64,000 nucleotides of DNA. It comes from Anaerococcus sp. Marseille-P3625. Its GTDB lineage: Bacteria > Bacillota > Clostridia > Tissierellales > Peptoniphilaceae. Shown here piece after piece: positions 1 through 64,000 of this stretch. The notes under the pieces were generated by a model, which searched no databases, was not told where the DNA came from, and saw only the letters and a program-made list of their open reading frames with translations. The stretch spans positions 645,262 to 709,261 of the forward strand of contig NZ_OCTP01000011.1 of assembly GCF_900232825.1 (NCBI RefSeq), in the 5' to 3' direction. The position numbers were made by a program, and so were the translations under genes. How positions within the stretch are numbered: position 1 is the stretch's first letter; each line of letters starts with the position of its first letter.

Positions 1-362
1 AAATAATCTCCATGAGTTGTTCCCATAGCTTTTATGTCCATTTTAGCCTGGGCCATTATCGTTGCCCATCTAGAGTGTGTGTGGGTTATGCCGCCAATTT
101 CCGGGTATTTTTTGTAAATTTCTAAATGTGTTGCAGTATCGCTTGATGGTTTTAGATCTCCCTCAACAACGTTTCCGTCAAGGTCGACTACCACCATATC
201 GCTTGCTTTCATAGTTTCATAATCCACGCCTGATGGTTTTATGACTACATATTTTCTATCTGGGGAAATTTCAGAAACATTTCCCCAGGTAAATTTTACT
301 AGATCATATTTTGGCAATAATAAGTTTGCCTGGTAAACTTTTTGCTTGATATCTTCTAACAT
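1..362 (-). CDS. ulaF: L-ribulose-5-phosphate 4-epimerase, partial (C-terminus beyond the left edge)
   Basis: The first 120 residues of a class II aldolase/adducin-family protein are visible, starting at the ATG at 362-360. The N-terminal half shows the substrate loop WGNVSEIS, then IKPSGVDYE, a STATH segment and the metal-ligand motif THTHSRW near residues 97-103. This pattern is that of L-ribulose-5-phosphate 4-epimerases, which convert L-ribulose-5-P to D-xylulose-5-P. It starts 9 bp after the EIIB gene in the ascorbate operon, so I infer the UlaF role, the last step of ascorbate catabolism. An AraD-type role cannot be excluded because the rest of the gene is outside the window. Confidence 0.86.
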
Positions 363-371
363 AAAGCCTAC

Positions 372-668
372 TTATCTTTCCAAAAGATTATTTTCTTTGA
401 TTTTTTCTATAGCTTCATCTTTAGAAAGAATATTCTTCATGCCAATGATTGTAACGCCTTTTTCTTTTAGATTATCAAAATCCTTCATGAAATTTACTGC
501 ACAGAATATTACATCAGCACTTCTTCCTGTAGATTTTCCTTCAGATAGTGAGCAGTGAGAGATGTCAAGTTTGCCCTTATAGTCCAATTCATTAAAAGCT
601 TGCTTAATCTTATTCATCATCATCAAACTTGTTCCAGCTCCATTTGCACATGCTACTATTACTTTCAT
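372..668 (-). CDS. ulaB: PTS ascorbate-specific EIIB
   Basis: This 98-residue cytoplasmic protein is a typical lactate/ascorbate-type PTS EIIB. The phosphorylated cysteine is Cys7 in the loop ACANGAGTS directly after the first beta strand. EIIB passes phosphate from EIIA (UlaC) to the sugar entering through EIIC (UlaA). The gene lies 9 bp after ulaA and 9 bp before the epimerase gene, with a good ribosome site (GGAGGGCG) before ATG. Length and motif agree with a complete functional subunit. Confidence 0.92.
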   Translation of the reverse strand: MKVIVACANGAGTSLMMMNKIKQAFNELDYKGKLDISHCSLSEGKSTGRSADVIFCAVNFMKDFDNLKEKGVTIIGMKNILSKDEAIEKIKENNLLER

Positions 669-677
669 TTCGCCCTC

Positions 678-2141
678 CTATTTATTTGCGATTGTTTCTT
701 TGTACTTTTCATAATCTTCAGTGATCATGAAGTAACCTTCTTTGTTCTTTCTATATTGTAGTTGAGGAATTACGATTAATAAGATTGCTACTAATGCAAC
801 ACCTACATATTGAATATTCTTAATCAATACTGTAAATGCTGGCCATACTGTTGCCCAGTCAAACATTCCTAGATATCCACCGTATTGAGCGAGTCCAGAA
901 TATGTTGCTATGAATGCTGAACCAAATACTTGGATTAGACCTGATAAGAATGGCATCAACATTGCAGCCTTATAACCACCTCTATTATTAGCATATACCC
1001 CAATTACAGCGTTATCAAAGAATAATGGAACGAATCCTGCAATTATTAGTGTTGGGGATTTTAGTAAGAATAGGGTACCTATTGCTAAAAATTGTCCTAA
1101 AGCACCAAATAAAAATCCGATTGTTACTGCATTTGCTGCACCAAAACCAAATACTGCTGCGCAGTCGATTCCTGGAAGTGCACCTGGTAAAAGTTTTCTT
1201 TGGATACCATCAAATGATGATGTTAATTCGCCAACGAATGTTCTAACTCCTAGTTGTAAGATAGCTAAGTTTACTGCAAAGCTAAATGAAGATTGCATGA
1301 TATAGAAGAAGAAGTTATCGTCCATTTTTAAAGCTTCGTGAGCTACTAGATAATCTTTGCCTAAAACTGATTGGATAATTCCAAAGAATAGGGTCATAAG
1401 AATTGCTGTAGCTACCATGTTTTCGTTAAAGATTGATAAAAATCCTGGTAGTTCCAAATCATCAATATCTTTACTATGGTCTTTTCTCTTAGCAAATATC
1501 TTATCACTTAAAAAGCAAGCAAGTCTGATACCAAACATTTGTTGGTGAGCTATACAGAAACCTGCACCGTCTGTAAGTTTTTGTGTATCTTCAACTGTTA
1601 AGTTGCTACCTACTGCCCAATAAAGACCTAGTAAAATAGCCATTATTACAAGAATAGGTGTTTGACCTAAATCTGGAAAGCAGAAAACTAATAGCCAAAA
1701 AGCTGTTGCAGCTTGTTGCATTTGAACGTGACCTGTTGTAAACACAGCTCTCATCTTTGTAATATTTTTTGCTCTAACTAGAATAATATTAACTATAAAG
1801 GCAATAAGCAATAGAACCATTACTTGTGAAAATGATCTACCAAGATGCTCCATACCTTCAGTTACCGCGTTTTGACCAAAATACGGGTCAATTACTGTTG
1901 CAGAAATATTAAATTTATCCTTAAGTCCTGTAAGTATTGGTCTAAAGGTAGAAACAAGTCCACCAGAACCAACCATCAAAATCATATAGCCTACAGTTGC
2001 TTTTATAAAGCCTGCCAAGGCATCGTACCATTTCTTACCATCTAGCAAATAGCCAATTAGTACCAAAAAACCTATAAAAAACGCTGGTTTTGTAAGAATA
2101 TTTTTTACAAATCCGTTTAAAATTGCTAATATTATATTCAT
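678..2141 (-). CDS. ulaA: PTS ascorbate transporter EIIC
   Basis: This 487-residue polytopic membrane protein has about ten or more hydrophobic segments. It matches the UlaA/SgaT family in its early segment LLDGKKWYDALAGFIKATVGYMILMVGSGGLV, with the conserved GHVQMQQAA and PGIDCAAVFGFGAANAVTIGFLFGALGQF further on. It is the permease subunit that brings in L-ascorbate and releases L-ascorbate-6-phosphate. It sits between the EIIA and EIIB genes with 9-bp gaps. The length is normal for the family and there is no sign of decay, unlike the second UlaA-family EIIC at 60.1-61.4 kb. Confidence 0.93.
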   Translation of the reverse strand: MNIILAILNGFVKNILTKPAFFIGFLVLIGYLLDGKKWYDALAGFIKATVGYMILMVGSGGLVSTFRPILTGLKDKFNISATVIDPYFGQNAVTEGMEHLGRSFSQVMVLLLIAFIVNIILVRAKNITKMRAVFTTGHVQMQQAATAFWLLVFCFPDLGQTPILVIMAILLGLYWAVGSNLTVEDTQKLTDGAGFCIAHQQMFGIRLACFLSDKIFAKRKDHSKDIDDLELPGFLSIFNENMVATAILMTLFFGIIQSVLGKDYLVAHEALKMDDNFFFYIMQSSFSFAVNLAILQLGVRTFVGELTSSFDGIQRKLLPGALPGIDCAAVFGFGAANAVTIGFLFGALGQFLAIGTLFLLKSPTLIIAGFVPLFFDNAVIGVYANNRGGYKAAMLMPFLSGLIQVFGSAFIATYSGLAQYGGYLGMFDWATVWPAFTVLIKNIQYVGVALVAILLIVIPQLQYRKNKEGYFMITEDYEKYKETIANK

Positions 2142-2150
2142 AAATATCCC

Positions 2151-2606
2151 CTAAATATTATATTTTTTTGAAATTTTTCTTAAATCTTCTTCGTTTTTAG
2201 CTTGGCATAAAGCTTCAACGATTTCTTCATCGCACAATATATCAGATAAAGCCGCAATATTTTCCAAATGTTTTTTGTTATCTTCACTAGCTACAGTAAA
2301 AAATATTTTCGCATCCTTATCCCTATCATCTTCATCAAAAACTACTGGTTTTTCAACCCTCATGAAAGCCACAGCAGTTTCATTTACACCTTCTGCACAT
2401 TCTTGACAATGAGGCATAGCCACTTGTGGTATCAAAACAATGTATGGACCGTATTTTTCGCAAGTTTCGATAATTTGTTTTGGATAGTTTTCGTCAACAA
2501 TGTTTTTTTCTATTAATTTCGCACAAGACTTATTGATAGCTTCTTGCCAAGTGTCTATTTGATCATAAAAATCAAACAAACCTTTTTCTAATATTTCATT
2601 AATCAT
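2151..2606 (-). CDS. ulaC: PTS ascorbate-specific EIIA
   Basis: This 151-residue EIIA of the fructose/mannitol-like (PTS_EIIA_2) fold has its phospho-histidine at about residue 66 in the motif VAMPHCQ. It accepts phosphate from HPr (a ptsH gene is at 49.8 kb) and passes it to UlaB. It is encoded between ulaG and ulaA, so lactonase, EIIA, EIIC and EIIB are in operon order. The start ATG has an AAAGGTG ribosome site about 7 bases upstream. Confidence 0.9.
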   Translation of the reverse strand: MINEILEKGLFDFYDQIDTWQEAINKSCAKLIEKNIVDENYPKQIIETCEKYGPYIVLIPQVAMPHCQECAEGVNETAVAFMRVEKPVVFDEDDRDKDAKIFFTVASEDNKKHLENIAALSDILCDEEIVEALCQAKNEEDLRKISKKYNI

Positions 2607-2659
2607 ATTTCACCTTTTATGTATCTTAAACTGCCAACAAAATTAGCAGTTTATATTTT

Positions 2660-3724
2660 TTATAATATTGATTTGAATGGTACATTTCTTGGATTTTCAA
2701 ATGCATCTTCAAATCCTGGTCTGTACCTAAACTCTAATTCATCCTTCATTGTTGGCCATATATATTTGCCACCAACATCCCAAATATATGGGTGGAATTT
2801 ATATTTTGATCTATCTTTTCTATATTGCCATAGATATTTGATCTCTTTTGGATCAGCTTTGAAGTTTGTCCAAACATCATGGTGAATTGGAATAACAACT
2901 TCACAACCTACAGATTCAGCCATTCTTAGTATATCAATAGAAGTCATCTTATCTTGATTTCCTACAGGGTTATCGCCATAAGAACCAAAAGCAATATCGA
3001 TATCATATTTCTTGCCAACTTCTGCAAAGCCAATAGAAAAGTGCGAATCTCCTGTGTGATATACAGTTCCTGCTGGCATTTTGATTAGATAATTTACAGC
3101 CTTTTCGTCCATATTTGTCGGGCAAACTCCCTCAATATCTTCACCAACCTCTGTTGTAACCAAGCAAGTTCTATCAAAAGAATCAAGAGCAACAATGGTT
3201 GTATCTTTTATCTTTATCTCATCACCTGGTTTTACAACTATACATCTATCTTCTGGTACACCGTATGATAACCATTTTTTAACAGATTCCTTTGGTCCTA
3301 TAAAAGGTACATCATCAGAACAATTTTTCAAAACTGCTGCTGCAAAGAAAGGATCGATATGATCATTGTGGTAGTGAGTTGATAATACAGCATCAACTTT
3401 TGTAACAGCAAATGGGTCAAAAACTATTGGATTAGCTCTTAAATTTGGTTGAAGAGCCTTGCCACCAGTCATATTTCTCATTTGATGGTAAGGAGCCATC
3501 TCCTTAACTTTTTTGGTTCTTTTTCCATTACCAAACCACAAATCAATTGCAATATTTGTATCATTTTCAGTCTTAAACCAAATGCCAGTGCAGCCAATCC
3601 ACCACATAGCAAAGGTACCTTTTTCTACAACTTCTTCGTCAATTTCTTCATTAAGCCATGTTCCCCACTCAGGAAATGCGCCTAAGATCCATTTTTCTCT
3701 AGTAATTTCATCAATTTGGCTCAT
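2660..3724 (-). CDS. ulaG: L-ascorbate-6-phosphate lactonase
   Basis: This 354-residue metallo-beta-lactamase-fold hydrolase opens the lactone of L-ascorbate-6-phosphate to 3-keto-L-gulonate-6-phosphate. The metal-binding HxHxDH motif is visible as THYHNDHID at residues 116-124 (His117, His119, Asp121, His122), with later ligands in YHTGDSHFS and IPIHHDVW. The N-terminal start MSQIDEITREKWILGAFPEWG is typical of UlaG. It is the first gene of the operon, directly behind the promoter at 3762-3790, with GGAGG before the ATG. Confidence 0.93.
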   Translation of the reverse strand: MSQIDEITREKWILGAFPEWGTWLNEEIDEEVVEKGTFAMWWIGCTGIWFKTENDTNIAIDLWFGNGKRTKKVKEMAPYHQMRNMTGGKALQPNLRANPIVFDPFAVTKVDAVLSTHYHNDHIDPFFAAAVLKNCSDDVPFIGPKESVKKWLSYGVPEDRCIVVKPGDEIKIKDTTIVALDSFDRTCLVTTEVGEDIEGVCPTNMDEKAVNYLIKMPAGTVYHTGDSHFSIGFAEVGKKYDIDIAFGSYGDNPVGNQDKMTSIDILRMAESVGCEVVIPIHHDVWTNFKADPKEIKYLWQYRKDRSKYKFHPYIWDVGGKYIWPTMKDELEFRYRPGFEDAFENPRNVPFKSIL

Positions 3725-3761
3725 AATACCTCCATAATAATTTAATTCTTTACCTAGTTAT

Positions 3762-3790
3762 ATCATATAACAAAATTAATGAACGGTCAA
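3762..3790 (-). promoter_or_regulatory. Sigma-A promoter of the ula operon
   Basis: On the minus strand TTGACC (3790-3785) is followed after 17 bases by TATGAT (3767-3762), 38 bases upstream of the ulaG start codon. The -35 region overlaps the half-site ATGAACG described separately, so repression by the divergent DeoR-type regulator is plausible. Confidence 0.75.
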
Positions 3791-3897
3791 GCATTTATTT
3801 TAATTTTTTTTCGATATTATATGATTGATTTGATTGATTAGACTAGTATAATATAAATGACAACGATTTATTATTCTTTGTGCCGACAAACGTTCAT
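3779..3897. promoter_or_regulatory. Candidate operator half-sites for the DeoR-type regulator
   Basis: ATGAACG at 3779-3785 and its exact inverse CGTTCAT at 3891-3897 lie about 105 bp apart, one in the ula promoter and the other in the leader of the regulator gene. Paired distant sites that could loop are known for DeoR-family control. That these two 7-mers are the sites is inference. Confidence 0.4.
3825..3852 (+). promoter_or_regulatory. Sigma-A promoter of the DeoR-type regulator gene
   Basis: TTGATT (3825-3830), a 16-base spacer and TATAAT (3847-3852) point toward the regulator. They would give a leader of about 65 bases that contains the CGTTCAT half-site. Confidence 0.65.
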
Positions 3898-3925
3898 AAA
3901 AATAATGAGATTATAAGAGGTTAAT

Positions 3926-4681
3926 ATGAAAATAAAAAAATCCATCGTAGATAAAAGAAGAGAAGAGATATTAAATTACATAAGTAGCGAAAATACAGTT
4001 ACTAGTAAAGAGCTTATTGAAAAATTTAAGGTTTCAGAAATAACCATAAGAAGGGACTTAGATTTTCTACAATCTCTCGGGAAAATCCAAAGATTTCACG
4101 GCGGAGCAAGGATAAATAAATGCCAAGATTCGGCAAATTTATTACTAGAAAACAAAAAAGAAAAAATTGCCAAAAAATGTGCAGACTTCATAAACAACGA
4201 TGATGATATTTTTATAAATTCATCATCAACCGCCCTAAAAGTTCTAAAATTTATAAAAAATAAAAGAGTAAACATTATAACAAATAACGCCAAAGCTTCC
4301 AATGTAAAAATTGATCCTTTAGTCAATGTTATTTTAACAGGCGGAAGAGTTTCCTACCCAAAAAATGCGATGACCGGAACCTTTGCCCTAAACAACCTAA
4401 AAAGTGTCGCTTCAAACCTTTCAATCATCGGCATTTCAGGAATCACAGAAGAAGGCGAACTTACAACTAGCATAATAGATGAGGTTGAAATAAACCAATA
4501 TATGCTAAATGAATCCACAGAAAAAAATATCCTAGTTTGCGACAGCTCAAAATTTAGTCAATCAGCAAACTTTAAAATAGGTACAATCCAAAGCATAGAT
4601 ATAATAATAACCGATAACGAAATGTCAAGATCAAAGGTTGAAAATCTTGAAAAATTGGGGATTAAGGTGATTTTGGTGTGA
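3926..4681 (+). CDS. ulaR: DeoR-family transcriptional regulator of the ula operon
   Basis: This 251-residue protein has an N-terminal winged helix-turn-helix (about residues 8-60, with the DeoR signature VTSKELIEKFKVSEITIRRDLDFL) and a C-terminal DeoRC sugar-phosphate-sensing domain (SSSTALKVLKFI, NNAKASN, GISGITEEGELTTS, DSSKF). It is divergent from the ula operon across a 201-bp region with a promoter in each direction. I infer that it represses ascorbate uptake until an ascorbate phosphate derivative binds. A general sugar-phosphate regulator is the alternative, but the position favours UlaR. Confidence 0.82.
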   Translation: MKIKKSIVDKRREEILNYISSENTVTSKELIEKFKVSEITIRRDLDFLQSLGKIQRFHGGARINKCQDSANLLLENKKEKIAKKCADFINNDDDIFINSSSTALKVLKFIKNKRVNIITNNAKASNVKIDPLVNVILTGGRVSYPKNAMTGTFALNNLKSVASNLSIIGISGITEEGELTTSIIDEVEINQYMLNESTEKNILVCDSSKFSQSANFKIGTIQSIDIIITDNEMSRSKVENLEKLGIKVILV

Positions 4682-4726
4682 GATTATATTTTTTTGTACT
4701 CACTTTCTAGAGCTTTTAATAATTAA

Positions 4727-4765
4727 AAAATAGCTATACTTGCATTTACGCAATATAGCTATTTT
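4727..4765. terminator. Bidirectional rho-independent terminator
   Basis: AAAATAGCTATA (4727-4738) pairs with TATAGCTATTTT (4754-4765); an inner TTGC/GCAA stem and one bulged C extend it. It lies between the convergent ulaR and the end of the nucleoside operon. The minus strand carries a run of six T after the stem, the plus strand four. Confidence 0.8.
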
Positions 4766-4825
4766 CTATACTCAGAAAATTTTTTTATGGATATCCATTG
4801 ATTTTTTCGAATTTTAATTTTTTGA

Positions 4826-5572
4826 TTATTTTGTCAAGTAATCAGCTATGTTTACAAATAATTTATTATAGGATTTCCAGTTTACAAATTCTGGTGGTGC
4901 CCAGTGTGGTGCTGAGTCTGATGTAAATACTGCTGATTTTCCTTTGCCGTAGCTTCCTACAGCTATAAATGGATCTTCATTAACTGTTGCCAAAAGTTCT
5001 CCATCTTCTTTTAGGATGGTTTTGTTGTAGCCTAAAACATGTGGCCATTCTTTTTCTACGCCTTCAAATATTTCATGGTCTTTCACTACTTTTGGATATA
5101 CTCCTTCTGGTGTTTCGATTCTGTCATCTGTACTTAGGATTTTTACTGGCAATACATCTTGTACTGCTGTATCTTGCCATTTTCCTGCTGCATTTATTCC
5201 TGAAAATGTCATATATCCACCGATCATTAATAAAGCTCCACCATCTAGGACGTATTCTTTTATAAGATTACATCTGTTGGCAGTTTTTTCGCTTTTTGCG
5301 AAAACTCTGTTTGGTAGTAATAAGGAATTTGCTCCTATGTCTGATAAGATTATCAAATCGTATTTTTTAAGTCCCTCTAAGTCGTATGGGAATTCTTCCA
5401 TAGCTATGTGTGCTGGCATATGTTCATATTCATAATCTTCGCTTTGTTCAAAAGCTCCTCTTATAAATTCTTCTCCAGTTTCATATTCGCTTGTTACAAA
5501 TGAATCAAATCCTTTTACGTGGATTGTTGTTTTTGTCCAAGATTCTCCTACTAATAATACTTTTTTTGTCAT
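4826..5572 (-). CDS. Class I glutamine amidotransferase-like protein (GATase1_like)
   Basis: This 248-residue cytoplasmic protein has the flavodoxin-like GATase1_like fold: an N-terminal KKVLLVGESW strand-loop, a central YDLIILSDIGANSLLLP and GGALLMIGGYMTFSG, and a C-terminal AVGSYGKGKSAVFTSDSAPHWAPPEFVNW. Members of this family are predicted cytoplasmic proteins of unknown substrate. The usual nucleophilic-elbow Cys is not evident in the GGYMTFSG loop, so glutaminase activity is doubtful. It is the last gene of the nucleoside operon, 10 bp after an M20 hydrolase, which suggests a role in degrading something the ABC importer brings in. That role is inference. Confidence 0.65.
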   Translation of the reverse strand: MTKKVLLVGESWTKTTIHVKGFDSFVTSEYETGEEFIRGAFEQSEDYEYEHMPAHIAMEEFPYDLEGLKKYDLIILSDIGANSLLLPNRVFAKSEKTANRCNLIKEYVLDGGALLMIGGYMTFSGINAAGKWQDTAVQDVLPVKILSTDDRIETPEGVYPKVVKDHEIFEGVEKEWPHVLGYNKTILKEDGELLATVNEDPFIAVGSYGKGKSAVFTSDSAPHWAPPEFVNWKSYNKLFVNIADYLTK

Positions 5573-5582
5573 TTTTTCTCCT

Positions 5583-6863
5583 TTATTTACAATAATCTAA
5601 GATTAGATTTGCATATATAAGTATGGCATTTAGATATTCTTCTACTGGTACACATTCATTGATGGCATGGGCCATTTTTAGACTGCCTGGGCCAAATTGA
5701 ATGGTTGGCATTTTTGCAATGCTTCTCCACAATCTTGAGTCGCATCCTGCTGGTGATCCAACAGCTTTTACTTCTTTGTCCATTGCTAGTTTGAATGAAT
5801 TTTTAAAGCTATTTACTAAGCCGTGATCAAGATCCATTTCAAAGCCATTTCCTGCTTGGTAAATGGTAACTTTTGGAGGATTCTTTTCTAGAAATGGATC
5901 TGATTTGGCTACTCTATTTATGGTGTCCATAAATTCTTCTTCTATTTGCTTTTTAGACATCAGATTTGGCAAATAGTGAACGCAAGTTTCAAAATAGCAC
6001 TCGTCTGGCACTGTTGATCCTGCTGTTCCACCTTTTATTACTCCAATATTTAAATTTGGTGGTGGTAGTAGAGGATGTTTATATTTTAATAACCATTTGT
6101 GTTCCAATTCATTTAAGGCATTTATTGCTTTTATGGCCTTTTCTATTGCATTTACTCCTTTGGTTTTCATTCCTGAATGACAAGCTATTCCAGAAAATTC
6201 AACTCTAAAGAAGACAAAACCCATGTGTGCAAGTATTAATTCTTGATCTGTTCCTTCGCAAACTACAACTCCATCAGCTCTTTGACCGCTAGCAATGGCT
6301 TGCATTGAGCCATTGCCGCCACCTTCTTCATCGCAAACGGATGTTATTATAACTTCTCCTGGCAAGTCAATTTCAGCATCTTTTAATAGTTTTACAGCCA
6401 TTATTGCTGCCATTAGACCACCTTTCATATCTGCTGTGCCACGACCGTAAAGTATACCATCTTTTATTATAGGTTCAAAAGGTGGATTATCCCACAAAGT
6501 CTCATCTCCAGGTGGCATTACGTCTATATGACCATTAAACATTAGGCTTTTTTTGCTTGGATCAGCCTTAAAACTTGCATATACGTTAAATCTATCGTCG
6601 TAGTTATGGCCTAGGTTACCTTCTCCATGATCTTTGTAAAATTGTTGAATAACTTCTTCTTTCATAGGATCAACTTTTACGTCTGCTCCTAATTTTTCAA
6701 AAAGTTTGATTAGGTATTCTTGACCTTCTTTTTCTAAGCCACCATCAATGCCATGGCCTAGATCTCTTGTGTCTATGGCTATAAGATCTTTTAGATAGCC
6801 TATATATTCTTCTCTATTCTTTTCTAAAGTTTCTTTTAGTTTTGTATTTATTTGATTAGTCAT
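5583..6863 (-). CDS. M20-family metallohydrolase (ArgE/DapE/carboxypeptidase G2 group)
   Basis: This 426-residue zinc amidohydrolase/peptidase has ordered metal-ligand motifs: NGHIDVMPPG, GRGTADMKGG with the bridging Asp, CDEEGGGNGS with the catalytic Glu pair and later metal Glu, a dimerisation domain from about residue 195 to 310, and a C-terminal FGPGSLKMAHAINE with the last His. The family hydrolyses amide bonds in acetylornithine, succinyl-DAP, peptides or ureido compounds; the substrate cannot be read from sequence. It overlaps the nucleoside hydrolase gene by 8 bp, so it is translated with nucleoside catabolism genes. A ureide or base-derived substrate is possible but unproven. Confidence 0.82.
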   Translation of the reverse strand: MTNQINTKLKETLEKNREEYIGYLKDLIAIDTRDLGHGIDGGLEKEGQEYLIKLFEKLGADVKVDPMKEEVIQQFYKDHGEGNLGHNYDDRFNVYASFKADPSKKSLMFNGHIDVMPPGDETLWDNPPFEPIIKDGILYGRGTADMKGGLMAAIMAVKLLKDAEIDLPGEVIITSVCDEEGGGNGSMQAIASGQRADGVVVCEGTDQELILAHMGFVFFRVEFSGIACHSGMKTKGVNAIEKAIKAINALNELEHKWLLKYKHPLLPPPNLNIGVIKGGTAGSTVPDECYFETCVHYLPNLMSKKQIEEEFMDTINRVAKSDPFLEKNPPKVTIYQAGNGFEMDLDHGLVNSFKNSFKLAMDKEVKAVGSPAGCDSRLWRSIAKMPTIQFGPGSLKMAHAINECVPVEEYLNAILIYANLILDYCK

Positions 6864-7785
6864 TATAACTTCTTATTCCTTTTTCTATAATGTCCCAATA
6901 TTTTTTGACATCGACATCGATTGCTACATTGGAATTTTTTTCTAAGCCTAGGTAATCAAAATAGTCGCAGTTAGTTCTTCCGTAGGAATCGGTACTTCTA
7001 ATATCGATTCTTGTGTTCATTTTTTTAAGGGTTACTACAGAAGGATCAATTAAATATGCAACTGTTAGTGGGTCATGAAGAGGACCACCATCCCAGCCAA
7101 AAACTTCTTTTTGAGATTTGTTGAAGAATTTCATCAAGTTTACAAACATTTCAGCTGCTTTGTTTGAAATTTTATCCATTCTTTCTACAACTTCTGGTAA
7201 GACTTGAACTTTTCTAGTTACATCAAGGCCCATCATGGTAATTGGCAAGCCTGCTGTAAAGCAAACATACGCTGCTTCAGCATCTGCAATTATATTAAAT
7301 TCTGCTGCAGGACTTACATTTCCAAAAGTGTAAGCTCCACCCATTAATACAATTTCTTCAATATTTTCTTTTATTTTTGGCTGAAGTCTTAATGCCATAG
7401 CTAGGTTTGTCATAGGACCACAAGTTACTACAGTTATTTTTTCTTTTGAATTTAATATGGTATCGATTATGAAATTAACTGCGTGGTCTTCTTGTAATTT
7501 TATTTTAATTTCTCCAAAATCATGACCATCAAGTCCAGTTTCGCCGTGAATATCATCTGCTATCATTTGCTTTCTAACCATAGGACCTGGACAGCCTTTA
7601 ATAACTGGCACATCTAAGCCAAGCCATTGGACAACTTTTAGGGCATTGTTGGCAGTTTTTTCTAATGTTTGATTTCCAGCAACAACTGTTACTCCCAACA
7701 AGTTTATCTCTGGGTTTGATCCTGCTAACAATATTGCAATGGCATCATCATGGCCTGGATCACAATCTAGAATAATGTTTCTCAA
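6856..7785 (-). CDS. Inosine/uridine-preferring nucleoside hydrolase
   Basis: This 309-residue protein starts with the IUNH signature DCDPGHDDA (residues 7-15), whose aspartates hold the catalytic calcium. VVTCGPMTNLA, the AEFNIIADAEAA loop (Asn/Glu ribose contacts) and LHDPLTVAYLI near the C-terminus complete the family pattern. It hydrolyses nucleosides to base and ribose in the cytoplasm. It lies behind a BMP-type nucleoside ABC importer and a ribokinase, so import, hydrolysis and ribose phosphorylation are in one operon. Whether it prefers purine or pyrimidine nucleosides cannot be decided here. Confidence 0.93.
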   Translation of the reverse strand: MRNIILDCDPGHDDAIAILLAGSNPEINLLGVTVVAGNQTLEKTANNALKVVQWLGLDVPVIKGCPGPMVRKQMIADDIHGETGLDGHDFGEIKIKLQEDHAVNFIIDTILNSKEKITVVTCGPMTNLAMALRLQPKIKENIEEIVLMGGAYTFGNVSPAAEFNIIADAEAAYVCFTAGLPITMMGLDVTRKVQVLPEVVERMDKISNKAAEMFVNLMKFFNKSQKEVFGWDGGPLHDPLTVAYLIDPSVVTLKKMNTRIDIRSTDSYGRTNCDYFDYLGLEKNSNVAIDVDVKKYWDIIEKGIRSYND

Positions 7786-7797
7786 AATTTTCTCCTT

Positions 7798-8742
7798 TTA
7801 AACTTCTCTTTTGACTAAAGATGATTCTTTTCTCTTATCATTTTTAATTTTTGCATAAACTGAAATTGTCAATACTAAAATTGTAACTATATATGGGAGC
7901 ATCAATACAAATTGTGCTGGCAATCCATAAGATTGTAATCTTGCTCCAATTGAATCGGCAAAACCAAATAACAAACATCCCAAAGATGTGTGAATTGGAT
8001 TGGCTCCACCAAAGAACATGGCTGCAATTCCCATAAATCCTCTGTTATTTGTCATATTATTTACAAATTGTGCACTATATCCTAAGGATAAGTGAGCTCC
8101 TGCTAAACCGCCAACTAAACCACCTATTAGAAGTGACTCATATTTTTTTCTTGTTGTGTTTATTCCGGCAGTTTTTGCTGCTTCTGGAAAGGCTCCAACT
8201 GCACGAAGATGTAAACCATATGGCGTTTTATAAATTACAAAGTACAAAAGTATTATAGTTGGCAACAAGATCCATTCTGTGATTGTAAGATTATTTAGTA
8301 TTGAACCAAGAACTGGAATCTTTGAAAAAAATCCAATGCTTATTCTTGGAATCGCCTTTATATAAGGGCTTGCAAATGAGCCATTTACCCCATATAGCAC
8401 TTGCAAAAGTAATCTTGTTATTGCTAGGGCAAATAAGTTTACACCCATGCCTATTGCAGTAATATCGGCATTAAATTTTATATGACCAATGCCGATTAAT
8501 CCAGATATCAAACAACCAGCAATCATAGCAGCCAAAACTCCTATGACCCAACTTCCTGTTATATAACTAAAGGTTACAGCAGTAAAGGATCCTATAAGCA
8601 TTATCCCCTCTATTCCAACGTTTAATATGTTTGCTTGCTGGGTTATAGCAGCGCACAAAGCCGCATAGATAATTGGAGTTGATGCTCTAAAGGTAGAGTT
8701 TATAAGTGACATATTAAATATTGTAGATAAATCAACGTTCAT
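7798..8742 (-). CDS. nupQ: Nucleoside ABC transporter permease 2
   Basis: This 314-residue integral membrane protein of the BPD_transp_2 family has about eight to ten hydrophobic segments and the motif NILNVGIEGIMLIGSF early on. The cytoplasmic coupling region contains TPYGLHLRAVGAFPEAAKTAGINTTRKKY, which is characteristic of YufQ/NupQ-like permeases. It pairs with the 374-aa permease encoded upstream, overlapping it by 11 bp, and with the double ATPase and BMP lipoprotein. The system should import nucleosides (guanosine/purine nucleosides in Bacillus NupNOPQ). Confidence 0.88.
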   Translation of the reverse strand: MNVDLSTIFNMSLINSTFRASTPIIYAALCAAITQQANILNVGIEGIMLIGSFTAVTFSYITGSWVIGVLAAMIAGCLISGLIGIGHIKFNADITAIGMGVNLFALAITRLLLQVLYGVNGSFASPYIKAIPRISIGFFSKIPVLGSILNNLTITEWILLPTIILLYFVIYKTPYGLHLRAVGAFPEAAKTAGINTTRKKYESLLIGGLVGGLAGAHLSLGYSAQFVNNMTNNRGFMGIAAMFFGGANPIHTSLGCLLFGFADSIGARLQSYGLPAQFVLMLPYIVTILVLTISVYAKIKNDKRKESSLVKREV

Positions 8743-9856
8743 TTGTTACCTCATTTCTCTTTGTTCCTTTAGTGCTTTCTTCTGCTTCTAATTTTTCCAT
8801 AGTTTCTTCGAATTCTGCTTTACTTTCAGCATCTTCCTTTTTAAGTTTTCTTTTTTCGATAAATTGCAAAATTACATCCATTGTCGCAATAATTATAAAC
8901 ATTGATGTTATTGTATCTACCAAAGCTTTTGGTAATCTTGTAGCATTTTGCATACCAACTGCTCCTGCTTTTAGCAAAGCTAGGAAAAATGATGTAAGTG
9001 GAGTTAAAGCGATATTTGATCTGACTATTAGAGATGCAAGCATACCGTCATTACCAAGTCCTGTCGCAAAACCATCCAAATAATAACCATGAACGCCCAA
9101 AACTTGGATACAACCTGCAACCCCTGCAATCATTCCAGATAAAACCATTACTCTTACGAAAGTTTTCTTTGAGCTTTTGCCAACATAATCCATATTTCTT
9201 GGATTTAATCCCGCAGCTCTTACATTTTCTCCAAGACGAGTTTTATACATTACAATTGATATTACAATAACTATTAATAACGCTATAAAAAATCCCACAT
9301 TTGCTGAAGATGGTCTAAGGAATTTTGCAAGTGTTACCCAAACTGGATCAGTCTGTGGATTTGCATTTCCTGAACTTAAAGGTCCACTTACTAGATAGGA
9401 ACCTATATATACAGCTACTGAGTTCATAAGTATTGTTACACAAATTTCTGAGATGTTATATTTTACTTTCAAAATTCCAGGAATGTAAGCCCATAAACCA
9501 GCAACAATAATAGCTCCTAAAAAACAAGCTATGTATAAAAGTGGTACTGGTAAAAATCCCCAATTTGCACCAATATATGCTGCTGCCATTCCGCCTAAAA
9601 TAACTTCACCTTCAATACCTACGTTAAAAGCTCCAGCTTGTGCTGCAATTGCAAAGGCAAGTGATGTTAATAAAAGCGGAGTCCATAAGGCTATTGTGTT
9701 TCCAAAGCCATATGTAGAACCAACTGCTCCTTTGATTAGGGCGCTAAAGGCTTGTAAAGGATTCTCACCAATAATTAAGATTAATATTGTTCCTAAGGCA
9801 AGAGAAATTAAAAAACTTATCAAAAAGTTTATTAAATCTTTTTTCAAATTATTCAT
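8732..9856 (-). CDS. nupP: Nucleoside ABC transporter permease 1
   Basis: This 374-residue permease has a membrane core of about residues 10-345 with AGAFNVGIEGEVILGGM and the coupling segment TRLGENVRAAGLNPRNMDYVGKSSKKTF. A charged, probably cytoplasmic tail (EKRKLKKEDAESKAEFEE onward) follows. It overlaps both neighbours (11 bp with nupQ, 8 bp with the ATPase), indicating translational coupling in the importer operon. Family assignment to YufP/NupP-like BPD_transp_2 permeases is clear. The long acidic tail is a little unusual. Confidence 0.88.
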   Translation of the reverse strand: MNNLKKDLINFLISFLISLALGTILILIIGENPLQAFSALIKGAVGSTYGFGNTIALWTPLLLTSLAFAIAAQAGAFNVGIEGEVILGGMAAAYIGANWGFLPVPLLYIACFLGAIIVAGLWAYIPGILKVKYNISEICVTILMNSVAVYIGSYLVSGPLSSGNANPQTDPVWVTLAKFLRPSSANVGFFIALLIVIVISIVMYKTRLGENVRAAGLNPRNMDYVGKSSKKTFVRVMVLSGMIAGVAGCIQVLGVHGYYLDGFATGLGNDGMLASLIVRSNIALTPLTSFFLALLKAGAVGMQNATRLPKALVDTITSMFIIIATMDVILQFIEKRKLKKEDAESKAEFEETMEKLEAEESTKGTKRNEVTNER

Positions 9857-11396
9857 TGCTAATCTCCTTTACTTCATCTTTTTTTCCTTCTGATGAACCC
9901 ATCATCAACAAACCAACGTTGTTTTCATTAGCTTCTGAGGCAGGCATTTGACCTGTAATCTTTCCTTCGTGTATTACAATTATGGTATCAGATAAGGATA
10001 AAATCTCTTCTAATTCTGCAGAAACTAGCAAGACGCCAACTCCTTCTTGTTTGGCATTTTCGATTGTTTTTCTAATCAATTCAATAGCGCCTATGTCAAC
10101 TCCTCTTGTAGGTTGAGATGCTATTAACAAATTGTTGTTTAGGGATATTTCACGTGCTACTACTACTTTTTGTGCGTTTCCTCCTGAAAGTGATGAGGTC
10201 AAAGCTTCTGGATTAGTAGGTCTGATATCAAATTTTTTAATTAAATCATTTGAGTATTTTTCTATTTTTTCTTCATCCAAAAAACCTTTTTCTTTTACCG
10301 GGACGCCTTCTTTTAGTACAGATGTTAGGTTATAAGAGATTGATAAAGCTCTATTTAGACCTGTGGTGTTTCTATCTTCTGGTATGTGTGAAAGTCCTGC
10401 TTTTCTAATATCTTTTGGAGTTTTATTTGTAACATCAACTCCATTTATCAAGACCTGACCTTTTTCTACTTTCCTAAGGCCTGTTATTGCTTCGATTAAT
10501 TCGGATTGTCCGTTGCCATCAATGCCCGCTATGCCTACTATTTCGCCTTCACGAACTGATAAGGACATGCCTCTAATTTTGGATGTTTCTTTTTGGCTTG
10601 GAACCCGTATGTCTTTTACTTCAAGGATTGTTTTTCCAATTTTAGCTTCTTTTCTCGGTATATTAAGAAAAACCTCTCTACCAATCATCATTTTTGCAAG
10701 TTCCAATTCATTGGTGTCGGCTTTGTTTACAGTTCCTTCATACATTCCCTGACGCATTACTGTTATTCTATCGGATATACTCATTACCTCATTAAGTTTG
10801 TGGCTTATGAATACTAGAGATTTTCCACTTGCTCTTAATTCTTCTAATATTTCAAAAAGTTTCTCAGTTTCTTGAGGAGTTAAAACTGCAGTAGGCTCAT
10901 CTAGTATAATTATGTCTGCTCCTCTAATTAGAGTTTTGATAATCTCTACTCTTTGAGCTTCTCCAACTGATATTTGCCCAACCTTTTTGTTAAGTTGTAC
11001 ATCCATATGATATTTATTGATGTATTCTTCAATTTCTTGTCTAGCTTTTTTGTAGTCTATTTTAAATCCAGCTCTTGGTTCAAATCCTAAGATTATATTT
11101 TCCATTACTGTTAGGTTATCTACAAGCATAAATTCTTGGTGAACCATACCGATGCCACGAGCTATGGCATCGGATGGACTTAATTTGTCTATAAGTTCAC
11201 CATTTATTTTTATTTGACCAGAAGTGATAGGATACATTCCATAAAGTAATTTCATCATAGTTGATTTGCCAGCTCCATTTTCTCCAATTAGAGAATGAAT
11301 TTCGCCTTTAATCAGGTTAAAATTTCCATCATTGACAGCTTTGACTTTGCCAAAGTGTTTTTTGATGTGATTCATTTCTATTACATAATTACTCAT
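9849..11396 (-). CDS. nupO: Nucleoside ABC transporter ATP-binding protein (two fused NBDs)
   Basis: This 515-residue duplicated ATPase has a first Walker A at GENGAGKST (about residues 38-46), signature SVGEAQRVEI and Walker B IIILDEPTAVL. The second half has a degenerate Walker A GIDGNGQSE, signature LSGGNAQKVVVAREI and LLIASQPTRGVD without the usual Glu. One active and one degenerate site is normal for the RbsA/MglA/YufO type. It powers the two permeases encoded downstream. The 26-bp gap after the lipoprotein gene and the 8-bp overlap with nupP indicate one transcript. Confidence 0.92.
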   Translation of the reverse strand: MSNYVIEMNHIKKHFGKVKAVNDGNFNLIKGEIHSLIGENGAGKSTMMKLLYGMYPITSGQIKINGELIDKLSPSDAIARGIGMVHQEFMLVDNLTVMENIILGFEPRAGFKIDYKKARQEIEEYINKYHMDVQLNKKVGQISVGEAQRVEIIKTLIRGADIIILDEPTAVLTPQETEKLFEILEELRASGKSLVFISHKLNEVMSISDRITVMRQGMYEGTVNKADTNELELAKMMIGREVFLNIPRKEAKIGKTILEVKDIRVPSQKETSKIRGMSLSVREGEIVGIAGIDGNGQSELIEAITGLRKVEKGQVLINGVDVTNKTPKDIRKAGLSHIPEDRNTTGLNRALSISYNLTSVLKEGVPVKEKGFLDEEKIEKYSNDLIKKFDIRPTNPEALTSSLSGGNAQKVVVAREISLNNNLLIASQPTRGVDIGAIELIRKTIENAKQEGVGVLLVSAELEEILSLSDTIIVIHEGKITGQMPASEANENNVGLLMMGSSEGKKDEVKEISNE

Positions 11397-11422
11397 AGCA
11401 CCTTCCGATTCTTTTCTTATCT

Positions 11423-12577
11423 TTATTGTTCTTTACCAAAACCTTTATAGTTTTCTACCTTGATTTCTCCATCAATTATTTTTTTAGCTAATTCGTCAAC
11501 TTTATCAACGATTTCTTGTGGGAATTTGTCCCCTAAATGTTCTTTCATAACTGAGAAGTCTGTTAAAGAAACACCATTTTCAGCTAAAGATAGATATTTT
11601 GTTGATCCACCTTGGAATTTACCTTCTACTGCTGATTGAATTGTTAAATAAACTGCACTATCAACTCTTTTTACCATAGATGTTAAAACTGATCCTGGTT
11701 GATCGTTATCTTGGTCAAGGTCTACACCGATTGCGTATTTGCCAGCTTCTTTTGCTGCTTCCAATATTCCAGGGCCTGTTCCTGAAGCTACGTTCATTAC
11801 AATATCTGCACCTTGGTCAAATTGTGCTAGTGTTAATTCTTTTCCTTTTAGTGGATCTGACCAGCTACCTGCAAATGATTGAAGAATTTTGATATCTGGG
11901 TTTATATATTTTGCACCTTGTTCATAGCCGGTATAGAAATCATGAAGTACTGGAATGTCCATTCCACCTACCCAACCGATTACTGCTTTATCATTTACGC
12001 CTTCAATTTCTGTATGTTGGGTAAATAAAGCTGCTGCTGCACCTGCTAAGAATGAACCTTCGTTTTGAGCAAATGAAATTGATTGAACATTTGGTAAATC
12101 AACTGTTGTATCGATTACAGCAAACATTTTGTCTGGATAATTTGGACCATGTTCTTGAATAAAGTCAGCTATATTTGATGATGCACCTATTATTAGATCA
12201 TAATCATCTTCACAAGCAGAGATTAGGTTTGCTTCCCATTCTTGAGCTGTTAATCCTTCAAGAGAAGTTACTTCTACTCCAAAATCTTCAGTTGCTTTTT
12301 TAGCACCGATATTTGCTGAGTCGTTGTAGGATTTATCCCCTAATAATCCTGTATAAACTATAGCAACCTTTAATGGTTTGTCAGATTTTTTGCCAGTTTC
12401 TTCTTTATTTTCTTCTTTGTTCTCGTCTTTGTTTTCAACTTCTTTGTTTTCTTCAGTTTGAGTTTCTTCTTGTTTTACTTCTTCTTTAGTTTCCTTTGCT
12501 TGATTTGCTGGAGTTGCACATGCTGATAACGATAATGTTAAAAGTAATGCTCCTGCTAATTGTAATAATTTTTTCAT
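11423..12577 (-). CDS. bmpA: BMP-family nucleoside-binding lipoprotein
   Basis: This 384-residue surface lipoprotein has an N-terminal signal peptide ending in the lipobox LSAC (Cys20), then a low-complexity Glu/Lys/Asn linker (residues about 28-65), then a periplasmic-binding-type BMP domain (KVAIVYTGLLGDKSYNDSA onward, with IGWVGGMDIPVLHDFYTGY and FDQGADIVMNVASGTGPG). BMP proteins of this group bind purine nucleosides for ABC import. It is the first transporter gene and overlaps the ribokinase stop codon by 4 bp (ATGA). Confidence 0.92.
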   Translation of the reverse strand: MKKLLQLAGALLLTLSLSACATPANQAKETKEEVKQEETQTEENKEVENKDENKEENKEETGKKSDKPLKVAIVYTGLLGDKSYNDSANIGAKKATEDFGVEVTSLEGLTAQEWEANLISACEDDYDLIIGASSNIADFIQEHGPNYPDKMFAVIDTTVDLPNVQSISFAQNEGSFLAGAAAALFTQHTEIEGVNDKAVIGWVGGMDIPVLHDFYTGYEQGAKYINPDIKILQSFAGSWSDPLKGKELTLAQFDQGADIVMNVASGTGPGILEAAKEAGKYAIGVDLDQDNDQPGSVLTSMVKRVDSAVYLTIQSAVEGKFQGGSTKYLSLAENGVSLTDFSVMKEHLGDKFPQEIVDKVDELAKKIIDGEIKVENYKGFGKEQ

Positions 12578-13482
12578 TTCTCCCCCTTAAAATTTAACTC
12601 TTCTATTTCTTTCATAAATGGAATTGAGTTAGATGCTCCATTTTTCGCACAAGCCAATGATGCAGCTAAGCTTGCAATATTTAGACTTTCTTTTATAGTT
12701 CTTCCCTCTGATTGACAAGCTATATAGTATCCGCAGAAGGTATCTCCTGCTCCTGTAGTGTCGACTACTTTTGTTTTGCACGCATCATATTTTATCAATG
12801 TTTCCTTATGAGAATAGTAACCGCCTTCACCACCAAGGGTTAGGACTACTTCCATTTCCGGGTAAATTTTCTTAAAATATTCTAAAATTTCCAATTTACC
12901 ATCTTTTTCTGATAGGCATTTGCCTTCATGTTCATTCAAAATAATACAATCAATCTTATTTAGGTCGACTTTATAGATATCTTCATTAATTGGTGATGGA
13001 TTAAAAAATACCTTTAGTCCCATTTCATAGGACTTATCTACAATGTAATCAACATTATTAATTTCATTTTGTAAAAGTATATAATCTTCTTTATTAAAAC
13101 CTTTTAATACCTGATCTATGTATTCTTCCTCAATCTTTTTATTAGCACCCCCTTCTACAATAATTGAATTTTGACCTAAGCTATCAATTTGTATGATAGC
13201 GTGTCCACTATCTCCTTTAACTTTTGTAATCAAATTATCAAGTTCATTTTCTTTCAAATAATCTATTAATACATTTCCATCATTATCACCAACGCAACCA
13301 GCAAGTTTTACATTTGCTCCTGCTCTTTTTAGAGCTATTGCTTGATTTAAGCCCTTACCTCCTATAAAACTTTCAAATTTTCTACAAGAAATTGTTTCTC
13401 CTTCGCTTACCATATGGTCGACTGAATATGTTCTATCGATATTTAGCGAACCAAAATCTAATACCTTTATTGTTTCTTTTAT
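12574..13482 (-). CDS. rbsK: Ribokinase (PfkB family) with non-canonical start codon
   Basis: PfkB-family kinase that phosphorylates ribose released by the nucleoside hydrolase. The first ATG (13413) would remove the conserved N-terminal strand and substrate Asp, VLDFGSLNIDRTYSVD, which is encoded in frame upstream. The frame is open to a TGA inside the ribosome site GAGGTGA. The only codons at proper spacing are ATC (13485) and ATA (13482), so a rare AUA/AUC start is likely; I chose ATA. Further motifs are IGGKGLNQAIALKRAGA and the catalytic TTGAGDTFCGYY. About 302 residues, normal for ribokinase. The stop overlaps bmpA by ATGA. Confidence 0.8.
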   Translation of the reverse strand: MKETIKVLDFGSLNIDRTYSVDHMVSEGETISCRKFESFIGGKGLNQAIALKRAGANVKLAGCVGDNDGNVLIDYLKENELDNLITKVKGDSGHAIIQIDSLGQNSIIVEGGANKKIEEEYIDQVLKGFNKEDYILLQNEINNVDYIVDKSYEMGLKVFFNPSPINEDIYKVDLNKIDCIILNEHEGKCLSEKDGKLEILEYFKKIYPEMEVVLTLGGEGGYYSHKETLIKYDACKTKVVDTTGAGDTFCGYYIACQSEGRTIKESLNIASLAASLACAKNGASNSIPFMKEIEELNFKGEK

Positions 13483-13504
13483 GATTTTTCACCTCTCTTT
13501 CTAT

Positions 13505-13516
13505 TAAAACGTTTTA
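13505..13516. promoter_or_regulatory. LacI-type operator upstream of rbsK
   Basis: The perfect palindrome TAAAACGTTTTA lies in the 50-bp gap between the LacI gene and rbsK, just before the ribosome site. The identical 12-mer occurs before the LacI gene. AAACGTTT-centred palindromes with a central CG are typical of the LacI family. Confidence 0.75.
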
Positions 13517-13533
13517 CTTGGTGCTAAATTTTT

Positions 13534-14520
13534 TTATCTAGTGCTTTCTCTTATTACTAATTTAGGATCGACAAAAACATTTTTGCTTGCTAAAGGCTCA
13601 TTTTTTATCAATTTATCTATCATATTAACTGCTTCTTTGGCTAATTGACCGAGGTTTTGATCAACTGAGCTAAGTTTTGTGCTAAGTAAATTATTTGTGT
13701 ATAGGTTATCATAGCCTACTATGGATATATCTTCAGGAATTTTGACTTTCTTTTGATTAAAATACTCCATAAGTCCGTAAGCGCTCATGTCGTTAAAGCA
13801 AAATATGGCATCGACATCCTTATCTAAAAAATATTCTCCAGCCTTTAATCCGCCATCATAGGTAAAATCTGCATGAAAAATATTTTCGGATTTTATATGG
13901 ATATTATGGTCGTTTGCACAATCTATGGCTCCGGATAATCTTCTGCTTGATACAGCTGAATCTCTAGGTCCTAAGGCAAGACCGATTTTTGTTAATCCTC
14001 TACTTATTAGATGATCGACAGCCAAATATCCGCCTTTTTTGTTATCACCAGTAACTATATTGGTGTCTTTATTATCATAATCAAATTCATCTAGGAATAC
14101 GATTTTATTATTATTTAATATTTTTTTGCTAAATTGTTTAACTCTTCTATCTATGACAAAAGTTGCTTCTACAAAATTATTTTCTATCAAATTTTGAAAA
14201 GATTCTTCGGTTAGATCTTCGTTATTTGAATTAAAAATATACAAAAAATATTCTTTAAGTCTGATATATTTAGAAAGTTCTTTTGCCAATAAACCAAAAA
14301 AAGGATTTGATATATCTGGTATTATTAGCATAATAACGTTTGTTTTGCCACTAACCAAGCTTCTTGCAATGTTATTTGGCTTGTAATTTAATTCTTTTGC
14401 TGCTTCTATGACTTTCGTGCGTGTCTTACTTGATATCTTGTGCTTAGTGTCATTTAAGACCATAGATACTGTTGTAATAGAAACGTTTGCTAAGTGAGCA
14501 ACATCTTTTATTGTACTCAT
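13534..14520 (-). CDS. LacI-family transcriptional regulator of the nucleoside operon
   Basis: This 328-residue regulator has the N-terminal LacI helix-turn-helix and hinge (STIKDVAHLANVSITTVSMVLN, then PNNIARSLVSGKTNVI) followed by a periplasmic-binding-like effector domain (IPDISNPFFGLLAKELSKYI, CFNDMSAYGLMEYF, DISIVGYDN). It is RbsR/PurR-like in length. It lies upstream of, and on the same strand as, the ribokinase and nucleoside transport genes, and two identical palindromes flank it. I infer autoregulated repression of the operon with a nucleoside, ribose or purine effector. Confidence 0.85.
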   Translation of the reverse strand: MSTIKDVAHLANVSITTVSMVLNDTKHKISSKTRTKVIEAAKELNYKPNNIARSLVSGKTNVIMLIIPDISNPFFGLLAKELSKYIRLKEYFLYIFNSNNEDLTEESFQNLIENNFVEATFVIDRRVKQFSKKILNNNKIVFLDEFDYDNKDTNIVTGDNKKGGYLAVDHLISRGLTKIGLALGPRDSAVSSRRLSGAIDCANDHNIHIKSENIFHADFTYDGGLKAGEYFLDKDVDAIFCFNDMSAYGLMEYFNQKKVKIPEDISIVGYDNLYTNNLLSTKLSSVDQNLGQLAKEAVNMIDKLIKNEPLASKNVFVDPKLVIRESTR

Positions 14521-14531
14521 CTTTACCTCAT

Positions 14532-14543
14532 TAAAACGTTTTA
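14532..14543. promoter_or_regulatory. LacI-type operator in the leader of the regulator gene
   Basis: The palindrome TAAAACGTTTTA, identical to the one at 13505-13516, lies about 10 bp downstream of the -10 box, where a bound repressor would block initiation. A weaker related core, AGAACGTTGT (14570-14579), sits in the promoter spacer and -35. Confidence 0.78.
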
Positions 14544-14552
14544 TTAATTATA

Positions 14553-14581
14553 AGTATAATACTTCATAAGAACGTTGTCAA
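14553..14581 (-). promoter_or_regulatory. Consensus sigma-A promoter of the LacI/nucleoside operon
   Basis: On the minus strand TTGACA (14581-14576) is followed after a 17-base spacer by TATACT (14558-14553). Transcription would start near 14546 and run directly into the operator at 14532-14543. Confidence 0.85.
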
Positions 14582-14619
14582 TACGATTTCTTAATTTTTT
14601 AACATTTCTTCTCTATAAA

Positions 14620-14652
14620 TAAAAAAACTATCCCTTAATTAGTGGGGATAGT
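14620..14652 (-). terminator. Rho-independent terminator after the amidohydrolase operon
   Basis: On the minus strand AACTATCCC(C) ... GGGATAGTT is followed by a run of seven T. It lies 88 bp after the stop of the M20D gene at 14740 and ahead of the LacI promoter. Confidence 0.85.
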
Positions 14653-14739
14653 TGTGGATTTTGACAATATATTTGATAACTTTAATAAGACTTGTGAGCC
14701 TTTGTTTTTGTGGACTTTTGGCAAAGTATAAGCAATTTT

Positions 14740-15933
14740 TTAGTTTTTATTTTGGATTTTTCCCATTTGGTCCATGACATATTGAACCATTACTGCAGGA
14801 ACTTGGTAGAAATATTCCTCATCCATAGCAAATTTTGGGCTATGATGGGCAAAAATTTTGCCGTCAATTTTTTGGGGGTTCATTAAAAAGAAAAATGATC
14901 CTGGTTTTTTTTCTAGATATACGGAAAAATCTTCGCCACTCATCAAAGGTTTTTTTAGTTCATAAACCTTTTCTGGAAACAACTTTTTGGCTGATGCCAT
15001 CAGTTTTTCGGTAACTTTTGGATCATTTATTACCGAAGGATGCTTGCGAATATAATTAAATTCAATCCTTGCTCTTAAAGTTTCACCAATTCCTTCAATT
15101 ATTTTTCCAAGACTTTTTTCCACTATATCTCGAGTTTCTGGTCTAAGTGTTCTAGTTGTACCTTCTAGATGAGCTGTTTCTGGTATGATGTTGAATGCTT
15201 TTCCTGCATTGATTACACCAAAAGATACTACAACTGGCTCTAGAGGTGAAATTTCTCTTGCTACTATTTCTTGTACACTTGTTATTATATATGATGCTAT
15301 TACTATTGGGTCAATTGAGTTTTCTGGTTGTGAACCGTGAGATCCTTTACCTTTAATGTCAATTGTGAATTTGTCCATTGTTGCCATTGTAGGGCCTTTA
15401 GAAAATACTATGGCACCTTTTGGTACGTCATCGCCTGATAATAAGTTTCCATCATGGCAACCTAAAACTTCATCAACTTTGCTAAATTCTTCTGAATCTG
15501 CAATTTCAATTGATCCTGTTCCTAATTCTTCTGCTGGTTGGAAGATTAGCATTATTTTGCCATCAATTTCATCTTTGTGTTCTGATAATACTTTTGCTGC
15601 TGCTAATAGTTGGGCTGTGTGAGCATCGTGGCCACAAGCGTGCATTCTTCCTTTAACCTTTGATGCAAATTCAAGGCCTGTTTCTTCATTAACTGGTAGA
15701 GCATCCATGTCGCCTCTTAGAGCTATAACTTTACCCTTACTTTCTGGGTTAATGTAGCCAATTACACCGCCTTTGAAATTTCTGTGATTTTCAATGCCAA
15801 ATTCGTCTAATTTTTCTGATACAAATTGGCAAGTGTTTTCTAGATCAAATCCTAATTCTGGATTTTCGTGAAGATGTCTTCTCCATTTGATCAAATCGTC
15901 ATTAACTTTTTTAATTTCACTTAATACATCCAT
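14740..15933 (-). CDS. M20D amidohydrolase, copy A (N-acyl-amino-acid/hippurate hydrolase family)
   Basis: This 397-residue zinc aminoacylase of the M20D group hydrolyses amide-linked acyl amino acids. The start is the ATG at 15933 with AGGA seven bases upstream; the TTG two codons earlier lies too close to that site. Motifs: RRHLHENPEL, ALRGDMDALPV, GRMHACGHDAHT (metal Cys and His near residues 100-105), FQPAEELGTGS and a later GEDFSVYLEKKPG. Its 5' two thirds match copy B almost base for base, while the C-terminal quarter differs clearly (RKHPSVINDP here). A terminator separates the two copies. The substrate is unknown. Confidence 0.85.
   Translation of the reverse strand: MDVLSEIKKVNDDLIKWRRHLHENPELGFDLENTCQFVSEKLDEFGIENHRNFKGGVIGYINPESKGKVIALRGDMDALPVNEETGLEFASKVKGRMHACGHDAHTAQLLAAAKVLSEHKDEIDGKIMLIFQPAEELGTGSIEIADSEEFSKVDEVLGCHDGNLLSGDDVPKGAIVFSKGPTMATMDKFTIDIKGKGSHGSQPENSIDPIVIASYIITSVQEIVAREISPLEPVVVSFGVINAGKAFNIIPETAHLEGTTRTLRPETRDIVEKSLGKIIEGIGETLRARIEFNYIRKHPSVINDPKVTEKLMASAKKLFPEKVYELKKPLMSGEDFSVYLEKKPGSFFFLMNPQKIDGKIFAHHSPKFAMDEEYFYQVPAVMVQYVMDQMGKIQNKN
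15144..15933. repeat. Direct repeat, copy A (recently duplicated or converted gene segment)
   Basis: This 790-bp segment aligns without gaps to 16473-17262 (offset 1329). It shows only scattered differences, such as GGGCCTTTAG versus GGACCTTTTG near 15391/16720. Identity drops abruptly near 15144/16473, inside the coding sequence. Confidence 0.9.
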
Positions 15934-16044
15934 ATACAATCCTAATTTTTATTTTTGACAAAAATTCTTTTATTAAGAATCATTTTAAATCTCTACAACA
16001 TTTACTTTACTCTAAGTATTTTATTTATCTTAAGTTTAGACAAA

Positions 16045-16071
16045 GAAAAACTACCAGCAATTGCTGGTAGT
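16045..16071 (-). terminator. Rho-independent terminator between the two M20D genes
   Basis: The perfect 22-base palindrome ACTACCAGCAATTGCTGGTAGT (16050-16071) is followed on the minus strand by five T. It closes the DUF5058-amidohydrolase transcript 13 bp after the stop of copy B, so copy A needs read-through or its own promoter. Confidence 0.85.
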
Positions 16072-16083
16072 CTTAGTTCTTAA

Positions 16084-17262
16084 TTATTTTCCAAGTTCAT
16101 CCATTACATATTGAACCATAACTGCAGGAACTTCATGCATGAATTCTTCAGTCATTGCAAATCTTGGGTTATGATGTGCATATACTTTGCCATCTATTTC
16201 TAGAGGATTATATAGGAAGAAGAATGCTCCTGGTTTCTTTTCTAGGTAGAATGCAAAGTCTTCGCCACCCATTATAGGTTTTTTCAATTCTATAACCTTC
16301 TCTGGGAATATTTTTTTAGCTGATGTCATCATTTTTTCTGTAATCTCAGCATCATTGATTACTGGAGGTGGTAGGCGGAAGAATTCATAGCTTATTTCTG
16401 CTCTAAATGTCTTGCCTATTCCTTCTGCTATTTCGCCAAGTCTTCTAGCTACAAGATCTCTAATTTCAGGAGTAAGTGTTCTTGTTGTACCTTCTAGATG
16501 AGCTGTTTCTGGTATGATGTTGAATGCTTTTCCTGCATTGATTACACCAAAAGATACTACAACTGGCTCTAGAGGTGAAATTTCTCTTGCTACTATTTCT
16601 TGTACACTTGTTATTATATATGATGCTATTACTATTGGGTCAATTGAGTTTTCTGGTTGTGAACCGTGAGATCCTTTACCTTTAATGTCAATTGTGAATT
16701 TGTCCATTGTTGCCATTGTAGGACCTTTTGAAAATACTAGAGCACCTTTTGGTACGTCATCGCCTGATAATAAGTTTCCATCATGGCAACCTAAAACTTC
16801 ATCAACCTTACTAAATTCTTCTGAGTCTGCAATTTCAATTGATCCTGTTCCAAGTTCTTCTGCTGGTTGGAAGATTAGCATTATTTTGCCATCAATTTCA
16901 TCTTTGTGTTCTGATAATACTTTTGCTGCTGCTAATAGTTGGGCTGTGTGAGCATCGTGGCCACAAGCGTGCATTCTTCCTTTAACCTTTGATGCAAATT
17001 CAAGGCCTGTTTCTTCATTAACTGGTAGAGCATCCATGTCGCCTCTTAGAGCTATAACTTTACCCTTACTTTCTGGGTTAATGTAGCCAATTACACCGCC
17101 TTTGAAATTTCTGTGATTTTCAATGCCAAATTCGTCTAATTTTTCTGATACAAATTTGCAAGTGTTTTCTAGATCAAATCCTAATTCTGGATTTTCGTGA
17201 AGATGTCTTCTCCATTTAATCAAATCATCATTAACTTTTTTAATTTCACTTAATACATCCAT
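16084..17262 (-). CDS. M20D amidohydrolase, copy B (N-acyl-amino-acid/hippurate hydrolase family)
   Basis: This 392-residue paralogue of copy A has the same motifs (ALRGDMDALPV, MHACGHDAHT, FQPAEELGTGS, GGEDFAFYLEKKPG). The first 263 residues are almost identical to copy A; after HLEGTTRTL the proteins diverge (here SYEFFRLPPPVINDAE). It lies 18 bp behind the 220-aa membrane protein gene and has a strong GGAG ribosome site, so it is co-expressed with the DUF5058 pair. The family cleaves N-acyl or aminoacyl conjugates. I infer hydrolysis of whatever the membrane pair imports. Confidence 0.87.
   Translation of the reverse strand: MDVLSEIKKVNDDLIKWRRHLHENPELGFDLENTCKFVSEKLDEFGIENHRNFKGGVIGYINPESKGKVIALRGDMDALPVNEETGLEFASKVKGRMHACGHDAHTAQLLAAAKVLSEHKDEIDGKIMLIFQPAEELGTGSIEIADSEEFSKVDEVLGCHDGNLLSGDDVPKGALVFSKGPTMATMDKFTIDIKGKGSHGSQPENSIDPIVIASYIITSVQEIVAREISPLEPVVVSFGVINAGKAFNIIPETAHLEGTTRTLTPEIRDLVARRLGEIAEGIGKTFRAEISYEFFRLPPPVINDAEITEKMMTSAKKIFPEKVIELKKPIMGGEDFAFYLEKKPGAFFFLYNPLEIDGKVYAHHNPRFAMTEEFMHEVPAVMVQYVMDELGK
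16473..17262. repeat. Direct repeat, copy B
   Basis: Partner of 15144-15933. The repeat begins exactly at the start codon in both genes: the bases upstream of each ATG are unrelated. That argues for gene conversion or selection on the coding segment rather than a simple whole-locus duplication. Confidence 0.88.
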
Positions 17263-17280
17263 TACATATCTCCTTTTTTA

Positions 17281-17943
17281 TTATTTCTTTCCATCCATTA
17301 TAAAACCAAATGCAACTGTTGAGAATACCATTGCCGGAACTAATACGTATGCTGGTAAGGTAAAGAATTTCATTAATATAAATCCAACTATAAATGCAAA
17401 TACACCATATTTTGGATTTTTGATTGCGTTCATTCCAAACATTGCTCCAAATATTGCTGGAGATACATAGTTAAATGCTTCTATAACTATTGGTGGGAAT
17501 AATCCCATAATCCAAGCTCCTGCAAATGCAGCAAGTGTTGTAAATGCTAAGTTTGTAACTACTGATCCACAGATACCAAGTGTTGATACTAATTCAGCTT
17601 TTTTGGTACCAGGTGTTGTACCTAATGTTTGTTGAGCTATAGCAGATGCTGGAACTCTTACGTTACCGATGTTTCCTGATAAACATCCTATATATGTACC
17701 TGCAAGCCCAAAAACTGGGAAATAAGAAATTGGCTCTATAATAGCATAAATTAAGAATATTGAAGCTATAAGTCCCCAACCTTTTAAAATATCTTCTGTT
17801 GGTGGTTTAGCACCAAATACAAACCACATTACTAAAGCTGGAACAAAGCATAATAGTATAGAAAGAAGATTTATAAATCTACCATATTTAATAATAGGCT
17901 TAGTAAATTCCATTTCATATTGTTTGTTTAAATTTTCGTCCAT
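17281..17943 (-). CDS. Integral membrane protein partnered with DUF5058 protein (putative transporter subunit)
   Basis: This 220-residue protein has about five or six hydrophobic segments: residues 23-42, 58-75, 78-95, 125-150, 155-170 and 180-215. A polar loop SGNIGNVRVPASAIAQQ sits between helices. I recognise no characterised family. Homologous pairs of a roughly 220-aa and a roughly 235-aa membrane protein are known next to amidohydrolase genes, and the 10-bp gap to the DUF5058 gene and 18-bp gap to an M20D gene support one operon. A two-component uptake system for acyl-amino acids or peptides is inferred, not shown. Confidence 0.6.
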   Translation of the reverse strand: MDENLNKQYEMEFTKPIIKYGRFINLLSILLCFVPALVMWFVFGAKPPTEDILKGWGLIASIFLIYAIIEPISYFPVFGLAGTYIGCLSGNIGNVRVPASAIAQQTLGTTPGTKKAELVSTLGICGSVVTNLAFTTLAAFAGAWIMGLFPPIVIEAFNYVSPAIFGAMFGMNAIKNPKYGVFAFIVGFILMKFFTLPAYVLVPAMVFSTVAFGFIMDGKK

Positions 17944-17953
17944 AACTATCTCC

Positions 17954-18664
17954 TTATTTCACAATAATAGCGGCAATCATTCCTATTATCATAGCAAGAC
18001 CTAAGTTAAATTCGTTAAGTTTAGGATATTTTTTGCCAATTTCAGTAAGAACACCCATTGATAATGCTGATGCTACTACTGCTGCGATATTTGCGTGATT
18101 ATCTGGTGCTAGACCTTTGATAAATTCGTTAACTGCAAAGTATCCGAAAGCACCACACATAGCTGTAACTGAAAGAATACCTAATTTTTTGGTATCTCCA
18201 CCAGTAACCTTGTGGCTGATTATATCTAATTTATCTGTAAATAAACCAGAAGTAAATAACCAAGCTCCACCATTTAGGGCCATAACCCAAGTAGCGTTAG
18301 CATAGTTAATTAAGGTATAATTGTCTGCTCCTAAGGTTACATCTTGTGCTTTTGCAGCCATATTTGCAGCTGCAAGTTCTGTTGGTGCTGCACCTATGAT
18401 TGAAAGTCTTTGCCAAGAAAGTGGCGCTCCTATTGCTGCCATCAAACCAAGCATTACAATAAATACACCAAGAGATGGACCTATTGCTGCTGTCGCACCA
18501 ACTTTGAAAGCTCTATTGGCTTCTTTTTCATCTAAGCCGACTAATGATCCTGCTTCTTTAGCTTTTTTTGTAAAAATAAAAGCTTCAGATAGTACGGCCA
18601 CGACTACTGGCACAACAGATAACCACATAGGCCAACTGTTGGCTACGTCCAAAAAGTTTTTCAT
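17954..18664 (-). CDS. DUF5058-family integral membrane protein
   Basis: This 236-residue protein has about six hydrophobic segments. It begins MKNFLDVANSWPMWLSVVPVVVAVLSEAFIF and carries the conserved GATAAIGPSLGVFIVMLGLMAAIGAPLSW and TAMCGAFGYFAVNEFIKG. I recognise DUF5058, which has no assigned function. It is the first gene of a three-gene operon with the 220-aa membrane protein and an M20D amidohydrolase, behind a consensus promoter. The gene pair looks like a transporter, because both proteins are almost wholly membrane-embedded and no other energising subunit is encoded nearby. Confidence 0.7.
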   Translation of the reverse strand: MKNFLDVANSWPMWLSVVPVVVAVLSEAFIFTKKAKEAGSLVGLDEKEANRAFKVGATAAIGPSLGVFIVMLGLMAAIGAPLSWQRLSIIGAAPTELAAANMAAKAQDVTLGADNYTLINYANATWVMALNGGAWLFTSGLFTDKLDIISHKVTGGDTKKLGILSVTAMCGAFGYFAVNEFIKGLAPDNHANIAAVVASALSMGVLTEIGKKYPKLNEFNLGLAMIIGMIAAIIVK

Positions 18665-18737
18665 TTTTTATTCCTCCCCGAATAATTTTTTCGCTAACCT
18701 TAATTTATAAAAATATAGGAAAACGATTTATGCTATA

Positions 18738-18766
18738 AGTATAAACCATTTACTTCATTAAGTCAA
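18738..18766 (-). promoter_or_regulatory. Sigma-A promoter of the DUF5058-amidohydrolase operon
   Basis: On the minus strand TTGACT (18766-18761), a 17-base spacer and TATACT (18743-18738) lie about 70 bases upstream of the DUF5058 start codon. The rest of the 226-bp gap shows no further clear signal besides the agcS terminator. Confidence 0.8.
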
Positions 18767-18852
18767 TGAAGCATATAAATAATATATTTTCTATTTAAAA
18801 GTTTACCATATCGATTTTTCAAAAATTAAAACATTTTACCTTTTTAAATAAC

Positions 18853-18882
18853 AAAAAAATAGCTGGAGATTAATCTCCAGCT
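18853..18882 (-). terminator. Rho-independent terminator of agcS
   Basis: AGCTGGAGATTAATCTCCAGCT (18861-18882), a perfect 22-base palindrome, is followed on the minus strand by a run of T (18859-18853). It lies 9 bp after the agcS stop. Confidence 0.88.
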
Positions 18883-18890
18883 AAGTGTTT

Positions 18891-20261
18891 TTAATTATGA
18901 GCGTGCTCTGATGCTTTTCCTTTTAGGAAATTGTATTCATAGTCATTTAGTAAGTCCCTTACATCATTTCTTAGGATGAATAGGGCGATAACGTTTGGTA
19001 TAACCATCAAAGAGTTAAATAAGTCTGATAATGACCAAACTAAATCGATCTTTTGGAAAGAACCTACTACTATAAATGCAATTACAATGATTCTATAAGG
19101 AGTAAGACCTTTTTTACCAAATAAGAATTTGATATTTGTTTCACCAAAGTAATACCAACCTATAATTGTTGTAAATGCAAAGAATGTTAGGGCAACTGCT
19201 AGTAGAACGAGTCCTAGTCTACCAAAGCCAATTTCAAAAGCTTTTTGTGTTAGTAATGCTCCTGTTAGTCCTGAATCCATTGAATCTGTAACAAGTACTA
19301 TAAGTGCTGTTGCAGAACAAATTACTATTGTATCTATAAATACACCAACCATAGCTGTTAGACCTTGTTGTGCAGGGTGGTCAACATTTGCTGTAGCGTG
19401 AGCGTGTGGGGTAGAACCCATACCAGCTTCGTTAGAGAATAATCCACGAGCTACACCATATCTGATGGCTTGTTTTATACCAAAACCAAGGGCACCGCCT
19501 GCAGCAGCTTCTGGTGTGAAAGCAGCTTGGAAGATAAGCTTAAATGAAGGACCTATGTGGTCTCTAAACTTAACTAAAGTTAGAATAGCAAAAATTATAT
19601 AAATTACTGCCATAAAAGGAACTACTAATTGTGCAAAGTTTGCAATTCTGTCGATACCACCGATAAATACTAAGGCAGCAAATATTGCGATAATTATACC
19701 TATTACTACAAGAGGGATTTGTGGAAATGCTGCATTTACAGCACCTGCAATTGAGTTGGATTGGGTCATATTACCAAAAAATCCAAGAGCAATAATTATC
19801 ATGACTGAAAAGAATGTAGCTAAGAATTTAGCAAGTCCCTTGTTTTTCAAACCATTTGTGATGTAGTAAGCAGGTCCACCAACCCAGTTACCATCTTCGT
19901 CTTTTACTCTATATTTTTGAGCAAGTACAGCCTCAGCAAATATAGTACCCATGCCAAATAAGGACATGATCCACATCCAGAAGATTGCTCCTGGACCACC
20001 AGATACCATTGCTGTTGCAACACCTGCTACGTTTCCTGTACCAACTTGGGCAGCTATAGCTACAGCCAAGGCTTGGAAGGATGAGATACCGTCGTCAGAT
20101 TTTTTAAACATTCCACCAAAGGTTTGTTTAAAAGCAGCGCCAAATTTTCTAAATTGAACTCCTCTGTTTAAGAATAAGAAGAGTATACCACTTGCCACTA
20201 GAGCAAAGGTTAGAAGGTAATCTACGATTACAGAGTTTAATTTACCTATAATTTCTAACAT
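18891..20261 (-). CDS. agcS: Alanine/glycine:cation symporter (AgcS family)
   Basis: This 456-residue, about 11-helix membrane transporter has the AgcS signature stretch ALAVAIAAQVGTGNVAGVATAMVSGGPGAIFWMW near residues 65-98, plus NEAGMGSTPHAHATA. The family carries alanine or glycine with sodium or protons. It stands 139 bp behind grdD, separated by a terminator, on the same strand as the glycine reductase operon. Glycine import for the reductase is therefore the natural inference. Confidence 0.92.
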   Translation of the reverse strand: MLEIIGKLNSVIVDYLLTFALVASGILFLFLNRGVQFRKFGAAFKQTFGGMFKKSDDGISSFQALAVAIAAQVGTGNVAGVATAMVSGGPGAIFWMWIMSLFGMGTIFAEAVLAQKYRVKDEDGNWVGGPAYYITNGLKNKGLAKFLATFFSVMIIIALGFFGNMTQSNSIAGAVNAAFPQIPLVVIGIIIAIFAALVFIGGIDRIANFAQLVVPFMAVIYIIFAILTLVKFRDHIGPSFKLIFQAAFTPEAAAGGALGFGIKQAIRYGVARGLFSNEAGMGSTPHAHATANVDHPAQQGLTAMVGVFIDTIVICSATALIVLVTDSMDSGLTGALLTQKAFEIGFGRLGLVLLAVALTFFAFTTIIGWYYFGETNIKFLFGKKGLTPYRIIVIAFIVVGSFQKIDLVWSLSDLFNSLMVIPNVIALFILRNDVRDLLNDYEYNFLKGKASEHAHN

Positions 20262-20362
20262 AAGTTTTCCTTTCGTAATGATTGTTATAAGATTAATAAA
20301 CCGAATTTTCTTGTGAAAACTTTATCAATTGTAATCAAAAAAATTTAGCTCTATTGATTAAT

Positions 20363-20400
20363 AAAAAAATTTGGGAAGGGGAATAAATCCCCTCCAAATT
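20363..20400 (-). terminator. Rho-independent terminator after grdD
   Basis: On the minus strand AATTTGGAGGGG pairs with CCCCTTCCCAAATT across the loop ATTTATT, and a T run follows. It starts at the grdD stop codon and separates the grd operon from agcS. Confidence 0.85.
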
Positions 20401-21539
20401 TATTCAATAAAGTTAGCTTCTTGTAAGATTTTTCTTACTTGTTCAAGTTTATCTTCGCTTACCATTACAACTGGTCCAGTACAACCCATTGCAGATTCAG
20501 CGTAGATTCCATTTTTGTGAACTACTTTTATGGCATCTTCTATCTCAAGGATATCAATTCCACCTATTGAAGCATTTACTATTTCCTTATCTGGAACTTT
20601 TACTTCTTCAGTATCTGCCGCACTTTGCTTTGGTTCTAATGAAGCTAGTATTTCTTTTAGTCCTGCTTTGTTAGCAGCCTTAAATACTTCTTTAGATACT
20701 TCATTAATATTGCCCTTAGCAGATGCAATAGCATATCTGATAGCAGATTCTATAACTGGAGTACCACTTGCACGTGATACGATATATACAGGTGTGTAGA
20801 ATCCTTCGCCAATTGATGGACCATATCCTGATCCTGTAGTTTCGTAGAAACCACCTGATGTATAGGATGAGAAAACTTTTTGAATTACATTGCCTGTAAG
20901 AGAGTCACAAACTACTATATCAGAGCTTGCTGCTAATAGGTCGTTTCCACGGAATACTACTCCGCCATCGCCTCTTTTACTTTCAGAAAATGTAAGTTCA
21001 AAGCCGTTATGCTTTAATTCTTTAAGTTTCTTTTCTACAACTCTTGCAGAGTCTACATTTAGGATTCCTATAGTAGGATTTTTGATACCATTAGCTTTGG
21101 CAGCAATTATTCCGTCAACTGCATTTAAAACCATAGCTTTTTCTCTGTTGGTATCATTAGTTCCTGTAGTATTTGCTATATAAACATATTTACCATTAGC
21201 AGGAGAAACTACTCTTCCCACGGTTGAAACACCGATAGGAAATGGGTAGTGCATAGTTACTGCGGCATCGATTTTGCCTTCTTTAAATAGGCCTTCGATT
21301 ACTTCAGCGTTTCCTGCATCGTCACTTGCTTCATAATATTCGAATTCGTCTGTGTATTTTTCTCCGACAATAATTATATTTGCTTCATGTTTTAGATTTT
21401 CAATAGCATGATTGATATTGTCAGCACCCAATTCGCTTAAGAAGTTTGTTACTGCTATGGTAGGTTTGTTTAAGCTTTCACCACTTTCAAGTAAACTTGC
21501 TATTTCATCTAGTGATTTTGCTAAACTTAATTTATCCAT
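20400..21539 (-). CDS. grdD: Glycine reductase complex component C, subunit alpha
   Basis: This 379-residue protein belongs to the PlsX-like/phosphotransacetylase fold of GrdD. It has the conserved C-terminal Cys353 in SAMGCTGPVVMV, which corresponds to the cysteine forming the acetyl thioester in protein C. Protein C takes the carboxymethyl-selenoether from GrdA and releases acetyl phosphate with GrdC. It is the last gene of the operon, 2 bp after grdC. Length and order are standard. Confidence 0.95.
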   Translation of the reverse strand: MDKLSLAKSLDEIASLLESGESLNKPTIAVTNFLSELGADNINHAIENLKHEANIIIVGEKYTDEFEYYEASDDAGNAEVIEGLFKEGKIDAAVTMHYPFPIGVSTVGRVVSPANGKYVYIANTTGTNDTNREKAMVLNAVDGIIAAKANGIKNPTIGILNVDSARVVEKKLKELKHNGFELTFSESKRGDGGVVFRGNDLLAASSDIVVCDSLTGNVIQKVFSSYTSGGFYETTGSGYGPSIGEGFYTPVYIVSRASGTPVIESAIRYAIASAKGNINEVSKEVFKAANKAGLKEILASLEPKQSAADTEEVKVPDKEIVNASIGGIDILEIEDAIKVVHKNGIYAESAMGCTGPVVMVSEDKLEQVRKILQEANFIE

Positions 21540-21541
21540 AG

Positions 21542-23086
21542 TTAAGCTTCCTTTGTTAAGTCTTCAGAAATTTTTCTTAAAGCTTCAGCTAAGAAGTTTC
21601 TTATTTCTTGGCTATCGCTTGATCCTGTTTCAGATGTAGCTTCGCCTGTTTCTCCACTATTTTTTTGGATTAAGATAGAAACACCATCAAATAGGTTGGT
21701 CATTCTTCCAAGGAATAATGAACCTTTACCTATAAGCATAGCACGTTCTATTTTGCCAGTTTTTATGTCATCGATCATTTGACCAATGTATGGAGCAGCT
21801 GATGGGATGTGTCCTTGTGTTGGAGCCCAACCAACCATTCCTTTTTCTTTGATAAAGTTTAGAAGTTCTTTTCTATCAAGTTCACCATTTTTTACTGCAA
21901 GAGCAGCTATCATCTTGTAGTTAGCTTCTGGTACATTACCTGCACCTGCTGGAACTGTGATATCTGGGTTTTGCATTTCTGGTGAGAATTTATCAACGTC
22001 TGTAATTTTTAGACCATTATCTGCTAGTGGTTTAGCTACTAGACTTGTGATAACAGCTTGAGGACTTGATCCAGTATTAACTGTATGACGACCTACTATG
22101 TCAGTTCTAATTTCTGGAGATTCTCCATCATTTTCTGAGATTAAAACTGCGAAGCCACCAAGAACATCTTCAAAAATTGGCAAATCTTTTTTAACATGGT
22201 CACGAGCATTCATACCAAGTTTTGGTATACATCCACCAGCTACAACCAATACATTTTTGTATACGCCTGCTTTTACTAGAGCAGATGCTTCGATTATACT
22301 ATGAACTGGTGCTGCACAGAATCCTCTTGTATCAGAACCTGTAGCGTTACCTAGTTGTAAAACTTCAGCTATAGATTTAGCAAAGTTTCCACCACCTCTT
22401 TGGTTAACATCACCACAAGCTTCTTCTGAACATTCTACTACATAATCGATAGAATCTTTGTCGATTCCTTCTCTTATTACTTCAAGACCTGAAATTGCAC
22501 CTGTAGCTTTAACCGCAAGATTTTCAAGCATATATTCTGCTGAAAGGTTTTGGTCAGATTCATGAGCTGCTCTTACATAACCAACTAATTTGCCATCCAT
22601 ATTTAATGGTTCAGCATGTTTACTATCTATTAATTCTTGAGCATGAGCTAGATCTGATCCTTTTACTTTGTGGAATTCATTTTCTAACTCTGGGAATCTT
22701 TTTTTGAAATCTTCAAAGTTTTCATTTACGAATTCTTCTGATAAATAAACAAGATCAAATTCATCAACAAGTCTTAAAAGAATAAATAGTTCTTTTTCAT
22801 TGATTATAAAGCCATGTTTACCTTCAACTTTACCATCTTTATATTCTATATCAGAGAAAGGTAATTTTTTGCCTTCTAAAGCTTCTGGTGTTTCATTGCC
22901 TATATAAATTTGGTTTGGTAGGTAGTTTACAACTTCTTCATAGCTTCTAACGTGGGACTCGAAATTTTTTAGAAAATCGCCATCAGGATTGTTTAAATGT
23001 TCAACGACAAATGTGCTTCCAGCCGTCCTCATAAGGTTTGGAGCATATGCCAAGGTGAATCCTGCTTTTTTAAATACTGGATACAT
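21542..23086 (-). CDS. grdC: Glycine reductase complex component C, subunit beta
   Basis: This 514-residue protein is related to FabH/thiolase-like folds. Motifs seen are DSIDYVVECSEEACGDVNQRGGGNFAK, GFCAAPVHSIIEASALVKAG, VVAGGCIPKLGMNARDH and GWAPTQGHIPSAAPYIGQM. With GrdD it forms component C, which produces acetyl phosphate. It lies 8 bp after grdB with a clean GGAGGAAT ribosome site. No internal stop is present. Confidence 0.95.
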   Translation of the reverse strand: MYPVFKKAGFTLAYAPNLMRTAGSTFVVEHLNNPDGDFLKNFESHVRSYEEVVNYLPNQIYIGNETPEALEGKKLPFSDIEYKDGKVEGKHGFIINEKELFILLRLVDEFDLVYLSEEFVNENFEDFKKRFPELENEFHKVKGSDLAHAQELIDSKHAEPLNMDGKLVGYVRAAHESDQNLSAEYMLENLAVKATGAISGLEVIREGIDKDSIDYVVECSEEACGDVNQRGGGNFAKSIAEVLQLGNATGSDTRGFCAAPVHSIIEASALVKAGVYKNVLVVAGGCIPKLGMNARDHVKKDLPIFEDVLGGFAVLISENDGESPEIRTDIVGRHTVNTGSSPQAVITSLVAKPLADNGLKITDVDKFSPEMQNPDITVPAGAGNVPEANYKMIAALAVKNGELDRKELLNFIKEKGMVGWAPTQGHIPSAAPYIGQMIDDIKTGKIERAMLIGKGSLFLGRMTNLFDGVSILIQKNSGETGEATSETGSSDSQEIRNFLAEALRKISEDLTKEA

Positions 23087-23094
23087 TATTCCTC

Positions 23095-24405
23095 CTAATT
23101 TTCAAAAACTGTTTGTTCTGAAATTTCAGTTTCCAAAGCTCTCAATGCTTTTTCAACTAAATGGTAACGTAAATCATATTCGTCCTGATCACTAAGTTCT
23201 GGGTTACCTAGTGGATAAGGAATTGCTACTGTAGGTACAATTCTGTTTGCTCCGATTGTTAATGAAATTGGAGTAATTGTACACATGTGAACTACAGGGA
23301 ATCCTGCAGCTTCTATAGCTTTAACCATTGTTGCACCGCAACGTGTACAGGTACCTCAGGTACTTGTAAGTATAACTGCATCAACTTTATCTTCTTTTAG
23401 ATATTCTGCTATTTCTTCACCAAATTTCTTAGCAGATGCTATAGCGGTACCATTACCTACTGTTGCATACCAATAATCATGAAGGGAACCAATTTTTCCT
23501 TCTTTTACCATGTTTTTAACAACATCTAGTGGAACAACTCTGTTTGGATTTGTATTTGCATAAGTTGGGTCATAACCACCGTGTGCTGTTTCTGCATTTT
23601 CACTTGTGAATTTATCAATACCTGAAAGATCATATCTTCCATATTTAGAAGCTGATGATGATTCAATGTGATCTGGGTTTCCTTTTGGTACAATACCACC
23701 ACTTGTTACAAGGGCAATTTTAATCTTGGAAACATCTTTTACAGCTGGTTGTGGATCTACTCTATCGAATGTAGGCATTGGATATTCTGTTTCAAATTCT
23801 TCGCCTGCGATCTTTTTAAGTAGCATTTTAACAGCTCTTTCAGATCCGTTTTCTTCTGCAAAATAATTCTTTCTTACACCTTGAGCCATGTATCCGTCAG
23901 CTTTTGGTGATACTTCTTCATTGTTTGCTAGTTTTTTAGCAAGGGAAGCTACTGATTTAATAGCACCTCTCATGCCTGCTGCACTATCTTTGGTTTCTAC
24001 AATATATACGTACTTTTTGTACATATCAGCACCTGGGTTTTCAACATACATAGCTGTGATAGCTGGTATATTTAATTCTTCTTTAACAGCTGTTGTGATA
24101 GAACCTGCTGCTACACCATAACGACCAGCGTTAAATGCAGGTCCTGCTATAAAGAAGTCAGGATTTTGTTCTTTGATAAAACCTAAGATTGTTTCTTTTG
24201 CACTAGCTTCGTTTTCATTGTAATATGAGTCACCACAAACAACTGCTGCTACAACTTCAAATTCGTCGCCTAGTTGTTTTTGTAGTTGAACACTAATTGG
24301 AGGAAGAGATTCTGCCAAAAATGGTGCTATGTCAGCTTTTTCTTCTCCACCAATACCAGCATAGAACTGGTTGATATAATGAACTAATCTAATAGCCATA
24401 TGCAC
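23095..24405 (-). CDS. grdB: Glycine reductase component B gamma subunit, selenoprotein (UGA = Sec350)
   Basis: Two open segments are joined by an in-frame TGA at 23358-23356, in the context TST-U-GTCTRCG that defines GrdB. With Sec at residue 350 the product is 436 residues, the family length. GrdB binds the substrate as a Schiff base together with the pyruvoyl GrdE fragments and hands the carbon unit to GrdA through its selenol. A small GTTGC/GCAAC hairpin lies about 15 bases after the UGA and may be the SECIS. selA, selB and tRNA-Sec are encoded next door. It follows grdA by 6 bp. Confidence 0.97.
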
Positions 24406-24411
24406 TCCTTA

Positions 24412-24885
24412 TTAATCGAGGAATTCCTCTCTTATGTCATTCATTTCTTCTGCTATTTCGTCAACATCAAGAACCATCTCCATCATTCCGATTTCTGCAT
24501 CGTAAACATCTGGATCGATTAATTCTTTGATTTCATTTTCTACAACGTGATAGGTTAATAGTTTTAATTCAACTCCTGCAAGTGGTCCTGCAAATGTTGG
24601 ATCGCCACCCATAACTGTTTCTGCGGTCAGACCTGCCGCTTCGGCTTCTGCTGCACCTAGGATAACCACGATATTTTCTCTGCCATATTCAGCTTCGAAA
24701 TCTTTAACTCTCTTTTGGTTTTCTAGATCCATTGCGCCGGCGCTTGTTCAGACAAAACATTCTGTTGCAGAAAATATTACGTCTGTGTTATCAACTGTCT
24801 CAACACATGTTTTGATTGCTTCTCCTGGGATTCCATCACGGTCGCCTAGGATAATAATCTTTTTATTTTCTAGTAAGTTAGACAT
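24412..24885 (-). CDS. grdA: Glycine reductase protein A, selenoprotein (UGA = Sec46)
   Basis: From ATG at 24885 (GGAG ribosome site) the frame runs to TGA at 24750-24748 in the context [16 protein letters not shown], the diagnostic GrdA active site, then continues to 24412. The product is 157 residues, the normal size. Sec46 and the nearby Cys43 form the redox pair that carries the carboxymethyl group and is re-reduced by thioredoxin. The GC-rich GCGCCGGCGC directly after the UGA is the likely SECIS stem. Standard callers would report only the 106-residue part after the UGA. Confidence 0.97.
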
Positions 24886-24930
24886 TATTACTCCTTTTTT
24901 CTTTTCTAAATTTCAGACCTTTTGATTTAG

Positions 24931-26217
24931 TTATAAAGTCTTTGCAGATAAATAACCAAATCCAGTTTCGTTTGTAGCTCCTGTTATAGCTTGAAGTTCA
25001 ACTTCTAGTGTGCCATCTTCTCTAAGAGCATGGTCATTACCACCAGCGATTATATGAACTTTGTCAAGATCGCCTATAACTTTATCCATCTTTGGAAGAA
25101 TTACTACTTCGTTTGCGTTTCCACCTGTAACTGTTGCTGTTGCTAGTGGGTCAGCATCTGCAAGTGATTGGCTTGCTCCATCTTGACCTGCATATTCATC
25201 TGTGATTAATACTGTCTTGATGTCTTTTTTCTCAAGTTTAACACAGTTCATAATTAGATCGGCATCTGGGTTACCAAATCCTTCTTGGCTTACTATAGCA
25301 GCGTCAGCTCCTAAGAATTGTGCCAATTTACTTGCCATATCTGATGATCTTTTCTTATCCATCAAGAATACATTTTCGTTGGTAATTACACAACCCATGA
25401 AGTTAAGTGTTTTGCCATCTTCTTCATAAAGTCTTTTAATTACTTCGTTGTTTAAATGTACGTATGTTGGGTTTTTGTCACATGCAGATACGCAGTTACC
25501 AGATACTATTGCTCCATCCATTACTTCTGTTGGATATATAAATGTTGGGATGATTTTCTTAGCATCTACACCGTATACATAAGTATCGTGTAATAAGCCT
25601 TGTGTTTGAAGCATGTATACATAAACTACATTTGGAAGTCCATTGTTTAATTGATGGATTTCTTTGATTGTTTTTGTTTCGTATACTTTTGTTTCATCAC
25701 ATTCGATATCTGTTGCAAGTTTACCGATGAATTCTGTAATACGTAGACCAACCAAACGAACAGATTCTTCGTGTTGTTTTTGGTTAGCGCCTTCTTTTTT
25801 GGTTGCTATTACAACTAAGTTGTTTAATTTAGAAAATGGTGTATATTTTGCACCTTCTCCACTCATATCGATAATTCCTTCTTGGAAACCAACGATTGAG
25901 CCTGTTGTAACTACAGCCATATTTTTAAGGCATTTTGTAAAACCAGATCCTACTTGGTCAACTTCATTTAAGATGCCAGGGAAGATCTTTCCACCTTCAA
26001 TTTTAACTCTTGGTTCGTTAACATCCTTTACTGGGATGATTCTTGTAGATTCTCCTGGTTTTGCAATATCAAAGTCAAGAGATTCTAGGTGAGTTTCGGA
26101 TAATTTTGCAGCTTCTATCATTTCTTCTTTGTTAACATAAAGAATATGATCTTTTATCTCAGATTTTTCAGCAAATTGAATATCTTTGATAAAGATTTCG
26201 CCTAATTCAAGACGCAT
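24931..26217 (-). CDS. grdE: Glycine reductase component B proprotein (pyruvoyl precursor)
   Basis: This 428-residue proprotein is cleaved autocatalytically before Cys242, which becomes the pyruvoyl group that binds glycine. The cleavage site is visible as IVSGNCVSACDKNP at residues 238-250, with Cys242 at the same position as in characterised GrdE. The N-terminal MRLELGEIFIKDI and the C-terminal GGNDHALREDGTLEVELQAITGATNETGFG are typical. It precedes grdA by 45 bp. Confidence 0.96.
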   Translation of the reverse strand: MRLELGEIFIKDIQFAEKSEIKDHILYVNKEEMIEAAKLSETHLESLDFDIAKPGESTRIIPVKDVNEPRVKIEGGKIFPGILNEVDQVGSGFTKCLKNMAVVTTGSIVGFQEGIIDMSGEGAKYTPFSKLNNLVVIATKKEGANQKQHEESVRLVGLRITEFIGKLATDIECDETKVYETKTIKEIHQLNNGLPNVVYVYMLQTQGLLHDTYVYGVDAKKIIPTFIYPTEVMDGAIVSGNCVSACDKNPTYVHLNNEVIKRLYEEDGKTLNFMGCVITNENVFLMDKKRSSDMASKLAQFLGADAAIVSQEGFGNPDADLIMNCVKLEKKDIKTVLITDEYAGQDGASQSLADADPLATATVTGGNANEVVILPKMDKVIGDLDKVHIIAGGNDHALREDGTLEVELQAITGATNETGFGYLSAKTL

Positions 26218-26248
26218 AAAGCCTCCTTATTAAATTTTATTGATTGAA

Positions 26249-26569
26249 TTATAAATTCTCTTCAACAATTTTTCTTATATTTTCTTCTGTACATTCATCC
26301 TCATGAAGTTCAGCAATTTTTTCACCATTGTTGTAAACTATCATTGTAGGAAGTCCAAGTACACCTTGTTTGATTGCTACACGTCTAGCTTTTGTAATGT
26401 TTAAATCACAGAATTTCATTTTACCTTCGTATTCTTCTGCAAGGCTATCTACAAATGGTTTTAAAGCCATGCATGGAACACATGATTCTGACCAGAAATC
26501 TACAAATACTTTTCCTTCATATTCATTTACTTCAGGTTCAAATGTTTTTTTGTCTAATGAAATCATCAT
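26249..26569 (-). CDS. trxA: Thioredoxin of the glycine reductase system
   Basis: This 106-residue thioredoxin fold has FVDFWSESCVPCMALKPFV; the redox cysteines are Cys30 and Cys33. The motif is CVPC rather than WCGPC and lacks the Trp directly before the first Cys. Thioredoxins linked to glycine reductase in clostridia also have atypical motifs. It passes electrons from TrxB to GrdA. The cis-proline is in GLPTMIV. It lies between trxB and grdE. Confidence 0.93.
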   Translation of the reverse strand: MMISLDKKTFEPEVNEYEGKVFVDFWSESCVPCMALKPFVDSLAEEYEGKMKFCDLNITKARRVAIKQGVLGLPTMIVYNNGEKIAELHEDECTEENIRKIVEENL

Positions 26570-26583
26570 AATATAAACTCTCC

Positions 26584-27528
26584 TTAATAATCTAAATCTT
26601 TTAGTTCTTTTTCAGCTGTTACTGCAGCAATTGCTCCATCTGATGCAGCCGTTATTACTTGTCTTAACACTGTGTTTCTAATATCGCCTATAGCATAAAC
26701 ACCTTTGATGTTTGTTCTCATCTTTTCATCTGTAATGATATATCCAGATTCGTCAAGATCTAATTGACCTTCAACTAATTCGTTTGCTGGGTTGTAACCT
26801 ACAAATACGAAAACTCCAAGAATTCCATCATCTTCATCAGCATCGTAAACCCATTCTTCACCAGTTTCATTGTTTACTAGTAATAGTTGATCTACAACTT
26901 CATGACCTCTGATTTCCTTAATTGATGTGTGATACATAACTTCTAGCTTATCATTTGCCTTAGCACGTTCTTCAACTACAGCATCGCATCTTAATTTTTC
27001 ACGTCTGCAAAGAACTGTTACTTTTCTAGCAAATTTTGTTAGATACATAGCTTCTTCTACAGCGGAGTTACGAGCACCAACTACAAAAACTTCTAAGTCT
27101 GTGAAGAAGTCTCCATCACATGTTGCACAATAAGAAACACCCTTTGTGGTATATTCTTTTTCTCCTGGAACATTAAGTTTTCTTGGGTTAGCACCTGTTG
27201 CAATGATTACAGCTTTAGCTTCGATAGTTTCACCATTTGCAAGTTCAATTTTTTTAACGTCACCTTCTAATTGAACTTTTACGACATTTGCTTTTTTGAT
27301 AGGAACGTTAAATCTTTCAACTTGTTGTTTCATCCTATCAGTAAGAGCTTTACCACTTTCAGGTTCTCCAGCTTTTCCACCTGGATAATTTTCAATTTCA
27401 TCTGAAATGGCGATTTGTCCACCAACTGCATCTTTTTCGATTATTAGTGTGTTTAGACGTGAACGACCAGCGTATAAGCCTGCGGATAATCCGCCAGGAC
27501 CTGCACCAATAATTACTAAATCATACAT
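26584..27528 (-). CDS. trxB: Thioredoxin reductase
   Basis: This 314-residue FAD/NADPH flavoprotein has the FAD site GAGPGGLSAG near the N-terminus, the redox centre SYCATCDGDFF, a GARNSAVEEA segment in the NADP domain and YAIGDIRNTVLRQV at the FAD C-terminal motif. The NADP domain has GARNSA in place of the usual GGGxSA, a small deviation seen in some clostridial enzymes. It overlaps grdX by 8 bp and is 14 bp upstream of trxA, so it is dedicated to glycine reductase. Confidence 0.94.
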   Translation of the reverse strand: MYDLVIIGAGPGGLSAGLYAGRSRLNTLIIEKDAVGGQIAISDEIENYPGGKAGEPESGKALTDRMKQQVERFNVPIKKANVVKVQLEGDVKKIELANGETIEAKAVIIATGANPRKLNVPGEKEYTTKGVSYCATCDGDFFTDLEVFVVGARNSAVEEAMYLTKFARKVTVLCRREKLRCDAVVEERAKANDKLEVMYHTSIKEIRGHEVVDQLLLVNNETGEEWVYDADEDDGILGVFVFVGYNPANELVEGQLDLDESGYIITDEKMRTNIKGVYAIGDIRNTVLRQVITAASDGAIAAVTAEKELKDLDY

Positions 27529-27904
27529 TCTTATATCCTCCTTCCATATTTTCCTTTATTATTTGAAAGTCTATATATGCGTAATCCTTAATAACCTCAT
27601 CAGAAGCATCTCTCATTTTTGTTTTTTTAAGAATGTCTTCAATTTTGTTAATTGATGTTTCAATCAGATTTAGAGATTCATTATCTAAATGCTCTGATTT
27701 TTCGATTATTATTGTCCTATAGAACAATTCGTGGGGTCTAAAATTACCATAAAGAGGGTGAGTTAAGAGTTTATAGTTTTGGTGAACATAATTTCTACCA
27801 ATTCTTAAAATCTCAAGTGGCTCAACATCTTTGTAGATAAAATCAACCTCTGGATAATTTTCTTTCATATAGTCAATAAACATAGGATTATTTGTTATTA
27901 ACAC
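27521..27904 (-). CDS. grdX: GrdX protein, GTG start inside a longer open frame
   Basis: GrdX is the small protein of unknown function that opens clostridial grd operons. The longest frame begins at ATG 27979, but its first 25 codons coincide with a terminator hairpin (27918-27955). A good ribosome site (TTTGGAGGCAAT) precedes GTG at 27904, giving (M)LITNNPMFIDYM, which is how GrdX proteins begin. The product is then 127 residues. Other conserved parts are VEPLEILRIGRNYVHQNYKLLTHPLYGN. Translation is coupled to trxB through an 8-bp overlap. Confidence 0.85.
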   Translation of the reverse strand: MLITNNPMFIDYMKENYPEVDFIYKDVEPLEILRIGRNYVHQNYKLLTHPLYGNFRPHELFYRTIIIEKSEHLDNESLNLIETSINKIEDILKKTKMRDASDEVIKDYAYIDFQIIKENMEGGYKNV

Positions 27905-27917
27905 ATTGCCTCCAAAT

Positions 27918-27955
27918 AAAAAAGCGACACGAAAATTAGTCATTTTTTCTGTCGC
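27918..27955 (-). terminator. Intrinsic terminator of the glycine riboswitch expression platform
   Basis: On the minus strand TGCGACA...TGTCGC is followed by TTTTTT (27923-27918). It lies between the aptamer and the grdX ribosome site, where it can stop transcription when glycine is low. It explains the odd, non-conserved N-terminal extension of the longest grdX frame. Confidence 0.85.
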
Positions 27956-28080
27956 AACCTTCAGAATCTCATCAGCCATGGGTCCTTTTACCTGAGAAAT
28001 TCATAACTATGTGACTACAATAGTTACTTGTACCTTCGGTTTTTGACTTAACAAAATCTAACCATAACTTCATCTGATTA
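27956..28080 (-). promoter_or_regulatory. Glycine riboswitch, single aptamer
   Basis: The minus strand carries the two hallmark stretches of the glycine aptamer: ACCGAAGGTACAAG and TTTCTCAGGTAAAAGGACC, with a variable stem between them. ATCAG (28078-28074) can pair with CTGAT (27975-27971) to close the element. Only one full aptamer is seen; the bases after AAGGACC may form the so-called ghost aptamer of singlet glycine riboswitches. It controls the whole glycine reductase operon through the downstream terminator. Confidence 0.9.
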
Positions 28081-28087
28081 TGTTATT

Positions 28088-28116
28088 ATTTTATCACAAG
28101 TTAAGCAAAAAATCAA
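28088..28116 (-). promoter_or_regulatory. Sigma-A promoter of the grd operon leader
   Basis: On the minus strand TTGATT (28116-28111), a 17-base spacer and TAAAAT (28093-28088) would start transcription just before the riboswitch near 28081. It is back-to-back with the selA promoter. Confidence 0.75.
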
Positions 28117-28191
28117 CTATCATATCGTTTTCCAAATTTATTTTCAAATAAAGTGCAAAATAATGTATAATATGAGTATATGGAGGACTTT

Positions 28192-29547
28192 ATGAAAAAT
28201 TTATACAAAAAATTACCTCAAATGAATGAGATTTTAAATAAATTTTCCGATAATTCTCAAATGCTAAAAGATATTGCAAACGGTGTTTTGGACGAATTTA
28301 GAGAGAAAATTAAAAACAACGAAAATTTTGAAAGTTCAGATATTTTTTCTGAGATAGAAAATAGATACAAAAATTACAGTCCCTATTCTTTGTACAATGT
28401 AATAAATGCAACAGGTGTAATCCTACATACCAACCTTGGCAGGGCAGTTTTGTCAGAAATTTCTATAGATAGGGTTAGAAAAATTGCCACAAGCTATTCT
28501 AATTTGGAATATGATGTAGAAAAAGGCAAACGTGGGTCAAGATACACTCACCTTGTAGAAATTGCCAAAAAACTTACGGGCGCTGAGGATGCCCTTATAG
28601 TAAATAATAACGCTGCTGCTGTATTTTTGGTTTTAAATACATTTTGTAGAGGCAAAAACGCAGTGATATCTCGTGGAGAACTTGTTGAAATTGGTGGATC
28701 TTTTAGGATTAATGAAATAATGAATGAAAGTGGGGCTCATATTGTGGAAGTTGGGGCGACAAATAGAACTCATCTTTACGATTATCAAAGAGCTATTGAT
28801 GAATATGAGGAAATTTCTGCAATAGTAAAAGTTCATAAATCAAATTTTCAAGTAGTGGGCTATGAAGAAAGCGTTGACACCAAAGATCTTCACGATCTTA
28901 TAGGAGATAGAGATATTTTATTATACGAAGATTTAGGATCAGGTTCTCTAATAGATTTAACTTCTTATGGCTTTTCCTATGAAAAAACCGTTCAGGATTG
29001 CCTAAAAGATGGGATAGATTTGGTAAGTTTTTCTTGCGATAAATTAATAGGAGGATCCCAAGCAGGAATTATTGTCGGCAAGAAAAAATATATAGACAAA
29101 ATGAAGAATAATCAACTTTTAAGAGCCTTTAGGGTTGATAAATTAACCCTTGCTTCAGTTGAGGCAACCTTGTATGAATATCTTGATTTTAACAAATTAA
29201 AAGTGGAAAATCCTACAATTAGAATGATTTTAGAAGATAGCGAGTCTGTCAAAAAAAGATGCGAAAAACTTTATAATAAGCTTAAAAAAATTAAAGGCTT
29301 TGACGGAAAAATAGTAGAATCTGACGGCAAAATCGGCGGTGGTTCTTATCCTTTGGATGTCAAAAAAACTTACTCAATCGAAATAAATTATGATGATGCT
29401 ACAAAGCTTGAAAGCTTTCTAAGATTATCCCAAAACCACATTATTTCGACAGTTTATAATGGTTTTGTCCACCTAAATGCTTTGACAATTTTTGAAAATC
29501 AGATGGATGAAATTTATGAAACTTTAAAGGAATTTTATGAAAAGTAA
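28192..29547 (+). CDS. selA: L-seryl-tRNA(Sec) selenium transferase
   Basis: This 451-residue PLP enzyme converts seryl-tRNA(Sec) to selenocysteinyl-tRNA(Sec) using selenophosphate. The start is ATG 28192, because an in-frame ATG 12 bases earlier overlaps the ribosome site GGAGG. Motifs: YNVINATGVILHTNLGRAVLS, NNNAAAVFLVLNTF, the SelA-typical REGELVEIGGSFR-like RGELVEIGGSFRINEIM, LYEDLGSGSLIDL and FSCDKLIGGSQAG with the PLP lysine. A TATAAT box at 28166-28171 lies just upstream; its -35 is weak. selB overlaps by 11 bp. No selD is in the window. Confidence 0.96.
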   Translation: MKNLYKKLPQMNEILNKFSDNSQMLKDIANGVLDEFREKIKNNENFESSDIFSEIENRYKNYSPYSLYNVINATGVILHTNLGRAVLSEISIDRVRKIATSYSNLEYDVEKGKRGSRYTHLVEIAKKLTGAEDALIVNNNAAAVFLVLNTFCRGKNAVISRGELVEIGGSFRINEIMNESGAHIVEVGATNRTHLYDYQRAIDEYEEISAIVKVHKSNFQVVGYEESVDTKDLHDLIGDRDILLYEDLGSGSLIDLTSYGFSYEKTVQDCLKDGIDLVSFSCDKLIGGSQAGIIVGKKKYIDKMKNNQLLRAFRVDKLTLASVEATLYEYLDFNKLKVENPTIRMILEDSESVKKRCEKLYNKLKKIKGFDGKIVESDGKIGGGSYPLDVKKTYSIEINYDDATKLESFLRLSQNHIISTVYNGFVHLNALTIFENQMDEIYETLKEFYEK

Positions 29548-31399
29548 TTATATAATCGGAACAGCAGGTCATATAGACCATGGCAAAACAACCTTAATTA
29601 GAGCCTTAACTGGTAAAGAAACCGACAAATTAAAGGAAGAAAAAGAAAGAGGAATTTCAATAAATCTTGGCTTTACCTATATGGATTTAAAATCTGGCGA
29701 TAGAGCTGGGATAATAGATGTTCCAGGTCATGAAAATTTTATAAAAAATATGATGGCTGGAGTTGTTGGAATTGACATAATCCTTTTGGTGGTGGCAGCT
29801 GATGATGGAGTTATGCCTCAAACTATAGAACACGCTCAAATCCTCCACTATATGGGAGTTGACAACGCAATTATTGTAATCACCAAGAAAAATTTGGTTG
29901 ACGAAGATGACCTTGAACTAGTAAAAGAAGATATAAAAATTTCTTTTGAAGATACACTTTTAGAAGATGCTCCAATTATTGCAGTAGATTCTGTAAGTGG
30001 AGAAAATATCGACAAGCTAAAAGATTTGATAGAAGAAAAAATTTATTCCACTGAAAAAAAAGAAGACGACAAGTCCATGAGAATGAACATCGACAGATCT
30101 TTTACCCTAAAAGGAATTGGCACTATAATTACAGGAACCCTAACCGAGGGAGAAATCTATAAAGATAGGGAATATATGGTCTATCCAAAAGAAGCCATTG
30201 TCAAAGTAAGATCCATAGAAAATCACGACAAGCCAATAGATATAGCCCACAAGGGCCAAAGAATCGCCCTAAATCTTACAAATATTTCTTCAAATGAAAT
30301 TCAAAGAGGAGATATAATAGCCGAAAAAAATTCTCTAATAAAAGTAAAAAATGTCCAAACGCTTTTAAATCTATCAAAATTTGAAGATGTCGAATTAAGA
30401 CATTGGTCAAGAGTTAGATTTTTCCATGGCACAAAAGAAATTTTAGCCCGTGCAGTTCCTTTAGACAGAAAAGAAATCAAAAGCAAAGATACCGCCTTGT
30501 GCGAATTTAGACTTGAAGAAGAAATTTACGTCAAAAGGGGAGATAAATTTGTAATAAGATCCTATTCGCCTTTAATGACAATCGGCGGCGGTGAGATAAT
30601 CGATACCAACGAAGAAAATCACACCATAAATTCCACATCCTATGTTTCATATCTAGAAAATAAGGAAAATTATTCAGAAATCGACGAAATTTTGGATTAC
30701 TTGCAAGAATTTAGGAATTTTGACCAAATTTTTTCACACATGGGAATAGAAGATAAAATCCTAAGAGAATATCTGGAAAAAATCGAAGAAAATAACGAAA
30801 TTGACAAAATTGGCGACATGTATATATCAAGAAAATCTTTGAGCTCTTGGGCCAATGACTTAGAAAACTTCTTAAAAACCTACCACGAAAATCACCCACT
30901 TGAGGAAGGAATCCCAAGAGAAGAATTAAGGCAAAAAGTAAAAATCAATCTCGATAGCAAAAATTTTGAAATAATGCTAAAAAATAAAGTCATAACCAAA
31001 AAAGTTATGCTCCAAAAAGGTCTTGTAAAAAATAAATCCTTTGCCATAAGCCTTGACCAAGATCAGAAAAAAATCGATGAAATTATGAAAAAAATCAAAG
31101 ACAACGAGCCAAAAATCTTAAAAGAAGCCGATATTATCGACAAAAAAGAAGATAGAGAAATTTTAACATATTTGTGCAAAAAAGATCTAAGAAAGATTGA
31201 CGACTTCTATCTTAGAAAAGAATATCTTGATAAATTAATTGAAATGGCAAAAACTTTTATGGAAAAAAACGGCAAGATGCAAGTTTCCGAATTTAGAGAT
31301 TTATCAGAATTAAGCAGAAAGCAAGCTGTAGCTGTTTTAGAATATATGGATAAGAAAAATATCAGCAAAAGAATTGATGATTACAGAGTTTTAATATAA
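29537..31399 (+). CDS. selB: Selenocysteine-specific elongation factor
   Basis: This 620-residue EF-Tu-like GTPase delivers Sec-tRNA to UGA at a SECIS hairpin. G1 is GHIDHGKTT (residues 11-19), G2 lies around ERGISINLGF, G3 is DVPGHENF and the G4 region is VITKKNL. Beta-barrel domains II/III follow. From about residue 395 come the winged-helix repeats that bind SECIS RNA, ending QAVAVLEYMDKKNISKRIDD. It overlaps selA by 11 bp and ends one base before the 3' CCA of the convergent tRNA-Sec gene. Confidence 0.96.
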   Translation: MKSNYIIGTAGHIDHGKTTLIRALTGKETDKLKEEKERGISINLGFTYMDLKSGDRAGIIDVPGHENFIKNMMAGVVGIDIILLVVAADDGVMPQTIEHAQILHYMGVDNAIIVITKKNLVDEDDLELVKEDIKISFEDTLLEDAPIIAVDSVSGENIDKLKDLIEEKIYSTEKKEDDKSMRMNIDRSFTLKGIGTIITGTLTEGEIYKDREYMVYPKEAIVKVRSIENHDKPIDIAHKGQRIALNLTNISSNEIQRGDIIAEKNSLIKVKNVQTLLNLSKFEDVELRHWSRVRFFHGTKEILARAVPLDRKEIKSKDTALCEFRLEEEIYVKRGDKFVIRSYSPLMTIGGGEIIDTNEENHTINSTSYVSYLENKENYSEIDEILDYLQEFRNFDQIFSHMGIEDKILREYLEKIEENNEIDKIGDMYISRKSLSSWANDLENFLKTYHENHPLEEGIPREELRQKVKINLDSKNFEIMLKNKVITKKVMLQKGLVKNKSFAISLDQDQKKIDEIMKKIKDNEPKILKEADIIDKKEDREILTYLCKKDLRKIDDFYLRKEYLDKLIEMAKTFMEKNGKMQVSEFRDLSELSRKQAVAVLEYMDKKNISKRIDDYRVLI

Positions 31400-31400
31400 G

Positions 31401-31495
31401 TGGCGAGAGCGTGTAGGAATCGAACCTACCTAAGAAGTACACTTCTCACGACGGTTTTGAAGACCGCAGAGCACACCAGAAACTCATCCGCTCCC
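31401..31495 (-). tRNA. selC: tRNA-Sec (anticodon TCA)
   Basis: This 95-nt gene has a GGGAGCGG acceptor strand pairing with CGCTCTC before an encoded CCA, an anticodon loop CTTCAAA with anticodon TCA, a long variable arm (about GTGAGAAGTGTACTTCTTA) and the T loop GGTTCGATTCC. The extended acceptor and large variable arm are the marks of tRNA-Sec. It is convergent with selB, with one base between them. Confidence 0.97.
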
Positions 31496-31506
31496 ATAAC
31501 ATAAAC

Positions 31507-31534
31507 ATTATAGCATAAAGATTTGAAAATGCAA
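31507..31534 (-). promoter_or_regulatory. Sigma-A promoter of tRNA-Sec
   Basis: On the minus strand TTGCAT (31534-31529), 16 bases and TATAAT (31512-31507) lie 11 bases upstream of the mature 5' end. tRNA-Sec is thus transcribed alone, toward the selB 3' end. Confidence 0.85.
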
Positions 31535-31551
31535 AAATTTTAACAAAAATA

Positions 31552-31599
31552 AAAAAATAAGCTGCCAACTTTTGATTTTTACCAAAAGCTAGCAGCTTT
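31552..31599 (-). terminator. Rho-independent terminator of the M42 peptidase operon
   Basis: On the minus strand AAAGCTGC...CTTTTG and CAAAAG...GCAGCTT form a two-part stem, followed by ATTTTTTTATTTTT. It directly follows the stop codon at 31611. Confidence 0.82.
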
Positions 31600-31610
31600 T
31601 ACTTTGCAAA

Positions 31611-32630
31611 TTATTTGCTTATATAAGATTTTAAAAGTTTGTAAAGGCCATTTAGTCCATTTACATGAGTTCTCTCATAACCATGACTTGCTGCAACACC
31701 GCTTCCTACAAGAGCGTGACGGAAGTCATTAGCACTTGCTACTGCAGCTGAAGCATCTGAGCCATAAAGCGGATAAATATCGATAGCATAATCTATATCA
31801 TTTGCCTTAGCTTCTTCGATTAATTCGTTGGTTAGATCGTAATTGTATGGGCCAGATGAATCTTTAGCACAGATTGAAACCTTGGTTTCATCGGTCTTTA
31901 AATCGTCATAGACAACTCCCATATCAACTGCAATCATGTCGGTAATTCCTTCTGGATGTCCACTTGCAGCGCCATGGCCTACTTCTTCATAGATTGTAAA
32001 AGCTAAATACAAAGGACGGTTGATGTTAATATTATTTTCCTTGATATCTTTTGCAAGAGCCATCAAAACTCCAGCGCTTGCTTTATCATCTAGGTGGCGA
32101 GATTTTACAAAACCATTGTCAACTCTAAATCTTGGGTCGTAAGCTATGAAATCTCCAGCAGAAATTCCAAGTTTTTCTGTTTCTTCTGCTGAATTTGTAA
32201 TTTCATCGATTACAACTTCCATATTCTTGTCGTCACGAGTAATTTCTTTTGGGTCTGTCGAACCGTGAACTGCAGGTTCGTTTATTCTAAATACGCCTGT
32301 ATATTCTTTGCCAGAACGAGTTATAATTGTCACATTTTCTTGTTCACCATAAGCTAGTGGATAGCCACCTAAAGCAGTAACTCTAAGTCTTCCATTTGCT
32401 TTTATTGATCTTACCATAAGTCCAAGTGTATCAACGTGAGCTGATAGCAAAAGTCCGTTTTCCGTACCTTCTTTGATTGGAACGATTACATTTCCCTTAT
32501 GGTTTTGATAAGGCTTGTAACCCATTTTTTCAAATTCTTCCATCAAATATTTTTCAGCTCTTTTAGTATAGCCTGTTGGAGATGGTGTTTCACATAAATC
32601 TTTGATATATTTTAATATTTGTTCAGTCAT
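31611..32630 (-). CDS. M42-family metallopeptidase (glutamyl/deblocking aminopeptidase type)
   Basis: This 339-residue cytosolic di-metal aminopeptidase has LLSAHVDTLGLMV with the first His/Asp ligand, a beta-barrel insertion (about residues 70-170), KSRHLDDKASAGVLMAL with the bridging Asp, TIYEEVGHGA with the catalytic Glu pair, AVDMGV and a C-terminal SHGYERTHVNGL with the last His. The family removes N-terminal residues from peptides. The neighbouring genes are unrelated; it is followed by a terminator and preceded (10 bp) by the LURP-one gene. Confidence 0.92.
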   Translation of the reverse strand: MTEQILKYIKDLCETPSPTGYTKRAEKYLMEEFEKMGYKPYQNHKGNVIVPIKEGTENGLLLSAHVDTLGLMVRSIKANGRLRVTALGGYPLAYGEQENVTIITRSGKEYTGVFRINEPAVHGSTDPKEITRDDKNMEVVIDEITNSAEETEKLGISAGDFIAYDPRFRVDNGFVKSRHLDDKASAGVLMALAKDIKENNININRPLYLAFTIYEEVGHGAASGHPEGITDMIAVDMGVVYDDLKTDETKVSICAKDSSGPYNYDLTNELIEEAKANDIDYAIDIYPLYGSDASAAVASANDFRHALVGSGVAASHGYERTHVNGLNGLYKLLKSYISK

Positions 32631-32639
32631 TTTCCCTCC

Positions 32640-33137
32640 TTAATTGCTCGTAGCTCTTTCCAAATCAACCATGTTGTTTAGACAAAGTACAAGGCTTATT
32701 AGCTCTTGGTCATAATTTTCATCATAAATAGTAAGTTCGTAATTATCGGCAAAGCTAAAAAATTTTTTGTAAACTTCGCCAACTAAAGCTCCCTCTTTAT
32801 TTATAACTTGGAAATTCAAATGCCAAATATCGCCATCCAAATATAGATTATCCCCATTGGACATAAAAATATCTACTCTGTGTCTAAAAAATTCAAATTT
32901 TTTTTGGACAGTCATATTAGTGCCTTTGGAAAAAACAACCTGATAGCGTGGAAGCAAGGTGAAAATTTCCCTAGTAATGGAAAATAAATTTTTACCATTG
33001 CCATCAGAAACGTTGGAATTATAGCCTACAAGCGTGAAATTTTGGTCTAGATAATAAACTTCTCTGCCATTCTCATCTACAATTGGATAATGGTCGGTTA
33101 TTTTGAAAAATTTTTCTTTAAAATATAATTTTTTCAT
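32640..33137 (-). CDS. LURP-one-related (DUF567) family protein
   Basis: This 165-residue protein has the tubby-like LURP-one pattern: MKKLYFKEKFFKITDHYPIVDENG, then VGYNSNVSDGNGKNLFSITREIFTLLPRY, then WHLNFQVINKEGALVGEVYKKFFSFADNYELTIYDE. No enzymatic function is known for bacterial members. It has no signal peptide and is probably cytoplasmic. It is encoded 9 bp after a DUF2207 gene and 9 bp before the M42 gene; a link to the envelope cluster is possible, but the sequence does not show it. Confidence 0.75.
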   Translation of the reverse strand: MKKLYFKEKFFKITDHYPIVDENGREVYYLDQNFTLVGYNSNVSDGNGKNLFSITREIFTLLPRYQVVFSKGTNMTVQKKFEFFRHRVDIFMSNGDNLYLDGDIWHLNFQVINKEGALVGEVYKKFFSFADNYELTIYDENYDQELISLVLCLNNMVDLERATSN

Positions 33138-33146
33138 AAAGCTCCT

Positions 33147-34880
33147 TTAGCGGCTGCCACCGCCGCCTCCTCCACCGAAGCCACCTCCACCTCCACCAAA
33201 GGAAGTTGATCCACCAGAACCTGCATCGATAAAACTTGTAAGGTCTGCATAAGATTCTGCTATATGGCTTGAGTAAGAGTTGATATTATTTATCATGTAG
33301 TAGTTATATATACTATAATTTTCATATTCTGGATAAATTTCTGTGAAATTCTTGTAAACTTCCTTGCTTATGCCATAAATTGCTGCATAAATCATAAAGC
33401 TATCCCAAAGTTTTACTTCATTTACATTTCGTTCAGCAATTAATGAATAATCCTTCAAATAATTTTTAAATTTGATGAAATTTTCATATAAATTTATGCC
33501 GGAATCGGTGATTGTAATCTTGTTTTTGTAAGTTTTTTCTTTGATAAACGAAGATTTTATTTCTTTTCTTTCATTTGTTAAGTAGGAATTTTCCTCTAAT
33601 CTTTCCAGTGAATTTTCTTCAAAAAGCTTAAAATATTTCTCAACCTCATCTTCGTTTGAGTCCATATAATCTTTTATATGGCTATTTTTAATTTTCTCAT
33701 CATCTGATAAATCTTCGCTAGCTTTTAAAATTTCAAAAAAGCCACTTTCAATTTCACTCATATTTGTAGGCTTCTTATTTATAGTAATATAAGAATCCTC
33801 ATCTTTGCTATCCACATCAGCGTTTTTATTAAAATCAATAGCTCCATCGTAAATCCATTTGAGCAAAAACGCATTTAGATAATTTCCCAAATTGTCTTCA
33901 AGAGGATAAGCTTTATCTACCAAAAGATAGGTATCTTCAATTGGTCCCTTGTATGGAATTTCTCTAAAATATTGTTCTTTTAATTCCTTTGGCTTTTTTA
34001 GAGCTTTTTTGTTAAGAATTTGATACTCATCGTAAGAATTTTTAACTCCATAGGTAAAAACCGCTCCTGCAATGATAATTATTAGAATAACAATACCGGC
34101 GAAAACCACTTCCATGATATCGGATTTGTCATTTTTATTTACAGATCCTTCTGATTTTTCATAATCGGAACCAACTATGGCCTTTTTGGCGTAATACTTA
34201 AAATCCTTATCTTCTACATAAGAGGAATTAAAAGTCCCCTTAGGAAATTTAAGCATTACATGGCCGTAATTTACCTCATCCGTACTTTTGGCGATAATTT
34301 CTCCATCTACATTGTGGATATCTCCAATAAAACCAAAGCCCCGCATTTTTACTTCTTTATCAAAAGGTGCATAGCCCTTAATTTTTATAGAAATTTTTTC
34401 TGGTTTTGGATCGAAATTTTCTCCAATAAAACGAAAATGAACCATATCACAATCATTTAGTGACACCACCAAAGGATTTATGGTGTAGGTTAGGGTGTAA
34501 GTGTTTTCACCATAATTTGTAATTCCCCAACACAATTCATAGCCATCATCTTTTTCTAAGACTCCGTAGTGGTTGGATTTTTCATCAAAAGATGCATCCA
34601 CATTCCAAGGAGAAATTTCTGAAAAATCTTTGCCATTGGCATTTAGCTTAAAATCTTCAATTTTTATTCCCCTTAAATCAGGAATTGACTTATATTTTTC
34701 CGTCGCATCCCTATCGTCATCATAAACTTGCCAAACTTCCTTTACATGACCTAGACCATTTTTATCTATTGAAATTTCCATATCAATAGACTCAAAGTCA
34801 TCAGCCAAGGCAGTTTGTGGAATTGCTATGAAAAATATCAGCAAAAGTATTTTTAATAGATTTTTAAAATTTTTCTTCAT
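33147..34880 (-). CDS. DUF2207-domain membrane protein, paralogue 1
   Basis: The start is ATG 34880 (AAGGAAATAAT before it). That gives a signal peptide KNLLKILLLIFFIAIPQTALA and a 577-residue protein; upstream in-frame codons lie in the neighbouring gene. The extracellular DUF2207 domain spans about residues 25-210, a transmembrane helix IMEVVFAGIVILIIIIAGAVF follows near residue 250, then a cytoplasmic part, and the C-terminus is glycine-rich (GGGGGGFGGGGGGG). Such proteins occur with LemA in many Firmicutes; function unknown. It lies 19 bp after a 612-aa paralogue. Confidence 0.8.
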   Translation of the reverse strand: MKKNFKNLLKILLLIFFIAIPQTALADDFESIDMEISIDKNGLGHVKEVWQVYDDDRDATEKYKSIPDLRGIKIEDFKLNANGKDFSEISPWNVDASFDEKSNHYGVLEKDDGYELCWGITNYGENTYTLTYTINPLVVSLNDCDMVHFRFIGENFDPKPEKISIKIKGYAPFDKEVKMRGFGFIGDIHNVDGEIIAKSTDEVNYGHVMLKFPKGTFNSSYVEDKDFKYYAKKAIVGSDYEKSEGSVNKNDKSDIMEVVFAGIVILIIIIAGAVFTYGVKNSYDEYQILNKKALKKPKELKEQYFREIPYKGPIEDTYLLVDKAYPLEDNLGNYLNAFLLKWIYDGAIDFNKNADVDSKDEDSYITINKKPTNMSEIESGFFEILKASEDLSDDEKIKNSHIKDYMDSNEDEVEKYFKLFEENSLERLEENSYLTNERKEIKSSFIKEKTYKNKITITDSGINLYENFIKFKNYLKDYSLIAERNVNEVKLWDSFMIYAAIYGISKEVYKNFTEIYPEYENYSIYNYYMINNINSYSSHIAESYADLTSFIDAGSGGSTSFGGGGGGFGGGGGGGSR

Positions 34881-34899
34881 TATTATTTCCTTTGTGCCT

Positions 34900-36738
34900 T
34901 TAACGGCTTCCTCCACCAGATCCGCCAGAGCCTCCTCCAAATGAGCCTCCTCCACCGGAAAATGATGAAAATCCACCGTGAGAGGAATTTTCAAAATTAT
35001 TAGCAGCATTGTTAAAACTTTGGCTTACGAAATGTGAATAAGAGTTGATATTTGCTATCATATAATAGTCAAAGTAAGACATCTTCTCATATTCTGGATA
35101 AATTTCTGTGAAATTTTTGTAAACTTCCTTGCTTATGCCATAAATTGCAGCATAAATCATAAAGCTATCCCAAAGTTTAACCTCGTTTATATCTCTTTCC
35201 TTAATTAGAGAATAATCGGCCAAGTAGTTTTTAAATTTGATGAAATTTTCATAAAGTTCTAGGCCTTTTTCCTCAATTTTTACATTGTTATTGTAAGAAT
35301 CGTTTGAAAAGGCAAATTTCTTTTTAGTTTTTTCATTTGATAAATATTGGCCTTGGCAAAGCTTGTCCAAAGAGTTTTTTGATAATTTTCTACTTAAAAC
35401 TTCAGGAATCCTCTTATGATCTCTTACATATTCTTCGATTTCTTTTTGGGTGATTTTTCCATCGTCAGTGTAAGTTTCACATTCTTGTAAAATATCATAA
35501 AAACTACTTTCCACAAGGCTCATATCCTCTGGTTTTTGGATTAATTTTATATAGGAAATTGTGTGAGTCATAAAAAGTATTTTCTCATCTTCCTCGCCAA
35601 ATTCTACAACTCCCTGATAAACCCATTTTAGCAAGAAAGCATTCATATAATTTTCAAAACTATTGGTCTTGTAGGCGTAGAGATTGATTAAATATGTATC
35701 TTCAACCGGTCCTTGGTAAGGAATTTCTCTAAAATATTCTTCTTTAAATTCTTTAGGATTTTTCAAAACTTCTTTGTTTATTGGTCGAAAGCTATCACTT
35801 TCATTTTTATTTTTTATAAATATTCCTGCAATTAATCCAGAAAAAAGGATTGGTAAAATTGAAAAAAATCCTCCAAAATTCCAAAAAGATGGACCTTGAT
35901 CAAAATAGTCATAAGCGTTAAAATCTCCGTCATAATCCTCATCTTCGTAATGATCGTCTGCATCTTGGTCATAATCTGAGATTTCTTCATCAGAAGAATT
36001 ATCGTAAGAATTATTCTCAAAATCTGAATTTTCTATGGCCATTTCTTTGTAATAATCAAAATCTTGGTCAATCTTTAGGCTAGTAGCAAAAGTTCCTTTC
36101 GGCATTCTAAGCATTACAAGGCCATAATTTACATCTCCAGAACTTTTTGCGATAATTTTCCCATCCTTATTTTCTATATTTCCTTGAAAACCAAAAGCCC
36201 ACAAAGAAGTTTCATCGGCAAAAGGCTTATAGGAATTTATTGTCATGGAAATGAAATCTGGCAAAGGCTCTAAGTTTTCTTTTATAAAACGATAATAAAC
36301 CATATCGTAATCATTAAGTCCAACAACGATTGGATCAATGGTGTAGGTTAAGGTGTAGGTATTTTCGCCAAATTCTGTAATTCCCCAACAGAGTTCTAGC
36401 CCATTTTCCTTTTGGATCATTCCATAATGATTTTTCTTTTCCTCAAAGGATAAATCCAAATTCCAAGGCTTAATTTCAGTAAAATCTTCTCCGTTTCTAG
36501 AAACTTTGAAGTCTCTAATTTTTATGCCATTTAAGTCGGATATCACCTTGTATTTTTCTGTTGCATCGAAAGAATCTTCATTAGTTTTCCAAACTTCTGT
36601 CACATGGGCAAGGCCATTTTCATCTATATCGGCACTAATATCTATGGAGTAAATCTCATCTGCAAAGCTAGTTCTTGCAAAAATTAAAATTATAGCAAGA
36701 ACTAGGCTTAATAAAAATTTGCGATTTTTATTTTTCAT
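34900..36738 (-). CDS. DUF2207-domain membrane protein, paralogue 2
   Basis: This 612-residue paralogue of the preceding protein has signal peptide FLLSLVLAIILIFARTSFA, an extracellular DUF2207 domain to about residue 215, an acidic Asp/Tyr-rich stretch (about 245-280) and a hydrophobic helix near 290-310. The C-terminal domain contains EVKLWDSFMIYAAIYGISKEVYK, shared almost exactly with paralogue 1, and ends in GGGGSFGGGSGG. The acidic insert is absent from paralogue 1. It lies 21 bp after lemA. A role in the envelope is inferred from topology only. Confidence 0.8.
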   Translation of the reverse strand: MKNKNRKFLLSLVLAIILIFARTSFADEIYSIDISADIDENGLAHVTEVWKTNEDSFDATEKYKVISDLNGIKIRDFKVSRNGEDFTEIKPWNLDLSFEEKKNHYGMIQKENGLELCWGITEFGENTYTLTYTIDPIVVGLNDYDMVYYRFIKENLEPLPDFISMTINSYKPFADETSLWAFGFQGNIENKDGKIIAKSSGDVNYGLVMLRMPKGTFATSLKIDQDFDYYKEMAIENSDFENNSYDNSSDEEISDYDQDADDHYEDEDYDGDFNAYDYFDQGPSFWNFGGFFSILPILFSGLIAGIFIKNKNESDSFRPINKEVLKNPKEFKEEYFREIPYQGPVEDTYLINLYAYKTNSFENYMNAFLLKWVYQGVVEFGEEDEKILFMTHTISYIKLIQKPEDMSLVESSFYDILQECETYTDDGKITQKEIEEYVRDHKRIPEVLSRKLSKNSLDKLCQGQYLSNEKTKKKFAFSNDSYNNNVKIEEKGLELYENFIKFKNYLADYSLIKERDINEVKLWDSFMIYAAIYGISKEVYKNFTEIYPEYEKMSYFDYYMIANINSYSHFVSQSFNNAANNFENSSHGGFSSFSGGGGSFGGGSGGSGGGSR

Positions 36739-36759
36739 AATTGCTCCTAAAAAAAGAGT

Positions 36760-37311
36760 CTAAGAATTAAATCTTGGCACCTCGTTGGAATTTTCATCGT
36801 TTTTAAAATATCCCTTATCAGAAAAGCCAAAACTTCCTGCAAAAAGATTTTGTGGGAAAGATTTTATATATCTGTTAAAGCTTGTAACTGTGTCGTTATA
36901 GATCATCCTTGAGTGACGAACGTTATCTTCGTATTTGTCGATGGAATCCATGGTTTTTTTATAAATTTCAGATGCTTTAAGCTCTGGATAATTTTCTGCT
37001 ACTGCATAAAAACTATTCATAGCAGATCTAAATTCATTTTCTTCCTCATTTACATCAGAAGCTGTGGATTTTCTGTCGATATTTGTTCTATTTTTTGTTA
37101 TTTTATCTAAAGTTTCGCTTTCGTATTTGGCGTAATCTTTGGTTGCATCAATCAAATTATTAAGAGCGTCCCATCTTGATTGAAGTTGGGCTGCTATTTG
37201 GCTCATTGCATTTTCTATCATTTCGTTTTTTCTAACAAGATTGTTATAAATTGATATAGCAAAAATTGCAAGAACTGCAAGAATTGCAATTACAATTATA
37301 CTAGGGTTCAT
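36760..37311 (-). CDS. lemA: LemA family protein
   Basis: This 183-residue protein has one N-terminal membrane helix (IIVIAILAVLAIFAISIYNNLV), then the conserved LemA helical domain: NLVRKNEMIENAMSQIAAQLQSRWDALNNLIDATKDYAKYE, AVAENYPELKASE, RMIYNDTVTSFNRYIKSFPQNLFAG and FGF. The function is unclear; LemA is commonly encoded with DUF2207 or TPM-domain proteins, as here. It is the first gene of the five-gene minus-strand run down to 31611. Confidence 0.92.
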   Translation of the reverse strand: MNPSIIVIAILAVLAIFAISIYNNLVRKNEMIENAMSQIAAQLQSRWDALNNLIDATKDYAKYESETLDKITKNRTNIDRKSTASDVNEEENEFRSAMNSFYAVAENYPELKASEIYKKTMDSIDKYEDNVRHSRMIYNDTVTSFNRYIKSFPQNLFAGSFGFSDKGYFKNDENSNEVPRFNS

Positions 37312-37590
37312 ATTCTTCTCCTTTAATTCTTTATAATTTATCTTTCATAATAATTATATCCTTTTTAAGCAAAGTTAAACATATCAATTTTAAAAATTAA
37401 GATAAATAAAATCAATGTATATTATCAAGATTTATTGTTGATGAAAATTTGCTTATCTGATATCATTGTTATAATAAAATTAAACTTACTATCATGAAAT
37501 TGACAAGCAATAAAAGGGGTGTAAAATAGATTCGCAAAGCTTAAAAAACTCTTGTTTTGCCAAGCTTTTGTTTTGTTAAAGGAGAAATTT

Positions 37591-38940
37591 ATGCAAAGTA
37601 ATTTTGTAAAAAAAGCTTATGCCAAAGCCACAGAAAATCCTGCTATCATTTTATCTATTGGATTTTTTGTTTTAATTTCTATAGGTGGACTAATTTTATC
37701 CACACCATATGTTACAAGAAATGGCAAGGCAACTGGAATAATAGATGCTTTTTTTGTAGCAGCAAGTGCTTCTTGCGTTACAGGACTTACGCCAGTTAAT
37801 ACAGCTTATCACTGGAATAGCCTAGGGCATGTTGTAATTATAATTTTAATCCAAATCGGTGGCCTTGGAATAATGAGTTTGGCAACCCTTATTCCCCTAT
37901 TACTTAGGAAAAAAATCGGCCTAAAAAGCAGGCAAATTTTAAAGGAACAATTTAATATCGATAGCCTTTCTGGAATGATCAATCTTTTTAAATACGTACT
38001 CCTATTTACAATATTAACAGAAGTTTTGGGGGCTATATTTCTCGCTATAAGATTTGTTCCTCAATATGGTTTTGGCAAAGGAGTGTGGTTTTCTATTTTT
38101 CACTCAATTTCTGCATTTTGTAATGCGGGCTTTGATATTTTGGGAGATTCTATTTATCCTTTAAGATCTGATGCATTGGTAAATACGACCATCATGCTTT
38201 TGGTAATAATCGGTGGTCTTGGTTTTATGGTAACAAGTGAGATTTATTATAGGAAAAATTTCCAAAAACTTTCAACTCATTCCAAGCTTGTAATACTAAT
38301 CACAATTGCTCTAATCCTAGTTGGAGCTTTGGGATTCTATTTTCTAGAATCTATAGAAGGTGGAGTTTTGGAAGGCGAGGGCTTTAAGGGATCAATTTTC
38401 GAGTCCTTCTTCCAATCAGTAGTTGCAAGAACAGCTGGATTTTATTCAGTTAATCTAAGTAAAATTAAAGAATCAACTGCACTTTTATTAATTTGCTTGA
38501 TGTTTATCGGTGGATCACCTGGATCTACTGCTGGAGGAATAAAGACGACTACCTTTGGAGTTTTGGTAATTGCAACAATTTCAGTTATAAAAAAAGAAAA
38601 AGAACCGATAATTTTTAAAAGATCCATATCCGATCAAAGCATAAAAAAGGCTCTTTCCATATTTTTGATATCACTTGCTATAGTTATTTTGGTTAGTTTT
38701 GTGATATCAGTTACTGATGGTTTTAAATTTATAGACATACTTTATGAAACGGTTTCTGCGCTTGCTACAGTTGGGGCATCAAGAGGAATAACTGAAAGTC
38801 TATCAAATATTGGAAAAGTTCTTATAGGTCTTTGTATGTATTTAGGTAGAATTGGTCCAATGACCATGGCCCTTGCATTCGGATTAAAGGCTGAAGATAA
38901 AATGATAAAATATCCAGAAGGTATGATAAGTTTAGGTTAG
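37591..38940 (+). CDS. ktrB: Potassium uptake protein, TrkH/KtrB family
   Basis: This 449-residue channel-like potassium transporter starts at ATG 37591, chosen for the strong AAAGGAG before it; the frame is open 13 codons further up. Four MPM-type repeats are visible by their filter loops, such as ASASCVTGLTPV, SISAFCNAGFDI, QSVVARTAGFYSV and SALATVGASRGIT. The plain length and the partner gene fit KtrB. It is 9 bp upstream of the KtrA/TrkA gene. The 279-bp gap upstream toward lemA holds AT-rich sequence with a TATAAT-like box near 37470 but no recognised riboswitch. Confidence 0.9.
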   Translation: MQSNFVKKAYAKATENPAIILSIGFFVLISIGGLILSTPYVTRNGKATGIIDAFFVAASASCVTGLTPVNTAYHWNSLGHVVIIILIQIGGLGIMSLATLIPLLLRKKIGLKSRQILKEQFNIDSLSGMINLFKYVLLFTILTEVLGAIFLAIRFVPQYGFGKGVWFSIFHSISAFCNAGFDILGDSIYPLRSDALVNTTIMLLVIIGGLGFMVTSEIYYRKNFQKLSTHSKLVILITIALILVGALGFYFLESIEGGVLEGEGFKGSIFESFFQSVVARTAGFYSVNLSKIKESTALLLICLMFIGGSPGSTAGGIKTTTFGVLVIATISVIKKEKEPIIFKRSISDQSIKKALSIFLISLAIVILVSFVISVTDGFKFIDILYETVSALATVGASRGITESLSNIGKVLIGLCMYLGRIGPMTMALAFGLKAEDKMIKYPEGMISLG

Positions 38941-38949
38941 GAGAAAATT

Positions 38950-39600
38950 ATGGATAAAAATGTAATTGTATTGGGAATAGGAAGATTTGGAGAAGCAACA
39001 GCTACCAAACTTTATGAAAAAGGAATTTATGTAACAGCTGTTGATAATAATTACAAAAAAATAGAAAAAATTGCAAACTCTGTATCAAGCGCCATTCAAG
39101 CTGATATTACAGAAGAAGTAGCTATGAAATCTTTGGGAATAAGTAACTATGACATAGCAATAATTGCCACAGGAGCAGACTTAGAAGCCTCAATTCAAGC
39201 TACGCTAATTTGTAAAGATAGTGGTGTTAAACAAGTTATAGCAAAGGCTATAAGCAAATCTCACGCTAGAATTCTTACAAAAATCGGGGCTGATAAAATA
39301 GTTTTCCCAGAATTAGATACTGGTGAGAGATTGGCAAAAATGATTTCTGGCAAAAATATTTTGGATTTAACCCAATTTTCTAGCAATTATTCACTTTGTG
39401 AAGTCAAGGCAAAAAAAGAATGGATTGGAAAAACACTAATTGAATTGGACTTTAGAAATAAATATAAGGTAAATGTTATAGCTTTTAAAAGTCGCCAAAA
39501 TATGATTTTAGATTTCGACCCAAATTTACCTATAGAAAAAGATGATTCTTTGATTGTTATAGGATCAAATGAAAACGCTGATAAGCTAACTGAGCTTTAA
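38950..39600 (+). CDS. ktrA: Potassium uptake regulatory subunit, TrkA/KtrA family
   Basis: This 216-residue cytoplasmic gating protein has an N-terminal RCK_N Rossmann domain with VLGIGRFGEATATKLYEKG and acidic VDNN for nucleotide binding, and a C-terminal RCK_C domain (about residues 135-216: LCEVKAKKEWIGKTLIELDFR, DDSLIVIGSNENADKL). It assembles as a ring on KtrB. In Firmicutes such subunits may bind ATP/ADP and c-di-AMP at RCK_C. The pair forms a compact operon. Confidence 0.92.
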   Translation: MDKNVIVLGIGRFGEATATKLYEKGIYVTAVDNNYKKIEKIANSVSSAIQADITEEVAMKSLGISNYDIAIIATGADLEASIQATLICKDSGVKQVIAKAISKSHARILTKIGADKIVFPELDTGERLAKMISGKNILDLTQFSSNYSLCEVKAKKEWIGKTLIELDFRNKYKVNVIAFKSRQNMILDFDPNLPIEKDDSLIVIGSNENADKLTEL

Positions 39601-39665
39601 AAATATTGAAAAACCGAGAACTTAGAAGCTTTCTATAAATTTATGAAATTTTTTGAAGAAAATGT

Positions 39666-39694
39666 TTGCACATAAATATATATTGTGCTATACT
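39666..39694 (+). promoter_or_regulatory. Sigma-A promoter of a candidate small RNA
   Basis: TTGCAC (39666-39671), exactly 17 bases, TATACT (39689-39694). It lies in the 301-bp gap between ktrA and the zinc protease gene and is followed by structured, non-coding sequence. Confidence 0.8.
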
Positions 39695-39696
39695 AT

Positions 39697-39810
39697 AGTT
39701 AGCTATTACATAGCTAGGTTTTTCATTATTAATTCCTTATAGTTTTCCCTTATGAAAACTAGGACTAACTTATTCTTTTCTAAATGAAAGAGGGCCAAAA
39801 GGCTCTTTTT
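39697..39810 (+). ncRNA. Candidate structured small RNA or leader (family not recognised)
   Basis: About 110 bases run from a consensus promoter to an intrinsic terminator with no coding frame. AGTTAG (39697-39702) can pair with CTAACT (39765-39770), enclosing a short GCTA/TAGC hairpin (39702-39714) and a perfect 8-bp hairpin TAGTTTTC/GAAAACTA (39740-39761), like a junction. It does not match tmRNA, SRP RNA, T-box, purine, TPP, SAM or preQ1 patterns that I know. It could be a trans-acting sRNA or an attenuating leader for the protease gene 90 bp downstream. Confidence 0.55.
39787..39810 (+). terminator. Rho-independent terminator of the candidate small RNA
   Basis: AAAGAG...CC, loop AAAA, GG...CTCTTT, with two G bulged in the left arm, is followed by a T run. 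It is too far downstream (190 bases) to be only the ktrA terminator, but could also serve it. Confidence 0.78.
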
Positions 39811-39830
39811 CTTTGCTTATTTTTAATGAT

Positions 39831-39861
39831 CTATTAATTTATAATAGCTATAAATTAATAG
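39831..39861. promoter_or_regulatory. Perfect 13-bp inverted repeat near the protease promoter
   Basis: CTATTAATTTATA (39831-39843), five bases, then its exact inverse (39849-39861). A TATAAT box at 39871-39876 follows, so the repeat covers the -35 region of the zinc protease gene. It may be a protein-binding operator. Confidence 0.5.
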
Positions 39862-39901
39862 AATTTAGGGTATAATTATTTTATACAGCAAAGGAGGTCT
39901 T

Positions 39902-40600
39902 ATGCCATTTTTTTATTACGGTTTTGATAGGACATATATATTGGTTATTATCGGTTTCATTTTAACCATGATCGCTCAAGCAAATGTCAACAAGGCTTTT
40001 GCTAAATATTCAAAAATAGGAACAAAAAAACAAATAACCGGCAAGGAAGTTTGTGATTATATTATAAATACTTACGGTTTTAGAGATATAAAAATTAAGC
40101 AAATTGGAAATTCTCTTGGTGATTATTTTAATCCAATGACCAAGGAAGTTGCCCTATCTCCTGAATCTATGAGAGAAACTTCTATTGCTTCTGTTGCAGT
40201 AGCAGCCCACGAATTTGGCCATGTTATCCAATATAAAGATGGATATTTTCCGCTAAAAATAAAATCCTTCTTGGTTCCTGCTGTAAATTTAGGGTCAAGG
40301 TTAAGTTTTCCACTTTTATTTTTGGGAATGATTTTATCTAAGCAAAATTTATTAAATTTTGGTATACTTTTATTTGCTTTGACTTTGGTTTTTCAAATCG
40401 TAACCTTGCCGGTAGAATTTAACGCCAGCAAAAGAGCTCTTATGGTTTTAGAAGAATCTGAAATGCTTGTTGGAGAAGAAAATCAATATGCCAAAAATAT
40501 GTTAAAGGCTGCAGCCTATACTTATCTTGCAGCAACTCTTACAACAGCCCTACAATTTCTAAGATTAGTCTTATTATTTGGCAATAGGGATAGAGATTAA
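39902..40600 (+). CDS. yugP: Zinc metallopeptidase, YugP family (membrane neutral protease type 2)
   Basis: This 232-residue membrane protein has an N-terminal helix (about residues 11-27) and the zinc motif AAHEFGHVIQY (His103, Glu104, His107), then hydrophobic segments near 125-165 and 205-222 and the third-ligand region LPVEFNASKRAL. Biological substrates are unknown. It has an ideal ribosome site (AAAGGAGGTCTT). It ends against the palindromic element at 40604. Confidence 0.9.
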   Translation: MPFFYYGFDRTYILVIIGFILTMIAQANVNKAFAKYSKIGTKKQITGKEVCDYIINTYGFRDIKIKQIGNSLGDYFNPMTKEVALSPESMRETSIASVAVAAHEFGHVIQYKDGYFPLKIKSFLVPAVNLGSRLSFPLLFLGMILSKQNLLNFGILLFALTLVFQIVTLPVEFNASKRALMVLEESEMLVGEENQYAKNMLKAAAYTYLAATLTTALQFLRLVLLFGNRDRD

Positions 40601-40603
40601 AAA

Positions 40604-40756
40604 GGTGCTGTTGCAAATTGATAGATATCTATCGTTCCATCATTGGAGTGCACTCACAGAAAGTTTGAGGTTTAGCCCGCCGGCTCGTGGAGGCCAAACT
40701 TTCTGGGAGGGTGCTCCAATGATTTAGGAACGATTTATCTATTTTGCAACAGCCCC
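40604..40756. mobile_element. 153-bp palindromic MITE-like element with IS6-like ends
   Basis: The ends GGTGCTGTTGCAAA and (inverse) GGGGCTGTTGCAAA resemble the terminal repeats of IS6-family elements such as IS26 and IS257. The arms stay complementary nearly to the centre (ATCGTTCC, CATTGGAG, CAGAAAGTTTG with their inverses), leaving a GC-rich loop around GCCCGCCGGCTCG. It has no coding capacity, and I see no clean 8-bp target duplication (ATTAAAAA and ATTTTTTA flank it). Its base composition is unlike the neighbourhood. Between convergent genes, the A/T flanks make it a likely bidirectional terminator. Confidence 0.65.
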
Positions 40757-40761
40757 ATTTT

Positions 40762-41205
40762 TTACAATCTTTTATTTACTTGCTCTATATCTTTTTTGAC
40801 TCTTTGATAAGATATGATCCAATATATGATATAGATTATAGAAAATAACACTAAATTGATTATAATATTTACCCTATATTTGCTTGAAAAAAGTTTTAAG
40901 TAGTTTAAAAAAATTATCACTCCTGTTATTGAAATTCCATATGCTAGAATTGTTTTTGATAATAGGGAGAGATTATTTGCTCGGTAAATTTTGTTGGCAA
41001 AATACACAAGGCTAATTACAGCTATTAGGGCAAGCGTAAGTTTAAACATGGCTTGTGACGAATTTTGTCCTTTTAAAAACTCCTCGGTAAAAATATTGAA
41101 ATCTCCGCCGTTGATGAAGGCTATCACTATTGAAATAAAATAGACTACTCCAAGATTTAGAAAAACGGTTTTTAAATAATTTGTTAGCTTGTTTGTATTA
41201 TTCAT
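40762..41205 (-). CDS. DUF3021-family membrane protein
   Basis: This 147-residue protein has four hydrophobic segments (about residues 11-28, 50-68, 80-100 and 110-130) and a basic tail YQRVKKDIEQVNK, typical of DUF3021. These proteins are regularly encoded directly after a LytTR DNA-binding protein, as here (9-bp gap), and are thought to modulate it from the membrane. It probably senses a membrane signal or antagonises the regulator; not proven. Confidence 0.8.
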   Translation of the reverse strand: MNNTNKLTNYLKTVFLNLGVVYFISIVIAFINGGDFNIFTEEFLKGQNSSQAMFKLTLALIAVISLVYFANKIYRANNLSLLSKTILAYGISITGVIIFLNYLKLFSSKYRVNIIINLVLFSIIYIIYWIISYQRVKKDIEQVNKRL

Positions 41206-41214
41206 TTTTTCCTC

Positions 41215-41655
41215 CTAAATTCCCAATATTTCCTTTACTTTTTTTAAAGATCTTTTTGAAACATAACACACATCTCCATTTACCATCTGACAGCTTATGG
41301 TTCCTATGTAGGATAAGTCAAAATTTTTGGTCTTTTTTAGATTGATTATTTCGCTATTTGATATGCGAACAAATTTTTTGGGATCAAGCCTTTGTTCAAC
41401 CTGATACAATGCTAATCTTAATAAGTAAGTTTTATTTGAGCAAACTGCATAAACTTTCTTTTCATTTGCATAAACTCTTATAATATTTTCCGGATCAATA
41501 AATTCTAGTTTGTCATCAAAAAATCCTGTCAAAACATTTGCTTGATTATTTTCCAGACTTTCCTTTAGTGCTAAAATTTCTTTACTTATTTCTCTTGCAT
41601 AGATTACGATTTTTTCTTCGTCCAAAGACTGATCGATTTTTATCTCAACTTTCAA
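41215..41655 (-). CDS. LytTR-family DNA-binding regulator (TTG start)
   Basis: The start is TTG at 41655 after AAGGAGGAGATGA, giving 146 residues; the longer in-frame extension has no ribosome site and runs through promoter and operator sequence. The LytTR domain (about residues 50-146) shows FIDPENIIRVYANEKKVYAV, LYQVEQRLDPKKFVRISNSEIINLKKT and VCYVSKRSLKKVKEILGI. There is no receiver domain, so it is not a classical response regulator. It is the first gene of the LytTR/DUF3021 pair and probably controls its own promoter through the direct repeats at 41714-41746. Confidence 0.88.
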   Translation of the reverse strand: MKVEIKIDQSLDEEKIVIYAREISKEILALKESLENNQANVLTGFFDDKLEFIDPENIIRVYANEKKVYAVCSNKTYLLRLALYQVEQRLDPKKFVRISNSEIINLKKTKNFDLSYIGTISCQMVNGDVCYVSKRSLKKVKEILGI

Positions 41656-41677
41656 ATCATCTCCTCCTTTAATTATT

Positions 41678-41705
41678 ATTTTAGTAAATATATTTTTATA
41701 TTCAA
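41678..41705 (-). promoter_or_regulatory. Promoter of the LytTR/DUF3021 operon
   Basis: On the minus strand TTGAAT (41705-41700), 16 bases, TAAAAT (41683-41678). The direct repeats end 8 bp upstream of the -35, a position suited to activation. Confidence 0.7.
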
Positions 41706-41713
41706 CAGATTTC

Positions 41714-41746
41714 CGATAAGTGGTAGCTTTGGGACGATAAGCGGTA
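41714..41746 (-). promoter_or_regulatory. LytTR operator: two 12-bp direct repeats 21 bp apart
   Basis: On the minus strand TACCGCTTATCG (41746-41735) and TACCACTTATCG (41725-41714) differ in one base and repeat with a 21-bp period, two helical turns. Same-face direct repeats of this size are the usual target of LytTR dimers. They lie between the regulator and hemZ starts and overlap the TATAAT at 41745-41750 that faces hemZ. Confidence 0.8.
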
Positions 41747-41756
41747 TAATTAAGCC

Positions 41757-43055
41757 ATGAAAATTTATCTAAAAAGCCCAAATAAAAGAAAAATTGTATA
41801 TGATATCCTAAATATTTTTTACGAAAGCGACGAAATTTTATTTGCTGATTCAGGCGATTTATCTATATATGATAAAAAAATTTCATTTCTGGGAAAATCC
41901 TACGAATATGAAAATAATTACCAGCTAAAGGCAATTTTATACAAGATTTTAGCTAAGGAAAATTCCTATACTTCTCCTTGGGGAATGCTTACAGGATCCA
42001 AGCCCTCAAAGCTTTTGCAAAAATATAACACGGATGAAATTAAGGAAAAATATTTCCTTGCTGATGAAAAAATAAATTTGCTTGCTGAAATTAAAAACCA
42101 GCAAGAAAAATTATCCTTTAAGTCAAATGATTTTAATTTGTACATAAATATTCCTTTTTGTCCAAGTCGCTGCCAATATTGCGCTTACCCAACTCTTGTT
42201 GGCACAAATCATGACAAAAGCTCTTATGTTGATTTGCTTCTTAGAGAAATTAGAGAAATAAATTTGCCGGAAAATCTCGATGCAATCTATATTGGTGGAG
42301 GAACGCCTTCTTATTTGAAAATTTCCGATATCAAAAGGCTTTTAGAACTAATTAACGAAAAATTTACCTACCAGGAATTTACCTTTGAAGCAGGCAGAGA
42401 AGATACTCTTGATTTTGGAAAATTAAAGCTGTTAAAGGAAAATGGTGTCGGTAGAATCTCCCTAAATCCGCAGACTTTTAACGAAAATATTATAAAAGCA
42501 ACTGGCAGAGCCTATGACTTAGAGCATTTTCTAGAAATTTATAATTATGCTAAAAAACTCGGTTTTATTATTAATATGGATTTTATAGTAGGACTTGTGG
42601 GAGAAGATGCTAATTCTTTTAGGGAAAACTTTGAAATTTTAAAAAAATTATTGCCAGATAATATAACTTTTCACGCTCTTGCTAGAAAAGTTGGCAGCAA
42701 ATATAGGGAAAATAACAAGACAGGCTCCATCAAAGAAGCCCTAAAAATAAGCGATGATATAAGAAAATTTGTCAAAGAAAATTCCTATAAGCCTTATTAT
42801 TTGTATAGGCAAAAAAATATCATTTCAAATTTGGAAAATGTTGGCTATCAAAGAGAAAACACCGCTCAAAGATACAATATTATAATAAATGAGGAATTGG
42901 AAAATATTATAGGTCTTGGAATGAACTCCAACTCAAAGCTTATCAATAACGAAAAATACAGAAACGCCAGAAATATGAAAGATTATGAAGCTTTGCTGGA
43001 TGAAGAAATTTCTGACAAAAATAAAATGATAGAAAATTATAAAAAATGGATTTAG
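41757..43055 (+). CDS. hemZ: Coproporphyrinogen dehydrogenase-like radical SAM protein HemZ
   Basis: This 432-residue radical SAM enzyme has a 4Fe-4S motif CPSRCQYC (Cys135, Cys139, Cys142), the GGGTPSYL glycine motif and the HemN-like C-terminal region GMNSNSK. The N-terminal domain of about 120 residues before the radical SAM core is the mark of HemZ versus HemN/HemW. No other haem gene is in the window, so its actual role here is uncertain. It starts 11 bp after a LytTR repeat, so its leader would be very short. The stop codon lies in the terminator stem. Confidence 0.85.
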   Translation: MKIYLKSPNKRKIVYDILNIFYESDEILFADSGDLSIYDKKISFLGKSYEYENNYQLKAILYKILAKENSYTSPWGMLTGSKPSKLLQKYNTDEIKEKYFLADEKINLLAEIKNQQEKLSFKSNDFNLYINIPFCPSRCQYCAYPTLVGTNHDKSSYVDLLLREIREINLPENLDAIYIGGGTPSYLKISDIKRLLELINEKFTYQEFTFEAGREDTLDFGKLKLLKENGVGRISLNPQTFNENIIKATGRAYDLEHFLEIYNYAKKLGFIINMDFIVGLVGEDANSFRENFEILKKLLPDNITFHALARKVGSKYRENNKTGSIKEALKISDDIRKFVKENSYKPYYLYRQKNIISNLENVGYQRENTAQRYNIIINEELENIIGLGMNSNSKLINNEKYRNARNMKDYEALLDEEISDKNKMIENYKKWI

Positions 43056-43083
43056 CTTAAAATTTAAGTAAATCCATTTTTTT
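43042..43083. terminator. Bidirectional terminator overlapping the hemZ stop codon
   Basis: AAAAAATGGATTTA pairs with TAAATCCATTTTTT, with an inner CTTAAA/TTTAAG stem. The left arm contains the last codon and the TAG of hemZ. It also terminates the convergent antiporter gene, whose stop is at 43085. Confidence 0.88.
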
Positions 43084-43084
43084 G

Positions 43085-44311
43085 TTAATCTATTGCTATA
43101 GGACTTTGAGAAGTTTTTTCCAAAGTCAATAATTTTTTGTAGGTCATATCCATTCCAATTGCACCAAGAGGAGCAGTTATCAAAATTGCAAGAACTGCAA
43201 CTGATAATACGATTTGCCCGCAAGCTAAGCCCATGGACAAAGGCACAGATCCTATGGCAGCTTGAACTGTTGCCTTTGGCAAATAAGCAATTACGCAAAA
43301 TAAACGTTCTTTAGCATTCAAATTCGTATTAACTAGGCAAAGCAAAACGCCGATTGACCTAAAGAAAAGTCCTATAAAAATCATGGCGATGGCAGCTATT
43401 CCTGCAGTCATGGTGTAGCGAATATCTACGGCAGCTCCAACCAAAACAAAAAGCAAAACCTCTGCTCCTATCCAAAGTTTGCCAAATTTTTCTGACAATC
43501 TTTTTGATACAAAACTTACACTTCTTATCTTCAAAACGCAAGCCATGCTCACAACTGCAAGTAAGCCTGATATAGGGAGGAAACCTTTTGCGTAAGTTTC
43601 TATAGCCATTAACAAAAATGATATCGCCAAAACTATTATAACTTTTCTGCTATTTCTTATATAAGCTCTCCTTCTGTAGGCTCCTTCAAAATATTCTGAT
43701 AAGACAAAACCTGTCAAAGCTCCAAGGCCTATGCCCAAAACGATTGAAAGTGGGATATTAACAAAATCCATAATTTTAATTTCTCCTCCTTGCGCCATGG
43801 AAAGGAAAGTTTGAAATAAAACTATTACAAAAATATCATCGCATGAAGCACCAGCAAGGATCATTTGAGGGATGCTTTTGTCTTTTCCGTAATTATTGTC
43901 GATAAGACTTACCATTCTTGGAACTACAACTGCTGGAGAAACTGCTCCTAAAACAGCTCCCATAACCAAGGCGTCAATTCTTGTAATATTTAAAAGCCTC
44001 GGAGCAAAAATTGCAAAGGCCAAAATCTCAAAACTTGCCGGCAAAAAAGACATCAAAATTGCAGGGCGACCTACTTTTTTTAAATCAGAAAGATCAAGAG
44101 AAAGACCAGCCTTGATAAGGATAATTATTAGGGCCATTTTTCGCAAATCTGAAGAAATGGAAAGAATCGATGGATCAAGCAAATCCAAAACAAAAGGTCC
44201 CAAAACAATTCCTGTAATGAGCATGCCGATAATTCCCGGCAATTTTAATTTTTGACAAATGCTAGCTGTAGCAAGGCCAACTAGAAAAATAAAAGCAAGT
44301 GATGTTAACAT
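43085..44311 (-). CDS. Cation/proton antiporter (CPA family), fluoride-riboswitch controlled
   Basis: This 408-residue membrane protein has about 12 helices of the Na+/H+ exchanger fold: KLPGIIGMLITGIVLGPFVLD, LIKAGLSLDLSDLKKVG, MGAVLGAVSPAVVVPRM and the ion-site-like ASCDDIFVIVLFQTF, where two adjacent Asp occur in helix 5. There is no C-terminal RCK domain. Antiporters of this family are among the gene classes found behind fluoride riboswitches, and the leader here carries that aptamer, so a role in fluoride tolerance (fluoride or compensating ion/proton exchange) is inferred. By sequence alone it is a generic CPA antiporter. Confidence 0.87.
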   Translation of the reverse strand: MLTSLAFIFLVGLATASICQKLKLPGIIGMLITGIVLGPFVLDLLDPSILSISSDLRKMALIIILIKAGLSLDLSDLKKVGRPAILMSFLPASFEILAFAIFAPRLLNITRIDALVMGAVLGAVSPAVVVPRMVSLIDNNYGKDKSIPQMILAGASCDDIFVIVLFQTFLSMAQGGEIKIMDFVNIPLSIVLGIGLGALTGFVLSEYFEGAYRRRAYIRNSRKVIIVLAISFLLMAIETYAKGFLPISGLLAVVSMACVLKIRSVSFVSKRLSEKFGKLWIGAEVLLFVLVGAAVDIRYTMTAGIAAIAMIFIGLFFRSIGVLLCLVNTNLNAKERLFCVIAYLPKATVQAAIGSVPLSMGLACGQIVLSVAVLAILITAPLGAIGMDMTYKKLLTLEKTSQSPIAID

Positions 44312-44344
44312 AAATCCTCCAAAATTTTAAAATATTTATCATAG

Positions 44345-44385
44345 AAAAAAGTCGACAATTTCCATCAAGCAGAAATTATCGACTT
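44345..44385 (-). terminator. Intrinsic terminator of the fluoride riboswitch
   Basis: On the minus strand AAGTCGATAATTTC pairs with GAAATTGTCGACTT (one mismatch), followed by TTTTTTC. It lies between the aptamer and the antiporter ribosome site (TTGGAGGATTT). Confidence 0.88.
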
Positions 44386-44404
44386 ATATATAAAACTCCT
44401 GCAG

Positions 44405-44470
44405 ATAAACAGAAGTCATCAGCTTTTTAAAGCGCTTTGGACAAAGTCGTGGGAGAACCTCATTCCCGAA
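44405..44470 (-). promoter_or_regulatory. Fluoride (crcB-type) riboswitch aptamer
   Basis: The minus strand reads GGGAATGAGGTTCTCCC, then ACGACTTTGTCC, AAAGCGCTTTAAAA and AGCTGATGACTTCTG. This fits the fluoride aptamer layout: a first stem enclosing ATGRGG, and the conserved 3' GCTGATGRCTYCT whose CTTC can form the pseudoknot with GAGG. A consensus promoter lies directly upstream and an intrinsic terminator downstream. Confidence 0.87.
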
Positions 44471-44485
44471 TATTTATACAAATTA

Positions 44486-44513
44486 TTTATACACTTAAAA
44501 AGATAAATGTCAA
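44486..44513 (-). promoter_or_regulatory. Sigma-A promoter of the fluoride riboswitch/antiporter transcript
   Basis: On the minus strand TTGACA (44513-44508), 16 bases, TATAAA (44491-44486). Transcription would start near 44479, about 10 bases before the aptamer. Confidence 0.83.
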
Positions 44514-44559
44514 TTTTTCTTTGCCTTAAATTTTGCAAAAATAATTTTTGTCTAAAAAT

Positions 44560-45429
44560 CTAATTTATTAGCCAAACATGAGCTATCTGATCTCTAATTT
44601 CATCATAAGACCAAGCTTTTTCGCTTTTTTTAAGGCTGTTAGGATCGTTAACTATAAATTTGCCATCCTGGTAAGAATCTATGACTATAATATGGCCAAA
44701 AAGAGTAAATATTCCCCTGTTAACTGACACGAGCAAGGGTCCGGAATTTAGGGCGTTTATCATAGAATCTTTGTCAATTGAAATATCGCTTATGTGGTAA
44801 CCGTATTTGTTAGCTTCATCTTTGAAAAATTTCCATGAAATTCCATCATTTGTCATATAATTTCTAGCGTCATTTGAAATTTTTTCTGGATTAATTGTAA
44901 TATCATTATTTAATCTTGAAAGAATCATGGCCATAGAAGTTGGTCCACATCCTGCAAGGCCTATGACAGAATTTCCAAGAGCCTTGTAGGCCCATCTATT
45001 GTCCCATTGGAGAAAATAAGGAGTTTTTCTAGAAAAATCATGGGAGCTTCCATCAAAATAAGAAAAATCTGTAATGCCATTTTTGTAATTATAAACAAAT
45101 TCTATGGTATCGGAATCATTTCCAGCTAAATATAGCAAAGTATCGTTAAGCGATTCGGAATTTTCATAAAGCCATCTTGCCTTGTCATTGCCCTTATCGG
45201 CTTCACTTTTTATGTTTTTTAGCAAGATATTTTTATCGTCAGTCTTGTAATCTTTGTTGGCAAAATTAAAAGAAAACAATCTTTCAACTTTGTCAATAAA
45301 ATCTCCATCATAATAAGCCGTTTCATTGTATCTAGTTTTTAAAAAATTTACAATAACAAAAATAAAAAATAATCCTAGTAAAAATTTTAAAAATCTAAAT
45401 CTTTTTCTTCTTTTCCTCTTCCTTGTCAT
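44560..45429 (-). CDS. C39-like cysteine peptidase, membrane-anchored
   Basis: This 289-residue protein has a very basic N-terminus (TRKRKRRKRFRFLK) followed by a helix at about residues 14-30, then an outward-facing part. The papain-like Peptidase_C39_2 domain begins at TPYFLQWDNRWAYKALGNS, with the catalytic Cys161 in LAGCGPTSMAMIL, the His in LFGHIIVIDSY and the Asp/Asn in VNDPNS. Members are surface or secreted peptidases of unknown target. It is a single-gene unit divergent from a glycosyltransferase gene; the 178-bp gap shows no clear signal. Confidence 0.85.
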   Translation of the reverse strand: MTRKRKRRKRFRFLKFLLGLFFIFVIVNFLKTRYNETAYYDGDFIDKVERLFSFNFANKDYKTDDKNILLKNIKSEADKGNDKARWLYENSESLNDTLLYLAGNDSDTIEFVYNYKNGITDFSYFDGSSHDFSRKTPYFLQWDNRWAYKALGNSVIGLAGCGPTSMAMILSRLNNDITINPEKISNDARNYMTNDGISWKFFKDEANKYGYHISDISIDKDSMINALNSGPLLVSVNRGIFTLFGHIIVIDSYQDGKFIVNDPNSLKKSEKAWSYDEIRDQIAHVWLIN

Positions 45430-45607
45430 AAATTTACCTCTTAGTAATGTTCTGTAATATATAATACATCAAATAAACTAAAATTGCAATAGCAAATTAT
45501 TAAATTAGAAAAGTAAATATTTAAAACTATTTATTTAAGATTTAATAATATTTAATATCATTAATTTTATGGTAAAATACTAATAAATAACTTATAAGGA
45601 TAATTTA

Positions 45608-46543
45608 ATGGCAAAAATTGATGTGATAATCCCACTATATAACGGTGAAGATTTTATTTTAGACACTATAAAATCTGTAGAAAATAACACTTTTAAAGAT
45701 TTTAATATCATCGTTGTTGATGATGGGTCAAAGGATAATTCTTCAAAAATCGTTAGGAATTTAGCAAAGAATTACGGAAATATCTTATATTTTTATAAAG
45801 AAAATTCCGGGGTTTCTTCTGCAAGAAATTACGGGATTGAAAGATCCAATAGTAAATATCTTTGTTTCTTGGATGCTGATGATCTTCATAATCCTTTGTT
45901 TTTGGAAAAGTTGTATGAGAAGATTAGCTTGAAAGATTCAGACCTTTGTCTTTGTGGATATAATCAACTGATTGATGAGAAAATCTACCCTAAAAAAACC
46001 AGATTTATTAAAAATGATTTTTTGACCAATTATTTAATTACAAAGAATAAATTTCATATTTCATGCTTTATGATAAAGAGAGATATTATTCTAGCAAATA
46101 AAATAAAATTCTTCGAAAATACATCCTATGGTGAGGATATAGAATTTCTTAGTAAGGTAATAAAACATTCTAAAAATATAGAATTAGTTAAAGAATATCT
46201 AACATATTACAGGATAGATCCAGAAAGAGATAGTCTTTCCAGCTTTAATTTAAAGAAAATTGAAGATGATGTGGCATATTCTTTTAGACTTTTTGATGAT
46301 AAAAAGTTAAATTTAAATGACAGAGAAAAAAAGGCTCTAATTAATCATAAACTTGTAGGAAGTATTGTAAACAAACTCTTAAAAGCAATAGAATTAGGCT
46401 ATGATTTGGATATTTTAAGGCAGATATATAACACTTACGAGCCCATTATTGTTGATAGAACTAATATCTTTGGCCTTAGAAGTCTGAAACTCTACCTAAA
46501 TACAGTGAAATTACAGAAAAAATTAGGGTATGATAAAATATAG
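45608..46543 (+). CDS. Glycosyltransferase family 2
   Basis: This 311-residue GT-A-fold enzyme has KIDVIIPLYNGEDFILDTIKSVENNTFKDF, the nucleotide-binding VDDGSKDNSSKIVR (about residues 37-50), ENSGVSSARNYGIERS and the DxD-type motif FLDADD. No membrane helix is evident, so it is cytoplasmic or membrane-associated. The acceptor and sugar cannot be told. It stands alone apart from pepD 21 bp downstream, with which it may be co-transcribed. Confidence 0.87.
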   Translation: MAKIDVIIPLYNGEDFILDTIKSVENNTFKDFNIIVVDDGSKDNSSKIVRNLAKNYGNILYFYKENSGVSSARNYGIERSNSKYLCFLDADDLHNPLFLEKLYEKISLKDSDLCLCGYNQLIDEKIYPKKTRFIKNDFLTNYLITKNKFHISCFMIKRDIILANKIKFFENTSYGEDIEFLSKVIKHSKNIELVKEYLTYYRIDPERDSLSSFNLKKIEDDVAYSFRLFDDKKLNLNDREKKALINHKLVGSIVNKLLKAIELGYDLDILRQIYNTYEPIIVDRTNIFGLRSLKLYLNTVKLQKKLGYDKI

Positions 46544-46564
46544 GTAAATATAAAGGAGATTTTA

Positions 46565-47977
46565 ATGAAAATTAATGAATTAAAGCCTAAAAATGTTTGG
46601 AAATTTTTTGAAGAAATTAGTCAAATTCCAAGATGTTCAGGCGATGAAAAAGCTATTTCAGATTATTTGCTAGATTTTGCCAAAAAAAGAAATCTAGAAG
46701 CTCGCCAAGATGAAGCCTTAAATATTGTCATGAGAAAAAAAGCAAGCCCAGGTTTTGAAGATAAGGACATTATCGCCCTTCAAGCTCACATGGATATGGT
46801 TTGCGTAAAAGAAGATGATAGCAATCACGACTTTTCAAAAGATCCTATAAAACTAATAGTTGACGGTGATTATGTGACAGCTGATAAGACAACTCTTGGA
46901 GCAGATGATGGAATGGGGGTTGCTTATATCTTGGCTGTTTTTGATGATGAAAATTTGAAACACGGTCCACTTGAAGCAATAATTACAACAGGTGAAGAAA
47001 CTTCAATGGTTGGAGCAAATGCCCTTGATACTTCTGATATCAAAGCAAAATATTTGTTAAATATCGACAGCGAAGAAGATGGAATACTTACTGTTGGTTG
47101 CGCTGGTGGTTTGGATTTAGAAATCACTTGGGCAAATGAATTTGAAGAAAAAGAAGGTCAAGTCCTAAAACTTGAAATTTCTGGTCTTTCAGGCGGTCAT
47201 TCTGGCATGGAAATTGATAAGGCAAGACTAAATGCTATAAAAGCCTTGGGAAGATTATTAGTAGATATTATGGATTTACAAATTTGCGATTTTTCTGCTG
47301 GAGTAAAGAGAAATGCCATAGCAGCAAATGCTTGGGCAATATTTACAACAAGTGATAAGGAAAATTCAACAGAAGAAATAAATAAAAGAATAAGTCAGAT
47401 TTTAAATGAATACAAAGATACCGATCCTAATGCTAAAATTAGCCTAAAAGAAAGCTCTTGGGATAAGAAAGCTCTAAGCAAAGATCTTTCAAAAAATATT
47501 ATAAATGCCCTCTTTACCATGCCGGATGGTTTAGTAAAAAAACACCAAGGCGAGATAATAACTTCATCAAATCTTGGAATTTTAAATCACGATGAAAATG
47601 GCACTCTAGTAAGCCTTATGGCAAGATCTCAAATTGATTCAGCCAAGGAAAATCTTGCCAAAATCGCCATAAAAATCGTAGAACAATTTGCCGGCAAAGC
47701 AACAATCAAAAGCTCTTATACTGGCTGGCAAAAAGAAGAGACCAAATTAGAAAAAGTTTTAAATGAGATTTGGAAAGAAGAAAATGGCTCTGATATGGAA
47801 ATTGCGACAACTCATGGTGGCCTTGAGTGTGGATTATTTAAAGGAGCTCTAAAAGATGTAGAAATGATTTCCTTTGGTCCAGAAATTCACGGAGCTCACA
47901 GCCCTGCCGAAGAAGTTGATATCAAGTCAGTTGAGAAAAATTACAAGCTTTTAGTAAGAGCTTTAGAAAGAATATAA
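46565..47977 (+). CDS. pepD: Aminoacyl-histidine dipeptidase (M20C, PepD)
   Basis: This 470-residue cytosolic zinc dipeptidase has FEEISQIPRCSGDEKAISDYL at the N-terminus, LQAHMDMVCVK with the first His/Asp, LGADDGMGVAYIL with the bridging Asp, ITTGEETSMVGA with the catalytic Glu pair and GPEIHGAHSPAEEVDI with the last His. PepD cleaves dipeptides including carnosine-like Xaa-His. It has an AAAGGAGATTTT ribosome site and is followed by a strong terminator. Confidence 0.94.
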   Translation: MKINELKPKNVWKFFEEISQIPRCSGDEKAISDYLLDFAKKRNLEARQDEALNIVMRKKASPGFEDKDIIALQAHMDMVCVKEDDSNHDFSKDPIKLIVDGDYVTADKTTLGADDGMGVAYILAVFDDENLKHGPLEAIITTGEETSMVGANALDTSDIKAKYLLNIDSEEDGILTVGCAGGLDLEITWANEFEEKEGQVLKLEISGLSGGHSGMEIDKARLNAIKALGRLLVDIMDLQICDFSAGVKRNAIAANAWAIFTTSDKENSTEEINKRISQILNEYKDTDPNAKISLKESSWDKKALSKDLSKNIINALFTMPDGLVKKHQGEIITSSNLGILNHDENGTLVSLMARSQIDSAKENLAKIAIKIVEQFAGKATIKSSYTGWQKEETKLEKVLNEIWKEENGSDMEIATTHGGLECGLFKGALKDVEMISFGPEIHGAHSPAEEVDIKSVEKNYKLLVRALERI

Positions 47978-47979
47978 AA

Positions 47980-48018
47980 ATAAATCAGCCTGGTTACCCT
48001 TAACCAAGCTGATTTTTT
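47980..48018. terminator. Bidirectional terminator between pepD and the CAP protein gene
   Basis: AAATCAGC-C-TGGTTA, loop, TAACCA-A-GCTGATTT (47982-48015) is followed by T in the plus direction and by a weaker T-rich run on the minus strand. It separates two convergent genes. Confidence 0.88.
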
Positions 48019-48026
48019 AATTATTT

Positions 48027-49541
48027 TTAATTATGAGAATATTCTAGAGATATGAAATTTACAGTGTAATTTATTGGATAATCAGCTCCATTAAGCTTGA
48101 CACCTGAAACATTTATTTCATATTGGCTTCCAGCTTCTCCCGAATAACCAAGTCCCCAAGATAGGTTGTTTAGATAACCGTAGTTTTCGTAAGATGTGTA
48201 AATATTTTTACCAGTTTGATAAGCTAAAGTTCTACCAGTCTTTAAGTCTGTCACCGTGATAGTAACATCACTTATATCATAAGCATCCCCAAAACTTATA
48301 GAAAATGGCGTTGTTGTGCTAAAAAATTCACTAACTCCTACATTTGATGGATAAGCGACAAGTTCTGTCGATGTTTTTGGCCAACCTTCTTCGATTACAT
48401 AGGTAGATCCAAATCCTCTGTAAGCTCCATAACCAAAATATTGGGCAAAAGGATTTAGAATCCATCTTCTGTGACCTACTTCGTTTTCGTTATTAGGACC
48501 ATCATCTTTTATGAAATTACTAATTTGGCTAATAATAGCGCTAGAAAATCCACCATATTGCATGTGAAGATTGCTTTTTGAAGCTCCTATAGATCCATCC
48601 CTAAAAATCGGGTTATTTCTATCAAGTGAGTTTGGTAAAGCAGGATTGTGGCTGATATTTCCATTTAGATAATTTACAAATGAAGAAGCTTGAGCATAGT
48701 AAGATTTTTCCCTATCAGCTTCTACTTCTCTTAGGCCTTGAGCATATCTTATGGTATTTGTGACATGATTTGCATCAAGCAAGGCCTCATCACTTGGCAA
48801 TCCAGGATTTCCATCATTTATTGATGGCTTTACAGATAGGTAGGTATCCAAATTTGAATCAGCAAGATTTAAGCCCGCAAATTCTCTTTGCACATTTGCA
48901 TTTGACCTATAATCTCTCCAATAATTTAAAATTTCTATTTCACTAGGAGAGCTAAAATAAAGGCCTGTTGATTTTCTGTCTATATCTTTGATTTTGTATT
49001 TTTTGTTAAGCTCAACTTTATTTATCAAATCTTCGCTTTCTTCTAATAAAATTTCTGCACTTTCAACAAGATTAATTAGCTTATTTCTAACATTTCTTAT
49101 AGTTTGTGGAGTATTATTTAAAAGCATATAGCAAGAAGCTACCCTAACTCTATTTTGAAAGTAAGATTCCTTTAAATCTGCTAAATTATCGCTTTCTTCG
49201 CCTTCTTCTTTAAGGCTAGCAAGAAGACTTTTTGCCGCAATTAAATTCTCATTAGAACTTGCAACTTGGTTTTTTAACGTTCCAGCAATATTTTTTATTG
49301 TTTCTTTAGAATTTTCTAGCAAAAATTCTGCTGCGGATTTGGAAATTGATGCATTTAAAATGGATTCTTCCAAACTTTTTATTTCTTTTTCGTTGTTTTT
49401 CTTGCCCTCAGCTATTATTTCTGGCTCATTTCTTAAATTGACATTGGCATTAACATCTTGTGCGAAAGATGTTGGAGCAGAAAATAGGCCAATTAAAGAT
49501 AAAGTTAAAATTAATTTCTTAAATATTTTATTTTTTTCCAT
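48027..49541 (-). CDS. Secreted CAP-domain (SCP/PR-1-like) protein
   Basis: This 504-residue exported protein has a signal peptide at residues 8-27 (ILTLSLIGLFSAPTSFA), then a helical Glu/Asn/Ser-rich region to about residue 185 that may form coils, and a CAP domain (about 245-400: ASSFVNYLNGNISHNP, NEVGHRRWILNPFAQYFGYGA with the conserved His-Arg-Arg-Trp). A C-terminal beta-rich domain (VTITVTDLKTGRTLAYQTGKNIYTSYENYGYL) follows. There is no LPXTG or SLH anchor. Function of bacterial CAP proteins is mostly unknown; a surface or secreted role is inferred. Confidence 0.82.
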   Translation of the reverse strand: MEKNKIFKKLILTLSLIGLFSAPTSFAQDVNANVNLRNEPEIIAEGKKNNEKEIKSLEESILNASISKSAAEFLLENSKETIKNIAGTLKNQVASSNENLIAAKSLLASLKEEGEESDNLADLKESYFQNRVRVASCYMLLNNTPQTIRNVRNKLINLVESAEILLEESEDLINKVELNKKYKIKDIDRKSTGLYFSSPSEIEILNYWRDYRSNANVQREFAGLNLADSNLDTYLSVKPSINDGNPGLPSDEALLDANHVTNTIRYAQGLREVEADREKSYYAQASSFVNYLNGNISHNPALPNSLDRNNPIFRDGSIGASKSNLHMQYGGFSSAIISQISNFIKDDGPNNENEVGHRRWILNPFAQYFGYGAYRGFGSTYVIEEGWPKTSTELVAYPSNVGVSEFFSTTTPFSISFGDAYDISDVTITVTDLKTGRTLAYQTGKNIYTSYENYGYLNNLSWGLGYSGEAGSQYEINVSGVKLNGADYPINYTVNFISLEYSHN

Positions 49542-49726
49542 AAAATTCCTCCTATTTAACTTAATTATAATATATATGGATTACGTTTGCAAAAATATAG
49601 TAAAATATTTTTTTGATTTATCATAATTTCGAAATAAATAAAATTACATAGTTACCTAATTTTAGGCTTTTATCATGTTTTTTGCCAACAATAGATTATT
49701 AATTGGTAAATTCGTCTGGAAAATGT

Positions 49727-49754
49727 TTGCATTTTTTTAAAACTGTCGTAATAT
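49727..49754 (+). promoter_or_regulatory. Promoter of ptsH
   Basis: TTGCAT (49727-49732), 16 bases, TAATAT (49749-49754), 33 bases upstream of the HPr start codon. Confidence 0.6.
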
Positions 49755-49787
49755 ATTTTTATAGAATGTTTAAGGAAAGGAGCTACT

Positions 49788-50051
49788 ATGTACGAGAAAA
49801 AAGTCACGCTTACAAATGAGATTGGCTTGCACGCTAGACCTGCATCAATTTTCATAAGAGCCGCTGTTCAATTTCCATGTGATATTATAGTTGAAAAAGA
49901 CGGAAGAAGTTATAATGCAAAGTCTATCATGTCAATTCTTAGCATGAGTGCTTCTAACGGCGAGGAGCTTACCATTAGAGCAAGTGGTGAGAACGAAGAA
50001 GAGGCTGTAAAATCATTGGTAGATGTGATAGAAAATAAAATTAATCAATAA
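49788..50051 (+). CDS. ptsH: Phosphocarrier protein HPr
   Basis: This 87-residue PTS phosphocarrier has the active-site His15 in GLHARPASIF and the regulatory Ser46 in AKSIMSILSM, the site used by HPr kinase in Firmicutes. It feeds phosphate to the EIIA proteins, including UlaC at 2.2 kb. It is a single-gene unit with its own promoter, an AAGGAAAGGAG ribosome site and a terminator; ptsI is not in the window. Confidence 0.95.
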   Translation: MYEKKVTLTNEIGLHARPASIFIRAAVQFPCDIIVEKDGRSYNAKSIMSILSMSASNGEELTIRASGENEEEAVKSLVDVIENKINQ

Positions 50052-50071
50052 TTAATTTTTTTATATATAAC

Positions 50072-50096
50072 AACGAGCAAAAGCTCGTTTTTTTTT
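50072..50096 (+). terminator. Rho-independent terminator of ptsH
   Basis: AACGAGC, loop AAAA, GCTCGTT, then eight or more T. Confidence 0.92.
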
Positions 50097-50131
50097 ATGG
50101 AAAAAAGAGTAAAATGAGATAGATACAATGA

Positions 50132-50159
50132 TTGATAATTCCTAGTGAAGTAGTATACT
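50132..50159 (+). promoter_or_regulatory. Promoter of the suf operon
   Basis: TTGATA (50132-50137), 16 bases, TATACT (50154-50159), 35 bases before the sufC start. No regulator-binding palindrome is obvious. Confidence 0.72.
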
Positions 50160-50194
50160 TTATAAGAATTTGAATAATAAAAAAAGAGGTAGAT

Positions 50195-50926
50195 ATGTCT
50201 GAATTATTAAAAATTGAAAATCTTCATGTATCCGTTGGGGATAATGAGATTTTAAAAGGAATAGATCTAAAGATTAACAAGGGAGAAGTTCACGTTGTTA
50301 TGGGAGCAAACGGCTCTGGAAAATCAACGCTTATGAACTCGATAATGGCTAATCCAATTTATAAAATCACTGAAGGGAAAATTTATTTCCAAGGTGAAGA
50401 TATTACAAATGAATCTTGCGACAAACGAGCTAGACGTGGAATTTTTATGTCCTTCCAACATCCAGATGAAATTCCTGGAGTAAAACTTGCTGATTTTTTG
50501 AGAATTTCAGAAGAACAAATCACCGGCAAAAAACCACAAATAATTTCTTTTTCCAAAAAATTAGAAAAGGAAATGAAAGCTCTTGATCTAGCAGATGAAT
50601 ATGCAGAAAGATATGTAAATGTTGGTTTTTCAGGTGGTGAAAGAAAAAAATCTGAAATTCTTCAACTAAAAATGCTAAATCCAAAACTTGCCATGCTCGA
50701 TGAAACCGACTCTGGACTTGATGTCGATGCTGTAAGGATAGTAAGTAAGGGCATTAAGGATTATTTATCCGAAGATAATGCAGTAATAATCATAACCCAC
50801 CATAGAGAATTACTAGAAAATATCAAAGCTGATTATGTTCATGTTATAAAAGATGGCAAAATTGCTCACGAAGGCGATGATAGCCTTATGGATGAGATTG
50901 AAAAACGTGGATATGAATGGGTGTAG
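50195..50926 (+). CDS. sufC: Fe-S cluster assembly ATPase SufC
   Basis: This 243-residue ABC-type ATPase of the SufBCD scaffold has Walker A GANGSGKSTLMN (about residues 35-46), Q-loop MSFQHPDEIPGV, signature GFSGGERKKSEIL, Walker B LAMLDETDSGLD and switch His in IITHHREL. It drives conformational change of SufB-SufD during cluster assembly. It is the first gene of sufCBDSU, with AGAGGTAG before ATG. Confidence 0.95.
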   Translation: MSELLKIENLHVSVGDNEILKGIDLKINKGEVHVVMGANGSGKSTLMNSIMANPIYKITEGKIYFQGEDITNESCDKRARRGIFMSFQHPDEIPGVKLADFLRISEEQITGKKPQIISFSKKLEKEMKALDLADEYAERYVNVGFSGGERKKSEILQLKMLNPKLAMLDETDSGLDVDAVRIVSKGIKDYLSEDNAVIIITHHRELLENIKADYVHVIKDGKIAHEGDDSLMDEIEKRGYEWV

Positions 50927-50929
50927 CCT

Positions 50930-52342
50930 ATGCCAAGTAATAATATTGAGGAAAAATTAAGGGAATTAGATCGTGGTTTTTACGATTTTATAGATGAATT
51001 CACCTACGATAAGATAACCGAAAAGGGAATAAATGCTGATATTGTAAATGAAATATCTCGCGAAAAAAACGAGCCAGAATGGATGAGACTTAGACGTCTA
51101 AAATCTCTTGAAATTTTTAATAAATTAGAAAATCCAAATTGGGGACCAGATTTGTCAGAGCTAAAAATGGATGATATAACAGCTTATGTTAAGCCAAAAA
51201 CTGACAAAAAATCAAATTGGGATGCTCTACCAAAAGAAATCAAAGAAACTTTTGATAGACTCGGAATTCCAAAGGCTGAGCAAGAATCTTTAGCTGGAGT
51301 TGGAGCCCAATATGATAGCGAGGAAGTTTATTTTTCAATCCAAAAGCACTTAGCAGACCAAGGCGTAATTTTCATGGACTTTGGAACAGCCCTAAAAGAA
51401 CACGAGGATTTAGTCAAGGAATATTTCCAAAAGGCAATTCCTCCAACCTTGCACAAGTACGCTGCTCTACATGGGGCAGTTTGGTCTGGTGGCTCATTAA
51501 TTTATGTGCCAGAAGGAATTAAGGTAGATATTCCTTTGCAATCATATTACAGATTAAATGCGCCAGGAGCTGGACAATTTGAACATACTATGATAATTGC
51601 AGAAGATAATGCAAAAGTTCATTTCATAGAAGGTTGCTCCGCCCCAAGATATAATGTTGTAAATTTACACGCAGGATCTGTAGAAATTTTTGTAGGCAAA
51701 AACGCCGAAGTTAGATTTTCAACCATAGAAAACTGGTCAAGAAATATGTACAACCTAAATACCAAACGTGCCATAGTTGATGAGGGCGGAAAAGTTATTT
51801 GGGTATCAGGTTCTTTTGGATCTAAAGTTTCTATGCTTTATCCAACAAGTATCCTTGCTGGAGAAGGAGCAAGTGCTGAATACACTGGAATTACCTTTGC
51901 ATCAGATGGCCAATATATAGATAATGGTTGCTCAATGATACATTTAGCTAAAAATACTTATTCGACAGCTCTTACCAAATCTATCACAGCAGGATCAGGC
52001 AAATCAATGACAAGATCTTTTGTGCAAATGAAAAAAAATGCTTCTGGCTCACGCTCAACTGTTGATTGTGAAAACTTGATGCTTTCAGCAAATGCACAAT
52101 CTGATACAATACCAGTTCTTGACATTAGAAATGACGATGTGGACTGTGGTCACGAGGCAAAAATCGGTTCAATAGATCAATCACAAATTTTCTATTTGAT
52201 GAGTCGTGGAATTACAGAAGAAGAAGCAAAATCCATGATAGTTAGAGGTTTTGCAGAGCCTATAAGCAGAGAATTGCCACTTGAATATGCAGTAGAGATG
52301 AACCACCTAATCGATATGGAATTAGAAGGAGCAAATGGCTGA
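50930..52342 (+). CDS. sufB: Fe-S cluster assembly scaffold SufB
   Basis: This 470-residue scaffold has the right-handed beta-helix core with VPEGIKVDIPLQSYYRLNAPGAGQFEHTMIIAEDNAKVHFIEGCSAP, GSFGSKVSMLYPTSILAGEGA and the C-terminal SRGITEEEAKSMIVRGFAEPISRELP. It receives sulfur and builds the cluster with SufC and SufD. The stop overlaps the sufD start by one base (TGATG). Confidence 0.96.
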   Translation: MPSNNIEEKLRELDRGFYDFIDEFTYDKITEKGINADIVNEISREKNEPEWMRLRRLKSLEIFNKLENPNWGPDLSELKMDDITAYVKPKTDKKSNWDALPKEIKETFDRLGIPKAEQESLAGVGAQYDSEEVYFSIQKHLADQGVIFMDFGTALKEHEDLVKEYFQKAIPPTLHKYAALHGAVWSGGSLIYVPEGIKVDIPLQSYYRLNAPGAGQFEHTMIIAEDNAKVHFIEGCSAPRYNVVNLHAGSVEIFVGKNAEVRFSTIENWSRNMYNLNTKRAIVDEGGKVIWVSGSFGSKVSMLYPTSILAGEGASAEYTGITFASDGQYIDNGCSMIHLAKNTYSTALTKSITAGSGKSMTRSFVQMKKNASGSRSTVDCENLMLSANAQSDTIPVLDIRNDDVDCGHEAKIGSIDQSQIFYLMSRGITEEEAKSMIVRGFAEPISRELPLEYAVEMNHLIDMELEGANG

Positions 52343-53382
52343 TGAGTAAACTAAATGAAATGAGAATGTATGCTTGGAATCACACTGGCCTAAACTGGGT
52401 AGATGGCGAACATTCTATAAATGAAAAGAAAGAATACTTCAAAAAATCTGACGAAAATTCCATAGAAGAACTTGAAAATGCCTTCAAAGACTTAGAATAC
52501 GGCCTTGGCAGCGAAATAAATAAAGAAAATAAAGATTTTAGAAATTACTCTATTTATAGAAATCTTAGCGGAGAAAATAAAACTGAAACAATCGATCTTA
52601 TTATGGATCAAGAAAATCCTACTTTGCTTTGCGGAGTAGATATAAATCTTAAAGAAAATTCTTCTGCAAGCTTTTTAATAAATGCTTTTGGCAGTGGAGA
52701 AAATTTATATATAAATTCACAAATTAGAGTAAATTTAAAGAAAGCTTCCAAGGCTAAGATAGTTATTGTCACAAATTTGCCAGAAAAATCAAAAAATCTC
52801 CTAGCTTTTACTTCAATTATCGGAGAAGATGCATTTTTGGATATTAGCTATATAGAATTGGGCAATGATTATTCGCTTGTAAATATCAAAAATATCTTAA
52901 AAGGCGACAGGGCAAAATTAGTTGAAGAAGGAATTTATTTTAAGGAAAAAGATCAATTTTTGGATATTTTGGCAGAAAATGACCATTATGGCAACAAAAC
53001 CGACTCAGCAACTCACTTTAATGGAGCCTTAAAAGATAAGGCTAGCAAAAATTGGAAGGGCGTAGTTGATCTTAAAAATGGTTGTCACAAAGCCGATGGC
53101 AAAATCGCCGATTATTCTATGATGTTTTCAGATCAAGTGAAAAATAAAACAGCACCAATCCTACTTTGTAGGGAAAAAGAAGTAGCAGGAAACCACGCTG
53201 CAAGTATTGGTAGACTTAACAAAGATATGCTATTTTATATTATGAGTCGTGGTTTTGATAAGAAAAAAGCAGAATCAATGATGCTTGAGGCGACATTTGC
53301 AAAAACCTTAGACAAGATTGAGGATCAAAAGTTAAAAGATGAATTAAGTAAAAAAGTTCATCAAATGAATACAAGGGATTAA
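52342..53382 (+). CDS. sufD: Fe-S cluster assembly protein SufD
   Basis: This 346-residue SufD-type paralogue of SufB is shorter and much less conserved. It has a weak N-terminal helical region, the beta-helix core from about residue 95 (LLCGVDINLKENSSASFLINAFGSGENLYINSQIRV) and the diagnostic C-terminal HAASIGRLNKDMLFYIMSRGFDKKKAESMMLEATFAKTLDKI. The Gly/Asn-rich middle varies widely in the family. It is coupled to sufB by a one-base overlap and followed by sufS at the next codon. Confidence 0.92.
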   Translation: MSKLNEMRMYAWNHTGLNWVDGEHSINEKKEYFKKSDENSIEELENAFKDLEYGLGSEINKENKDFRNYSIYRNLSGENKTETIDLIMDQENPTLLCGVDINLKENSSASFLINAFGSGENLYINSQIRVNLKKASKAKIVIVTNLPEKSKNLLAFTSIIGEDAFLDISYIELGNDYSLVNIKNILKGDRAKLVEEGIYFKEKDQFLDILAENDHYGNKTDSATHFNGALKDKASKNWKGVVDLKNGCHKADGKIADYSMMFSDQVKNKTAPILLCREKEVAGNHAASIGRLNKDMLFYIMSRGFDKKKAESMMLEATFAKTLDKIEDQKLKDELSKKVHQMNTRD

Positions 53383-53383
53383 T

Positions 53384-54604
53384 ATGGATATAGAAAAAAT
53401 AAGAGCAGATTTTCCTTACTTAGATAGCAAAAAAGTGGGAAAAGATGTAATTTATCTTGATACTGCAGCAACAAGCCAAAAACCAAAAGAGGTAATAGAT
53501 GCAGTAGACAATTATTATAAATACCAAAATGCAAATCCTCACAGAGGTGCTCATTATCTATCCTTTGTGGCAACTACTGCCTATGAAAATTCTAGGGATA
53601 AGATAAAAGAATATATAGGGGCAAAAAATCGCGAGGAAGTAATTTTTACCAGAAATGCAACCGAAGCTTTAAATCTAATCGCCTATTCCTATGCCTTGGA
53701 TAATCTAAAAGCAAACGATGAGATTTTGATAACAATCCTAGAACATCATGCAAATTTGGTTCCTTGGCAAATTGTTGCAAAAAAAACTGGTGCAAAATTA
53801 ATTTATGCCTATCTTAACGAGGACTATTCCCTAAATTATGAAGATTTGAAAAATAAAATTAACGAAAAAACGAAAATTGTTTCCTTCACAGGAGCAAGCA
53901 ATGTGACAGGTGAGATTATAGATATCAAAAAAATTGTAAATTGGGCTCATGAAGCTGGTGCAATAGCAATTGTCGATGGAGCGCAACTTACTCCTCACCT
54001 AAAAATTGACCTAAGTGACTTAGACTGTGATTTTTATGTTTTTTCTGGTCATAAACTTCTTTCTCCTATGGGAATTGGAGTTTTATATGGCAAAAAAGCC
54101 TTGCTTGAGAAAATGAATCCATTTTTAACCGGTGGAGATATGATCGAATACGTCTACGAGCAAGAAAGCTCTTTTGCTTCTTTACCTTACAAATTTGAAG
54201 CTGGTACGCAAAATGTCGGTGGAGCAATTGGCCTTGCCAAAGCCATAGAATATATGGAAAAAATCGGCCTTGATGAGATTTATAAATACGAATCCGACCT
54301 AACCCGCCACGCCTATAATTTGATAAAAGATTATCCACATATAAAAATTTTCTACCCGGAAAATTCCAAAACTGGCGCAGTCCTATCTTTTACCTACGAT
54401 GATATTCATCCTCACGATATAGCTTCAATTTTGGATAATAGTGGAGTTGCAGTTAGATCTGGCCACCACTGTGCTATGCCTTTGCACAAATATTTGGGCA
54501 TAAGCGCAAGCGCAAGGGCAAGCTTTGCTTTTTACAACACAAAAGAAGAGGCTGAAATTTTTGCCAAAGAGCTATTAAATGTTAGAAAGGTAATGGGACT
54601 ATAA
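53384..54604 (+). CDS. sufS: Cysteine desulfurase SufS
   Basis: This 406-residue PLP enzyme takes sulfur from cysteine and passes it to SufU. The PLP lysine is Lys224 in FSGHKLLSPMG, the persulfide cysteine is Cys363 in VRSGHHCAMPLHKYLG, and the cofactor His is in ILEHHANLVPW. The group II (SufS) type is clear from the RSGHHCA context. One base separates it from sufD, and sufU follows directly. Confidence 0.96.
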   Translation: MDIEKIRADFPYLDSKKVGKDVIYLDTAATSQKPKEVIDAVDNYYKYQNANPHRGAHYLSFVATTAYENSRDKIKEYIGAKNREEVIFTRNATEALNLIAYSYALDNLKANDEILITILEHHANLVPWQIVAKKTGAKLIYAYLNEDYSLNYEDLKNKINEKTKIVSFTGASNVTGEIIDIKKIVNWAHEAGAIAIVDGAQLTPHLKIDLSDLDCDFYVFSGHKLLSPMGIGVLYGKKALLEKMNPFLTGGDMIEYVYEQESSFASLPYKFEAGTQNVGGAIGLAKAIEYMEKIGLDEIYKYESDLTRHAYNLIKDYPHIKIFYPENSKTGAVLSFTYDDIHPHDIASILDNSGVAVRSGHHCAMPLHKYLGISASARASFAFYNTKEEAEIFAKELLNVRKVMGL

Positions 54605-55024
54605 ATGAATATGGAAGAAATTTATTCTAGGATAATCCTAGATCATTCAAGAAATCAAGAAAACAAACACGAATTGGAAGATGCTGATATCAAAGAACCA
54701 GGCCACAATCCATCTTGTGGAGATGAAATAGTTCTTGAATTAAAAACAGACGGAGATAAAATTGTAGATGCAGCCTTTACTGGAGATGGTTGTGCCATAA
54801 GCCAAGCTGCAACAAGCGTTATGTGCGATATGATAATAGGCAAAACAAAAGAAGAAGCCAAAGAACTTGCAGATATCTACATTAGAATGATAAAAAGAGA
54901 AGATATTACAGATGAAGAATTAGAAAAACTAGGAGATGCTGCAGCCTTTATCAATATTCAAAATATGCCACAAAGAGTCAAATGCGCTCTATTAAGCTGG
55001 AAAACCCTAGATCAAGTAATATAA
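54605..55024 (+). CDS. sufU: Fe-S assembly sulfurtransferase SufU
   Basis: This 139-residue zinc-binding IscU-like protein has Cys38 and Asp40 in GHNPSCGDE, Cys63 in GDGCAISQAATSVM and Cys127 in RVKCALLSW. The extra loop between the second and third ligand groups marks SufU, which accepts persulfide from SufS in Gram-positive bacteria. Its start codon follows the sufS stop immediately. Confidence 0.95.
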   Translation: MNMEEIYSRIILDHSRNQENKHELEDADIKEPGHNPSCGDEIVLELKTDGDKIVDAAFTGDGCAISQAATSVMCDMIIGKTKEEAKELADIYIRMIKREDITDEELEKLGDAAAFINIQNMPQRVKCALLSWKTLDQVI

Positions 55025-55025
55025 A

Positions 55026-55202
55026 ATGAAAAAATTAGAAAATTTAGAATTTTTAACTAGTCTAATAACAGCAGGACTCCTCTACCTTTTGACCTATTTG
55101 CAATATAGCAAAGGCAAAAGCTATTGGTTCATAATTTTAATAAGCGCCATACTAATGACTGCTAATTCTTATGTAAAATATAAAAAGATAAAAAATATTT
55201 AA
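55026..55202 (+). CDS. Small 58-residue two-helix membrane protein (hypothetical)
   Basis: ATG at 55026 opens one base after the sufU stop and runs 58 codons to TAA, directly ahead of a strong terminator. The product has hydrophobic segments at about residues 9-25 (FLTSLITAGLLYLLTYL) and 34-46 (WFIILISAILMTA), a short basic loop, and a Lys-rich end (YKKIKNI). Tight coupling to sufU and amino acid make-up support a real gene. I do not recognise a family, and there is no evidence for an Fe-S role beyond position. Confidence 0.6.
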   Translation: MKKLENLEFLTSLITAGLLYLLTYLQYSKGKSYWFIILISAILMTANSYVKYKKIKNI

Positions 55203-55203
55203 A

Positions 55204-55246
55204 AAAAATCAAAACTACCGACCGAACAGGTAGTTTTGATTTTTTT
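55204..55246. terminator. Bidirectional terminator between the suf and lac/aga operons
   Basis: AAATCAAAACTACC pairs with GGTAGTTTTGATTT around a nine-base loop, with A and T runs on both sides. It serves the suf operon (+) and lacD (-), whose stop is at 55248. Confidence 0.92.
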
Positions 55247-55247
55247 A

Positions 55248-56231
55248 TTAACATTCAATTTTTTCAAATACTGAGCTTGCTGTTTGTTTTAGCACTTCAT
55301 TTAGACTTCTTATATTTTCTTTGCCTGTACTTTGTAGCCAATTTTGAGCATCTTTTTCGCTTTTGCCAAATTCTTCTACTGCGCCTGACCATGTTGCTCT
55401 ACCACATAGAACTCCATTAAATGTTGAGCCTGCTTTTCTGGCAAATTTTAGGGTTTCTTGGAATAACTCTGCACTTACTCCTCCGCTTAGGAAGATAAAA
55501 GGAATCCTTGTTGCATCTGATTGGTCTTTGAAGAATTTTAGGGCTTCTTTTTTGCTAAATAAAACTTCATTTTCTGCAAAGCCTTCAACATAGTTCATAT
55601 TTACTGGAGCTTCTACTTTTAGGACATCGACCTTGTATCTTTGATCGTCAAAAACTTTCATTGATTCTATTACTTTTTTTGGACGAACTTTTGAGTATTC
55701 TAGGCCTTTGGCATCAGCTATTTCCTTATCATAGTTAATTATTTCTAGAAAATATGGAAGTCCTAAAGCTTCTGCTTCATAGCCTACTCTTTCCACCCAA
55801 GCTTTTTTGATGTCATTTATTCTTTCGCTTTCATCGCAATCGTAATATAGCAAGACTTTTATGGCATTTGCTCCCATTTCTTTTAATCTTAGGCCTGATA
55901 CTGCCTCTATCAACTTTGGAAGTCTGCCTTCTTCATATTCATCATAGCCAGTTTTTTCATAGCTCATTATAAGACCTGCGTTTTTATCCTTAGCTGCAAT
56001 GCCTTTTTTGCCATAAATAGGATCTAGTAATATTGCTGATGAATATTTTGTTAGTTCTTTTGATACTAATTCTTTAAATTTGCCAATGCCATCGAGGTTG
56101 TTAAGGCCAGGGTTTGCTTTTGCCATCATTTTTTCCATTGAACCTCTTTGGTCTATGGCAAGAGCCGCTATTGCTCCATCTTCGTTTACTAGTTTTTTTA
56201 GGTTTTGGTATTTTTCTTTGGATATTTTCAT
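55248..56231 (-). CDS. lacD: Tagatose-1,6-bisphosphate aldolase (LacD type)
   Basis: This 327-residue class I aldolase splits tagatose-1,6-bisphosphate into DHAP and glyceraldehyde-3-phosphate. The LacD-type sequence is clear: AIDQRGSMEKMM near the N-terminus, LLDPIYGKKG, VDVLKVEAPVNMNYVEGF with the Schiff-base lysine and FIFLSGGVSAELFQETL. It is the last gene of the operon; its ATG shares one base with the lacC stop (TAATG). Confidence 0.94.
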   Translation of the reverse strand: MKISKEKYQNLKKLVNEDGAIAALAIDQRGSMEKMMAKANPGLNNLDGIGKFKELVSKELTKYSSAILLDPIYGKKGIAAKDKNAGLIMSYEKTGYDEYEEGRLPKLIEAVSGLRLKEMGANAIKVLLYYDCDESERINDIKKAWVERVGYEAEALGLPYFLEIINYDKEIADAKGLEYSKVRPKKVIESMKVFDDQRYKVDVLKVEAPVNMNYVEGFAENEVLFSKKEALKFFKDQSDATRIPFIFLSGGVSAELFQETLKFARKAGSTFNGVLCGRATWSGAVEEFGKSEKDAQNWLQSTGKENIRSLNEVLKQTASSVFEKIEC

Positions 56232-57157
56232 TAAATCTCCTCTACTTTTATTTGCTGGTAATATTTGTCAAAATCTTTAATGTTGATGTGGGCAATTTCT
56301 TTGTTTAATACATTTAGGAGGCCACAATTCATACTTGTCTTTATTATATCAATATCGTCTTTGCCACAACTTATGGCATATATTGCTCCTGCAAGAGATG
56401 AATCTCCACTTCCCACTGGATTTATTGCTTTAACTTTTGGAACGCTTGCCTTGTAAATTTTCTTATCAATTTTTACAATTGCTCCATCCTTGCCCAAAGA
56501 TACTATAATATATTTTATATCTTTAAAAGGTTTTTCTAATAAAATTTCAGCTAGTTTTTCTTTCTTTACTTCAATTTTTAGGACATCTGCTATTTCTTTT
56601 TCATTTGGTTTGATTAAATCAGGTTTTATATCTGAATTTATTATCGCTTCTAAAATTTTGCCTGAAGTATCCATAGAAACGAATTTATTATTTCCCTTAG
56701 CATAAGCTATTATTTTTTCATAAAAACTAGGATCAAGTCCCTTTGGCAAGGAACCAGATATATTTATAAATTTACAATCTTTGCTAATTTGATCGAGATT
56801 TTTTATAAATTCTTCTTCTTCTTTTTTGCTAATACTTGGTCCTTTTTCAAGGATTTCGGTCTGATTTTTATCGTGCAATATTGCTATACAATTTCTTGTA
56901 TCTTCTTTTATTTTGACAAATCTCGAATTTTGACCTTTGCTTTGCAGAGTATTTTCTATATATGCTCCCAAAACTCCACCGACAAAACCAGAGTGAACAA
57001 CTTCTTCTCCAAGTTCTTTTAGGACATAACCTACATGAATGCCCTTGCCACCTGCATCTTTTACTACTTTGTCAGTCCTATTGACATCGTCAATTTTAAA
57101 ATCATCTATTTGGTAAGAAATATCGACCGATGGATTGGCTGTAATAGTCAAAATCAT
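56231..57157 (-). CDS. lacC: Tagatose-6-phosphate kinase / 1-phosphofructokinase (PfkB family)
   Basis: This 308-residue PfkB-family hexose-phosphate kinase has MILTITANPSVDISYQID at the N-terminus, DAGGKGIHVGYVLKELG, and the catalytic loop NPVGSGDSSLAGAIYA with the base Asp. FruK and LacC look alike; LacD downstream and AgaS/NagA upstream make tagatose-6-phosphate the likely substrate. It overlaps nagA by 4 bp and lacD by 1 bp. Confidence 0.88.
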   Translation of the reverse strand: MILTITANPSVDISYQIDDFKIDDVNRTDKVVKDAGGKGIHVGYVLKELGEEVVHSGFVGGVLGAYIENTLQSKGQNSRFVKIKEDTRNCIAILHDKNQTEILEKGPSISKKEEEEFIKNLDQISKDCKFINISGSLPKGLDPSFYEKIIAYAKGNNKFVSMDTSGKILEAIINSDIKPDLIKPNEKEIADVLKIEVKKEKLAEILLEKPFKDIKYIIVSLGKDGAIVKIDKKIYKASVPKVKAINPVGSGDSSLAGAIYAISCGKDDIDIIKTSMNCGLLNVLNKEIAHINIKDFDKYYQQIKVEEI

Positions 57158-58281
57158 CCAAAAACTCTCTTTCCATCAAGAAATGTTGCCTTTAGTCCTA
57201 AATTTTCATCTAATACTATAAAATCTGCCGCATAGCCTACTTTTAATTTTCCGCAAACATCATCGATGCCCACAGATTTGGCAGGAACTAAACTTGCCAT
57301 TTGAATAGCCTCAAATAAATCGGCCACATCCCAATCGATGAGATTTTTTACCGCATCTTTTAGTTTTAAAATCGAACCTGCTAGCGAGCCGCCTTCTTTT
57401 AATCTTGCAGTTCCATCTTTGACGATGACGTCAAATTCGCCAAGCTTATAATCTCCCTCAGCCATTCCACCAGCGGACATACAATCTGTTATCAAAGCTA
57501 CATGATTAGGACCTTTGACATTAATTAATATATTTGCAGCTGCTGGATTTACATGGTGGCCATCGCAAATTAATTCGCTTATGGCATCTGTATTCATGGC
57601 AGCTCCAACCATTCCCGGATTTCTGTGGTGAAGTCCACTCATGCCATTGAAGGTGTGAACAAAAATATTTGCCCCTTCTTCTACTGCCTTACAGGCATCT
57701 TTGTAGCTTGCATCAGAATGACCTAGAGCAACGGCAATGCCCATGGCGTTTGCTTGATGGATAAAATCAATTGCCCCATCTCTTTCTGGAGCTATGGCGA
57801 TTTTTTTTACAAGTCCCTTTGATAATTCATTCCATTTTTTAAGTTTTTCTATATCAGGATCTGACATATATTTTTCGTTTTGAGCGCCCTTGTATTTTTC
57901 TGTGAAAAATGGTCCCTCAAGGAAAATTCCACGAACTTTTGCCCCTTCAACATCCTTATATTCTTCACCTACTACCCTACAAGCCTCATTTAATTTTTCT
58001 GTTGAGTCTGTAAGAGTTGTCGGCAAAAAGCTTGTAACTCCGCATTCCAAAAGTCCTTTAGATATAATATTTAAAGCACCTTTTTTTGCATTCATTATAT
58101 CTTCTCCACGGTAGCCGTGGATATGAGTATCTACAAGACCTGGAGCGATTATTTCTCCCAAATCTTCAAATTCTTCTGGAGGATTTTTTGAAAATGATTT
58201 GATTTTTCCATGGCAAACTTCCATATAAAAATTTTCTAAAACTTGATCTTCAAGAACTATATATTTTGCTTTATAAAACAT
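57154..58281 (-). CDS. nagA: N-acetylglucosamine/galactosamine-6-phosphate deacetylase
   Basis: This 375-residue amidohydrolase-superfamily enzyme has PGLVDTHIHGYRGEDIM with the HxH motif, FLEGPFFTEKYKGAQNEKY, ALGHSDASYKDACKAVEEGANIFVHTFNGMSGLHHRNPG, and LITDCMSAGGM with the catalytic Asp. It removes acetate from GlcNAc-6-P or GalNAc-6-P. The AgaS and LacCD neighbours suggest the galacto form (AgaA role); sequence alone does not separate the two. Confidence 0.92.
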   Translation of the reverse strand: MFYKAKYIVLEDQVLENFYMEVCHGKIKSFSKNPPEEFEDLGEIIAPGLVDTHIHGYRGEDIMNAKKGALNIISKGLLECGVTSFLPTTLTDSTEKLNEACRVVGEEYKDVEGAKVRGIFLEGPFFTEKYKGAQNEKYMSDPDIEKLKKWNELSKGLVKKIAIAPERDGAIDFIHQANAMGIAVALGHSDASYKDACKAVEEGANIFVHTFNGMSGLHHRNPGMVGAAMNTDAISELICDGHHVNPAAANILINVKGPNHVALITDCMSAGGMAEGDYKLGEFDVIVKDGTARLKEGGSLAGSILKLKDAVKNLIDWDVADLFEAIQMASLVPAKSVGIDDVCGKLKVGYAADFIVLDENLGLKATFLDGKRVFG

Positions 58282-58342
58282 TTTTTCTCCTTGATTTTTT
58301 TAAATTTTTCTTGAAATAAAAATTTTCCTAAGCTTAAATTAT

Positions 58343-59476
58343 TTATTTTTCGTATTCGTGGATGCTAACTCCCTTTACAACCCTATTTACGGTTCCGCTT
58401 TTTGATGGATTGTCAGGAGTGTTTCCTACTCTAAGGCTTGTAATCAAGCTTATTAACTGAGCAATTACAATATATGGTAATGCAAGGTAGATATCTTCAT
58501 TTATTTGGTTTTTATAAAGTAATTTTTCAAAATCTCCAGCGATTTCTTTATTTGCAATGGCGATTATTCTTTGTGCAATTTTATCAGCATAAGTTTCATC
58601 TAAAATATCAAGATCATATTGGCTTGTGTAAGGATTTGATGAAACAAAGGAAACTACAAGAGTTTTATCATTTACAAAAGACTTTGGACCATGTCTAAAG
58701 CCCATTGAAGATTCGTATAAACTAGCTACTTTACCTGCTGTAAGCTCCAATATTTTAAGCCTTGCCTCATCGGTAAGCCTATACAAAGGACCGCTTCCAA
58801 GATAAATTATTCTATCAAAGTCAAAATTTACTAAATCTTCAATTTTTTCCTTATCAGCTAAAATCTCTTGGCAGGTTTTTACAATTTCATCTACCAAGGC
58901 TTTTTTATCATCTCTTTTATCAAAAATCAAAAGGCCTGTCAAAAGCATGGATGTAAAAGAACTTGTCATGGCAAAGCCCTTGTCATTTGTTCCTTCCGGT
59001 TCGATAAAAACAAAAGATTTTTCGTCATCTTTTAATTTCAAAGCTAATTTTCCATCTGGGGCACAAGTTATTGCCATATTATAAAAATCATCAACAATTT
59101 GCTCGCCTAATTTTACTGCTGCCAAAGATTCTGGAGAATTTCCACTTCTAGCAAAAGAAACCAACAAGGTCTTTTGATTTTTTGCAAAGTGCAAATATGG
59201 GCAAGACACCAAATCAGTAGTTGCAACTGATGAAAAGTTGTAAGTTCCAAGGCTTTTTAGATATTCATTTAAGATATTTCCTACATATTCACTGCTTCCG
59301 GCACCTGTAAAAATTATTTTTACATCAGAGCCAACTTTTGCCAAAAACTCTTCTATCTTTTCTTTTCTTTGCTCATAAAGCCTATATACTTCACGCCATT
59401 TTTCTGCTTGCTGAAAAATTTCATAGTAGGTGTTGTAAGCATCATTTTTTTCAATATAATCTAAATCTAAATACAT
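58343..59476 (-). CDS. agaS: Galactosamine-6-phosphate deaminase/isomerase (AgaS, SIS domains)
   Basis: This 377-residue protein has two SIS domains: the first with FTGAGSSEYVGNILNEYL and LLVSFARSGNSPESLAAV (about residues 55-115), the second with YLGSGPLYRLTDEARLKILELTAGKV and SSMGFRHGPKSFVND. AgaS converts galactosamine-6-P to tagatose-6-P with release of ammonia. With nagA, lacC and lacD it gives a full GalNAc-6-P route to triose phosphates. A hairpin terminator lies 28 bp upstream, so expression may differ from the genes before it. Confidence 0.9.
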   Translation of the reverse strand: MYLDLDYIEKNDAYNTYYEIFQQAEKWREVYRLYEQRKEKIEEFLAKVGSDVKIIFTGAGSSEYVGNILNEYLKSLGTYNFSSVATTDLVSCPYLHFAKNQKTLLVSFARSGNSPESLAAVKLGEQIVDDFYNMAITCAPDGKLALKLKDDEKSFVFIEPEGTNDKGFAMTSSFTSMLLTGLLIFDKRDDKKALVDEIVKTCQEILADKEKIEDLVNFDFDRIIYLGSGPLYRLTDEARLKILELTAGKVASLYESSMGFRHGPKSFVNDKTLVVSFVSSNPYTSQYDLDILDETYADKIAQRIIAIANKEIAGDFEKLLYKNQINEDIYLALPYIVIAQLISLITSLRVGNTPDNPSKSGTVNRVVKGVSIHEYEK

Positions 59477-59504
59477 ATTTCCTCCTCTTAATATTTAATA
59501 AAGT

Positions 59505-59532
59505 TAAAAACTCGCCTTAGATCTAAGACGAG
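59505..59532 (-). terminator. Intra-operon terminator-like hairpin upstream of agaS
   Basis: On the minus strand CTCGTCTTAGATCTAAGGCGAG (one G-T pair) is followed by TTTTTAA. It follows the 164-aa gene and precedes agaS in the same direction. Confidence 0.75.
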
Positions 59533-59538
59533 CTTTAA

Positions 59539-60033
59539 CTAATTTTCTTTAACAATTTTTCTAATATGCTCTTCAAAAGGCTCTCCGTCCATGGTAACTT
59601 CGTTAGTTCCTCCAAAAATATCTACCATAATTTTGAAGAAATTTATAAGAATTGTATCGCCTTTAACATAATATTCATCAACATGACCAGGGATAAAAAT
59701 TAGAGTTTTTTCGCTATCCATATCATCTAAGTTTAAATGCTTAACAGGGCTTACCATCATATCGACAACTCCCAAATCTTCCATCATCCACATATTGTTG
59801 TTCCAAAACTTCTTTGCTTGCTTGGAAACATCGTTAAGACGCTCTCTATTAGAAATTGCTGATAAAACTTTTCTTACATCTTCTTCGTTAAAATTTTCAT
59901 CATAAATCATTTTTAACTCTGGGCGATTTGCAATTCCTCTAATAAAATCTTCGCCGACTTTTTCCCCTTCAGATGTAGCTTGCCAAAAATATAGCATTGT
60001 TTCTATTAGTTCATTATTAATTTTTACAGACAT
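59539..60033 (-). CDS. Hypothetical protein, 164 residues, in PTS/GalNAc operon
   Basis: The start is ATG 60033 with GGAGGAAGAAT upstream; the in-frame ATG at 60096 lacks a site and adds a run overlapping regulatory sequence. The soluble, acidic protein has a helical N-terminal half (NNELIETMLYFWQATSEGEKVGEDFI) and a C-terminal half with MVSPVKHLNLDDM, FIPGHVDEYYVKGDTILINFFKIMVDIFGG. I do not recognise the family. Its place between EIIC and agaS suggests a role with the sugar phosphate or the PTS, which is inference only. Confidence 0.65.
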   Translation of the reverse strand: MSVKINNELIETMLYFWQATSEGEKVGEDFIRGIANRPELKMIYDENFNEEDVRKVLSAISNRERLNDVSKQAKKFWNNNMWMMEDLGVVDMMVSPVKHLNLDDMDSEKTLIFIPGHVDEYYVKGDTILINFFKIMVDIFGGTNEVTMDGEPFEEHIRKIVKEN

Positions 60034-60118
60034 TATTCTTCCTCCGTTTATAACAAATTCTACTATAATTTTAACGCAAACAAGCCTTTTCTTCAAGAAT
60101 AAGCAATTTTTCTACAAA

Positions 60119-61444
60119 CTAATTTGTACTCTTTCTTTCGATAAGGCTAAGAGCTAAGTAGCACGCTAATAATATAGGTATTCCAATAATTGGATTTTTT
60201 AATAATAACATTATTATCATTATATCAATGCAGTCAAACCCTAATCCACTAACTCCTGCAGAGGAAAAATCAAAAGTTTTAAAAACCAAGGCTGATAAGA
60301 ATAATACAAGGAAACCGTATAAGAATCCAGATATTATTGCACCCCTTTTACCTCCGTTAGCATTTCCTAGTATGCCAGCAACTCCGCCAGTAAAGAATGC
60401 ACCAATTATTGTGACCAAGGGAGTCACATTAAAAACAATAGATGATAAAAACATTCCTACTATCATTCCTGCAACAGCAGAAATAAATCCAAACATCAAT
60501 GAATTTGGTGCAAGGGCAAATAATACAGTTACATCTAAAGCTGGTCTAGCTCCTGGAACAACTTTATCAGCTATCCCTTTAAAAGCAGGTACTATTTCAT
60601 CTAAGAACAATTTTACACCTTGTAATAAAACTAGAACTCCTGCAGTAAATCCAAGTGATTTTAGTATTCCAAAAACTATATAATTTTGACCATTAGAAAG
60701 TTCACTAACTCTTTCAGGTCCTGCTGCCATTACTACAAAAAGATAAAAAAATAGCATTACAATTTCTACTGATACAGCTGTATCAGAAAAAAACTGAAGT
60801 TGTTTTGGAAGTTTTATATCTTCTGCAGAATCCTCTTTATTACCTAAATGTCCCCCTATAAAAGATGATGCTCCTGTACCTATGTTAGTTAAATGACCTA
60901 TTGAAAAAGAATTATTTCCAGTTAAATTATTTACAGATTTTTGAATTACAGATGGGATCATTGTTAATATTAACCCTTGTAAAATAGATCCAAGTATTAT
61001 TATTTTTAGTTCGTTATAACCTTGTATATATAGGCAATAGGCTATAGCTACAGATGATATCCACATCATGTGACCAGTCAAAAATATATTTTTTAAAGGA
61101 GTTATCCTTGCTAATAAAATATTTACTAGAAAGCCTACCCCCAAAATAATTGAACTAGTTGAGGCAACTATTGGGATATTTGCTTGAAGTGAACCTACGA
61201 CAGCTTCTGAAGAAGTTGCAAATCCCTGAAGATTAAATAATTCTCCAAAAAGTTCGACAAAAGGCGAAATTTCTTGAACAATTAAACCTGCTCCTGTAGA
61301 TATGATTATCATTCCTAGTGCAGTTTTAATTGTTCCCTCAAAAATTTCACCAAAATTTTTCCCTTGTAATAATAGTCCTATTAGAGCAACCATTGCCAAA
61401 ATAATTGGTGGCGTCTGAATTATATTTAACAAAAAATTAGTCAT
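60119..61444 (-). CDS. PTS EIIC, UlaA-like superfamily, beside a broken EIIB gene
   Basis: This 441-residue membrane protein has about eleven helices. The UlaA/SgaT-like pattern is MVALIGLLLQGKNFGEIFEGTIKTALGMIIISTGAGLIV, FLTGHMMWISSVAIAYCLY, and the C-terminal PGARPALDVTVLFALAPNSLMFGFISAVAG and GLGFDCIDIMIIMLLLKNP. It is intact and shorter than UlaA at 0.7-2.1 kb. The gene overlaps the EIIB remnant by 4 bp (ATGA). With no complete EIIB or EIIA nearby it may be inactive, or may use subunits encoded elsewhere. The GalNAc genes downstream point to an amino-sugar substrate. Confidence 0.85.
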   Translation of the reverse strand: MTNFLLNIIQTPPIILAMVALIGLLLQGKNFGEIFEGTIKTALGMIIISTGAGLIVQEISPFVELFGELFNLQGFATSSEAVVGSLQANIPIVASTSSIILGVGFLVNILLARITPLKNIFLTGHMMWISSVAIAYCLYIQGYNELKIIILGSILQGLILTMIPSVIQKSVNNLTGNNSFSIGHLTNIGTGASSFIGGHLGNKEDSAEDIKLPKQLQFFSDTAVSVEIVMLFFYLFVVMAAGPERVSELSNGQNYIVFGILKSLGFTAGVLVLLQGVKLFLDEIVPAFKGIADKVVPGARPALDVTVLFALAPNSLMFGFISAVAGMIVGMFLSSIVFNVTPLVTIIGAFFTGGVAGILGNANGGKRGAIISGFLYGFLVLFLSALVFKTFDFSSAGVSGLGFDCIDIMIIMLLLKNPIIGIPILLACYLALSLIERKSTN

Positions 61445-61599
61445 TGTTTTCCTCCATCTAAGTATTCAGATAGCTTTGTTTGAATTTCATTATCATCAAG
61501 AATATTATTTACTAAAATAACGTTTCCTAAATCTTCAAATTTTTCCTTAAACTGATTTGCTCTTGCGATGATATCTGGCTTGTAATTTTTTGATTCTAC
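61441..61599 (-). pseudogene. 3' remnant of a PTS EIIB gene (GatB/UlaB-like), N-terminal half lost
   Basis: A 52-codon frame runs to a TGA overlapping the EIIC ATG: KNYKPDIIARANQFKEKFEDLG, then NVILVNNILDDNEIQ and TKLSEYL. It resembles the C-terminal half of EIIB of the galactitol/ascorbate type, which has about 95 residues. A TAA stands just upstream, and no frame before it encodes the phospho-cysteine loop. The 5' half has evidently been deleted. The perfect ATGA junction shows the gene was once translated into EIIC. Confidence 0.72.
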
Positions 61600-61660
61600 T
61601 TAATAAATATTTCTTAATACCATCAGATATTAAAAGCTGCTAATTTTAAATTATATTTTC

Positions 61661-61688
61661 ATTATACTTAATATACTTTCTAAGTAAA
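61661..61688 (-). promoter_or_regulatory. Sigma-A promoter facing the EIIB remnant/EIIC operon
   Basis: On the minus strand TTTACT (61688-61683), 16 bases, TATAAT (61666-61661). It lies about 60 bp before the EIIB remnant and 40 bp from the divergent DHFR start. Confidence 0.65.
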
Positions 61689-61727
61689 AGTGGTTTAATA
61701 TAGATAGAAGGTTTTTTGAGGTAAATT

Positions 61728-62207
61728 ATGAAAGTGATTTTAGCTGTCGATGAAAATTGGGGGATTGGGAATAATAATCAGATGCTTTTTCATATATCTA
61801 AGGATTTAAAGCATTTTAGAGATCTTACTTATGGAAATATTGTAATAATGGGTAGAAATACATATGAATCCATGGGAAAAGCTCTGATTGGCAGAGAAAA
61901 TCTAGTTTTAACTAGAAATAAGAATTATAAATTAAATGATGCTAGGGTGTTTTTTGATTATAAAGATCTATTAGCATACATAAAAAATTCCAAGAAAGAA
62001 GTTTTTGTAATTGGAGGTAAGCAAATTGTCGATTTGTTTTTGCCCTTTATAGATGAGGCGATAATTACAAAAATTTTCTCAAGTCGTAAAGCCGACACTT
62101 TCTTGCATAATTTTGATGAGGATCCAAATTTTAAAAAGATCGACCAATCAGATCTTTACCGAGAAAATGACATAGAGTTTAAATTTGTAAAGTATAGGAG
62201 GAAATAA
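61728..62207 (+). CDS. folA: Dihydrofolate reductase
   Basis: This 159-residue enzyme reduces dihydrofolate with NADPH. It has MKVILAVDENWGIGNNNQMLFHISKDLKHF at the N-terminus with the active-site acid in the KDLKHF segment, NIVIMGRNTYESM and VFVIGGKQIVDLF. The usual LPWxLP stretch reads MLFHIS, so residues lining the folate site, including the common Trp, are altered. The gene overlaps the next by one base (TAATG). Confidence 0.9.
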   Translation: MKVILAVDENWGIGNNNQMLFHISKDLKHFRDLTYGNIVIMGRNTYESMGKALIGRENLVLTRNKNYKLNDARVFFDYKDLLAYIKNSKKEVFVIGGKQIVDLFLPFIDEAIITKIFSSRKADTFLHNFDEDPNFKKIDQSDLYRENDIEFKFVKYRRK

Positions 62208-62692
62208 TGGAAGATATCAAGATGATTTATGACAAATTAGGCGAATTAGGAATTTCTGTTGAAACCGTTGACCACCCACCAGCACTAACAACCGAACAAG
62301 CTGACGAATTTATCGAGGGTGTGCCTGGAGTTAGAACCAAAACCATGTTTTTGACCAACAGAAAAAAGAAAAATTTTTATCTTGTTATAATGGATGATAC
62401 AAAACGTTTGGATATGGATAATTTCAAAGAAATTGTCGGTGAAAAAGTAAAAATGGCATCAGCTGATACCCTAATGCAAAAAATGAAACTTGCTCCTGGC
62501 GTTGTTTCCCTATTTGGCTTGCTAAATAACGAAGATAAGGACATCAAAGTTTATTTTGACAAGGCCATCATGGGCGAGGATAGAATGAGCTTTCACCCTA
62601 ACACCAACGAAAAAACTGTATTTATAAACACAGATGATATGCTAAAATTCATGGATGCAATAGGCTATGAGGCAAATATAGTAGAATTATAA
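62207..62692 (+). CDS. YbaK/ProRS-associated aminoacyl-tRNA deacylase domain protein
   Basis: This 161-residue stand-alone editing domain of the YbaK/INS superfamily (ProXp-ala/PrdX-like) has HPPALTTEQADEFIEGVPGVRTKTMFLTNRKKKNFYLVIMDDTKRLD with the conserved Lys in KTMFL, APGVVSLFGLLNNEDKDIKVYFDKAI and FHPNTNEKTVFI. It should hydrolyse mischarged alanyl-tRNA(Pro) or a related substrate. It is coupled to folA by a one-base overlap and is 12 bp before the glutaredoxin-like gene. Confidence 0.87.
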   Translation: MEDIKMIYDKLGELGISVETVDHPPALTTEQADEFIEGVPGVRTKTMFLTNRKKKNFYLVIMDDTKRLDMDNFKEIVGEKVKMASADTLMQKMKLAPGVVSLFGLLNNEDKDIKVYFDKAIMGEDRMSFHPNTNEKTVFINTDDMLKFMDAIGYEANIVEL

Positions 62693-62704
62693 TTAGGAGA
62701 TATT

Positions 62705-62956
62705 ATGAGTATAGAAATTTTTGTAAGCGATAAATGCCCTCACTGCAAGTCTTTGATTGAGGAATATAAGAATAATCCCCAAAAATTTGAAGGCCAAGAA
62801 TTTATCAACATCAACGAAAATATGATGAATTTAAAAAGATTTTTAAAATATCGTGACAGCTTAAAAGAATACGAAAAAATCAAAGAAGTTTATAAAGTTG
62901 GAGTTCCATCAAAAGTAATAGATGGCAAAAAAGTCGAATTTTTCGATCAAGTATAA
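62705..62956 (+). CDS. Glutaredoxin-like protein
   Basis: This 83-residue thioredoxin-fold protein has CPHC (Cys11, Cys14) directly after the first strand (SIEIFVSDKCPHCKSLIEEY), and the cis-proline region GVPSKVID. It is a small cytosolic disulfide reductase with unknown partner. It is the last gene of the folA cluster, followed by a strong terminator. Confidence 0.85.
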   Translation: MSIEIFVSDKCPHCKSLIEEYKNNPQKFEGQEFININENMMNLKRFLKYRDSLKEYEKIKEVYKVGVPSKVIDGKKVEFFDQV

Positions 62957-62962
62957 AATTTC

Positions 62963-62989
62963 GGTGCTAGATCTTAGCACCATTTTTTT
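62963..62989 (+). terminator. Rho-independent terminator of the folA cluster
   Basis: GGTGCTA, loop GATCT, TAGCACC, then A and seven T. Confidence 0.92.
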
Positions 62990-63089
62990 GCGCTTTTTTA
63001 ATCATTTATATTCCTACAAAATTAAATAGTTGTCTATTTATTAGATAATTGTTGAATTTTTGGGTAAATTAATATAAATGGAGGAATTT

Positions 63090-63668
63090 ATGAGAAGCGA
63101 AGTTAATTCTTACAACACAAAAATGCTTTTGGCCAATACTTTAAAAGATCTTTTGGAAAAAAAGTCCTTTTCCAAAGTCACCGTTACAGAAATAATCACC
63201 CTAAGCAAGGTCAATAGAAACACATTTTACTATCATTTTGAGGATATTTACGATCTTTTAAGATGGCTTTTGGAGCAAGAAGCAATAAATATTGTAAAAG
63301 ATTACGATAGCAAGGATGAAATAGATATGGCCATTAATTTCACCCTCTCATATATAGAAAAAAATAGGAGTTTTTTGAAAAATATCTTATTTTCAGTAGG
63401 AGAAAAAGATCTAAGAAGATTTTTCTCAAAAGATTTTAGGGAAATTATAGGAAATTTTATTAAAATAGATGAAGAAGAACTAGGAATTAAGATTGATGCC
63501 CAATATAGAAATGTCCTAACCATGTATTTAACCGAAGCCATAGCAGGACTACTTATAGAATCTCTAAACAAAAAATACGAAATCTCAAATGCCAAAATAA
63601 CTTCCTACATAAAAACCATCAGCACAAGCTCCATCAAAGCTTCTCTAATGGCCTACAAAAAAATATAA
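63090..63668 (+). CDS. TetR/AcrR-family transcriptional regulator
   Basis: The start is ATG 63090, behind ATGGAGGAATTT; an earlier in-frame ATG is part of that ribosome site. The protein is 192 residues. The N-terminal TetR helix-turn-helix is visible at about residues 8-55 (MLLANTLKDLLEKKSFSKVTVTEIITLSKVNRNTFYYHFEDIYDLL), followed by a helical ligand domain of the TetR_C_8/DhaS-like kind. No obvious target gene is adjacent: the glutaredoxin cluster ends in a terminator before it. The target is therefore unknown. Confidence 0.85.
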   Translation: MRSEVNSYNTKMLLANTLKDLLEKKSFSKVTVTEIITLSKVNRNTFYYHFEDIYDLLRWLLEQEAINIVKDYDSKDEIDMAINFTLSYIEKNRSFLKNILFSVGEKDLRRFFSKDFREIIGNFIKIDEEELGIKIDAQYRNVLTMYLTEAIAGLLIESLNKKYEISNAKITSYIKTISTSSIKASLMAYKKI

Positions 63669-63674
63669 CAAAAT

Positions 63675-63713
63675 TAAAAAAACACACCCTCCAAACTTAG
63701 GAAAGTGTGTTTT
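63675..63713. terminator. Bidirectional terminator
   Basis: AAAACACAC (63679-63687) pairs with GTGTGTTTT (63705-63713) across an imperfect loop. It lies between the TetR gene (+) and the SH3b protein gene (-). Confidence 0.78.
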
Positions 63714-63723
63714 ATGTTGATTG

Positions 63724-64000
63724 TTAAAGACTCATCCAGGAATATTTATTATTTTTGTAGGCAACATAGCGCCTTAGTCCGCTTGAATTTCCTATATAAG
63801 ATAGCCAAGAATAGCCATTTGCTTCAATAATCCTATCGTAATAAATGACTGAGCCTTTCCTATAAAGACCTACAATTTTTGAATTTGTCGATGGATAAGC
63901 CCTAATATTTGTGGCGGAATTTACTATAGCTTTTCCAGATTTGTTAATAAAAGATTCTTCTTTTTCAACCATCGGCCTAAAATATCTTTCTTTTTGACTA
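63724..64000 (-). CDS. SH3b-domain protein, C-terminal part (N-terminus beyond the right edge)
   Basis: The frame is open to the window edge. The visible 91 C-terminal residues contain an SH3_5/SH3b cell-wall-binding domain: ATNIRAYPSTNSKIVGLYRKGSVIYYDRIIEANGYSWLSYIG, then RRYVAYKN. Such a domain ends many peptidoglycan hydrolases; RYFRPMVEKEE just before it looks like a linker. The catalytic part is outside the window, so lysozyme, amidase or endopeptidase cannot be told apart. Confidence 0.75.
   Translation of the reverse strand, partial: SQKERYFRPMVEKEESFINKSGKAIVNSATNIRAYPSTNSKIVGLYRKGSVIYYDRIIEANGYSWLSYIGNSSGLRRYVAYKNNKYSWMSL

Follow-up and report, generated by a model that had tools for sequence, protein, structure and literature searches.

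A fluoride riboswitch followed by two hairpins precedes a predicted NHA-type antiporter in an Anaerococcus genome without detectable Fluc

Results

The stretch of DNA analyzed here, called the window throughout, covers 64,000 nucleotides of Anaerococcus sp. Marseille-P3625, and the unit of interest lies on its minus strand, as do all features given below unless stated otherwise. It consists of an antiporter gene (43085..44311, 408 aa), with an ATG start codon at 44311 and a GGAGG ribosome-binding site at 44316..44320, and of a leader holding a promoter, a fluoride riboswitch aptamer and two hairpins. The promoter (44486..44513) was read from the sequence as TTGACA (44513-44508) and TATAAA (44491-44486) around a 16-nt spacer, the hexamers being those named in the original prediction for this locus; our promoter scan omitted the pair because its rule demands T as the sixth base of the second hexamer. 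In several members of the genus TTGAC is, by eye, similarly placed 5' of the aptamer. The gene upstream (44560-45429, minus) encodes a protein with a C39-like peptidase domain, and a HemZ-type radical SAM gene (41757-43055, plus; TIGR03994 over its cut-off) converges on the antiporter gene; neither neighbor has an evident role in relation to fluoride.

A search of the whole window against 4227 Rfam families gave four matches, one of which is the fluoride riboswitch RF01734 at 44476-44403 (minus), scoring 43.1 bits where the gathering threshold is 34, with an E value of 1.2e-8. The original prediction had recognized a fluoride riboswitch pattern here and had proposed an Rfam search, with a missing match as the outcome that would speak against it; the match lies well above the cut-off. 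The observation is therefore confirmed, and its interpretation as a fluoride riboswitch on a CPA-family antiporter is supported at the level of sequence. It is the sole fluoride riboswitch match in the window and likewise in the 2.09 Mb genome. Since the riboswitch class is fluoride-sensing, fluoride is the predicted trigger of this switch.

The aptamer (44403..44476) contains P1 (44467-44464 with 44454-44451), the pseudoknot (44461-44457 with 44416-44412) and the inner stem (44433-44432 with 44423-44422). In an alignment of 40 aptamers the cells of P1 and of the inner stem were paired in 100% and those of the pseudoknot in 96%, and these pairs, being mostly invariant, give no covariation support on their own. 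A control structure slid by +3 gave a covariation score of 0.093 versus 0.089 for the aptamer structure, with 42% versus 91.5% of cells paired. Inside the aptamer there is also a small extra hairpin (44439..44449; 44449-44446 with 44442-44439), an insert in the Rfam alignment, in which all four pairs show changes on both sides among the 40 aptamers; in the window its outermost pair is C with C. This insert could form six pairs (CGACTT/AAGTCG) as an antiterminator against the second hairpin, a candidate that we rejected, as the relatives fold it into a small hairpin of its own. The other Rfam matches in the window, all on the minus strand, are SECIS_4 (23318-23355), a glycine riboswitch (27970-28073) and a selenocysteine tRNA (31405-31495), a set which suggests that there are selenoprotein genes nearby.

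Downstream of the aptamer the original prediction had placed an intrinsic terminator 5' of the ribosome site, which agrees with a terminator-like hairpin and T run found here; beyond that prediction, the leader holds two hairpins 3' of the aptamer as well as the small one within it. In the first, T1 (44394..44417), the strand GACTTCTGT (S1), which holds the pseudoknot strand, pairs with GCAGGAGTT (X, 44402-44394), and in the window the T run 3' of this hairpin is poor and broken. The second, T2 (44345..44385), has a 16-pair stem (44385-44349) followed by TTTT. A part of its 5' arm, AATTTCTGC (S2, 44369..44377), is complementary to X, so that X:S2 is a possible antiterminator. The leader as a whole (44480-44340) folds better than shuffled sequences (z -3.67; 1 of 200 as good).

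Judged by the best-scoring hairpin, 107 of 120 leaders and all 17 further ones (124/137) begin the 5' arm of their terminator within the 3' part of the aptamer, a count made with a crude scorer that includes several weak stems (G064 scores -1). This is the layout of the published ON-switch, in which, as outlined in PMC11077080, the pseudoknot strand doubles as the terminator's base and is kept from switching partners once fluoride is bound. The 13 leaders missed by the scorer comprise four with two hairpins (the window's, G000, and L042, L043 and L044) and nine others (L050, L083, L086, G012, G016, G019, G043, G065 and G115), and L055, the remaining two-hairpin leader, was scored as an overlap by way of its T1. 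In the window leader, too, aptamer and terminator platform compete, T1 using the pseudoknot strand. It shares P1, pseudoknot, inner stem, an intrinsic terminator platform and a presumed fluoride-defense gene downstream with the B. cereus crcB switch (RF01734). The window and its four relatives differ from the common layout of such switches in having two hairpins in place of a single terminator, the second of which would be blocked by X:S2. Our searches of an open-licence library turned up no two-terminator fluoride riboswitch. The two-hairpin leader is thereby a naturally occurring variation on a switch that has been studied in depth.

In each of the five leaders with two hairpins X, the 3' arm of T1, can pair with S2 (-10.7 to -15.8 kcal/mol). 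The match of X in the next 75 nt was equalled by 2, 37, 13, 0 and 1 of 1000 shuffles in G000, L042, L043, L044 and L055, respectively, where the shuffles preserve base composition only and the best downstream match of X is not always exactly S2. We propose that without fluoride the 3' strand of the aptamer would be taken into T1, T2 would form and transcription would stop. With fluoride, the bound aptamer would retain the S1 strand and free X to pair with S2, and this pairing would block T2 and allow the antiporter to be made. In the window T2 (-17.4 kcal/mol) outweighs the X:S2 hairpin alone (-7.2 kcal/mol), and minimum-energy folding retains T2 even with the aptamer fixed, therefore such a switch would have to be kinetic. 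The same persistence of T2, together with the T run of T1 being broken in the window and present in L042, L043, L044 and L055, could also mean that the window's switch has partly decayed, that T2 terminates regardless of fluoride and that there is little expression from the promoter. We regard this as very improbable, as the aptamer scores above the Rfam cut-off, X:S2 pairing is possible in each of the five leaders, and promoter, ribosome site and reading frame are intact. S2 resembles the aptamer strand with which it competes; T2 may therefore have arisen by copying of an older terminator, and the complementarity of X and S2 may partly be a by-product. Other leaders vary in other ways: in L042 (3270-4000; L180 is the same place) riboswitch and antiporter are about 730 nt apart, with no long ORF on the gene strand in the spacer, and in L081 (3895-3983) and L082 (3904-3988) the stretch from the fluoride riboswitch to the start of the antiporter contains a GA-cis RNA, which makes two RNA elements in one leader.

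The encoded protein has the PF00999 transmembrane domain (135.4 bits, cut-off 26.2), in agreement with the assignment to the CPA family made originally, and no other PF00999 protein was found in the window genome, which also has three matches to PF03553 (NhaC-type), one of which lies in a reading frame interrupted by two stops. It falls short of the cut-offs for PRK05326 (K+/H+ antiporter; 62.2 against 355 bits) and TIGR00932 (CPA2 subfamily; 47.5 against 238.3 bits). The closest solved relative by sequence is human NHA2/SLC9B2 (E 2.5e-42), from the NHA group of CPA2, and the closest fold is again NHA2 (TM 0.84, E 1.8e-16, 31-32% identity in the structural alignment), as judged from an AlphaFold2 model with a mean pLDDT of 77.4. 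R57, E95, D158, D159, R318 and K346 were found in all 160 orthologues and E335 in 159 of them, and in the alignment each of these seven charged residues, the paired aspartates D158 and D159 included, is the same residue in human NHA2. On these comparisons the antiporter is predicted to be of NHA type; it is like NHA2 in fold and conserved charged residues but is bacterial and under a fluoride riboswitch. Conservation of the NHA2 charged residues favors cation/proton exchange, so the protein would take Na+, or else Li+ or K+, in exchange for H+. The conserved residues of the 160 orthologues gave no sign of an anion site.

In a tree of 177 proteins the 160 orthologues stand apart from 17 other CPA proteins (99% SH-aLRT), in what is a quick tree with 57 of its 174 inner branches open. 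The 23 other rows from the window's genus form two groups (11 and 12) and the window copy belongs to neither; it lies within a set of 51 rows from other genomes (96%), nearest to L043, L045 and L042. The other four two-hairpin copies (L042, L043, L044 and L055) make up one clade (96%), with the window copy near but outside it. The grouping of the window copy outside its own genus points to a probable transfer of the riboswitch-antiporter cassette.

Discussion

The combination of a fluoride riboswitch and an antiporter is widespread in the relatives of the window genome. Among 121 of these genomes (the window genome included), 73 hold an orthologue, defined by 42% identity or more (in three genomes the pieces are shorter than 1 kb), and in 62 of the 73 RF01734 was found on the gene's strand no more than 400 nt upstream, in many-genome searches whose stricter filters lose weak matches. 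At named loci, the best 80 of 144 by protein similarity, a match lies upstream in 75, and none was found at L069, L076, L078, L098 and L109; this set and the genome sets may overlap. A chance match of RF01734 in the window was rejected on the basis of its E value and of the same gene following in these 75 of 80 loci. In a sample of 236 genomes from the class, where antiporters were accepted up to E 1e-30, the antiporter was present in 35, a fluoride riboswitch match in 50 (42 over the cut-off) and both in 29. The 62 riboswitch sites of this sample precede the antiporter in 30 cases and CrcB, within 600 nt, in 7, and the remaining 25 sites, 10 of which are below the gathering score, precede neither. 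It is known that Na+/H+ antiporters are, after exporters, the genes most commonly found with fluoride riboswitches and that they contribute to pH homeostasis, as summarized in a 2024 review that cites Baker et al. 2012 (PMC11139923). In C. difficile a fluoride riboswitch precedes a CLC and an NhaP-type antiporter, according to the operon described in PMC11477304. The window pairing, with a gene of Na+/H+ type behind the switch, is thus one more case of an already known class. It differs from the C. difficile operon of PMC11477304 in that the antiporter is the sole gene behind the switch and is NHA2-like, and in that neither CLC-F nor Fluc was detected in the window genome. Our searches of an open-licence library found no functional study of fluoride-switched antiporters. 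The link is nevertheless less new than the original prediction suggested, as the class itself already appears in the two papers just cited.

The main question posed by this locus is whether, and how, a Na+/H+ exchanger can be a cell's chief fluoride defense. Fluc/CrcB and CLC-F exporters resemble the antiporter in their control by fluoride riboswitches and in a presumed role in fluoride resistance, but they belong to other protein families, and in both of our samples fluoride-switched antiporters occur only where Fluc is absent. The window genome, 99.89% complete, holds no candidate for PF02537 (Fluc/CrcB) and lacks any known exporter. CrcB was found in 14 of the 121 relatives and in 44 of the 236 class genomes (one only below the curated cut-off). 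By plain Fisher tests that ignore kinship, its distribution is 0/73 with the antiporter against 14/48 without (p 6e-7) in relatives, 0/35 against 44/201 (p 6e-4) in the class sample, 47 antiporter and 7 CrcB genomes with none holding both (p 4e-4) among the 73 of the window's family, and 26 and 7 with none holding both (p 2e-3) among the 48 of the order-only set. Among the 31 genomes of the own genus a single one has CrcB, and it has no antiporter, too few cases for power (p 0.19). Our searches of an open-licence library found no earlier report of this mutual absence.

This pattern could be attributed to descent, the antiporter then being a mere accessory to general fluoride stress and the real defense lying with another, unrecognized protein or with none. 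Such an explanation would fit with plain Fisher tests over related genomes, with the powerless own-genus test, and with Fluc being commonly absent, as 157 of the 236 class genomes have neither gene (35 have the antiporter, 44 CrcB and none both). On the other hand, the overlap is zero also when the family and the order-only set are each taken by themselves, and 7 of the 18 antiporter-bearing families of the class sample hold CrcB in other genomes, so we consider descent an unlikely account.

The picture is different for CLC proteins, present in 65 of the 121 relatives. In the own genus each of the 29 CLC genes, the window genome's included, carries the chloride motif GSGIP, and the only CLC of the window genome has GSGIP and GREGP. 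It does not match the CLC-F motif set of GNNLI/GMGLI, GREGT/V and GEVTP, which is taken from the motif description in PMC11139923, and a CLC-F query gave no match in this genome at E 1e-30; the possibility that this CLC is a fluoride exporter was rejected on its chloride motifs. Judged from sequence, the antiporter is the only recognizable fluoride-defense transporter of the window genome. Among the 65 CLC-bearing relatives (motif rows from 61), the published CLC-F motifs occur only in G112, where the gene follows a riboswitch. The CLC-F query matched in 3 of the 121 relatives and in 53 of the 236 class genomes, and 28 motif rows from 30 class CLC loci gave 4 with GNNLI/GREGT/GEVTP and 24 with GREGA. 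At the class sites G186, G260 and G282 the riboswitch is directly followed by a CLC gene that carries all of the CLC-F motifs. A CLC-F-like protein is present in 8 of the 35 antiporter genomes of the class sample versus 7.9 expected, so that exclusion of the antiporter by CLC-F-like proteins was rejected; with overlap at chance level, the exclusion holds for Fluc and not for the broader CLC group. The four class genomes with full CLC-F motifs lack the antiporter (0.6 expected), too few to test. GREGA-type CLC loci L253, L254, L256, L264, L267 and L268 contain in addition a distant CPA antiporter that shares 21-23% identity with that of the window, an arrangement that recalls the C. difficile operon of CLC and antiporter.

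One way to read these data is that the antiporter itself expels fluoride, for example F- together with a cation or against H+, and would join Fluc and CLC-F as a third family of exporters. The complete lack of overlap with Fluc in both samples is in accordance with this, as are the 27 of 35 class antiporter genomes that have neither CrcB nor a CLC-F-like protein, and a window genome that lacks Fluc and recognizable CLC-F yet keeps a fluoride riboswitch on its antiporter. But the charged residues conserved here are shared with NHA2, a cation/proton exchanger, no anion site is evident in the orthologues, and CLC-F-like proteins overlap with the antiporter as by chance; fluoride export by the protein is therefore doubtful. 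It is just as doubtful that the fluoride-switched NHA-type antiporters form a third dedicated fluoride-resistance family that exports fluoride and replaces Fluc across Clostridia, with a function beyond pH homeostasis alone.

We therefore favor as probable that the locus is a unit in which fluoride induces a cation/proton antiporter, whose activity would maintain pH and ion balance and serve as the fluoride defense where Fluc is absent. The predicted cation/proton exchange would correct the pH and ion disturbance that follows the entry of HF, or would lower the pH gradient which traps fluoride inside the cell, and in Fluc-less genomes the antiporter would in this way stand in for Fluc. The homeostasis part is supported by the connection of fluoride-riboswitch antiporters with pH homeostasis made in PMC11139923. 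Pure pH homeostasis does not easily account for the constant absence of Fluc beside the antiporter.
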